The notes: generated by a model from the letters alone, not told the origin. A stretch of 33,474 nucleotides of DNA from Deltaproteobacteria bacterium (GCA_019307065.1 JAFDKH010000031.1:1-33474); one strand, 5' to 3'; counted from the stretch's first letter, positions 1 through 33,474 are shown. Numbers and translations are program-made.

Positions 1-15
1 ATACGACATTAGTAA

Positions 16-582
16 TTACTGGATAGTACAAGTAAAGATTTGCTGTGCGCCGTCGCTGCCGCCGGTGAAACTGAAACGTATATCCGGATCCCAGGCGATA
101 CTTACTCCCGGAAGAATTTTCCTATAGTCCTCACAAGTTTCCAGCGCAGCGGCAGACTGCACCTGGTAGTTGAGTCCGTCCGGACAGGTAAACTGTACTC
201 CGATGTTCTTGAGTTGCTCGGAATATGTTCCCAGTGAGGTTATCAGGATACGTTTGTCGTAGTTGGGTTCTGTGAAAGACATGCAGAAAGTGCCGTTTTT
301 CTTTATTTCGAAATCCCACAAATGTTCCTGGATGTTGTCAATATCAACAGGGTTATTGAAGGTTATCTCAGTGCCGTCGGTAAATGAGCAGCGTCTACCG
401 TCCAGGCTCAGAGTACCTTTGAATGTTTCGTCATGAGCACAAGTCTGGCAGGCCGCCAGGCTTTCTTTCCAGCAATTGTTGCCCTCGAACCACTCACAGC
501 CTATTTCGGTACCGATCAGTTCATCTCCACATCCGGCTGCAAAGATTGAAAGGAGTATAAAAATAGAGGCTTTTCTAAACAT
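16..582 (-). CDS. Small secreted lipoprotein, function unknown
   Basis: The product is 188 residues. The N-terminus MFRKASIFILLSIFAAGC is a type II signal peptide with the lipobox ending at Cys18, so the protein should be lipid-anchored in the cell envelope. The start at 582 is chosen because GAGGAG lies a few bases upstream; an upstream in-frame ATG at 618 would add 12 residues and spoil the signal peptide. The mature part has about eight further Cys (including a CxxC in the AACQTCAH stretch), suggesting disulfide bonds. I recognise no domain. It diverges from the double-receiver gene, with about 170 bases between the two starts. The lipoprotein call is firm; the function is unknown. Confidence 0.8.
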   Translation of the reverse strand: MFRKASIFILLSIFAAGCGDELIGTEIGCEWFEGNNCWKESLAACQTCAHDETFKGTLSLDGRRCSFTDGTEITFNNPVDIDNIQEHLWDFEIKKNGTFCMSFTEPNYDKRILITSLGTYSEQLKNIGVQFTCPDGLNYQVQSAAALETCEDYRKILPGVSIAWDPDIRFSFTGGSDGAQQIFTCTIQ

Positions 583-701
583 AAGTTCTCCTCGGACCCA
601 ATTGATTTGGCACTTCAAATGATCGACTGGCCCTTCATAGTTAACCTATCAAATGATGAGGTTATTTCAAAAGGCTGCCACCCAATAGACGCCAATAGGT
701 T

Positions 702-731
702 TTGACGCATCGCGTAAACCTTTCTTATTAT
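702..731 (+). promoter_or_regulatory. Candidate sigma-70 promoter for the double-receiver gene
   Basis: TTGACG at 702-707 and TATTAT at 726-731 are separated by 18 bases. Transcription would begin near 738, leaving a leader of about 14 bases that still contains the GGAG ahead of the ATG at 752. This fits the ATG start and argues against the TTG codon at 731 being the start. Inferred from motif match only. Confidence 0.5.
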
Positions 732-751
732 TGAAAATTGTGGAGCAGAAT

Positions 752-2011
752 ATGTTGTGCTACAGTCTGCGACACATCGTCGGCTACGATAGAGGCGTAT
801 CTGAATTGATGCAGAACGATAAAAAAATATCTGAGGTAAGTGACGATTGGGACCGCTGGCAGGTGACCAATCTGCTCCTTGCGGGAAGCATGTATGATGC
901 CCATATCTTCTTGGAAGCCGGGTTTCGAGCACCCGGAGTTTCATCTCCCGGCAAGCGCGACGACGGCCTGAGGTCGCTACCGGGCTGCTACATGGTGACA
1001 ACCGGGCAGCAGGCTCTTGAGCTGGTCGAGCGCGAGTCGCTCGATCTGTTGATCTGTGACCAGCAGCTGTCCGACATGAATGGTTTTGAGCTCTCTCGGC
1101 GGGCCAAGGCTATGCGGCCGGATCTTCCGGTCGTTCTGCTAAGCGGCAGCGAAGTTTTCGGGCGCAGTCAGGTGGCAATACCTCAGCGGTCTGACGTTGA
1201 TCGCATTTTTACCTGGTATGGTAATCCTGATTTGATCGAATCGATCCTTCAGCTGGTTGAAGATCACTATAATGCCGAGAATCATATTCTTGGCAAGAAT
1301 GTCCGTTGCATTTTGCTGATTGAAGATGAATCCAGTTTCTTCTCGCACTACCTGGTAATGATTCATCGTGAATTGCGAGCGAGGTCGTTAGCCCTGATCC
1401 CCGAGGATGCCCAGCCCTCAGAACGGGCCAGACGAATATGGCAGATGCCAAAATTACTATTGGCTGAAACATGCGAAGAATCTACCGACTTCGTCGACCG
1501 ATTTGGAAACAACATGATTGGAGTGATTTCCGATCTGCAGTTTCCCCACGCCGGCAAGATAAATCAGCGAGCCGGCTTGAAACTTGCCCTGGAGGTCAAA
1601 CACAGGATTCCACGGCTACCGGTAATTATTCAAACCCATCAGGCGGAGATGAAGGCCGAAATACACCAGGCCGGTGCTTTTTTTGTACTAAAAGATTCAG
1701 AAGGGCTGCTGCTCAAGATTCGGCAGATCTTGCTGGATTATTTCGGATTTGGAGATTTTATTTTCCGTTTGCCAGACGGCAGTGAAGTCGGACGAGCGCG
1801 TAATCTAAAAGAGCTAGTACGCGAAGTAAACCGGGTACCGCTCAAAAGCTTCTTGCATCATGGGAGAGCCAATCATTTTTCGACCTGGTTCTATCTGCAC
1901 GGGCTGTATGAGTTGGCTGAAATTCTCAGGCCGATTAATGGAAAAGGCGAGGATCTACGCGAGCGCATGCTGATGATTATTCGGCCTCATATCGATCAGC
2001 CGCGTCGCTGA
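752..2011 (+). CDS. Tandem receiver-domain protein related to PEP/pyruvate-binding two-component proteins, lacking the catalytic part
   Basis: The product is 419 residues, with the ATG preceded by GGAG at six bases. Two receiver (CheY-like) domains are visible. The first (about 38-172) has its likely phospho-acceptor Asp103 in LLICDQQLSDMNGFEL. The second (about 184-328) has EDE at 191-193, Asp261 in VISDLQFP and Lys314 in FVLKDS. Residues about 332-393 contain FGFGDFIFR, an RAR-NLKELVREV stretch and an HxxxNHFSTWF motif. From family knowledge this arrangement is the N-terminal half of large proteins that continue into a PPDK_N-type PEP/pyruvate-binding domain; here the reading frame ends about 25 residues after that motif. 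It could be a regulatory-only homologue or a partner of a separately encoded enzyme. No kinase gene is adjacent. Confidence 0.75.
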   Translation: MLCYSLRHIVGYDRGVSELMQNDKKISEVSDDWDRWQVTNLLLAGSMYDAHIFLEAGFRAPGVSSPGKRDDGLRSLPGCYMVTTGQQALELVERESLDLLICDQQLSDMNGFELSRRAKAMRPDLPVVLLSGSEVFGRSQVAIPQRSDVDRIFTWYGNPDLIESILQLVEDHYNAENHILGKNVRCILLIEDESSFFSHYLVMIHRELRARSLALIPEDAQPSERARRIWQMPKLLLAETCEESTDFVDRFGNNMIGVISDLQFPHAGKINQRAGLKLALEVKHRIPRLPVIIQTHQAEMKAEIHQAGAFFVLKDSEGLLLKIRQILLDYFGFGDFIFRLPDGSEVGRARNLKELVREVNRVPLKSFLHHGRANHFSTWFYLHGLYELAEILRPINGKGEDLRERMLMIIRPHIDQPRR

Positions 2012-2047
2012 CAACAAGCTGCTTACAATAGGTTTGAGTTCGCAGGC

Positions 2048-2287
2048 TTACTCGAGATCGATCACATTGCATGTGATCGTCCGGATAACACCTTCGATCA
2101 TCTGAATCTTCGAGTAACTGATCTTTCCGACTGCATTGACGTCTTCCGCTTCCACCAGCGCAATCAAATCATACTGTCCAGTGACTGCGTGAGCAGTCTT
2201 GACTCCGTCGGTGGAGGAAATTTTCTTAAGGATGCTCGGGACGGTTCCCGCGGCTCCTTCAATGAGGATGTACGCTCTTGCCGCCAT
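2048..2287 (-). CDS. Stand-alone Lrp/AsnC-type effector (RAM) domain protein
   Basis: The product is 79 residues, starting MAARAYILIEGAAG. It matches the ligand-binding C-terminal half of Lrp/AsnC regulators: an initial beta strand, the AVTGQYDLIALVEAED stretch and a closing strand ICTN-like before VIDLE. There is no helix-turn-helix. The ATG at 2287 is preceded by GGAGG at seven bases; the longer open frame to 2347 has no support. Such single-domain RAM proteins are known to oligomerise and bind amino acids or similar ligands. It is convergent with the double-receiver gene and diverges from the SurA-like gene 113 bases away. Its ligand and partner cannot be told from sequence. Confidence 0.85.
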   Translation of the reverse strand: MAARAYILIEGAAGTVPSILKKISSTDGVKTAHAVTGQYDLIALVEAEDVNAVGKISYSKIQMIEGVIRTITCNVIDLE

Positions 2288-2400
2288 ATCGTGCCTCCAG
2301 TTGAGTTGAGTTGAAGCCACCGTACTTTGGAGGTGGTCAAAAGGCAAGGTTTTTGTTGCGAGGATTGACTTTTCAGGTCGATGGGTGTCACCATTTCAAC

Positions 2401-3390
2401 ATGATCGGGCGTATGCCAATCCTGCTGGGGGGAGTGGTCGTAGTTCTATTCCTGACAGGCTGCACAGAAGAGGTTTCAGAAATACAGAGCAACTTGGCGA
2501 CAATTTCAAGCAAAAGTCAGATAGTTGCCAAAGTCAACGGTGTGTCGATCTACAAAGAGGAATTTGAAAACACTCTGCGGCACGCCCAGACAACTCGCAT
2601 GCGGCCGGATGGCAATTTGGAGGATACTGACAAGTCTACCTTGGGGCAAAAAATCTTGCAGAAGATGATCCAGGATGAACTCCTGGTGCAACACGCCCGG
2701 TCACAGAACATCTCGGTAACTCCGTCCGAGATCCAGCTGAAGTTCGAGCAGATCAAGATCCAGGGAGGTGGCGAGGCGGCCTTTATCGCCTTTTTGGAGC
2801 AGCGCGGTCTTGATCGGACAAGCGCGGCAACCAATCTTGAGCGCAACATGATTATTGAGCGCCTGACCGAAAAGATTCGGGCCGCTGAGTCTGTTTCTGA
2901 AAAGGAAATAACCACTTATTATGAATCTCATCCAGAAGAATTCCGCACAGAGGGAACCGTCCAGCTAGCCCATATTCTGTTCAAGAAAAATGAGATGAAC
3001 CCTGATCCGGTTGCCCGGGCTGAAAATCTGCGTAAGCGGATCATGGCCGGCCTGACTTTCGAAGAGGCGGCCAAGAAATACTCGGAAGATTCGGCGACTA
3101 GTCAGCTCGGTGGTGTTCTAGGGAAAATAAAAAAGGGAGAATTTCTTCCCCAAATCGAGAAGGCCGCCTTTGCCATTTCCGTAGGCGAGATATCCAAACC
3201 AGTCGAGAGCCCCCTGGGGATTCATTTACTGAGGATCAGCCAGCGTACAGATGGTAGTTTACAAGGAATTTCCGAAGCCAGCACCGTAATAGAAAAGAAA
3301 TTACTCGATTCCCGAGTCAGGATCAGAATACAGGAACTTGCCGACCAATTGGCTCGGGACGGAAGTGTCGAACTCAGCGGTTTGTTCTAG
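2401..3390 (+). CDS. SurA/PrsA-like peptidyl-prolyl isomerase lipoprotein
   Basis: The product is 329 residues. A signal peptide with lipobox LTGC puts the acylated Cys at residue 21. Residues about 40-160 form a SurA_N-like helical chaperone region (VNGVSIYKEEFE, LLVQHARSQNISVTPSEI). Residues about 195-290 are a parvulin-type rotamase domain, seen in VQLAHILFKK, the TFEEAAKKYSEDSATSQLGG stretch and ESPLGIHLLRI. The role would be folding of exported or outer-membrane proteins in the periplasm. The start at 2401 has only weak ribosome-binding sequence; Met at 2413 is a possible alternative that still leaves a signal peptide. Family assignment is firm; client proteins are unknown. Confidence 0.88.
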   Translation: MIGRMPILLGGVVVVLFLTGCTEEVSEIQSNLATISSKSQIVAKVNGVSIYKEEFENTLRHAQTTRMRPDGNLEDTDKSTLGQKILQKMIQDELLVQHARSQNISVTPSEIQLKFEQIKIQGGGEAAFIAFLEQRGLDRTSAATNLERNMIIERLTEKIRAAESVSEKEITTYYESHPEEFRTEGTVQLAHILFKKNEMNPDPVARAENLRKRIMAGLTFEEAAKKYSEDSATSQLGGVLGKIKKGEFLPQIEKAAFAISVGEISKPVESPLGIHLLRISQRTDGSLQGISEASTVIEKKLLDSRVRIRIQELADQLARDGSVELSGLF

Positions 3391-3406
3391 GAATATATCC
3401 TCTCGC

Positions 3407-3435
3407 TTGCCCTTTTCCCCTGGGTGCGATAAAAT
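3407..3435 (+). promoter_or_regulatory. Candidate promoter for the secreted cassette
   Basis: TTGCCC at 3407-3412 and TAAAAT at 3430-3435 are separated by 17 bases and lie about 50 bases before the start of the next gene. Motif match only. Confidence 0.4.
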
Positions 3436-3484
3436 CTCACTTTTAGCGTAAAGAACACTTACGATGTTATTTAAGGAGCATATG

Positions 3485-5545
3485 ATGAGAAGATTTTTTG
3501 CAGGTTGGTTGGTGGTTTTACTCGTTGGCGGACTGGTCTATTCTTGCGGCCAGAGTGAGCCGTTTGAAGAAATCGAAGATTACGGTAAGTTTGACCTGGT
3601 CAACGATTTTGATAAGGCCGACGGGCCGGGAGTCCGGGCGGTTCCGGTCTCGGCCGACGATAGTGACACAGCGGTCTGGGAAGTCGAGAACGATTGGGGT
3701 GACAAAGATACTTCCGAGGCAAGAAAGGCCGGGCTGGCCTGGAGCGCCAACAGCGGCCTGAACTGGAATGAGAAATATTCGGCCTGGATTGACGGCCTGG
3801 CCAAAGTCGATGGCTATTCGACTTCCTACAAGACATTCCAGATTGTCAACCCACAGGGTAAGACTATTACTGCGCCGGTACTTGAATGCGCTGAAGTTGC
3901 CTATTTTCTGAGGGCCACTTTTGCATCCTGGTATCACCTACCGTTTTACATGGAGGCCGTGGATTCTGCCGGCACGAGGATATTTTTTGGACACTTCGGC
4001 TGGCGGACCTCTTCGGGTCGCTACAAAAAATCAAACTTGTTTCGCAGTTGGTACAAAGACTATTCTGATGGCAACTATTCTGCCAGCAACTGGCCACAGG
4101 ATTCACGTCTGCGGGCTAAAAAACTCTACGGTTCCGACGATGATTATCAACCATTCATCGCCGATGACGCCCGAGCCGGAGCATATTTCGATGAGCTGTT
4201 CTTGAACAAACGCGTCGGTCACTTCTTGATTCTGTTTTTAAGCAATTTCGGCTCGATTCACTTGGCCGACTCGGGTAACACTTTCAATGTCAAGGCTGAG
4301 GTCGTTCGGCCAGGCGATGTTCTGCTCGAACGCTGGCAACGGCGCGGGATCGGCCACACTCTGGTGGTCAAGACGGTCCAGCCCGGCCAAATCCAGGGCA
4401 CCCTGATGGCCGAACTGGTGTCGGGTTCGATGCCGCGACGCCAACCGAAGTGGGAAGATCCGACTGCCTCAAAGCGCTATTTTACAATGGATGCCACCGG
4501 TGGCGAAGGTACCAACTACAGTGGTGACGAATATGCCAAGCTGGGCGGCGGGTTGAAACGCTGGCGGGTCGCCCGGGCGCAAGAAGGCTGGTACACCAAC
4601 ACCATGCTGCCTGAAGATGTCGCTAACTGGATTTCGAGTACCAACTATGAAGCAATAGCCGCCCGTCCGGGTATCTTCGAAGACTTGCTGGAAAAGCTTG
4701 ATCCCGAGGCCATGCGCGACGAACTGGTAAACATCATCAACGACAAGCGGCTCCACCTACGAGATCATCCGGCCAGTTGCTCGGCCCGAATCGGGCGCGA
4801 AGATGCTTTCAAGGATTTGTACGAACTATTGGACGAGCACTACAGCATGGACAAGCAAGAAGTCGACGAGGAGTATCGTGATCTCGAGGACTACATTTTT
4901 GCCGAACTGGTTTATACTGAATCCAAGACCTGCTGCTGGAACAGCACGACCCGCGGCATGTATGAAATAATCATGGACTACAACCAGAAGTATCTGGCCG
5001 AAGGAGAAAACTGTCGTCCGCCGGTAGTGTTCATGAATGATGGCGGCTACGGCACCTTCGCCGATCATGCCGCAGTTTTGGGCCGCGCGGATGAATGGGT
5101 AGACTGGTCTGAAGATGAATCCTGTCCCCAGCGAAACGTCGCCAGTGACACCGAGCTCGAGCATGCCTGGACCGATTATTGCACGATTTTCGGCTCCGGT
5201 TCGGGCGACTGCACGGACGACTTCGAGCCGAACAATATCCGCAGTGCTGCGGCCGAGTTGAGCGACGGAAATCATCAAGGTCTTAGCATTTGTTCCGGCG
5301 ACGACGACTGGTACGTGGTCCACCCCAATTCCGGAACATTAACTGTGTCGATTTATTTCACCCACGCCAACGGAGATCTGGACTTGAAGGCTACCGATGT
5401 CGATGGCAACCAACTGAGTATTTCACAGGGAACCGGCGACTCGGAATCAATCGAAGTGAGCGTCAATGGCGAAGACGTTTACATCCTTGCTTTTGGCTAC
5501 AGCGGAGCTACGGGCGACTATGATTTGAACATCACAATTCCTTGA
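3485..5545 (+). CDS. Large lipoprotein with possible papain-fold (amidase/transglutaminase-like) core and C-terminal PPC domain
   Basis: The product is 686 residues. MRRFFAGWLVVLLVGGLVYSC is a lipoprotein signal with Cys21. AAGGAG sits six bases before the ATG at 3485; an ATG at 3482 is adjacent. The middle contains a Cys in VLECAEVAYFLRATF followed by a His in a GDVLL...RRGIGHTLVV pattern. That spacing and style recall NlpC/P60 or transglutaminase-type cysteine hydrolases; this is inference, not a confident family hit. Residues about 580-686 (DDFEPNNIRSAA through GATGDYDLNITIP) form a bacterial pre-peptidase C-terminal (PPC) domain, typical of secreted enzymes. The next gene begins 12 bases downstream and is probably co-transcribed. 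Substrate unknown. Confidence 0.7.
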   Translation: MRRFFAGWLVVLLVGGLVYSCGQSEPFEEIEDYGKFDLVNDFDKADGPGVRAVPVSADDSDTAVWEVENDWGDKDTSEARKAGLAWSANSGLNWNEKYSAWIDGLAKVDGYSTSYKTFQIVNPQGKTITAPVLECAEVAYFLRATFASWYHLPFYMEAVDSAGTRIFFGHFGWRTSSGRYKKSNLFRSWYKDYSDGNYSASNWPQDSRLRAKKLYGSDDDYQPFIADDARAGAYFDELFLNKRVGHFLILFLSNFGSIHLADSGNTFNVKAEVVRPGDVLLERWQRRGIGHTLVVKTVQPGQIQGTLMAELVSGSMPRRQPKWEDPTASKRYFTMDATGGEGTNYSGDEYAKLGGGLKRWRVARAQEGWYTNTMLPEDVANWISSTNYEAIAARPGIFEDLLEKLDPEAMRDELVNIINDKRLHLRDHPASCSARIGREDAFKDLYELLDEHYSMDKQEVDEEYRDLEDYIFAELVYTESKTCCWNSTTRGMYEIIMDYNQKYLAEGENCRPPVVFMNDGGYGTFADHAAVLGRADEWVDWSEDESCPQRNVASDTELEHAWTDYCTIFGSGSGDCTDDFEPNNIRSAAAELSDGNHQGLSICSGDDDWYVVHPNSGTLTVSIYFTHANGDLDLKATDVDGNQLSISQGTGDSESIEVSVNGEDVYILAFGYSGATGDYDLNITIP

Positions 5546-5557
5546 TCGAGGTGAACC

Positions 5558-6898
5558 ATGTTGCGGGGTGTCTTGGTTTTAGTCCTGTTATTTCCGGCAG
5601 TTAGAGTCGCGGCCCAGTCGGTGAATGCTACCTGGAACCCGGTCACTGAAGATATCAACGATCAGCCTGAAAACATCAGCGGGTATCACATTTATTACGG
5701 CAACACTGATGGCGGGCCGTATGATCAGGGTTTTTCGACTGGTAATGTGACCCAGACCCAGGTCGATGATCTGACCAATGGCTTGACCTACTATTTTGTG
5801 GTTCAGGCTATCGACCAGGCCGGCAACCCGAGTACCGACTCTAATCAGGCCTCCTATGAAGTTCCTTTAGAAGACTGCAACGATTTGGCCGACAACGATT
5901 ATGATGGCCTGACCGATTGTCAGGATGTCGAGTGTTCCGACAACCCTGAGGTTTGTGACGGATTCGATAACGATTGCAATAACGACATCGACGATTTGAC
6001 CGGTCCCGACTGTCCGTTGCAAGTCGGCGTTTGTGCAGGTGCGACCCAGCCATGTGGCGGGGCGGCCGGCTGGCTGAATTGTAATGCTGCCAGCTACGGA
6101 AATGACTACGAAGCGAATGATGAGAGCACCTGTGACGGCCTGGACAACGATTGTGATGACTCGACTGATGAAAATATAGTCGGGCCAGCCTGCCCACTTC
6201 TGACCGGAGTATGTACCAATTCGCGTCAGCCCTGCAACGGTGCGGCCGGATTCGGTGAGTGCGACGCCAGTGTTTACGGCTCGGACTACGAGGCCGACGA
6301 AACCACCTGCGATGATCTGGATAATGACTGCGACGGAACTACCGATGAAGGTTGCCCGTGCACGCCCGATGATGTGCGCGCCTGTTCATCGGATGAAGGC
6401 GAATGTGTCGCCGGAACGCAGACCTGCGATCAAAACGGAGCTTGGGGTGAATGCAGCGGAGTGTTGCCGACAACTGAAGTATGTGACGGTCTGGACAATG
6501 ACTGCGATACATTCACAGATGATGATCTCACTGGACCAGACTGCGCCTTGCAAGAAGGCGTTTGTGCCGGGGCTGAGCAAGCATGTGCGGGTGCATCCGG
6601 TTGGCAAGCCTGTGACGCATCTTCATACGGTAACGACTACCAGACTGAAGAAACTGTCTGTGACTCTTTGGACAATGATTGTGACGGCCTGACTGACGAA
6701 GATGACGTCTGCGGGCAGGCGGACGGCGGCACCGATGGTGGAGTGGACGCCGGAACCGACGCCGGGTCCGGAAGCGACAACGGTTCCACCGACGACCTGC
6801 TGGTAAAGGGTGGTTGCGCCTGTTCTACTTCGGTTGACGGTTTGCCTTGGCCGTTGTTGTTGGTGATACCTTTCGTTCTTCGTCGTAGGCGGCGCTAG
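5558..6898 (+). CDS. Secreted FN3 + MopE-repeat protein with MYXO-CTERM-like sorting tail
   Basis: The product is 446 residues, with GAGGTG five bases before the ATG. A Sec signal peptide (about 1-19) is followed by a fibronectin type III domain (about 22-105, with SGYHIYYG and LTYYFVVQAIDQAGN). Five Cys/Asp-rich repeats of the form CDGLDNDCDxxTDE follow, the putative metal-binding motif of MopE-like surface proteins. Then comes a Gly/Asp-rich linker and a C-terminal GGCACS, a hydrophobic segment (PWPLLLVIPFVL) and RRRRR. The tail resembles MYXO-CTERM signals processed by myxosortase. It probably forms an operon with the lipoprotein upstream. Its stop overlaps the stop of the convergent reading frame by two bases. 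Likely surface-exposed; ligand unknown. Confidence 0.85.
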   Translation: MLRGVLVLVLLFPAVRVAAQSVNATWNPVTEDINDQPENISGYHIYYGNTDGGPYDQGFSTGNVTQTQVDDLTNGLTYYFVVQAIDQAGNPSTDSNQASYEVPLEDCNDLADNDYDGLTDCQDVECSDNPEVCDGFDNDCNNDIDDLTGPDCPLQVGVCAGATQPCGGAAGWLNCNAASYGNDYEANDESTCDGLDNDCDDSTDENIVGPACPLLTGVCTNSRQPCNGAAGFGECDASVYGSDYEADETTCDDLDNDCDGTTDEGCPCTPDDVRACSSDEGECVAGTQTCDQNGAWGECSGVLPTTEVCDGLDNDCDTFTDDDLTGPDCALQEGVCAGAEQACAGASGWQACDASSYGNDYQTEETVCDSLDNDCDGLTDEDDVCGQADGGTDGGVDAGTDAGSGSDNGSTDDLLVKGGCACSTSVDGLPWPLLLVIPFVLRRRRR

Positions 6899-7383
6899 GT
6901 TCCCTCTCTACTCAAGGAAATCACGATTTCTAAGTTGTCCTGGCGATCTACCTTATTGCAAAAATCTCTGAAAGCCGGGTAGTCAGGCACCGAAATACGT
7001 CCGCCCTTGACCACCAGCGACTTTTTGATTCTCAAAATATTGTTTTCCAGTTTGGCAGAGTAGGAAAAAGTGCTCAGCGGGGCATGCAACTCGACTTGTT
7101 TAGGTAAATTGACCGTAGACCCGCCTGGCAGTGAAAGTACTATCTCGGTTTGAGTGCGGGTATCATCGCCCAGCAATAGTGGTAATGAGCGGGTTGGCAA
7201 GGAAGTCAGGCCGCGACTCAAGCGGTAAGGGTAAAAACCTTCATGGATCACCAGTGCGTTGCCGCGCCGCCGGGCAAAGTTCGGTACTCTCAGTTGATAT
7301 TTCAACAACAGAGCTTGATCGGGTTCGTTGAGGTTCTCAATCTCGAAACTTTCCAGGATAGCTCCGCTGAAGTAATCGCCCAA
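6895..7383 (-). pseudogene. C-terminal fragment of the adjacent TPR/DUF3857 protein, separated by an in-frame TAA
   Basis: This 162-codon open frame is in exactly the same frame as the 1110-residue gene ending at 7390. Reading through the TAA at 7390-7392 gives Ala-Gly-Leu and then GDYFSGAILESFEIENL without a shift. Its end (YPAFRDFCNKVDR...LEIVISL) parallels the end of the upstream paralogue (YSAFRTFLGQVDRFFDHRLVL), which shows it is the missing C-terminal domain. The only possible start is a TTG at 7383 without a good ribosome-binding site. Explanations are a nonsense mutation, a sequencing or assembly error, or readthrough. Confidence 0.8.
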
Positions 7384-7389
7384 ACCGGC

Positions 7390-10300
7390 TTACGATGCCT
7401 GGCGACGCTGGGCCGCGCTCATTGAAGTCAATAGCTCACGGTAATTGGCAGCCTCGGCGGTGGGCATTCGTTCCAGACCGGTTCCGGTCAAAGTGCCGTC
7501 GGCTGCCAGGCTCAAGTCGAGTTGGATGGTTTTAGTTAAGACCGGCCCATACTGGTCGGGCAGTCTGACGAAAGGCGCCGTCCCGGTCTTCGAGTTTATG
7601 TCGATTGCCTGGGCGCCCAGAACGAAAGGATAGAGGGAATCAAATGGATTGAAAGTCGATGAAGGATCGAGCCAAATCGGATTCGGATCGCTGCGCAGCT
7701 CTACTTTTACCAGGCCGTGTCTGAAAGTACTCATGTTGGGAAATTTATATTCAATCTGAGAATCTGAATTTGTGCGAACCAACAATACTCGCGATTTGAC
7801 GCCAATACTGCGCAACAAAGCGACCAGTAAGACCAGCCGATTACCCTCCCGGCGAGCCAGGATATGAGAAGCCGGCTCGCTGAAGTCACTGCCTGAACCT
7901 GTCTGTCTGAACATCGAACAGACTTTATGGAATATCAGCCGGATATTCTCACGTGGGATTTTCGATTTCGCAATTTTCTTAGCGAAGCGCTTCAGGTCGG
8001 AATTTGGCAAGCTAGCCTCGTTTAGTTCGACCTGCAAGACATCCCGGTAATCTTTCCAGTCGACGTCGAAGCCGACCTGGACAAAAGGCGTGTATTCATC
8101 AGTCGCAGGTGAGTTTGGCTCGGGCATGACTTGGGCTGCTGAGCGCGTCTCCCAGGATGCAATATCAAAGCCGTTTTCAGAATTGAATACCGGTTTGACC
8201 GGTGACCCGTGGCTATCGATTTGCAGATGGCTGTCTTGGGGAACCGCAACCGAGAATAGAGAAAGATAAATCGGTGTCTTGGCAGCCCGAAAATACCAAC
8301 GCCGACCGACCCAGCCACCGGTATCCAGAACCAGGTTCGAGCTCGCCGAACTTGATAGATATGATAATTCAACAAAATCACCGACCTGCAAGGCCCTTAG
8401 CGAAATAGTGTCTTTTCCCGGAATGGCTTCGGCGTTGACTGTAAGGCCGTCAGGTTTGATCGTACGTATTTCTTCGATGATGGCGCCTGGCGGAATCTGG
8501 TCGATTTCTCCCCAGTGTTCGAGACCCTCGGGCGACCGGATATGTACAATCGTATGCATTCGTTCGACACTCGAGCCGTCATTACCGGTCTGGACGGCCA
8601 TTTGATCGAGCACTAGTACAGAATGTCCAGTCGCCAACGGTTTGGCTTTGAGATACTCGGCAATTAGCTCTTTTGCGTCGACTTTTCGTTCGCCGGCCAG
8701 GCGCAGGTCAGTCAGATCTCCGGCAGCGCCCAGCGCCTGTCTGGCGCGCAAGTTCCAGGGGGCCAACGCAACGAGTTTGGCTCGAATGCGCTGAGCCCCG
8801 GCATGATCACTAATGCGATCAAGAAAATCAGCCTGCTTTTGAAGCACCAGGGGCTGCTCGGGAAATAGCTTGTTTGTTTCGGCAAGCAACTTGGCGGCTC
8901 GGGCTGTCTTGCCGCGCACAACAAATAAGTCGAAAAGAGCCAGCCTGACTGAACGTCTGGCCGGCAAGTTTTTTAGGCTACGTTCCAGGATTGACTCGGC
9001 CCGCTCGAGGTTTTCATGTTCAATCCAGAATCTTGCCAGGTCGTCCCAACTGCCTAGATTTTCAAGCCGCTGGGCCAATTGGATCGCTTTTTGGTGGGCA
9101 TGATTTTTCTTGGCCAGCGAAAAAAGGCTGCGCAACGTCAGCAGATGATTGGGAAGAACACTCAGGGCTTTTCTGTACGATGTTTCAGCTTCAAAGTTCC
9201 AACCCAGTTTTTCATAAACACGGCCCAGAAAGAAAGGCCACAAGAAATTCCCCGGAAGTATTTCTTCAAGCTGTTTCAAGATCTCGAGAGCTTTATCTGA
9301 CTGGCCGCTGGCATGAGACAGGAGGGCCAAATGGAAACGGGCCAACACGGCCGCTGGGCAATTTGAAACTGCTTGTTCGAGGTGCTCACGGCTTTTGGCA
9401 ACATCGATACGCGCGGGAATGTCAGGATCTTCCAAGACGATCAAACCGAGCAAGTAGTCTGACAAGCAGAACTTAGCTGCCCTTTGACGGGCCTGATTAA
9501 ATATCTCTCTGGCTCTGCCCTGATTGCCATCTTCCCATATGAGCATGCCGGCCAGTAGTCCGGATATGGGATCTTGTTGGTTTTGATTGAACCTGTCGAC
9601 CAGCACATCTTTGGCGGCCCTGAAGGGCATGCCTTCGATTGGCTGGTCACTAGGATAGTCTGGTACGGGCTTATCTCCCGTCCACCAATTCACGGCGGCC
9701 TGACTGCCGTCTGCTCCAGTCAGTTCGACCGCCAGGGATAGCTGGTTTGTGCGCATAGGAATCTTGAGCAAGATCCGATGCCAGCCGCGGCCTGTCACAA
9801 ACGGCAGGTGGACTACCCGCGGCAGCTTACCAAGATGGGCCGCGTGAGTATCTAGTGCAGAATTGTCGATGAAGACCACCCAGGAACCTGGACCCTCAAC
9901 ACGCAACGCCAGGTTCACGCGACATGCCTTCGGGCAACTAACTTCGAAAAATGTCTCAGCATACAAGATACCGCCCCGGCCTATTGATTCCAGGTTTAGT
10001 CGGCCTTCTTGTGACCTGCGGAAAATCGGGGGATGCTCAGCGTCATTTTCCAGGCTCGAGATTTCTGGAGGAAAAGACTTTTTGAAATCGACCAAGGGAT
10101 GTCTGCCGAAAGGGTAGCCAATCAGCCATTGTTGCACAACTCCCATTTCGATCTCGATTGCCTTGACTTGCTCGAGATTCCCTTGGCGTAAGAAACCGGC
10201 TTTCAAAATCCGGCGCAGTACTCTTTTACACTCCAACCCGGTTCGGCTGGCAGGCTCGACTAGCTTTTTAACCCGGCTAGAGATCTGACGATGCCCGTTG

Positions 10301-10722
10301 GGTACTTGTTTGGCTACTTCCTCTAAAAGAGTTGCGGCTAGCTGACATTCGGGAGCCTGGGGATAGGCTTCCATGGCTGCCAGCATGGCCTCGAGTTCGC
10401 TCGGAAAATCGGTTTTCAGCAGGCTGATTAGTCCAATTCCAAGATGAGCGAGCATCTTCAACTCAGCCGAGTCGACGGGTAAATTGTCTGCGCTCGATTG
10501 AAAATCAGTCAAGGCTCCGCCGAGATTGTTTTGGTGTACCAGGCGGGCCCAACCTCGGGACAGGTATTGGACAGGTGTTTTTGGTTCAGAGAGGAGGATT
10601 TGTTCAACTAGTTCGGGTTCTAAGTTGAGAATTTGTGGTGAATGAACGCATCCGGCCGAACTAACCACCAGAATGCAAATCAATGCAGTCGGCAGGGTTT
10701 TGCGAATGCTAACTGCCGGCAT
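7390..10722 (-). CDS. Periplasmic TPR/DUF3857/transglutaminase-like lipoprotein, catalytically degenerate and prematurely stopped
   Basis: The product is 1110 residues to the TAA and would be about 1275 if read through. The signal peptide ends in a lipobox-like SSAGC at Cys25. GGAG lies six bases before the ATG at 10722, and the gene overlaps the upstream paralogue's end by 14 bases, suggesting coupled translation. TPR-type helices fill roughly residues 380-690, then a DUF3857-like beta domain (about 730-890) and a transglutaminase-like domain (about 930-1050). Where active homologues have GDCKDKAALL this protein has RREGNRLVLL, with Glu959 in place of the catalytic Cys. The His (TFRHGLVKV) and Asp (IWLDPSSTF) remain. 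It is therefore probably a binding or structural pseudoenzyme. Function unknown. Confidence 0.8.
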   Translation of the reverse strand: MPAVSIRKTLPTALICILVVSSAGCVHSPQILNLEPELVEQILLSEPKTPVQYLSRGWARLVHQNNLGGALTDFQSSADNLPVDSAELKMLAHLGIGLISLLKTDFPSELEAMLAAMEAYPQAPECQLAATLLEEVAKQVPNGHRQISSRVKKLVEPASRTGLECKRVLRRILKAGFLRQGNLEQVKAIEIEMGVVQQWLIGYPFGRHPLVDFKKSFPPEISSLENDAEHPPIFRRSQEGRLNLESIGRGGILYAETFFEVSCPKACRVNLALRVEGPGSWVVFIDNSALDTHAAHLGKLPRVVHLPFVTGRGWHRILLKIPMRTNQLSLAVELTGADGSQAAVNWWTGDKPVPDYPSDQPIEGMPFRAAKDVLVDRFNQNQQDPISGLLAGMLIWEDGNQGRAREIFNQARQRAAKFCLSDYLLGLIVLEDPDIPARIDVAKSREHLEQAVSNCPAAVLARFHLALLSHASGQSDKALEILKQLEEILPGNFLWPFFLGRVYEKLGWNFEAETSYRKALSVLPNHLLTLRSLFSLAKKNHAHQKAIQLAQRLENLGSWDDLARFWIEHENLERAESILERSLKNLPARRSVRLALFDLFVVRGKTARAAKLLAETNKLFPEQPLVLQKQADFLDRISDHAGAQRIRAKLVALAPWNLRARQALGAAGDLTDLRLAGERKVDAKELIAEYLKAKPLATGHSVLVLDQMAVQTGNDGSSVERMHTIVHIRSPEGLEHWGEIDQIPPGAIIEEIRTIKPDGLTVNAEAIPGKDTISLRALQVGDFVELSYLSSSASSNLVLDTGGWVGRRWYFRAAKTPIYLSLFSVAVPQDSHLQIDSHGSPVKPVFNSENGFDIASWETRSAAQVMPEPNSPATDEYTPFVQVGFDVDWKDYRDVLQVELNEASLPNSDLKRFAKKIAKSKIPRENIRLIFHKVCSMFRQTGSGSDFSEPASHILARREGNRLVLLVALLRSIGVKSRVLLVRTNSDSQIEYKFPNMSTFRHGLVKVELRSDPNPIWLDPSSTFNPFDSLYPFVLGAQAIDINSKTGTAPFVRLPDQYGPVLTKTIQLDLSLAADGTLTGTGLERMPTAEAANYRELLTSMSAAQRRQAS

Positions 10723-13700
10723 GCTGATCTCCAGTTAGAACCAGTCGGTGATCGAAAAACCTATCGACCTGGCCAAGGAATGTTCGAAAGGCAGAATATT
10801 CGCTCGCCGCAATACGACTTTTGAGGATCTGGAACTCGGCCTTTACAACGACTTCATTGCCTTTGACTAAGAACTCGAGCTTGGCTCGTCCAAAGGCAGT
10901 TTCCAGCTTGCCATTTTCGGGCAAGGCAGTGAGTTTGTATCCTTTAGGCAGGCAGTGAGTAATCGACCAGTGAATTGTCCAGGGAGGAGCCAGCACCAGA
11001 TCGTGATTGCGTTTCTGGTAAGGCGAAAAGATCTTCTGGTAGACCGTATTCCTGCCCAGGGCCGGAATGTCGACGGTCTTTTGCTTGCGCTGAGCCATAA
11101 ACGGTACTTTGAACTTTGCCTTGGTGACGAATGGCAGGTCCGGGCGCATCAGGTTTTCAAGGTCGAGACTGTCTACCCGGCTGCCGGGGAATAATTCATT
11201 CATCGTCCGCTCGAACACATCCTTAGGCGCTAAGCTGCCTATGAATTGAGCCCTCATCGATGGGGCCATACTGCCGATGACTTCAACCTGCGAGTGAATA
11301 TCGGCACTATTGTCAGGGTTGTGTTTTATGGTGAACTTGATCCGAGTTTGGTTCTGCTCGGCAGTAGAAGCTTTTGTAGTTGTCAGATTTTTGGAGTTGC
11401 TGTCAATCACCAGCGCAACAATGTCTTGATCTTGGGGAGGCAGATCGTTGATATCGTGGAAAGGTGCCGTGGCGTCCAGCCATATGTCGAAGTCAGGAAG
11501 ATAACAGATCGCATGATTGAAGATAGCCAGTGACGGGGGGGATGGATCAACTTTTCCAAACCGGCTGGTTCGGACCAATGCCAGGTTGGCGCGAATACCG
11601 GCCTCGCGTAGCAAGCTAACCAGCAGGGCCGCCTTGTCTTTACAATCACCGAATTTACGCGAGAGTACTTGCGAAGCCTGGTAAGGAATATAGCTGTGGA
11701 TGCCGAATTCGAGGCCAACGTAGCGAGTACGATCCGATACAAAACGATAGATAGCCCGAATTTTCTCCTCGGGTTGTTTGATCTCAGCTGTTAAATCGCG
11801 GGCGAGTTTCTTGATTTTGGGTCCGGCCAGGAGTTGATTGGCACTCAGGTCTTGGTACCAGCTGCCGAGTTTACTCCAGTTCGCGTGGGTCGAGATGTGT
11901 AAAAATGAGTGAGTTTCGGTGAAGCCGGGCATGTTTGGCTCTGGTTCGATTGCATTGAGGTTGTGGGCTTCCCAAACGTGAACAATGTGGTTAGCTGTGG
12001 TCGACTGTTTATGCGAGGCCCGGCTGGGTATGTTGAACTTGATTTTCTTTTTTACCGGCGCCAGCAGTACATAGCTGACCTGGCGAGCGGGTACACTGAA
12101 TTCAAAAGGAGACAGATCGCCGAAGTAGCCGTCGAACAAGGTCTGGCTGCCGATATCGTCTAACTGATATGTCAGCTCGACCAGATCGCCGGCCGCCAGG
12201 GACGGAAAAGTGATTTCCCTCAAATTAACATCATAGTACAAGTTGTACCATGGTTCCGAAAGTATGTAGTCGTTGATTAGCACGCTGAGATCACCACGGC
12301 CGTCAGGGTGTACAACTCGACTTTGAAGAACTCGAAGTTGTTGACGTCCGGGGGAGTAGAGGATCTGAAAAGTACGCATGCGCTCAGCCCCGTGCGAAGT
12401 GATGATCTTCAACAGTTGTTGTCGATATCTGGAAGTCATCCCGTTGGGAAATAGGCGCACGACTGTCAGATCCACGAGCCTGATCGCATCGGCGCCCGGA
12501 TAGGCGCTTTGCTCCAGAGCGGGAAGCTTCTCTAATTCCATTGCCCATGGTTTGTAAAAGGCTTCTTTTTTGACATCCAGTGATTCGATGTGACGCTGCA
12601 GGGCTCTATCCTGCGGAGAAAGCGCCAAGGCCCGAGTCCAGTGTTTGAGTGCTTCTTCAAAGCGACCCAAAGCGACAAAGGCCAGGCCCTCGCGGATTAG
12701 TCCGACAGGATTTCGGGGACAAATAGTCTGAGCACGCCGGTAAGCATCGAGCGCCCGGCTGTGTTGTCCGTTGTGCAGCAGCAGGTCGCCTTGCTCAATC
12801 CACCAACCAATTCGCAAAGGTGCAGACCTGATTAGGCGATTCAACCAGGCCAGAGCCGTTGTCAGATCGCCGCGCTTATTAGCCAATTCGAAAAGTGCCC
12901 GCAATCCAAGATGGTCATCAGTTTTGAGCGCGATGAGTTGGCTATACAATTCGCGACTGCGTTCGAAGCGACCCGATTTTCGGTAGAAGTTGGCAGCTAC
13001 CATCATTACTTCGGGGACATCAGGGTAGGCCGCTACAAGCCTCTTTATTCGTAGTTCTGCAAGGGAGTCGAGCTGAAAGTTTTGCAGGAGTTCGACAAGC
13101 TCCAATTCGGAAGGTAGATAGCCTGGATGAACAGCTAAAACTTGTCGATGAATCTTTATCGCTTGATCGACCCGATTGCGAATATGGTTGGCCAGGCCGA
13201 GTTGAAAAAGGGCGGCGATATAGTTTTTTGATGTGGCCGGTATTTGCCGTAGAAGCCTGTCTGCCTGATCGGGATCGTCGCAGGCCTTAGCCAGCATCAA
13301 GCGAGTGTCGTCGCATTCGGACCGACAGTTGTCCAGGAGCTCAATAGCCTGATGCACAAGTTGTTCGCTTCGACGTTGACGGTTGTCACCAACCCGCGTG
13401 CGGATCAAGACAAAGGCGTTCTCGGTGAGAATCCTCGGGTTCTTCGGGTGCAGTTCGGATCTTTTTTCAAACCAGTCGGCCAGGGTCGGGCCGGCAGTGA
13501 TTTTTCCAGGTGCGGCGGGCATACTTTCGTTCAGGATTTGCCGAAGTTGCCCGGCATCTGAAACACTTTTTATGGCGGTGATTGGCTCCCCGTGGCGATC
13601 AGTTACCGCCAAAGAAAAACCCCAGGCACCCTCATTCTGGATGACCTTCACCAGAACACGATTTTGGCCGCGCGGCAGAGTCATCATCAACGAATGTTGG

Positions 13701-14404
13701 TCCTCAGCGTAGCGGTGAAAGCCAGGATCATCGAGAACCAGCTGTTCGTTGATCCAGATCTTGCAGCCATCATCGCAGCCGGCATGAAGGTGAATCTGCG
13801 TGTCCCGGTTGGTTTCTAAGATAGTCAGCCCATAGGCTGCTACCCGGTTGTTTGGCCGGTAGAGCGGGTGTAAGCGTACCTGGCCGTCGTTGGTCCCGGC
13901 CGGGTAGCGCCGCCAGGCTAGCTTTGTCTCTTTACCTTGCGGTTGCTGATCGAGATCGACGATTCGCTCGGGAGTAAAGACTGTTTTGTGTCCACGATTG
14001 CCTTCATTGTCGAATGGACCGATCAGCCACCAGTCTTCAATATAGCCCAAGCGTTGCCAGGTCGCTCGGGACTGTTCGTCGTCAGAAGCGCTGCGCAGTG
14101 ATTTGGCCAGCATTCGAATGGCTAAACGCTTCATAGGCAAGGGCGTCTTTTTATCGGCGGAGATAGTTTTGAGAATGGTCATCAGTCGTTGGCGGGATCG
14201 TCCGTCAAACAAATCTTGTAACTCTTCAAGCCGCCAAAGGTCGATTGCCTGATTGACTGAAATATTTGATTTCTCGAGTTTGCTAAGCAGGTGATCGATC
14301 TGGCTTATTGGTTGTGCCTGGGCTGCCTGACTAGCCAGGACCGAAACGATTAGGCAAAGACCAACAACCAGGCGATGGCACAAGACGCGCGGGAAGGCTG
14401 GCAT
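10709..14404 (-). CDS. Periplasmic TPR/DUF3857/transglutaminase-like protein
   Basis: The product is 1231 residues with a Sec signal peptide ending around AQA/QP (residues about 30-31). A sugar-binding-like beta region with an IHLHAGCDDGCKIWIN stretch (about residues 200-240) precedes TPR repeats (about 390-640). A DUF3857 domain (about 690-860), a transglutaminase-like core and a DUF3858-type C-terminal beta domain follow. The catalytic triad is intact: Cys921 in KFGDCKDKAALL, His964 in FNHAICYL and Asp977 in IWLDATAPF. The stop of the preceding gene is 12 bases upstream, so all three genes here are likely one operon. The ribosome-binding site is weak, consistent with translational coupling. 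Proteins of this architecture are widespread in Bacteroidetes and deltaproteobacterial lineages, but their substrates are not established. Confidence 0.85.
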   Translation of the reverse strand: MPAFPRVLCHRLVVGLCLIVSVLASQAAQAQPISQIDHLLSKLEKSNISVNQAIDLWRLEELQDLFDGRSRQRLMTILKTISADKKTPLPMKRLAIRMLAKSLRSASDDEQSRATWQRLGYIEDWWLIGPFDNEGNRGHKTVFTPERIVDLDQQPQGKETKLAWRRYPAGTNDGQVRLHPLYRPNNRVAAYGLTILETNRDTQIHLHAGCDDGCKIWINEQLVLDDPGFHRYAEDQHSLMMTLPRGQNRVLVKVIQNEGAWGFSLAVTDRHGEPITAIKSVSDAGQLRQILNESMPAAPGKITAGPTLADWFEKRSELHPKNPRILTENAFVLIRTRVGDNRQRRSEQLVHQAIELLDNCRSECDDTRLMLAKACDDPDQADRLLRQIPATSKNYIAALFQLGLANHIRNRVDQAIKIHRQVLAVHPGYLPSELELVELLQNFQLDSLAELRIKRLVAAYPDVPEVMMVAANFYRKSGRFERSRELYSQLIALKTDDHLGLRALFELANKRGDLTTALAWLNRLIRSAPLRIGWWIEQGDLLLHNGQHSRALDAYRRAQTICPRNPVGLIREGLAFVALGRFEEALKHWTRALALSPQDRALQRHIESLDVKKEAFYKPWAMELEKLPALEQSAYPGADAIRLVDLTVVRLFPNGMTSRYRQQLLKIITSHGAERMRTFQILYSPGRQQLRVLQSRVVHPDGRGDLSVLINDYILSEPWYNLYYDVNLREITFPSLAAGDLVELTYQLDDIGSQTLFDGYFGDLSPFEFSVPARQVSYVLLAPVKKKIKFNIPSRASHKQSTTANHIVHVWEAHNLNAIEPEPNMPGFTETHSFLHISTHANWSKLGSWYQDLSANQLLAGPKIKKLARDLTAEIKQPEEKIRAIYRFVSDRTRYVGLEFGIHSYIPYQASQVLSRKFGDCKDKAALLVSLLREAGIRANLALVRTSRFGKVDPSPPSLAIFNHAICYLPDFDIWLDATAPFHDINDLPPQDQDIVALVIDSNSKNLTTTKASTAEQNQTRIKFTIKHNPDNSADIHSQVEVIGSMAPSMRAQFIGSLAPKDVFERTMNELFPGSRVDSLDLENLMRPDLPFVTKAKFKVPFMAQRKQKTVDIPALGRNTVYQKIFSPYQKRNHDLVLAPPWTIHWSITHCLPKGYKLTALPENGKLETAFGRAKLEFLVKGNEVVVKAEFQILKSRIAASEYSAFRTFLGQVDRFFDHRLVLTGDQHAGS

Positions 14405-14416
14405 TCAGACCGGCTC

Positions 14417-15010
14417 TTAGTTCCAAACGAGGTCGGGAGGTTCAAAGACTATCAACTTGCTGACAAGTGTATCATTGTTTCTTTGATACCCGAAAAACGT
14501 AATAATTTGCTCGCCGTCGTCATTCTCGGTTACTTGCATTTCTATTCCGAGCGACAGGGCTCGATTCTGAGCCGCAGACAAAGTCAGGCGGCCCTGGCGG
14601 ATTACCGCAAGGATTTCAAAAGCCATCATAGCCTTCATAAATGTCAGGCTGGAAGATAACAGGATTGAATCCTGATCTAGCATGGAAGCAGCCATATAGA
14701 CTTGTAGTCCGGTTTGGCCGGTCACCGACCAGATAGTCATGTCTTTAATGTATTCTTTACCGGAGCCGTCGAAATCGGTTTTGAGGGCCTTGGTCAATGC
14801 AGCAATGGATTCTTCATTCCAGTTCGAGTGTATTCGTACGTTTTCGTATTTCTTATAGTTGTTGGTCAGCCTGGTTAAAAAAAGGATGCCTTTGGCCAAA
14901 TCGTGGTTTTCGAGGATTTTTTTTGCGCTGGCAAAATTCATTTCGACGATTGTCTGACCGTTCGCCGAACCAGCCGAAAATAGCAGAAACAATGTAATTA
15001 TGCAGCGCAT
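14417..15010 (-). CDS. Small exported protein, function unknown
   Basis: The product is 197 residues. MRCIITLFLLFSAGSANGQT is a Sec signal peptide with cleavage likely after ANG. The start at 15010 is chosen because GGAG lies seven bases upstream; a longer frame from 15058 would bury the signal peptide. The mature part is alternating helix and beta (NHDLAKGILFLTRLTNNYKKY; a long hydrophobic helix around SSSLTFMKAMMAFEILAVI). I recognise no family. It is the first gene of the TPR/DUF3857 operon, 12 bases before the next start, so it probably works with those proteins in the periplasm. Confidence 0.75.
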   Translation of the reverse strand: MRCIITLFLLFSAGSANGQTIVEMNFASAKKILENHDLAKGILFLTRLTNNYKKYENVRIHSNWNEESIAALTKALKTDFDGSGKEYIKDMTIWSVTGQTGLQVYMAASMLDQDSILLSSSLTFMKAMMAFEILAVIRQGRLTLSAAQNRALSLGIEMQVTENDDGEQIITFFGYQRNNDTLVSKLIVFEPPDLVWN

Positions 15011-15075
15011 GCAACTACTCCGGCGAGCATTATAGGTTTCATCAGCCAGACTAGTCAAGCTGTCTCGTCATGTAG

Positions 15076-15154
15076 GGGGTTGGAGGGTCTCATATCTCAC
15101 TTTCTTATCCCTCTGGTCTTCCGAAGAAAATGAGATATGAGACCCTCCAACCCC
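15076..15154. repeat. Long palindrome: 24 bp perfect arms with an inner 6 bp extension
   Basis: 15076-15099 is the exact reverse complement of 15131-15154 (24 of 24). After one mismatch the pairing continues for about six more bases (TTTCTT with AAGAAA), leaving a loop of about 17 bases. The palindrome supplies the last ~18 codons and the TGA of the S24/S26 peptidase gene. Neither side has a T-run, so it is not a standard intrinsic terminator. It may be a small palindromic (MITE/REP-like) insertion or a strong mRNA 3' stem. Confidence 0.85.
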
Positions 15155-15564
15155 ATGCGCCTGAGTGTGGTTCTGAGCATAGCCAGAATGAAACCTGGCG
15201 AAAGCCAGCGCGACAACGGCCGGCGGGTCTGGACGATTCGTGCATAGATTTGGTCGGCTTTGATTCTATCGCCGGCGCTTAGTTCAGCATCGCCGCGAGC
15301 AACAAAGTATTTACCGTCAGCGTCTTTAGCGATCAATCGATGAAGTCGCGGGCCGCTTTGAGTGTCGACAAGGACTACCTGGCCGATCTGCGGGCCGCCG
15401 GGATCGAGTGGGCCGATAACGACTTCATCTCCATCGGCGATAGACGGGAACATGCTGTGACCCCTGGTGCGAAAGTGCAGCCGGCCGCCCTTGGCGATTA
15501 CTTCCCTGGCCAGTTCGACGAGTTCAGAAGATAGCAGCAGGGTTGTTTTGACAGGCTTATTCAT
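15097..15564 (-). CDS. S24/S26 (signal-peptidase-like) serine peptidase of the putative RiPP operon
   Basis: The product is 155 residues. The ATG at 15564 overlaps the TGA of the kinase gene (ATGA), which fixes the start. The nucleophile motif GHSMFPSIADGDEVVI places Ser37. The GPRLHRLIAKD stretch (His75) replaces the Lys of classical leader peptidases, as in the Ser/His subgroup, and the YFVARGDAE box follows. Length is short for a signal peptidase and no N-terminal membrane anchor is visible; a hydrophobic stretch near 121-133 might associate with the membrane. In this operon it is the natural candidate for cutting the leader off the precursor peptide. Its last ~18 residues are encoded by the palindrome at 15076-15154 and may be acquired sequence. 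Confidence 0.82.
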   Translation of the reverse strand: MNKPVKTTLLLSSELVELAREVIAKGGRLHFRTRGHSMFPSIADGDEVVIGPLDPGGPQIGQVVLVDTQSGPRLHRLIAKDADGKYFVARGDAELSAGDRIKADQIYARIVQTRRPLSRWLSPGFILAMLRTTLRRMGLEGLISHFLRKTRGIRK

Positions 15565-16481
15565 ATACCGGCTGCCTCGATTGCAGTCTGATCGGGAGTG
15601 AAAAATAATCTTCGACAAGGTACTCTTCGTACTATTTCAGTACAACATTTCAGAATAAAGTCCATACCACTTCGCGGCCAGCCGGCTAAAAAGCAAACCA
15701 TAAAAAGAGCACTGGCGGCTGATTCGGGTTGCATGACCTCGATGGCCGACTTGGGTGCCTTGTGCAGGAAGTTGATCGTAGCCAACTGGCCGGATTCAGG
15801 CGAAGCGTAAGGCGCTTCACCATGCCAGGGAGTACCATAGACTGTGTAGTTGTCCGCCTCGGTTCGGATAATAAGGCGATCGTCTGAAAGAATGTGACCG
15901 ACTTTCAGATTGTCGAAGACTCTCGCCAGGGTGCTCTTACCGGCCCCGGATTCGCCGACGAATATGTGAACTTTGCCGTCCATCTTTACCCCGCAGCCAT
16001 GCACCAGCAAGCCCAGCCCGCGCATCAGCATGAATGATACCCACAGTTCGTGCAGTGGATCCCGAAGCAAGAACGGTTGCGGCCCATCTTCAAGATCGGA
16101 CGGATCGAGTACAATTGAGCCACTCGACAGCTCATTATTCAGTTGGAGTATATGATAGGGGTTGCCGGGCGGCGGGCCTTTTCTGAGCACCAGCTGGATA
16201 CCAAACTCGGTTTGATCAACCCGCCAGACACCGCCAGAATCAAACAGGCTGCGCTCAGAATCAAGTGGACCGAGTTTTCCAAGGTGACCACGACAGCTAG
16301 CCGTCGGACTGGATTGATCAACTAAAAAAGGATGGAGTCGTTTGGGTACGTTGGCCGTCAGTTCATCCTGGACGACGATTGAGATATCTCCGACCGAAAG
16401 GGTTGGGTTCAGCTTCCCCCTCCGCTGCAGCCGCCCGGACAGCCGGGGCCATAAGGACCGGCTCCGAGTCCGCCTTTGCAA
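15561..16481 (-). CDS. HPr-kinase-like P-loop kinase of the putative RiPP operon
   Basis: The product is up to 306 residues. The C-terminal half has the HprK kinase fold: Walker A GESGAGKST at residues 176-184, a DD pair in HILSDDRLII (200-201) and GTPWHGE. The lid and tail regions typical of bifunctional HPr kinase/phosphorylase are not obvious. HprK-like kinases with PqqD proteins are known from the HPr-rel-A systems and from paeninodin-type lasso peptide clusters, where they phosphorylate the precursor. The start is uncertain. The first usual codon is TTG at 16481, inside the precursor gene and encoding an Arg-rich run. A CTG at 16412, overlapping the precursor's TGA, has a far better GGAGG at six bases and would give 283 residues. 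The 3' end overlaps the peptidase gene by four bases. Confidence 0.82.
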   Translation of the reverse strand: MQRRTRSRSLWPRLSGRLQRRGKLNPTLSVGDISIVVQDELTANVPKRLHPFLVDQSSPTASCRGHLGKLGPLDSERSLFDSGGVWRVDQTEFGIQLVLRKGPPPGNPYHILQLNNELSSGSIVLDPSDLEDGPQPFLLRDPLHELWVSFMLMRGLGLLVHGCGVKMDGKVHIFVGESGAGKSTLARVFDNLKVGHILSDDRLIIRTEADNYTVYGTPWHGEAPYASPESGQLATINFLHKAPKSAIEVMQPESAASALFMVCFLAGWPRSGMDFILKCCTEIVRRVPCRRLFFTPDQTAIEAAGI

Positions 16482-16603
16482 ATTCCCATCAGAGCTTCGT
16501 TGACCGAAATTTCGGTATAGGTGACTCGAGGAGGCTCATACTGCTCGCGCAGATCTTGCTTTTTGGCTTTTGGCCCGATCTTTGTGCGCTCGGCCTTTTT
16601 CAT
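16409..16603 (-). CDS. Putative RiPP precursor peptide (64 residues)
   Basis: The peptide begins with a Lys-rich, hydrophilic leader (MKKAERTKIGPKAKKQDLRE), then a YEPPRVTYTEISVNEAL segment that resembles leader motifs recognised by PqqD-type domains. It ends in a low-complexity core: MGICKGGLGAG and GPYGPGCPGGCSGGGS. Cys are at 42, 55 and 59, and the last residue is Ser64. KGG or GAG around residues 43-49 are possible leader cleavage points. The ATG overlaps the radical SAM stop (ATGA) and is preceded by GAGG at eight bases. Its place between the radical SAM and kinase genes makes it the likely substrate of the operon. The final structure and modification are unknown. Confidence 0.8.
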   Translation of the reverse strand: MKKAERTKIGPKAKKQDLREQYEPPRVTYTEISVNEALMGICKGGLGAGPYGPGCPGGCSGGGS

Positions 16604-17673
16604 GCGGTTTTCCTCGCGCTGTTTTGGCGAAGAGTGTTTGCCCTGGCCTGGGTTACCTGACAGTGGTAACCGCTACGGTCCTTGGGCGGCGAATCACCCA
16701 AACGAGCAAGCCCCGGACAGTAACCGCACAGATGAGTCAAATCACATTGCCGGCAAGCTGAGTCGGCCGGGTAGCTCGGACGCCGGGCTTCGGCAAGTTG
16801 TTTCCAACCCGAGCTGAATCCGCTTAGGGCGATATTCACAGCTGGTTCACGTAATAAAAGACAGGGCATCAGCCGACCGAGCGGATCAATGTTGAAAGAC
16901 GAAAAACCGGCCCCGCAACTGAAATCATTGTCACACACATTTTTTTGGCTGAATTGCCGATCGTATTTTTCGAGTTTATCAACTCGTTCGGTGTCGGCGA
17001 GTTCTATAGCAATTGCAATGTCCGGATCGGGCCTGAGTGCCAGGGGCGCCTGATCGCCGGTCAGGGTCGGGTCAATACCGGGATCGAAACGCAGGCCCAG
17101 GCCTCTTTGGCTGGCAAGCTTGCGCATCTTTTCGGCCTGGCTCACCAGGGGCGCGAGCAGGACAGCTTTGAGAACTACTTTGAGACCGCGCTTTAGCAGA
17201 TGATCGATTCCGGCCAGCGTGCGCAGAAAATTGCGGCTCGAGCCGGTGATTGCCTGGTAACTTTTTTCATCACCGCCGTACAAAGTGACTTCGATACAAC
17301 GCGGAGGATTGGCGGCCAGCAAGTCGGCCAGCTTTTCGTCTATGAGGCTGGCATTGCTGAAGACGGCTACTAAAAAGCCTTTGCCAAGAGCGTGCTTGAG
17401 AATGTCGGCGAAGTCCGGTCTGAGGAGCGGTTCTCCGCCGGTGAATGACAGGCCCAGGCAGCCAGCCTCGGCCAGCTGGTCGAGAATATTCGTAACGGCT
17501 GTACAGCTCATTTCTTTTTCGGCAGATTGGGTGCCCTGCAAGTAACAATGTTTGCAGTGGAAGTTACAAGCCCGAGTGAGTTCGAAAGTGCCGTTGAGCG
17601 GAAACCTTTTTCCGGACAGTTTTTCTCCGAGTCTTTTCCTGAACCACTCGTGATTTTCTTGGCGGATTGTCAA
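16600..17673 (-). CDS. Radical SAM/SPASM peptide-modifying enzyme
   Basis: The product is 357 residues. CNFHCKHC (Cys36, Cys40, Cys43) is the CxxxCxxC motif that binds the SAM-cleaving 4Fe-4S cluster, followed by GLSFTGGEPLLRPDF. The C-terminal part has a SPASM-type Cys set for auxiliary clusters: CGAGFSSFNIDPLGRLMPC, then CRQCDLTHLCGYC and a final Cys. Enzymes of this class (PqqE, AlbA, anSME and related) make cross-links or other changes on peptides. The start is TTG at 17673, overlapping the PqqD stop (TTGA) with GGAG five bases upstream; the last base pairs overlap the precursor start. The reaction cannot be predicted; thioether or C-C links involving the precursor's Cys are plausible. 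Confidence 0.92.
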   Translation of the reverse strand: MTIRQENHEWFRKRLGEKLSGKRFPLNGTFELTRACNFHCKHCYLQGTQSAEKEMSCTAVTNILDQLAEAGCLGLSFTGGEPLLRPDFADILKHALGKGFLVAVFSNASLIDEKLADLLAANPPRCIEVTLYGGDEKSYQAITGSSRNFLRTLAGIDHLLKRGLKVVLKAVLLAPLVSQAEKMRKLASQRGLGLRFDPGIDPTLTGDQAPLALRPDPDIAIAIELADTERVDKLEKYDRQFSQKNVCDNDFSCGAGFSSFNIDPLGRLMPCLLLREPAVNIALSGFSSGWKQLAEARRPSYPADSACRQCDLTHLCGYCPGLARLGDSPPKDRSGYHCQVTQARANTLRQNSARKTA

Positions 17674-17984
17674 CTCGGCTCCTGCGGTATAGCTTCGATC
17701 GCTCTGAAAGAAAGTAGCTCCCGGCAGAACAATTCAGTGTCCCGGCGGGCAGTCTCGCTGTCGATTTTGAAGCGCGAGCAGACGCCATCAATCACTTCAG
17801 CCAGCTTGCGGGTGCCGTCGATTAGTTCCCAGACGACAGACCCGACTCGATTGAGGGTGTAAATACCGAGTTTCTGGCGAGAGTCTGAGCGAATTGGCAC
17901 CAGCAGAATTTCATCCGCGATTCGTCGGAATTCAACCCGATTGGTGTGCCTGAAGCACGATTCTGCTTTAAAAACCTGCGTCAT
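17670..17984 (-). CDS. PqqD-family protein (RiPP recognition element)
   Basis: The product is 104 residues. The segment KLGIYTLNRVGSVVWELIDGTRKLAEVIDGVCSRF, with the following helices (ARRDTELFCRELLSFRAIEAI), has the PqqD winged-helix pattern of three strands and three helices. PqqD domains bind leader peptides and hand them to radical SAM partners. It is the first gene of the operon and is translationally coupled to the radical SAM gene. No Shine-Dalgarno sequence precedes the ATG, and a strong promoter is so close that translation is probably leaderless. Confidence 0.88.
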   Translation of the reverse strand: MTQVFKAESCFRHTNRVEFRRIADEILLVPIRSDSRQKLGIYTLNRVGSVVWELIDGTRKLAEVIDGVCSRFKIDSETARRDTELFCRELLSFRAIEAIPQEPS

Positions 17985-17990
17985 TGACTA

Positions 17991-18019
17991 ATAATACTTC
18001 AAATTCAGTTAGTTGTCAA
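17991..18019 (-). promoter_or_regulatory. Strong sigma-70-type promoter of the RiPP operon, probably giving leaderless mRNA
   Basis: On the minus strand TTGACA (18019-18014) and TATTAT (17996-17991) are 17 bases apart, close to consensus. Transcription should start around 17985-17984, at or next to the A of the PqqD ATG. The absence of a ribosome-binding site agrees with a leaderless transcript. Confidence 0.65.
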
Positions 18020-18073
18020 TTTGACCAAGATTCGCGTGAGCACTCCAAGATCTTCACTAAAGTTAGATCAGAC

Positions 18074-18103
18074 TTGGCAAGAATGTCGAAATTGTCTTAT
18101 AAT
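18074..18103 (+). promoter_or_regulatory. Promoter of the C25 peptidase gene
   Basis: TTGGCA at 18074-18079 and a perfect TATAAT at 18098-18103 are 18 bases apart. Transcription would start near 18110, leaving a leader of about 50 bases with GAGG before the GTG start. It is divergent from the RiPP operon promoter, with about 55 bases between the two -35 boxes. Confidence 0.55.
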
Positions 18104-18162
18104 AAGAAGGTTTCAACGAATAACGGCAGTGGAAAAACAGCAGTTTCACAAACGAGGTGTCG

Positions 18163-21100
18163 GTGACGGACAATCTCAAGCGGTGTTTACTGGCGCTCTT
18201 TTTAGTAGCCAGCCTGTCAGCCAACGTGCTGGCCGACGCAACCATCGACGTCGACGGAGATCTCTCCGACTGGCCGGCCGACGCATTTACATTCTACGAT
18301 GAGAATCAAGATATGCCGTTCTTCTGGCGGGATATCTTGCAGATCCAGATGACTAACGACAATACCAGCGGCTCCGATGGAAACTTGTACCTGGCGATCG
18401 AGTTCAGGGGAAGGTTTAGGGAAAATTTCGGCGGTATCGATATCGATATTTATATCAACCTGGATATAGACGGGGACGGACAGATCGGTGGCCCCAACGA
18501 TCGAGTTATTGAGCTGACCGAAGGTACTGTGACCGATGGTGACGGCAACCCGGTCGGCTCAGTCGGCGAAATGGATTATTCGGGTGTATTTTTAGAGGCC
18601 AGCATTCCTTATAGTGTTTTGGGTCTGAGCCACGGCAGTGATGTTTTTGGGGTGTCGGTGGTGACTACCGGTGTCCCGGGGCATACTGACTATTCCCCTG
18701 AACCGGGCGAGGGCGATGATGGTTTCATCGTCTACGATGGCACTACCGGAGATGGGGGTGAACCGCTGGCCGTACGCCTGCTGGCCTTGGCGGCCGCGAC
18801 TGGAAATGAGGGCGTCACAATCCACTGGGCAACCGGGTCGGAAAGAGGCAATGCCGGCTTCGACGTCTATCACCTGGATGCCAAGAGAAATCTTACGCGC
18901 TTGACGAAAAACCCGGTGCCCGGGCTGCTGAATGCTTCCTTAGGACAGAACTACCATTTCACTGATCGCGATGGACGCGCCGGGGATAGTTATCTGGTCG
19001 AGGATATTGAAGTCAACGGTCGCCGCAAGAAACACGGACCGATAGTCGCCAGGTCATATCTGCAAGATCCGGTGTTTGAGGTGCGGCTCGGGCGGACCAA
19101 GCAACCCAAGAAGAGTTCGCCGACTAAAATACAATCCATATTCAAATTGCCGGTAGACACTAAAAACTATTCAGCCGCGGTCAAGATCGCAGTCGCCCAA
19201 GAGGGCCTCAATCGCCTGACTCACGACGACCTGGTGGCGGCCGGGCTGGACCCGGTCGCTTTGCAGAACGAGGGTCTGACTCTTGAGCGTAAGATAGGTT
19301 TGGTGCCGGTCTTGGAATTCAACTCTGAATTCTGGTTCGTCGGCCAGCCCGAGCCCGATCGCTACGCAGATTTCGAAGTGCTTAAGGCTGCAACCGGAGC
19401 CGGGCGCAGGATGAGTACGCGCAAAGTGGATGGTAGTTGCAGGGCAGAAGTCAGGGACGTCTTTGACTCGATCGTCATAGAGAAAAATCTGGCTTATCAC
19501 ATCGCTTCGCCGACCAACGACCCGTTTTTCTGGGCCCTGGCCTTCGATGGGGCCCCGGCTGAGCTGACCTTTGACCTGCCGCGCGCAACTAGTCGATGGG
19601 TCAGCTTGCGAATTCATGTGGCCGGAACTGGCCCGAGGCACTCGATCTCGGTTGTACTCAACGACCTGCCGGTTGGCCGGGCCATATGGAATGGTCGCCA
19701 AATGCAGCAGTTTACTTTCAAAGTCAAAGCCGCTGGGCTTCTAGAGCAAGGCAATCTCTTAGCGATTGGACTTTTGCCTGGTCGGGCGGCCGACGTGGTC
19801 TTCGTGGACAAGATCGATTTTTCGTATCAACGAGCCCTCGAAGCCGGTGATCAAACGCTGGTTTTCAATGCGAGTTCAGGACAATGTTTGAGAATCGACG
19901 GCATCGCCGAAGGCGAACTCTTTCTGCTGGATGTCTCCGACCCGGCCCGACCTGTCAACTTGACCGGGTATAGAACTATCTCGTCGGCCGATAACCTGTC
20001 GATTCAGTTCCAGGATAAAGCCATCGTCCCGATTGGCTTCAGCCGGACAAAGCCGCGCAGATATTTGCTGGCTACTTCAGCGATGTTTTCGGTGCCTGAT
20101 TCGCGCGGTGCCTGGCAAGCCAGCGACCTGATGTCTGAAGATCTCGAAGTCGATTACCTGGTGATCACTCATCCGGATTTTAGGCAAGCTGCCGAACGAA
20201 TAAGCGCGTTTCACCTAAGTCAGGGCCGCAGAACCTTGGTCGCCTCAACCGAACAAATATATACGACTTTCAATCACGGCCGGCCTTCCGCCCAGGCCAT
20301 CCAGGACCTGCTTCATACGGCCCGCACCAACTGGAGTGTCGCGCCGGTATTTGTTTTATTGTTGGGCGGCTCGACTGTCGACAGTAATAATTACCTGGGA
20401 TACTCCGAGACTGATTTCGTTCCGGCCCCATTCTGGGTTAGCTCGGTCAGCGGATTCGAAGCCGCATCCGACGGGTGGTATGTAGCCGCTCAGGATGGGC
20501 TGACTCCCACTGCGGCAATCGGGCGATTAGCGGTGAGAACCAGCCAGGCGGCCGATCAAGTTGTCGATAAGATCATTGCCTGGCAGACCGCTCCGACTCT
20601 CCTGACCGATCGGATGCTTTTCATAGCCGATCGGGATCAAGCCGACCAGTCCGAGGAAGACGGTATTTTCGAGCACCTGATTGGCCGGCTAATCGAAGCC
20701 TGTCTACCGGATTCGATTCAAGCCGAACGTCTCTTGGTTGCCCAGAGCGAAGATCCGGCCAGTGAACTGCAAGCCATCATTGAAAAGGGTGTCGACAGTA
20801 TTAATTACGTTGGGCATGCCTACTTGGAGGGCTGGTCGAGTCCCCCGATTATGACAACTCAACTGGCCGGCCTGCTCGCCAATCAACAACCGTTCTTTTT
20901 ATTCTCCTGGTCGTGTTTCGATGGGGCTTTCACCGGTCCCTGGGGTGACTCGCTGGCCTGGGCATTCGTGCAAAATCCTGACGGCGGAGCACTGGGCGCC
21001 CTGGCTGCCTCGTCACTGAGTGACCCGCGGGCCGTGGCTGAGCTGGCCGAATTGACCCTTTGCTTGATCACGTCCAGTGAGGCCGAAACTCTAGGGCAGG

Positions 21101-21219
21101 CGGTTGCGCGCGCAAAGCAAACATTGCTTGGTATAGATCAGGCGCATCAAGATCTAATCTCTACTTTCAATCTTCTCGGAGATCCGGCCCTGCCGAATCC
21201 CTGGATAAACAACCCTTAG
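18163..21219 (+). CDS. Secreted gingipain-family (C25) cysteine peptidase-like protein
   Basis: The product is 1018 residues. The GTG at 18163 is preceded by GAGG at five bases; a GTG at 18157 is less well placed. A Sec signal peptide (cut near VLA/DAT) is followed by a CBM9-like beta domain (about 20-180, ATIDVDGDLSDWPADAF). A region common in C25 proteins (VTIHWATGSERGNAGFDVY) comes next, then central beta domains and a C25 catalytic domain from about residue 665 (VVITHPDF...). His885 in NYVGHAYLEGW and Cys918 in FSWSCFDGAF are 33 residues apart, the same spacing as His211/Cys244 in RgpB gingipain, so the dyad appears intact. It ends soon after the catalytic domain, with no sorting tail. 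It may degrade extracellular protein or process secreted products; a link to the divergent RiPP operon is only positional. Confidence 0.85.
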   Translation: MTDNLKRCLLALFLVASLSANVLADATIDVDGDLSDWPADAFTFYDENQDMPFFWRDILQIQMTNDNTSGSDGNLYLAIEFRGRFRENFGGIDIDIYINLDIDGDGQIGGPNDRVIELTEGTVTDGDGNPVGSVGEMDYSGVFLEASIPYSVLGLSHGSDVFGVSVVTTGVPGHTDYSPEPGEGDDGFIVYDGTTGDGGEPLAVRLLALAAATGNEGVTIHWATGSERGNAGFDVYHLDAKRNLTRLTKNPVPGLLNASLGQNYHFTDRDGRAGDSYLVEDIEVNGRRKKHGPIVARSYLQDPVFEVRLGRTKQPKKSSPTKIQSIFKLPVDTKNYSAAVKIAVAQEGLNRLTHDDLVAAGLDPVALQNEGLTLERKIGLVPVLEFNSEFWFVGQPEPDRYADFEVLKAATGAGRRMSTRKVDGSCRAEVRDVFDSIVIEKNLAYHIASPTNDPFFWALAFDGAPAELTFDLPRATSRWVSLRIHVAGTGPRHSISVVLNDLPVGRAIWNGRQMQQFTFKVKAAGLLEQGNLLAIGLLPGRAADVVFVDKIDFSYQRALEAGDQTLVFNASSGQCLRIDGIAEGELFLLDVSDPARPVNLTGYRTISSADNLSIQFQDKAIVPIGFSRTKPRRYLLATSAMFSVPDSRGAWQASDLMSEDLEVDYLVITHPDFRQAAERISAFHLSQGRRTLVASTEQIYTTFNHGRPSAQAIQDLLHTARTNWSVAPVFVLLLGGSTVDSNNYLGYSETDFVPAPFWVSSVSGFEAASDGWYVAAQDGLTPTAAIGRLAVRTSQAADQVVDKIIAWQTAPTLLTDRMLFIADRDQADQSEEDGIFEHLIGRLIEACLPDSIQAERLLVAQSEDPASELQAIIEKGVDSINYVGHAYLEGWSSPPIMTTQLAGLLANQQPFFLFSWSCFDGAFTGPWGDSLAWAFVQNPDGGALGALAASSLSDPRAVAELAELTLCLITSSEAETLGQAVARAKQTLLGIDQAHQDLISTFNLLGDPALPNPWINNP

Positions 21220-21270
21220 ACAACCTTTTGAGCCGATAGGCCTGTTTAAAAAAGGTCTTGAATACCCCAT

Positions 21271-21307
21271 GGGGTCGCGCAGACCTGCATTTGAGACCCC
21301 TCTTTTT
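21271..21307 (+). terminator. Candidate intrinsic terminator after the C25 peptidase gene
   Basis: GGGGTC at 21271-21276 pairs with GACCCC at 21295-21300 and is followed by TCTTTTT. An alternative fold uses AGGTCT (21253-21258) with AGACCT (21281-21286) enclosing the palindrome ACCCCATGGGGT. The two folds are mutually exclusive, so this may be a terminator with an alternative structure. Confidence 0.45.
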
Positions 21308-21341
21308 CTCCTAACTATTTGATTTTACGGGCTACCTGGAG

Positions 21342-21357
21342 TGGCACGGGTTTTGTA
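21342..21357 (+). promoter_or_regulatory. Possible sigma-54 promoter
   Basis: TGGCACGGGTTTTGTA matches the -24/-12 consensus (TGGCACG, four bases, TTGCA) except for T in place of C in the -12 GC. It is 39 bases before the next start codon. Suggestive only. Confidence 0.35.
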
Positions 21358-21395
21358 ATGCCTAAGGTATGGCCGGACCAAACTGGGAGACAGAT

Positions 21396-22175
21396 ATGCG
21401 AAACCACGTTATTTTAGCTCTTGCCGTCTTTTCCTTGGGAATCAACCTACCGTTCGCTCAGGGACAAGATCTGGGCGGTTTCGAAATGTGGGAAGACACC
21501 GCTCACGCCTCCAAAGTTTCAGCCCCGCTCGCTATGAATGAGACTTCGTCCAATGAGGCCGGCCAAATTAAAAACCCTCCTGCAGTCAAAGTTGCCAAAC
21601 AGCATGCGCAGGCCACCGAGCAGGTTGAAACTGAAGTGCGAAAAAAAGCACCCGCGCTACCTGAGAATACCAAGGTCGAAGAATCAGCCACTGAGGAATT
21701 CAATCCAATAATTCGATTCGGAGCAGGGGCGACATACCTAATTTCAGTTCGTCCGTCAGATGTCGCCCTCGGTGATAAAATCCTGACCGAGTTTTCGGCA
21801 AGTTGGTGTCCATTCGGCGCCGTGGCTGAAATCGGGTTCGATATGGCGATTGCCCGGGACAATACATTTTTCGCCCGGCCAAATCTGAAGCTGTTTATCG
21901 TCAGAAACAATTCTTTCGGTCTTTTCCTGGAAGGCAATTTTGCTATTTACTCTCATTCCAAGGGGATCGACCTGGGCGGCGGAGCGGCCATTGGAACGGT
22001 TACCGGTATCACCGACCATCTGGCAATCGAAGCCTTTGTAGCTGCCATGGTTTTTTCGATGTCCGCCGATGGTGCAAAAAGCATAGTTAGTGGTGGTTTT
22101 TTGGGTGATCCTGGCGATGGTTCGGGTCTGGTTGTGATGCCCTACGCTGGTCTCAGACTGACTGCCAGGTTCTGA
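21396..22175 (+). CDS. Outer-membrane beta-barrel-like protein
   Basis: The product is 259 residues. The ATG at 21396 is chosen because GGGAG lies six bases upstream and MRNHVILALAVFSLGINLPFAQG is a clean Sec signal. A charged, Ala/Lys-rich linker (about 25-105) precedes about 150 residues of alternating amphipathic strands (FGAGATYLISV, LKLFIVRNNSFGLFLEGNF, AIEAFVAAMVF). The protein ends in a strand with C-terminal Phe (GLRLTARF), typical of proteins inserted by the BAM complex. I cannot name a family. No neighbour suggests a substrate. Confidence 0.7.
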   Translation: MRNHVILALAVFSLGINLPFAQGQDLGGFEMWEDTAHASKVSAPLAMNETSSNEAGQIKNPPAVKVAKQHAQATEQVETEVRKKAPALPENTKVEESATEEFNPIIRFGAGATYLISVRPSDVALGDKILTEFSASWCPFGAVAEIGFDMAIARDNTFFARPNLKLFIVRNNSFGLFLEGNFAIYSHSKGIDLGGGAAIGTVTGITDHLAIEAFVAAMVFSMSADGAKSIVSGGFLGDPGDGSGLVVMPYAGLRLTARF

Positions 22176-22273
22176 TTGTCGGGCCATTTCTCTTTCGTAA
22201 AAACCCTCCTTGACTTGCCGAAGATGACCTAATAGCTTTTGTCTCTGCATTTTTTTGTGAAATGAGGTGATCT

Positions 22274-24157
22274 GTGCTTCGCAACCTTGGAATTATTATA
22301 TTACTGTCCGGTTTTTTTCTGCTCAGCGGATGTGTGAAGCGTCTCCCGGCTTCAGCCGGTCCCGAACGCACCCTGCTGGCTGGAGAAACAGTTAGATTCG
22401 GAGAAAAGGTCGAGGTTCCCGAGGGAGCTCACGTTGTCTGGACAACCGGTGATGGAACCAAGTTGAAAGGACCCTCGGTAACGCACGCCTGGGATTTGCC
22501 CGGAGAGTACCAGCTAAAAGTAACCGTGACTGACTCAGATGGGCAACAACGCTTGGACAAAACCACCATCAAAGTGACCTGTCCAGAACTGCTAGAGGTA
22601 CTCCCGCAGAATGTGGAAGCCTTGATTTTGTTCGAACAGCCCGGTCAACGACTCAAAGAGCTGCCTCTATTCTTGGAGAGGCTGTTGGCCTCCGGTCGAG
22701 ACGCCAATGCCGCTCTGGCGGCCATGCATCAGATTTTTGGTTTTGACCCATTCGACAATAGCGGATTAAAGTCTGTCGGAGTTGATCCGCAAGGCGGGAT
22801 AGGTCTGATTCAGCTGTCTGTTGAAGACAAGCTTATTAGTGCGATCGTAGTTTCCGTATTGAACAAAGATAATATTCTAGAAACAATCCGGACAGATTTT
22901 TCACACTTCGGGCAAATGAAAGAATTTCCCTCCAGTGCGAACATGGCTGTTATCGAAGTACATAGCCTGAAGCCGGATCAACTTATCGCGGCCTACACAA
23001 TTTACAAAGGACACCTGTGGATGAGTTTTGCGTTAAAAAACAATGCCGACCCGGTAAAGACCCTGGTTGGCTTGAGATCAAACGCGGCCAAAGGTCTACT
23101 GGTCGAGTCAATCGGCTATAAACTGGCTGCCAAGGCAGCCAAAGATCGTGGCGGTATTCATCTGTATGTGTCAAAATTGGCGCTGGTTAAAGCCAGCCAA
23201 AGCGTGCCCGGCTCGAATCAGCCGAAAGACAATCAGCTGGGCAGAAACCTGATAAAAAAAGTTACTTATTTCCGAGGTGATGCCGACTTGAGCGGCGATG
23301 GTTTTGAAGCTCGCACCTGGCTTGGGTTCTCAGGAGAAGAGATCGCCGATCTGGCAAAAGTCTTCAAAGCTCACACCAGTGTGCCTGCCTTTGGAACCTA
23401 TTTGCCACCGAACCAGCACTTGACTCTTAAACTATCGGCCGACCTGCCGGGTTTTATAAAAACTATCTTGAAACTGGGCGGCGAGGAGGCGGTCTGGGGC
23501 GAGATGATTGAGGCCCTCGGACAGTTGGGTTCAACCTCAAAGATCCAGGTGAAATCTGGCCTGCTAGACAACATTGGCGATAATTACTTGATCTCTATGC
23601 GATTCAAGCCGGCCGGGATCCTGGAGTTAGCCGCGGCTGGTATGACTCGGCCGTCGCCCCAGAAGCTTTTTGATCTCGTTTCTGTTGTGCAGTTGCGGGA
23701 TCACAAACTCTTCGAACAGACAATCAAGAGCCTGGCCGAATTCAAAGGAACTTCCTCTTTTGTCAAACCCAGCAGTGGACCGGGCGGTCCGGCTTGGACA
23801 ATTGGGCTGGACAATTTTTTACTGACTTTGGTTATCGAAAAAGGTTTTGGCATCTTCGCCTTAGATCGCCAGTTGGCTGTCGAAACAGCTGCGAAGCTTA
23901 CAAAGCCCGTCAAGGCTCAAGCTCTGTGGCCTACGGAAATGGGCCTCAATGACCGGCAGGTGCTTTTTGCCAACGTGAGCGGTTTTCTGTCGGATTTTAA
24001 AAAAACAGAGCCGCCCAAGAGCAATCCATCGGCCGCATTCATGAAGGCAATGGTTATGGCCTCCCTGGGTCGGATCGAGTCGCTTGGCACAGTCGTTCTC
24101 GATGCGGCTTTGCAAGGCAGCGCCTTGGCCTTCAGTTTGAAACTCTCTCTTCTGTGA
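22274..24157 (+). CDS. PKD-domain lipoprotein, function unknown
   Basis: The product is 627 residues from a GTG with GAGG six bases upstream. The signal peptide has lipobox LLSGC (Cys20). Residues about 30-105 are a PKD-like beta domain (VVWTTGDGTKLKGPSVTHAW, LPGEYQLKVTVTD). The remaining 500 residues begin LPQNVEALILFEQPG and contain repeated alpha/beta units, reminiscent of DUF3352-type proteins in which a periplasmic protein is built of related halves; this similarity is from memory and not certain. It ends 31 bases before thymidine kinase and may share its transcript. Confidence 0.7.
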   Translation: MLRNLGIIILLSGFFLLSGCVKRLPASAGPERTLLAGETVRFGEKVEVPEGAHVVWTTGDGTKLKGPSVTHAWDLPGEYQLKVTVTDSDGQQRLDKTTIKVTCPELLEVLPQNVEALILFEQPGQRLKELPLFLERLLASGRDANAALAAMHQIFGFDPFDNSGLKSVGVDPQGGIGLIQLSVEDKLISAIVVSVLNKDNILETIRTDFSHFGQMKEFPSSANMAVIEVHSLKPDQLIAAYTIYKGHLWMSFALKNNADPVKTLVGLRSNAAKGLLVESIGYKLAAKAAKDRGGIHLYVSKLALVKASQSVPGSNQPKDNQLGRNLIKKVTYFRGDADLSGDGFEARTWLGFSGEEIADLAKVFKAHTSVPAFGTYLPPNQHLTLKLSADLPGFIKTILKLGGEEAVWGEMIEALGQLGSTSKIQVKSGLLDNIGDNYLISMRFKPAGILELAAAGMTRPSPQKLFDLVSVVQLRDHKLFEQTIKSLAEFKGTSSFVKPSSGPGGPAWTIGLDNFLLTLVIEKGFGIFALDRQLAVETAAKLTKPVKAQALWPTEMGLNDRQVLFANVSGFLSDFKKTEPPKSNPSAAFMKAMVMASLGRIESLGTVVLDAALQGSALAFSLKLSLL

Positions 24158-24188
24158 ACCGCTAGCTTACAACCCCCCGGGAGAACAT

Positions 24189-24773
24189 ATGCAACTGCAA
24201 CCCAGAGACACCGGCTGGATCGAGGTTATATGTGGATCGATGTTCAGTGGAAAAACCGAAGAACTAATCCGGCGTGTTCGGCTGGCACGGATCGCCAAGC
24301 AAAACGTGATTATCTTCAAACCTCGTTTGGACGACCGTTATCACGAACGCCAGATCGTCAGCCATAGTGACCAGCGCATGGAATCGTTTCCAATCGTGCA
24401 TGCCCGAGAAATTCTGGATCGACTGCCAAAGGACGTAAATGTAGTTGGTATCGACGAGGCTCAATTTTTCGGACCGGAGTTGGTTGAAGTCTGTGAAAGC
24501 ATGGCCAACCGTGGATTGCGGGTAATTGTAGCCGGATTGGACCAGGACTATTTGGGCAAACCCTTCGAGCCAATTCCTTCCCTGTTGGCGGTAGCCGAGT
24601 TCATTAATAAAAATCTGGCCATTTGTGTCAAATGCGGCAATCCGGCCAACCGCTCCCAGCGGATCGAGGGGTCTGGTCAACGAGTGTTGGTCGGCGCGCA
24701 TGATTCCTATGAGGCCAGGTGTCGGCATTGTTTCAGTCCGGAAATCGAAGTAAAAAAAACGACAAAGGAGTAG
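24189..24773 (+). CDS. tdk: Thymidine kinase
   Basis: The product is 194 residues, the usual length for the type II (TK1-like) enzyme that phosphorylates thymidine to dTMP in the salvage pathway. Walker A is GSMFSGKT (16-23), the catalytic Glu is in GIDEAQFF (Glu90), the lasso region is around residues 150-175, and four Cys (CVKCG and CRHC) form the structural zinc site. GGGAG precedes the ATG. Four bases separate it from the next gene, a purine salvage enzyme, so the two form a nucleotide-salvage pair. Confidence 0.96.
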   Translation: MQLQPRDTGWIEVICGSMFSGKTEELIRRVRLARIAKQNVIIFKPRLDDRYHERQIVSHSDQRMESFPIVHAREILDRLPKDVNVVGIDEAQFFGPELVEVCESMANRGLRVIVAGLDQDYLGKPFEPIPSLLAVAEFINKNLAICVKCGNPANRSQRIEGSGQRVLVGAHDSYEARCRHCFSPEIEVKKTTKE

Positions 24774-24777
24774 CCGA

Positions 24778-25320
24778 ATGTCCAACTGGGCAGATAATGT
24801 CGAAACATTGATTTCACAAAAGGAAATACATGCGCGTATTGAACAGCTCGGTCGAACGATTACCTTAGACTATAAAGACGACGAGCTCGTTCTGATAGGC
24901 GTCCTGAAAGGGAGCTTTTTGTTCATGGCAGATCTCTGCCGGCAGATAGATAATAAATTGTCCTGTGATTTTTTCGGGTTGTCTAGCTATGGGGATAAAA
25001 CCAAGACCTCGGGAGTAATCCGGATAACTTCCGACTTGAAGAGGCCAATCGAGGGTAAAAACGTCCTGGTGGTAGAAGACATCGTAGACACCGGACTTAC
25101 CATGCAGTATCTTTTGGCAAACCTGCAAACCCGTAAGCCCAAGAGTGTCAAGGTGTGTACCTTGCTCGAAAAACCATCACGCAAACTGGTTGAAACTCAG
25201 ATCGACTATCTCGGTTTCGAAGTTCCGGACGTGTTCGTGGTTGGATATGGCCTGGATTATAAAGGTCGTTATCGAAACCTCGAATATATTGGGCAATTGA
25301 AAGAAGAATCACTGGCTTGA
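24778..25320 (+). CDS. hpt: Hypoxanthine (guanine) phosphoribosyltransferase
   Basis: The product is 180 residues, the family length. It converts hypoxanthine or guanine and PRPP to IMP or GMP. The PRPP loop VVEDIVDTGLT (98-108) and the VLKGSFLFMADL stretch are diagnostic, and VPDVFVVGYGLDY forms the purine-binding part. AAGGAG lies inside the end of tdk just before the ATG. Its TGA is within the terminator hairpin at 25316-25339. Confidence 0.95.
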   Translation: MSNWADNVETLISQKEIHARIEQLGRTITLDYKDDELVLIGVLKGSFLFMADLCRQIDNKLSCDFFGLSSYGDKTKTSGVIRITSDLKRPIEGKNVLVVEDIVDTGLTMQYLLANLQTRKPKSVKVCTLLEKPSRKLVETQIDYLGFEVPDVFVVGYGLDYKGRYRNLEYIGQLKEESLA

Positions 25321-25339
25321 CTGGCCAGGCAAGTTTTTT
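25316..25339 (+). terminator. Intrinsic terminator overlapping the hpt stop codon
   Basis: CTTGACTGGCCAGGCAAG is a palindrome with one A/G mismatch (25316-25333), followed directly by six T (25334-25339). It would end the tdk-hpt transcript. Confidence 0.5.
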
Positions 25340-25366
25340 GATTTTATTGGTCATTTATCGTATACA
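25338..25366 (+). promoter_or_regulatory. Promoter for the membrane-anchored protein gene
   Basis: TTGATT at 25338-25343 and TATACA at 25361-25366 are 17 bases apart. Transcription would start near 25373, about 23 bases before the ATG. The -35 overlaps the T-run of the terminator. Confidence 0.5.
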
Positions 25367-25395
25367 TATTATCAAATTCAGCGCCGGAGAGTGCT

Positions 25396-26211
25396 ATGCC
25401 AGAGAGTGAAAAGGAAGCCGTACCTGCTCCTCCACGTCCGCGTCGTAAAAAGGGCGGTGGTGCCAAGCTATTGTTCATAAGTTTGATCGTTTTAGCGCTG
25501 GCGGGAATTATTGTTTATCTGCTCAGCTTGCTCAATTCGAAGACGTTCTTTCTCGTCCCTGAAAATGGCGAACTAGTGGTTAAAAAGGGGATATTCTTTC
25601 CAGTCGGCAGTGAATTGTATCAACCCCCGGAACCTGGACTGGCTGCGCTCTATGCTCCGATCGACTTGCCCGACGAACTGAAGCATGCCGGGCCGATGGA
25701 GTTCGATGATTTGCCTTCCTTGAATCGCGAGTTCGGCAAATACCTGATTGGTTTGGCTACCACGCTGGTTTTCTCAGATGACGAAATTCAGTATAAAAAA
25801 GGCCGAGCCTATCTGGAAAGAGTCCGAAAGCTGCACGGTCTCGACCCGGCCCAGGTCGACAGAGTCAAATCACTGCGCGCAGATGTGGACTACATTGAGG
25901 CCAAGCGGGCCTATTTGGGAGTTGAGAGGACGCTCGAAAAAGCGCTCAAAAAATTCAAGCAGGCCGAGACATTCGGCAGCGGTCGTTTCGGCGATGCTAA
26001 CGAGTGGATTAACAAGATTGAGACCTTGCTCGAAGCTATCCGAGTAACCAAGGCCGGAGTCGCCAAGCCGCTGCCCAAAGCGGAGATTGAAACGGTTCCC
26101 TTACCGACCCTGACACCCGAAGATTCAACAGCCCCCGACATCGGTGAACCCGAGCCCGACAAACCGAGCCCCAAGTCACCGCGCCGCGCACTGCCGCCCG
26201 ACGGGATCTGA
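25396..26211 (+). CDS. Single-pass membrane-anchored protein, function unknown
   Basis: The product is 271 residues with GGAG before the ATG. A short cytoplasmic tail rich in Pro, Arg and Lys is followed by one membrane segment (about 26-48, LLFISLIVLALAGIIVYLLSLL), so the rest should face the periplasm. Residues about 50-110 look beta-rich (FFLVPENGELVVKKGIFFPVG). Residues about 115-215 are helical, TPR- or coiled-coil-like (KKGRAYLERVRKLHGLDPAQV, VERTLEKALKKFKQAETFG). The last 45 residues are Pro-rich and disordered. I recognise no family; its helical part suggests protein binding. Confidence 0.7.
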   Translation: MPESEKEAVPAPPRPRRKKGGGAKLLFISLIVLALAGIIVYLLSLLNSKTFFLVPENGELVVKKGIFFPVGSELYQPPEPGLAALYAPIDLPDELKHAGPMEFDDLPSLNREFGKYLIGLATTLVFSDDEIQYKKGRAYLERVRKLHGLDPAQVDRVKSLRADVDYIEAKRAYLGVERTLEKALKKFKQAETFGSGRFGDANEWINKIETLLEAIRVTKAGVAKPLPKAEIETVPLPTLTPEDSTAPDIGEPEPDKPSPKSPRRALPPDGI

Positions 26212-26224
26212 GATTCTCAACAGA

Positions 26225-27175
26225 CTAAGCAGTAATTCTGGTACCCTTGTTGCCCTTGAGTGCCTCAGCCAGGTTTTCGGGAGTTGTGATGATGGCTTGT
26301 TTGCCTCCGGCTTCTAGGAAGTTTACAACCGCCTGCATCTTGGGGCCCATCGAGCCGGCCGGGAATTGGCCTTGGTCCAGATACTTCTTGGCATCCGCGA
26401 CTGTCATCTCGGGCAGGGCGCGTTGGGAAGGTTTGCCGTAATCCAAATAGACCGCGTCTTCGGCAGTCGAGATCATGAAGATATCCGCGCCCAGGCGGTT
26501 GGCTAGCAGAGCCGAGGCAAAATCCTTATCGATCACCGCCGCGACACCTTTTAAATTTCCGCTCTCATCGCTAACGACCGGGATACCGCCGCCGCCCACG
26601 GCGATGACCACGAAGCCATCGCTGACCAGCTTGCGGATTGCGTCTTCTTCGATGATTTCAATAGGCATTGGAGAAGCCACAACTCGGCGCCAACCGCGCC
26701 CGGCATCTTCCTTGATTTCCCAGCCTTCTTTTTCAGCATGCTCTTTGGCGGTCGCCTCGTCCATGAAAGAACCGATTGGCTTGGAGGCACTTGCGAAGGC
26801 CGGATCGTTGGCATCCACCCGCACCTGAGTCACGATAGTGACTGCTTTGGCATCGCGATTTGTGCGGACGAATTCATTGGCCAATGACTGCTGAATCATA
26901 TAGCCGATCGCACCCTGGGTGTCGGCCCCGATACTATCGAGCGGGACCGGATGCAGCTCAGCCAGGCTGAGCTCGCAGCGTCTGAGAATGAAGCCTACCT
27001 GGGGACCATTGCCATGCGTGACTACTACTCTCCAGCCCGCTTCGAGCATCTGCTCGATATGGCGGCAGGTTTCTTGGGTTACGTCGAACTGATCGCAGAC
27101 GCGTTTGTGGTTCTTATCGCGGATCAGCGAGTTTCCACCGATGGCCAGAACGGCCAGGCGCTTGGTGTCAGTCAT
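26225..27175 (-). CDS. arcC: Carbamate kinase
   Basis: The product is 316 residues, typical for ArcC. It makes ATP from carbamoyl phosphate and ADP in catabolic pathways. The amino acid kinase fold shows LAVLAIGGNSLI at the N-terminus, VVTHGNGPQVGFIL, VIAVGGGGIPV and the DKDFASALLANRLGADIFMISTAED block split across these motifs. AAGGAG precedes the ATG at 27175 by seven bases. It starts 14 bases after the carbamoyltransferase stop and is surely co-transcribed with it. That pairing points to degradation of a carbamoylated compound rather than to arginine synthesis. Confidence 0.95.
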   Translation of the reverse strand: MTDTKRLAVLAIGGNSLIRDKNHKRVCDQFDVTQETCRHIEQMLEAGWRVVVTHGNGPQVGFILRRCELSLAELHPVPLDSIGADTQGAIGYMIQQSLANEFVRTNRDAKAVTIVTQVRVDANDPAFASASKPIGSFMDEATAKEHAEKEGWEIKEDAGRGWRRVVASPMPIEIIEEDAIRKLVSDGFVVIAVGGGGIPVVSDESGNLKGVAAVIDKDFASALLANRLGADIFMISTAEDAVYLDYGKPSQRALPEMTVADAKKYLDQGQFPAGSMGPKMQAVVNFLEAGGKQAIITTPENLAEALKGNKGTRITA

Positions 27176-27189
27176 TGGGCGACTCCTTA

Positions 27190-28203
27190 TTAAGCACCCA
27201 TGGTCAAGGCCATGATGGCTTTTTGAACATGCAACCGATTTTCGGCGACGTCGTAAATGATCGAGCGATCTGATGATGCAACTGCATCACTGACTTCGTG
27301 GCCGCGATCGATTGGCATCGGGTGGGTGAACAAGGCGTTATTGGTGCGCTTCATTTTGTCTGTATCGCAGATCCAGTTGTTGTGTTTCATGGCCCGTTCG
27401 ACTTCTTTGGCTTTTTGAAATTCACCGTCCTGATAAGTATCGGCGTGCATCCAGTTGCGCGAATAGACCACGTCGGCACCGTCATAACAGGTCTGCGGAT
27501 CATGGCTGGTCTCGAATTTCCTGCCGTTGGCTTCACAATTCGCTTTTGTCTTAGCGATGACTTCGGGATCGACGTCATAGCCTTCGGGATAGGCCATGGT
27601 TACATCCATTCCGAAATTTGAACTTATCAGGATGCTTTCTTGCACAGAACACCACGAGCGCGCCAGGGCGCCGTGGCCCCAGACCTGGAGCAACTTCTTA
27701 CCTTTGACGTTTTCGCGACCGATGTGCTGCCAGAGTCCTTGCATGTCGGCCAGGCCCTGACAGGGGTGGTATTTATCATGTGCCATTGAAACAATCGGAA
27801 TGTCTGCGTACTCGGCATACTCACTTAACAGCTTGTGTCCTTCTCCGTAGGCGCCGATTTTATCTTCCAGGATGCGGATTCCGATTCCGCAGGCATAGCG
27901 ACTCATTACCCTGGCGGCGTCTTCGATAGTTTCTCCGGCGCTTTTTTTGGTTTTTAGACGCATGGATTTTGGTTCGAGAAACTGGGCATGACCACCCAGT
28001 TCGGTCGCGGCGGCCTCGAAGCTTTGCCGAGTACGCACTGAAGGATTGTAGAAGAACATGAAGAAAGTTCGGCGATCGAGTACCTGGGCATACTTGTTCG
28101 ACCAGCGCTCTTTTTTCATGTCTTCGGCGAGTTGAAGGATTTTAGACAGTTCGTCCAATGACCAGTCCTGGGTACACAACAAATGCTTTCCTTTGAGACT
28201 CAT
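27190..28203 (-). CDS. Knotted-type carbamoyltransferase (AOTCase/YgeW-like), substrate uncertain
   Basis: The product is 337 residues with AAGGAG before the ATG. The carbamoyl-phosphate site is FFYNPSVRTRQSFEAA (Ser55-Arg59) and HPCQ lies at 166-169. FF-NPS-RTR-SFE followed by GGHA, and the tail ENRLHVQKAIM, match the knotted acetylornithine/succinylornithine transcarbamylase and YgeW group better than ordinary ornithine transcarbamylase (STRTR). Downstream carbamate kinase suggests phosphorolysis of a citrulline-like or other ureido substrate to carbamoyl phosphate, then ATP. No arginine deiminase, amidohydrolase or transporter is within the window. Ornithine, an acylated ornithine, putrescine or an oxamate-type substrate cannot be distinguished here. 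Confidence 0.88.
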   Translation of the reverse strand: MSLKGKHLLCTQDWSLDELSKILQLAEDMKKERWSNKYAQVLDRRTFFMFFYNPSVRTRQSFEAAATELGGHAQFLEPKSMRLKTKKSAGETIEDAARVMSRYACGIGIRILEDKIGAYGEGHKLLSEYAEYADIPIVSMAHDKYHPCQGLADMQGLWQHIGRENVKGKKLLQVWGHGALARSWCSVQESILISSNFGMDVTMAYPEGYDVDPEVIAKTKANCEANGRKFETSHDPQTCYDGADVVYSRNWMHADTYQDGEFQKAKEVERAMKHNNWICDTDKMKRTNNALFTHPMPIDRGHEVSDAVASSDRSIIYDVAENRLHVQKAIMALTMGA

Positions 28204-28291
28204 CTGACGCTCCTTGTTTTCATGGTTTTACGATGGAATGAGTGATGGGTTGATTCCACCGGACTGACCTTGTTAGTGTGAGAACTGGAAT

Positions 28292-29194
28292 ATGTCAAGA
28301 TCAATCAGAATCATGTCGCTGTCTTGTTTTCTACTGGGAAGCTGTCAGGGGAACAGTTCGGACAGCAGCTGTATCAAGAGCGATCTCGGTCGCTACAGCT
28401 TTGAATCCGTAAGGGGACTCAAAAACGGCCAAGCGGGCTGTCTGGCAACCTACCGCGATCAAACAGGCAAACAGGCAGTTGTGCGCGTGGAAAAAGGTGG
28501 CTCGGGTCCCTTCGAGGACGGAGGCACGGCGGTTCCTTTCGAGAAACACTTCGTGTTTCATCGGCGTCACAAAGATGGAATCCTAGTTGGCTGGCAGCGA
28601 GGTCCAGTCTCCATAACGGTGTTTTTACAGGACAAAGCAGTCCCGCAGGGACCGGTTCTAAGGGCTTATTTGTATAAGTATCATTCGGATATTACTGCTG
28701 AAGTATCGGCCACTCGCCGGCAGGTAGATCAGCTACGCCTCGAGAGTAAGCGCCGGCCGAAGGACGCGTCGCTGCATCTCGAACTGGCCCGCAAGTACCG
28801 AAAACTTGGTGACAACGTCATGGCGGCCCAGGAATATCATATCTCGGTCGATGCTGATCGAATGTGTTACGCCTGCTATTACGAGATGGGTACCCTTTAT
28901 CAGAAGCTCGGCCATTGGGATTTGGCTATTCGGGCAACACGACGGGCCAAGGACCTGAAACCAAAAGACCCGAAACCACTGATATTACTTGGGGATTTGT
29001 TCTACAAGGTTCACAACGGGCAACAAGCATTAATAAACTATCAAAAAGCTTTGGCGCTCGAGCCCCTACCTGAGGATCTTACCCGGCTGACAAAGCGAAT
29101 AGGCGAGCTAAAAAAAGGAAAGTACATGCTCGAGGTATTGCCAGGTGCCAGAAAGAAAAAGCCCGTTAAAGACGGAGATCAGCAGCCTGAATGA
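28292..29194 (+). CDS. TPR lipoprotein
   Basis: The product is 300 residues. The lipobox LLGSC puts the lipidated Cys at residue 18. Residues about 20-135 are a beta-rich region with two early Cys (SSCIKSDLGRYSFESV, KNGQAGCLATYRD). Residues about 150-270 contain three TPR units (LHLELARKYRKLGDNVMAAQEY, MGTLYQKLGHWDLAIRAT and LLGDLFYKVHNGQQALINYQ). The C-terminus is Lys-rich. The ribosome-binding site is weak; a second Met at residue 8 is possible. It diverges from the carbamoyltransferase operon. Probably a periplasmic adaptor; partner unknown. Confidence 0.75.
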   Translation: MSRSIRIMSLSCFLLGSCQGNSSDSSCIKSDLGRYSFESVRGLKNGQAGCLATYRDQTGKQAVVRVEKGGSGPFEDGGTAVPFEKHFVFHRRHKDGILVGWQRGPVSITVFLQDKAVPQGPVLRAYLYKYHSDITAEVSATRRQVDQLRLESKRRPKDASLHLELARKYRKLGDNVMAAQEYHISVDADRMCYACYYEMGTLYQKLGHWDLAIRATRRAKDLKPKDPKPLILLGDLFYKVHNGQQALINYQKALALEPLPEDLTRLTKRIGELKKGKYMLEVLPGARKKKPVKDGDQQPE

Positions 29195-29253
29195 TCGCTA
29201 TTGCCATTTTGGCTCAGGCAAGGCTAGACTGAATCATTCCGGGAGGTGCACTC

Positions 29254-30978
29254 ATGTTGAAGAAGTTAATCCTGATGGTGACCGGTCTATGTCTGGTGAC
29301 TATTTTCGCGGGAATCAGCCTGATAGCCTGTAGCTCATCGGGCGGCACAGCTTGCGTAAACGACACAGATTGTGCCGCAGACGAGTACTGTGCCAACGAC
29401 GGTAAATGTCACAAGAAAGAAGTCCCCGACGGTAGCGACGGCGGCGATTTAGACGGCGACCAGGGTTCCGACGCCAGCGACCCAGGTCCGCAACCATGTC
29501 AGCACGACAGCGATTGTCCGGTAGACAAGGTCTGTAATATCGTCACCGGTGACTGCGAAGACGGCGATGCTTGCCAGTATTCGTACAACTGCCCGGCCGA
29601 TCAATATTGTGAGCCGGTTGGGCTGGTCTGTAAAGACCGCTCCGAGCTGTGCGAACCCTGCACAATCGATGAACAATGCGCGGACCCCGGTATGGGCGAT
29701 ATGTGTATCACCTATCCGGATGGCGATTTTTGCGGGCAGCGCTGCGGTACGGCCGGGTGCCCGTTTGGCTACGATTGCGACGACACAGCTGGTTCGGGTA
29801 CCGGCCCCAACCCCGGCCAGTGCCGCTCGAACGAAGGCACCTGCGAAAGTACTTTTGTTTGCCATGAAGATGACGACTGCGCCGCCAACAGGGTTTGTAA
29901 CAAGACTACCGGTAAATGTGTCAAGAAATGTCAGGACATCGGCTGCGCCGGAGGCCTGATCTGCCATTTTACCGGACATTGCGGAACCCCCTGTTCTGTC
30001 GATGGAGACTGCTCGACTTATGGTGACAATCTAGTCTGTTGCGTAGGCGTCGGCGATCCGGTTTCTTACTGTACCGCCGATTCGACCGGGATGTGCCGGC
30101 CTTCGGGATGTGTCCTTCACTCAGAATGCGTGTTGAGTCCTCCCCAGGATCACTCCTACGGCTATTGCGACATCAGATCGGGCGAATGTAAAACCGGTTG
30201 CCGGGTTGCCGGAGAAATCGGGATCGTCTCGGATTGCACCTCGGGCTACTACTGTGAATGTACCGCCGGCGAGGTTTCTTGCGACACCTTTGACTGCTGC
30301 CCCGATCCGGGCAAACCCGAAGAATGCAAATGTGATCCCGAGAAGCAGGACTGTTCGTTGGTCAGCGTTTGCGATAACGGCACTTGTACAAAGATTCCTT
30401 GCTACGAACGCGGGACCGACATCGCCTGTGCCGCTCACAATATGTGTTGCGGGTTCCCGATTGATGACGGTTACGATTGTCCGGTGGATGTAATCGAAGG
30501 CGACTGCTATGTGGCCCCCAAGGAAGACTGGTGTCAGACCTGCGCCGAGGCCGGCAACACCTGTCAAACAGCGGGCCTGGGCTATGGTGAGCCGGGTATC
30601 TGTCTCGAAGACATCGAGAAGAACAAGTACTGCCACCCGGCCTGTCGCGATACCAACGATTGCCCGGCCACCTGGCAATGTAACTACGCTTACGGGCAGG
30701 GTTGTGAACAGGCCGACCAGTGCGAGCCGACTGCGTCATGCGATGTTATCGACAGGCGTTACGACGAGAACCAGCAGGTCCAGGAAGTCAAAGGTTGCCA
30801 CTGCCTGACCGATGACGATTGTCCCGACGACATCAACGGCTTCAAGGCGGTTTGCGTGGACACGACTATTTGCGATTACACGGTCGAGCCGGTCGATTGC
30901 CAGCAAGGCAAAATATGCAAATTCGGCAAGGCCTGCCTGAGCTCGGTCGGCTGCCGGGATCTAATCTCGGGCGGCTGA
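29254..30978 (+). CDS. Large Cys-rich lipoprotein with repeated disulfide-type motifs
   Basis: The product is 574 residues, with GGAGG seven bases before the ATG. The signal peptide ends in lipobox LIAC (Cys26). Many repeats follow the pattern C-x(3-4)-DC-x(4)-Y/VC-x-C (for example ACVNDTDCAADEYCANDGKC, then CQHDSDCPVDKVCNIVTGDC). These resemble the Dickkopf-N/TIL-like modules common in myxobacterial secreted proteins. A Gly/Asp-rich linker follows the first repeat. More than 70 Cys imply an oxidising, extracytoplasmic location. It is followed 14 bases later by a small ribbon-helix-helix gene. Function unknown; adhesion or binding is a guess. Confidence 0.8.
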   Translation: MLKKLILMVTGLCLVTIFAGISLIACSSSGGTACVNDTDCAADEYCANDGKCHKKEVPDGSDGGDLDGDQGSDASDPGPQPCQHDSDCPVDKVCNIVTGDCEDGDACQYSYNCPADQYCEPVGLVCKDRSELCEPCTIDEQCADPGMGDMCITYPDGDFCGQRCGTAGCPFGYDCDDTAGSGTGPNPGQCRSNEGTCESTFVCHEDDDCAANRVCNKTTGKCVKKCQDIGCAGGLICHFTGHCGTPCSVDGDCSTYGDNLVCCVGVGDPVSYCTADSTGMCRPSGCVLHSECVLSPPQDHSYGYCDIRSGECKTGCRVAGEIGIVSDCTSGYYCECTAGEVSCDTFDCCPDPGKPEECKCDPEKQDCSLVSVCDNGTCTKIPCYERGTDIACAAHNMCCGFPIDDGYDCPVDVIEGDCYVAPKEDWCQTCAEAGNTCQTAGLGYGEPGICLEDIEKNKYCHPACRDTNDCPATWQCNYAYGQGCEQADQCEPTASCDVIDRRYDENQQVQEVKGCHCLTDDDCPDDINGFKAVCVDTTICDYTVEPVDCQQGKICKFGKACLSSVGCRDLISGG

Positions 30979-30992
30979 GGCCGGAGGAAAAA

Positions 30993-31310
30993 ATGGGACA
31001 GATATTCGAAATCGACCTCGACAATGAAAAAGTCTTCATGGACAACAAGTGGTACGGTCGGGCCGACTTGACCGGTATGCTGACACAACGCTTGGCCAGC
31101 ATGGATTACAACGTTGGCAACATCAGTACCGCCATCGAGCAACTCGACCACACAATCAAGACCATGGAGAGTTTCTCGGTCAGGTTGACCCCCGAGACCG
31201 CGGCCCAGCTAAGGGACAGCGCCAGCCGAGCAGATCTGCCGGTCGGAGCAGTCATCCGGGAAGCAGTCATTTCCTACCTGGTTGGAGCGGCCCTGAGTAA
31301 ACTGGGCTAA
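30993..31310 (+). CDS. Small protein with C-terminal ribbon-helix-helix domain
   Basis: The product is 105 residues. The ATG at 30993 is preceded by GGAGG; the longer open frame from 30819 is only an overlap with the gene before. The first half (GQIFEIDLDNEKVFMDNKWY, then a helix with DYNVGNISTAIEQLDHTI) is unusual. The last 45 residues (FSVRLTPETAAQLRDSASRADLPVGAVIREAVISYLVGAAL) have the strand-helix-helix pattern of CopG/Arc-type DNA-binding domains. It could be an autorepressor. No toxin gene follows on this strand, so an antitoxin role is not supported. Confidence 0.7.
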   Translation: MGQIFEIDLDNEKVFMDNKWYGRADLTGMLTQRLASMDYNVGNISTAIEQLDHTIKTMESFSVRLTPETAAQLRDSASRADLPVGAVIREAVISYLVGAALSKLG

Positions 31311-31400
31311 TTACCCCGTAGGGACCGAAATCCTAAAGGACCGTACAAACCACGGAAAACTCGCGGGGTGCGCCCGTCATGAAAACCACGTACAAAACCT

Positions 31401-31474
31401 GTCATTCCGGCAAGTTTCTAGCCGGAATCCATGTTGCGAAGACTGGGTCCCGGCTTGAGGCCTGCCGGGATGAC
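31401..31474. repeat. Palindromic intergenic repeat with GTCATTCCGGCAAG ends
   Basis: The left end GTCATTCCGGCAAG is an inverted match (12 of 14) to the right end CCTGCCGGGATGAC. This resembles the REP/MITE-like intergenic repeats seen in many proteobacterial chromosomes. The right half occurs again at 32165-32204, without the left half. The gene-free stretch 31311-31579 otherwise shows nothing I can name. Confidence 0.7.
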
Positions 31475-31566
31475 TTCGTTCTTGGTGGATGAAGACGGGA
31501 TAATAACAAACTTTAATGTAACATTGGGGTTAATGTAGTTACATCTTTTCGATTGTCTCAAGAACC
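31435..31566. repeat. Direct repeat copy 1, flanking the toxin-antitoxin module
   Basis: This ~132-base block matches 32165-32294 at roughly nine of ten positions, with one 3-base gap. Both start TGCGAAGACTGGGTCCCGGC and end at AGAACC. Its last ~28 bases, read on the minus strand, encode V-L-E-T-I-E-K-M-stop, exactly the end of the exported protein gene at 32267. Confidence 0.85.
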
Positions 31567-31579
31567 TAGGAACTGTCTT

Positions 31580-31840
31580 TTACTTCCCGTAGACCTCTCT
31601 CCTGTGCCCAATCTTTATGATGGAGACAACGACAGTTTTCTTTTGAATGGAGTAGATAATCCGGTAGTTGCCTACCCGCAGCTTCATCAGCCCTTTGAGA
31701 GTGCGCCTGAGGGGGACCCCGAAACGAACGGGATCGATCATGAGCTTTTCCTCAATGGCTCTGCGGAGAATATATCGAACATCCGCTGAAATTCTCTTGA
31801 GGTCTTTTCTGACGGATTTCCTATAGATGATTTTCCACAT
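31580..31840 (-). CDS. RelE/ParE-type toxin of a type II toxin-antitoxin module
   Basis: The product is 86 residues. MWKIIYRKSVRKDLKRI, the LKGLMKLRVGNYRIIYSI segment and the Arg/Lys-rich end (KIGHRREVYGK) are the classical RelE fold signature, with the basic and aromatic residues used for ribosome-dependent mRNA cleavage in RelE members. It begins eight bases after the antitoxin stop and must be co-transcribed with it. Full length, no defect seen. Whether it cleaves mRNA or targets gyrase (ParE-like) is not decided by sequence. Confidence 0.9.
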   Translation of the reverse strand: MWKIIYRKSVRKDLKRISADVRYILRRAIEEKLMIDPVRFGVPLRRTLKGLMKLRVGNYRIIYSIQKKTVVVSIIKIGHRREVYGK

Positions 31841-31848
31841 CTACAGTC

Positions 31849-32073
31849 TTACAGTTTTTTCCAGAGTAGGTCGTGGGAGATTGTGGCTTCGCGCTCACGC
31901 TCTTGTGCGATCTTTGCGAAGTAGAGATCCTCTTGAAGTTCCAGCGCCTCCTTGGTGAGCTCAATGACGACCGCTGACAGGGATGGGGCACCCCTGAGTT
32001 CCTTCAAGCGTTTCAGTTCTTCCCACAACCGATCGTCGACGGAGAGATTTATTCTTTTTTTAGCTGTTGGCAT
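31849..32073 (-). CDS. Ribbon-helix-helix antitoxin
   Basis: The product is 74 residues. KKRINLSVDDRLWEELKRL and SLSAVVIELTKEALELQ give the strand-helix-helix DNA-binding fold; the acidic C-terminal tail (QEREREATISHDLLWKKL) would wrap the toxin. GGGAGG is six bases before the ATG. It should repress its own promoter, where a palindrome and a repeated TACACT overlap the -10 box. Confidence 0.88.
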   Translation of the reverse strand: MPTAKKRINLSVDDRLWEELKRLKELRGAPSLSAVVIELTKEALELQEDLYFAKIAQEREREATISHDLLWKKL

Positions 32074-32094
32074 CTACAACCTCCCGCGGCCCCG

Positions 32095-32134
32095 AGTGTA
32101 ACACTAGTGTACCACCCTTGTTGGGGAGAGTCAA
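32095..32134 (-). promoter_or_regulatory. Toxin-antitoxin promoter with overlapping operator
   Basis: On the minus strand TTGACT (32134-32129) and TACACT (32111-32106) are 17 bases apart. The perfect palindrome ACACTAGTGT (32101-32110) covers the -10, and a second TACACT lies 11 bases on (32100-32095). Such repeats one helical turn apart are typical of ribbon-helix-helix operators. Confidence 0.6.
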
Positions 32135-32164
32135 CCAGATCGAGCGGTTTAGGCACCGGTGGAC

Positions 32165-32294
32165 TGCGAAGACTGGGTCCCGGCTGGAGGCTTGCCGGGA
32201 TGACTTCGTTCTTGGTGGGTGAAGGCCGGGATAACAGACTTTAATGCAACATTGGGGATAATGTAGTTACATCTTTTCAATTGTCTCGAGAACC
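32165..32294. repeat. Direct repeat copy 2, overlapping the 3' end of the exported-protein gene
   Basis: Counterpart of 31435-31566. Its distal ~28 bases are the real end of the coding region at 32267; the rest is intergenic and includes half of the palindromic repeat. Confidence 0.85.
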
Positions 32295-33046
32295 CAGACG
32301 TCTTTATCTTTTTCTTTGAGGAAGGGCTTGCCGAAGATCAGCATACCGCGTTTCATATCTTTGGTCAGCAGGTTGATCTTGGTTCGTTCCTCGGTCGGGT
32401 CGATTTTTTTACTGTCATCGTGAATCTTGTAGAAGCCGCGAATAGAGACCTTTTTGCCTTTTTTAAAGGCCCCTTTGTGCTCACCTTCTTTGGGAATCCG
32501 AATAATCCGGATTTTCAAGGTGGGAATAGGTTCGCAGGGACACATTTCCACGATTTTGCCGACTAAGTTGTAGGGATCTTTTTTACGGTCTTCGGGCTTA
32601 GGCAGCTCGATTTTCTTGCTGGCTCTGATCGAGCCTGCGCTGGACAAGTCTGATAATGCCGGACCGCCTTCATCGCCCAGATCAGTCAAGGCGGCCAGGG
32701 CATCTTTTCTGGCTGTTTCCTTGCCCAATTGGATTCCGGCCAGTTTTTCAAGCAGGCTCTGTTCGGTCAAGCCGGCGCCCTTGAAAACCAGGGTTACGTC
32801 ATCTGTGGCTTCGACGCTAATTGGAGCGATTTTGTCCTTTAGCTCGGCGGCCACATCAGCTGCTTTGGTGCCGGTCTTGAGAATGAAGCGGAAAGAGTCT
32901 CCCGCCTTGACCCACTCAGATGCTACCGCGGGAATGAACTTGCCGTCCGAAGTCTTGACGACCAGCGGTTCTCCGGCCCAAATTATCGGGACAACCAGTA
33001 ACAAGGCCAACGTAACCAAGCATGCCAAACGTACATGTTTCGACAT
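32267..33046 (-). CDS. Exported protein, function unknown
   Basis: The product is 259 residues. GGAG lies six bases before the ATG at 33046, giving the Sec signal MSKHVRLACLVTLALLLVVP with cleavage near WAG/EP; a start at 33091 would add 15 residues and is unlikely. Residues about 25-100 are alpha/beta (VKAGDSFRFILKTGTKAADVA). The second half (about 150-259) contains EMCPCEPIPTLKIRIIRI and KKVSIRGFYKIHDDSKKI, a beta-rich unit that could be an OB-like fold, with a CPC motif. I recognise no family. Its 3' end is duplicated beyond the toxin-antitoxin module. Confidence 0.75.
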   Translation of the reverse strand: MSKHVRLACLVTLALLLVVPIIWAGEPLVVKTSDGKFIPAVASEWVKAGDSFRFILKTGTKAADVAAELKDKIAPISVEATDDVTLVFKGAGLTEQSLLEKLAGIQLGKETARKDALAALTDLGDEGGPALSDLSSAGSIRASKKIELPKPEDRKKDPYNLVGKIVEMCPCEPIPTLKIRIIRIPKEGEHKGAFKKGKKVSIRGFYKIHDDSKKIDPTEERTKINLLTKDMKRGMLIFGKPFLKEKDKDVWVLETIEKM

Positions 33047-33209
33047 TCTATTCTCCTTTTCCCCGGGCGCCTGGAACAGACAGGCGAACAAATACCTACA
33101 GTAGCAGTAAAAAGCACCTTAAGGATAAGACGCAGGTGATAGGGTGTCAATTCATAAGAAAATCGTTTTTATTTTGCTGTTTTTGGGCCAGAAACCTACA
33201 ATCTTCGTA

Positions 33210-33474
33210 ATGCCCAAAGAAACCTCGAAAGAAACCGAACCTCGCAAGAGCCGGCCGATTTGGCTGCGGGTTCTGAGGATAATTGGAAAAGTATTTCTGT
33301 GGTTCATGGGAATACTCTTGGGTCTGTTCATTTTAGCTTGGCTTGCGTTGTTGATATCTTTTCCGGACGACAAGATCCGGCGGATGTTGGTTGCCGAACT
33401 CGAGCAGTGGCTGGGAGTAGAAGTTCAAGCCGAATCGCTCCATCTCGAGATCTTGAGCGGACTGTCTTTGAATA
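33210..33474 (+). CDS. N-terminus of an AsmA/GspN-like inner-membrane protein (truncated by window edge)
   Basis: The frame stays open from the ATG at 33210 to the end of the window (88 codons). It gives a charged N-tail (MPKETSKETEPRKSRP), one membrane segment (VFLWFMGILLGLFILAWLALL) and then FPDDKIRRMLVAELEQWLG, EVQAESLHLEI and LSGLSL. A membrane anchor followed by an amphipathic helix and a beta strand of this type is characteristic of AsmA-family and type II secretion GspN proteins. No clear ribosome-binding site precedes it; a GTG about 66 bases upstream is an in-frame alternative. Confidence 0.65.
   Translation, partial: MPKETSKETEPRKSRPIWLRVLRIIGKVFLWFMGILLGLFILAWLALLISFPDDKIRRMLVAELEQWLGVEVQAESLHLEILSGLSLN

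Follow-up and report, generated by a model that had tools for sequence, protein, structure and literature searches.

The window analysed here, that is, the whole stretch of 33,474 nt from a Deltaproteobacteria bacterium (GCA_019307065.1 JAFDKH010000031.1:1-33474), carries a five-gene operon on the minus strand, running from 17984 to 15097. It encodes, in this order, a PqqD-like RiPP recognition element (RRE) protein of 104 aa (17670..17984; PF05402, E=7.7e-13), a radical SAM/SPASM peptide maturase of 357 aa with a TTG start (16600..17673; PF04055, E=1.6e-21), a 64-aa precursor peptide (16409..16603), an HprK/PEPCK-fold kinase of 283 aa (15561..16412) and a predicted soluble S26-type serine peptidase of 155 aa (15097..15564). 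With the kinase read from CTG 16412, each of the four junctions is an overlap of exactly 4 nt (TTGA, ATGA, CTGA and ATGA in operon order). This CTG stands behind GGAGGGGG, its CTGA overlaps the stop codon of the precursor gene, and in the alignment homologous kinases begin at the corresponding point. The mechanically assigned start at TTG 16481 is unlikely, since CTG 16412 fits both the overlap and the starts of the homologues. The first-pass annotation had described five genes with four-base or similar overlaps, and every frame lies where it had placed them.

A divergent gene for a secreted C25 (gingipain-family) peptidase of 1020 aa (18157..21219, plus strand; PF01364, E=1.1e-59), in which the catalytic His and Cys are retained, begins 172 bp upstream of the operon, on the opposite strand. 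Promoter-like sites point both ways from this gap: TTGACA-17-TATTAT ahead of the PqqD gene (17991..18019, minus strand) and TTGGCA-18-TATAAT ahead of the C25 gene (18074..18103, plus strand), each recognised by consensus match only (11 of 12 positions). The S26-type peptidase had been noted in the earlier reading of the locus, but the C25 gene had been overlooked. Downstream of the operon lies the gene of a conserved protein with a putative signal peptide (14417..15010, minus strand), which matched neither Pfam nor NCBIfam; four further genomes of the family encode homologues of it, with 43-52% identity, close to their operons. The gene has a promoter-like site of its own, and its membership of the operon is uncertain.

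The PqqD protein is the conserved first gene product across homologous loci, and its best named NCBIfam model is that of lasso B1 proteins (NF033536; 27.2 bits against a cut-off of 80). It is encoded together with a radical SAM/SPASM enzyme that has all the cluster-binding cysteines: 31-33 of 33 homologues retain CxxxCxxC and the seven SPASM cysteines, the exceptions being mainly partial sequences. Among the models listed, the enzyme stays under the cut-off of every NCBIfam radical SAM family, the best match being the mycofactocin maturase MftC (94.5 bits against 265). With PADLOC the radical SAM core gave nothing beyond generic viperin matches, and a peptide-pattern scan of genome contigs returned mostly generic radical SAM proteins.

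On its own the last protein of the operon gives weak matches: S24/S26-like in Pfam (E=0.017), archaeal-type signal peptidase I (E=3.3e-4) and, in NCBIfam, a weak signal peptidase I match and a SodX-like protease (17.5 bits). An alignment of 15 homologues is more informative, as the GxSMxP serine, the LHR histidine and a GD motif are kept in it. These motifs probably represent a Ser-His S26-type site, and no membrane segment is evident in the protein, which is likely to be the leader peptidase. In one homologue Cys replaces the Ser.

The precursor family and the operon kinase

The 64-aa peptide, MKKAERTKIGPKAKKQDLREQYEPPRVTYTEISVNEALMGICKGGLGAGPYGPGCPGGCSGGGS, contains a YxxPxV motif, three cysteines and a C-terminal Ser. 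We found 34 homologues, and wherever the contig extends far enough they occupy this position in the operon; this conservation rules out a chance ORF and bears out the earlier proposal of a precursor-like peptide. The resulting 35 precursors are a conserved short peptide family encoded with the enzymes, and between families and phyla they have little in common beyond the following positions, for which the counts are raw and uncorrected for kinship. A Y/WxxPx[LIVYMF] motif is present in 35/35 sequences, the first Cys lies 20 residues past the Tyr in 31/35, three cysteines occur in 29/35, and Lys or Arg follows a Cys in 32/35. The last residue is Ser in 32 of the 35, Thr in two and Ala in one (G183), and it is preceded by Gly in 28/35. 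By comparison, a C-terminal Ser was found in 7.8% of 792 long frames from related loci.

The C-terminal Ser is written with all six Ser codons (AGC, AGT, TCC, TCG, TCA and TCT), which indicates that the constraint acts on the protein. It is also kept where the precursor and kinase genes do not overlap. A Ser imposed by a ribosome-binding site or by the gene overlap could thus be dismissed, given the six codons and the precursor-kinase gaps of some 80-100 nt in distant operons. We also considered cleavage at CKGG by a Lys-gingipain-like activity, an idea left unsupported by the C25-linked precursors of G040, G183 and G092, which lack that Lys.

The kinase is weakly recognised by Pfam (Hpr_kinase_C, 14.2 bits against a cut-off of 33.3). 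Its AlphaFold model (pLDDT 92.4, pTM 0.90, from a 14-row alignment) resembles, among the Foldseek matches listed, solved structures of PEPCK and HPr kinase (HprK). The residues His138, Lys159, Asp177 and Asp178 are conserved, the His and Lys in 35/35 and each Asp in 33/35 family members; in a few kinases, one Asp of the pair is substituted. Within the organism's own phylum, profile searches separate a subfamily (E <= 2.6e-69) from other HprK-like proteins (2.7e-33 and weaker), and a divergent copy in G092 scored E = 3.1e-29. The Pfam E-values, the structural comparison and the motif alignments together uphold the initial assignment of the four enzymes as PqqD, radical SAM/SPASM, HprK-like kinase and S24/S26 peptidase.

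In lasso peptide biosynthesis, the C-terminal Ser of the precursor is the phosphorylation site of PadeK, ThcoK, SyanK and PsmK; clusters with kinases of this type conserve the residue, and His-Lys-Asp-Asp are essential in the enzymes (PMC9266682; essential residues also in PMC10368454). The operon kinase combines the same four residues with a predicted HprK fold, next to precursors that mostly end in Ser, and we infer that this conserved residue is its natural site. The leaders of lasso precursors carry YxxPxL, and in the Bsf system the PqqD-like B1 protein stimulates phosphorylation; BsfK, however, modifies the internal Ser3 and not the C-terminus (PMC10368454). Moreover, other families of the organism's phylum combine HprK-like kinases with YxxP precursors ending in P, E, D, C or G. 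These C-termini refute the rule that any HprK-like kinase implies a C-terminal Ser and, together with the internal site of BsfK, show that the kinase alone does not imply C-terminal phosphorylation.

Distribution of the operon and its neighbouring partner genes

The order PqqD-radical SAM-precursor-kinase-S26 is kept in three phyla: that of the organism itself, that of an Omnitrophota record and that of a Desulfobacterales record. Six genomes of the family encode radical SAM orthologues with roughly 40-58% identity, and more divergent ones occur elsewhere. Within the organism's phylum, most loci carry the PqqD, radical SAM, small-frame and kinase genes in order, commonly followed by the S26 gene; the operon of G136 is split over two contigs. 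Kinase matches with E<1e-30 were obtained in 56 of 285 sampled genomes of the Omnitrophota-record phylum, where only the best loci were inspected, and in 12 of 297 genomes of the Desulfobacterales-record phylum. The precursor was found in 19 of the 20 distant loci fetched, the exception (L232) being a contig that starts inside the operon. A search for the five-gene neighbourhood with an alignment of the peptide had been suggested as a test by the first-pass annotation; the small frame, including its C-terminal Ser, proved conserved in all three phyla. Neither this wide spread nor the second variant of the locus, with a nucleotidyltransferase and an ABC exporter, had been noted before.

The C25 gene adjoins 12 further operons (G004:C359, G003, G007:C234, G001, G006, G024, G040, G181, G183, G092, G136 and L240, the last from the Desulfobacterales-record phylum). 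A more distant cluster, G004:C336, also has a C25 gene. The linked proteins carry a secretion signal, their N-terminal domain is conserved, and the catalytic His and Cys (GH and C motifs) are invariant in the members covering the region. In four genomes of other families (G040, G181, G183 and G092) the only C25 gene genome-wide is located at the operon, and its position and strand vary, which led us to reject general synteny as the reason for the linkage. In G024, the one strong C25 gene is likewise found at the operon. In a tree with 20 other C25 proteins, ten linked ones fall into a single clade (support 0.97); the operon-linked copy of G136 is placed outside it, among these 20. The C25 peptidase could process or transfer the peptide, or be controlled by it.

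An NTP_transf_5 nucleotidyltransferase gene neighbours the operon in 17 of the 20 distant loci, in most cases accompanied by an ABC-2 exporter. No examined locus combined C25 with NTP_transf_5 (L183 is too short to tell), and two operons (G004:C411 and G007:C3) have neither nearby. A tree of the radical SAM enzymes unites the C25-bearing operons of the organism's phylum (0.885). L240 falls with the NTP_transf_5 group, a hint that the partner gene has been gained or exchanged. Several operons of the Omnitrophota group stand beside GNVR/Wzz-type and ABC-2 transport genes. The pseudomycoidin cluster encodes PsmN, an annotated nucleotidyltransferase that is needed to add hexose to the phosphorylated C-terminal Ser (PMC9266682); by annotation as nucleotidyltransferases, the NTP_transf_5 proteins may be its counterparts.

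Relation to known biosynthetic systems

The closest parallels are the phosphorylated lasso peptides (paeninodin with PadeK, ThcoK, SyanK and pseudomycoidin with PsmK-PsmN), with which the operon has in common a PqqD-like RRE, a YxxPx(L) leader motif, an HprK-like kinase with His-Lys-Asp-Asp, a C-terminal Ser and, in distant members, a nucleotidyltransferase. It differs from them in the radical SAM/SPASM enzyme, the S26-type peptidase and a core with about three cysteines. As had been remarked from the sequence, no asparagine synthetase-like lasso cyclase (C protein) domain was detected among the window ORFs scanned, and no transglutaminase-like B2 leader peptidase in the operon or among those ORFs; the transglutaminase/DUF3857 regions at 7390-14404 belong to two large TPR proteins.

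The SynChlorMet cassettes (ScmC-ScmF, TIGR04248-TIGR04251) are the nearest named gene set, as ScmD is related to PqqD, ScmC resembles a kinase, and ScmE and ScmF are radical SAM/SPASM proteins. The assignment fails by score, the four models giving 19.7-64 bits against cut-offs of 100-400, and a single radical SAM enzyme is encoded here; the distant members tested also remain under the cut-offs. HprK-related kinases characterise the HPr-rel-A and kinase A and B systems as well (TIGR04352 and TIGR04355, here 15.0 and 27.4 bits against a cut-off of 200), and PqqD proteins, according to the first-pass annotation, occur in HPr-rel-A systems. The GeoRSP system (TIGR04302 and TIGR04303) combines PqqD with radical SAM/SPASM, but its models reach 22.9 of 100 and 69.7 of 400 bits, and we know of no kinase in it. 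Sactipeptide and ranthipeptide enzymes (AlbA, StsB, PapB) are radical SAM/SPASM proteins acting on Cys-bearing peptides; all their models fall under the cut-off here, and to our knowledge these families have no HprK-like kinase. The PQQ enzyme PqqE likewise remains under its cut-off (66.1 of 381 bits).

Across the models listed, the five operon genes all stay under the NCBIfam 20.0 cut-offs, and the precursor matches nothing. An HprK-like kinase accompanying a radical SAM RiPP was not found in the literature searched, which left out most subscription journals, so that a published description may exist. Within this scope, the view that no characterised pathway has exactly this set is borne out: each part is known, and the five-gene set as such appears to be unnamed in NCBIfam 20.0 as far as tested.

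A proposed pathway and competing readings

The gene set, its conservation, its motifs, the predicted kinase fold and the C25 linkage suggest a pathway whose every reaction is proposed from homology and conservation, including the cross-linking and phosphorylation that the first-pass annotation had already envisaged. The PqqD protein would bind the precursor leader through YxxPxV and present it to the enzymes. The radical SAM/SPASM protein would modify the Cys-bearing core, most likely by forming thioether or other cross-links at the CK...C...C cysteines; thioether formation is favoured solely because cysteines are the conserved core residues. The kinase would phosphorylate the C-terminal Ser (GGGS-COOH) in the manner of the four lasso kinases, and the S26-type peptidase would cut off the leader in place of the lasso B2 protein. 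In this lineage, the product may then meet the dedicated secreted C25 cysteine peptidase, either for a later processing or transfer step or as its target, while a nucleotidyltransferase, mostly together with an ABC-2 exporter, would stand in its place in other phyla. We assign a probability of about 0.7 to the main reading, a RiPP class that joins lasso-style leader recognition and C-terminal Ser phosphorylation to radical SAM chemistry on a Cys-bearing core. More tentatively, and with the balance of odds somewhat against so detailed a picture, it may be a separate class in at least three phyla whose products have radical SAM cross-links and a C-terminal phosphoserine (phospho-glycosylated where the nucleotidyltransferase is present), with the C25 branch processing or attaching the peptide at the cell surface.

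The conserved terminal Ser can be read in other ways. The kinase might act elsewhere, on another Ser/Thr or on a partner protein, with the C-terminal Ser being kept, for example, for recognition by the peptidases or for attachment of the peptide through this Ser. The internal site of BsfK provides a precedent, most C-termini are Gly-Ser and could equally be a protease or attachment signal, and a C25 peptidase or nucleotidyltransferase, usually nearby, could act at that end. Set against this are the documented use of the C-terminal Ser by four lasso kinases (PMC9266682) and its replacement mainly by Thr, which can also be phosphorylated, and we regard a kinase acting elsewhere as unlikely. A neighbouring idea concerns the fate of the product and is compatible with the pathway preferred here: the peptide may serve cell-surface assembly, its (phospho)Ser end being joined to a surface polymer by the nucleotidyltransferase in one variant and by C25 acting as a sortase in the other. 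The GNVR/Wzz-type and ABC-2 transport genes, the absence of C25 and NTP_transf_5 together from the loci examined and the secretion signal and conserved N-terminal domain of the linked C25 proteins are in line with this. PorU, a C25 member regarded as a sortase, offers a possible comparison, but the neighbourhood evidence is indirect, and no polysaccharide genes were detected among the window genes scanned; surface assembly appears rather improbable.

It is very improbable that the peptide serves as scaffold for a small redox cofactor of the kind made by the PQQ and mycofactocin pathways. PqqD occurs in the PQQ pathway too, and the mycofactocin maturase is the NCBIfam model that the radical SAM enzyme matches best, but the score lies far under the cut-off, and no genes of those pathways were detected among the window genes scanned. 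The precursors of PQQ and mycofactocin have a conserved aromatic pair, whereas the cores found here are variable, with three cysteines and a C-terminal Ser, and lack such a pair.

The C25 pairing makes a link between protease and peptide directly testable. The conserved positions also provide a search rule for this kind of peptide: YxxP, a Cys 20 positions further along, a terminal Gly-Ser and an adjoining HprK-fold kinase gene. Judging from the 56 of 285 genomes with kinase matches, of which the best loci were inspected, the class may rank among the commoner RiPPs of poorly cultured bacteria. If the preferred reading is true, YxxPxL-guided phosphorylation of a C-terminal Ser would be a movable lasso-style module that is used with radical SAM chemistry too.

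Sequences flanking the peptidase gene

A palindrome (15076-15154) with 31-nt arms that are 97% complementary overlaps the peptidase gene, the last gene of the operon, at its 3' end, and the repeat therefore encodes the final residues of the peptidase. Further copies of this palindrome were found at several sites elsewhere in the genome; it is a MITE- or REP-like element. Downstream of the operon, two overlapping genes (7390-14404) encode large TPR proteins with DUF3857/transglutaminase-like regions. The order of the genes for these two TPR proteins and a 213-aa protein is kept in genomes G003 and G004, where they adjoin the operon.

Precursor types in other loci

Peptides of YxPPAxxWEQxFVALAQ-type sequence, located near HprK-like kinases, were observed in the large-genome family f8 (loci L168, L172, L173, L174 and L179); their C-terminal residue is P, E or D, not Ser. 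A related precursor type, combining YxxP with FERxxLxC, was identified in loci L081, L119, L121, L122, L124, L125 and L127. Radical SAM enzymes are encoded near these precursors, mostly together with HprK-like kinases, and several of the peptides end in Ser or Thr, and one in Tyr. In an Omnitrophota-group locus (L233, 2485-3017) the precursor copies are repeated, one of them being partly N-masked. PqqD/radical SAM loci without a kinase were present in uncultured proteobacteria (L022 and L023, 5869-5958), with a tiny peptide, WxKPVIRSRSLKxAC, terminating in Cys.

Additional kinase-containing clusters

The window's own genome carries a second, different cluster (L113, G000:C171, 219-3235), composed of genes for a radical SAM enzyme, an HprK-like kinase and an S26-fusion, with a 49-aa precursor-like peptide (RYKQPEI...PPDEG) whose last residue is Gly. 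On contig G004:C336 (L080, 4562-4807), genes for a kinase, PqqD, a radical SAM enzyme, an S26 peptidase and a gingipain-family (C25) peptidase all occur together with a WAQPRI...GGSCPP peptide (C-terminal Pro). This C25-linked cluster is more distant.
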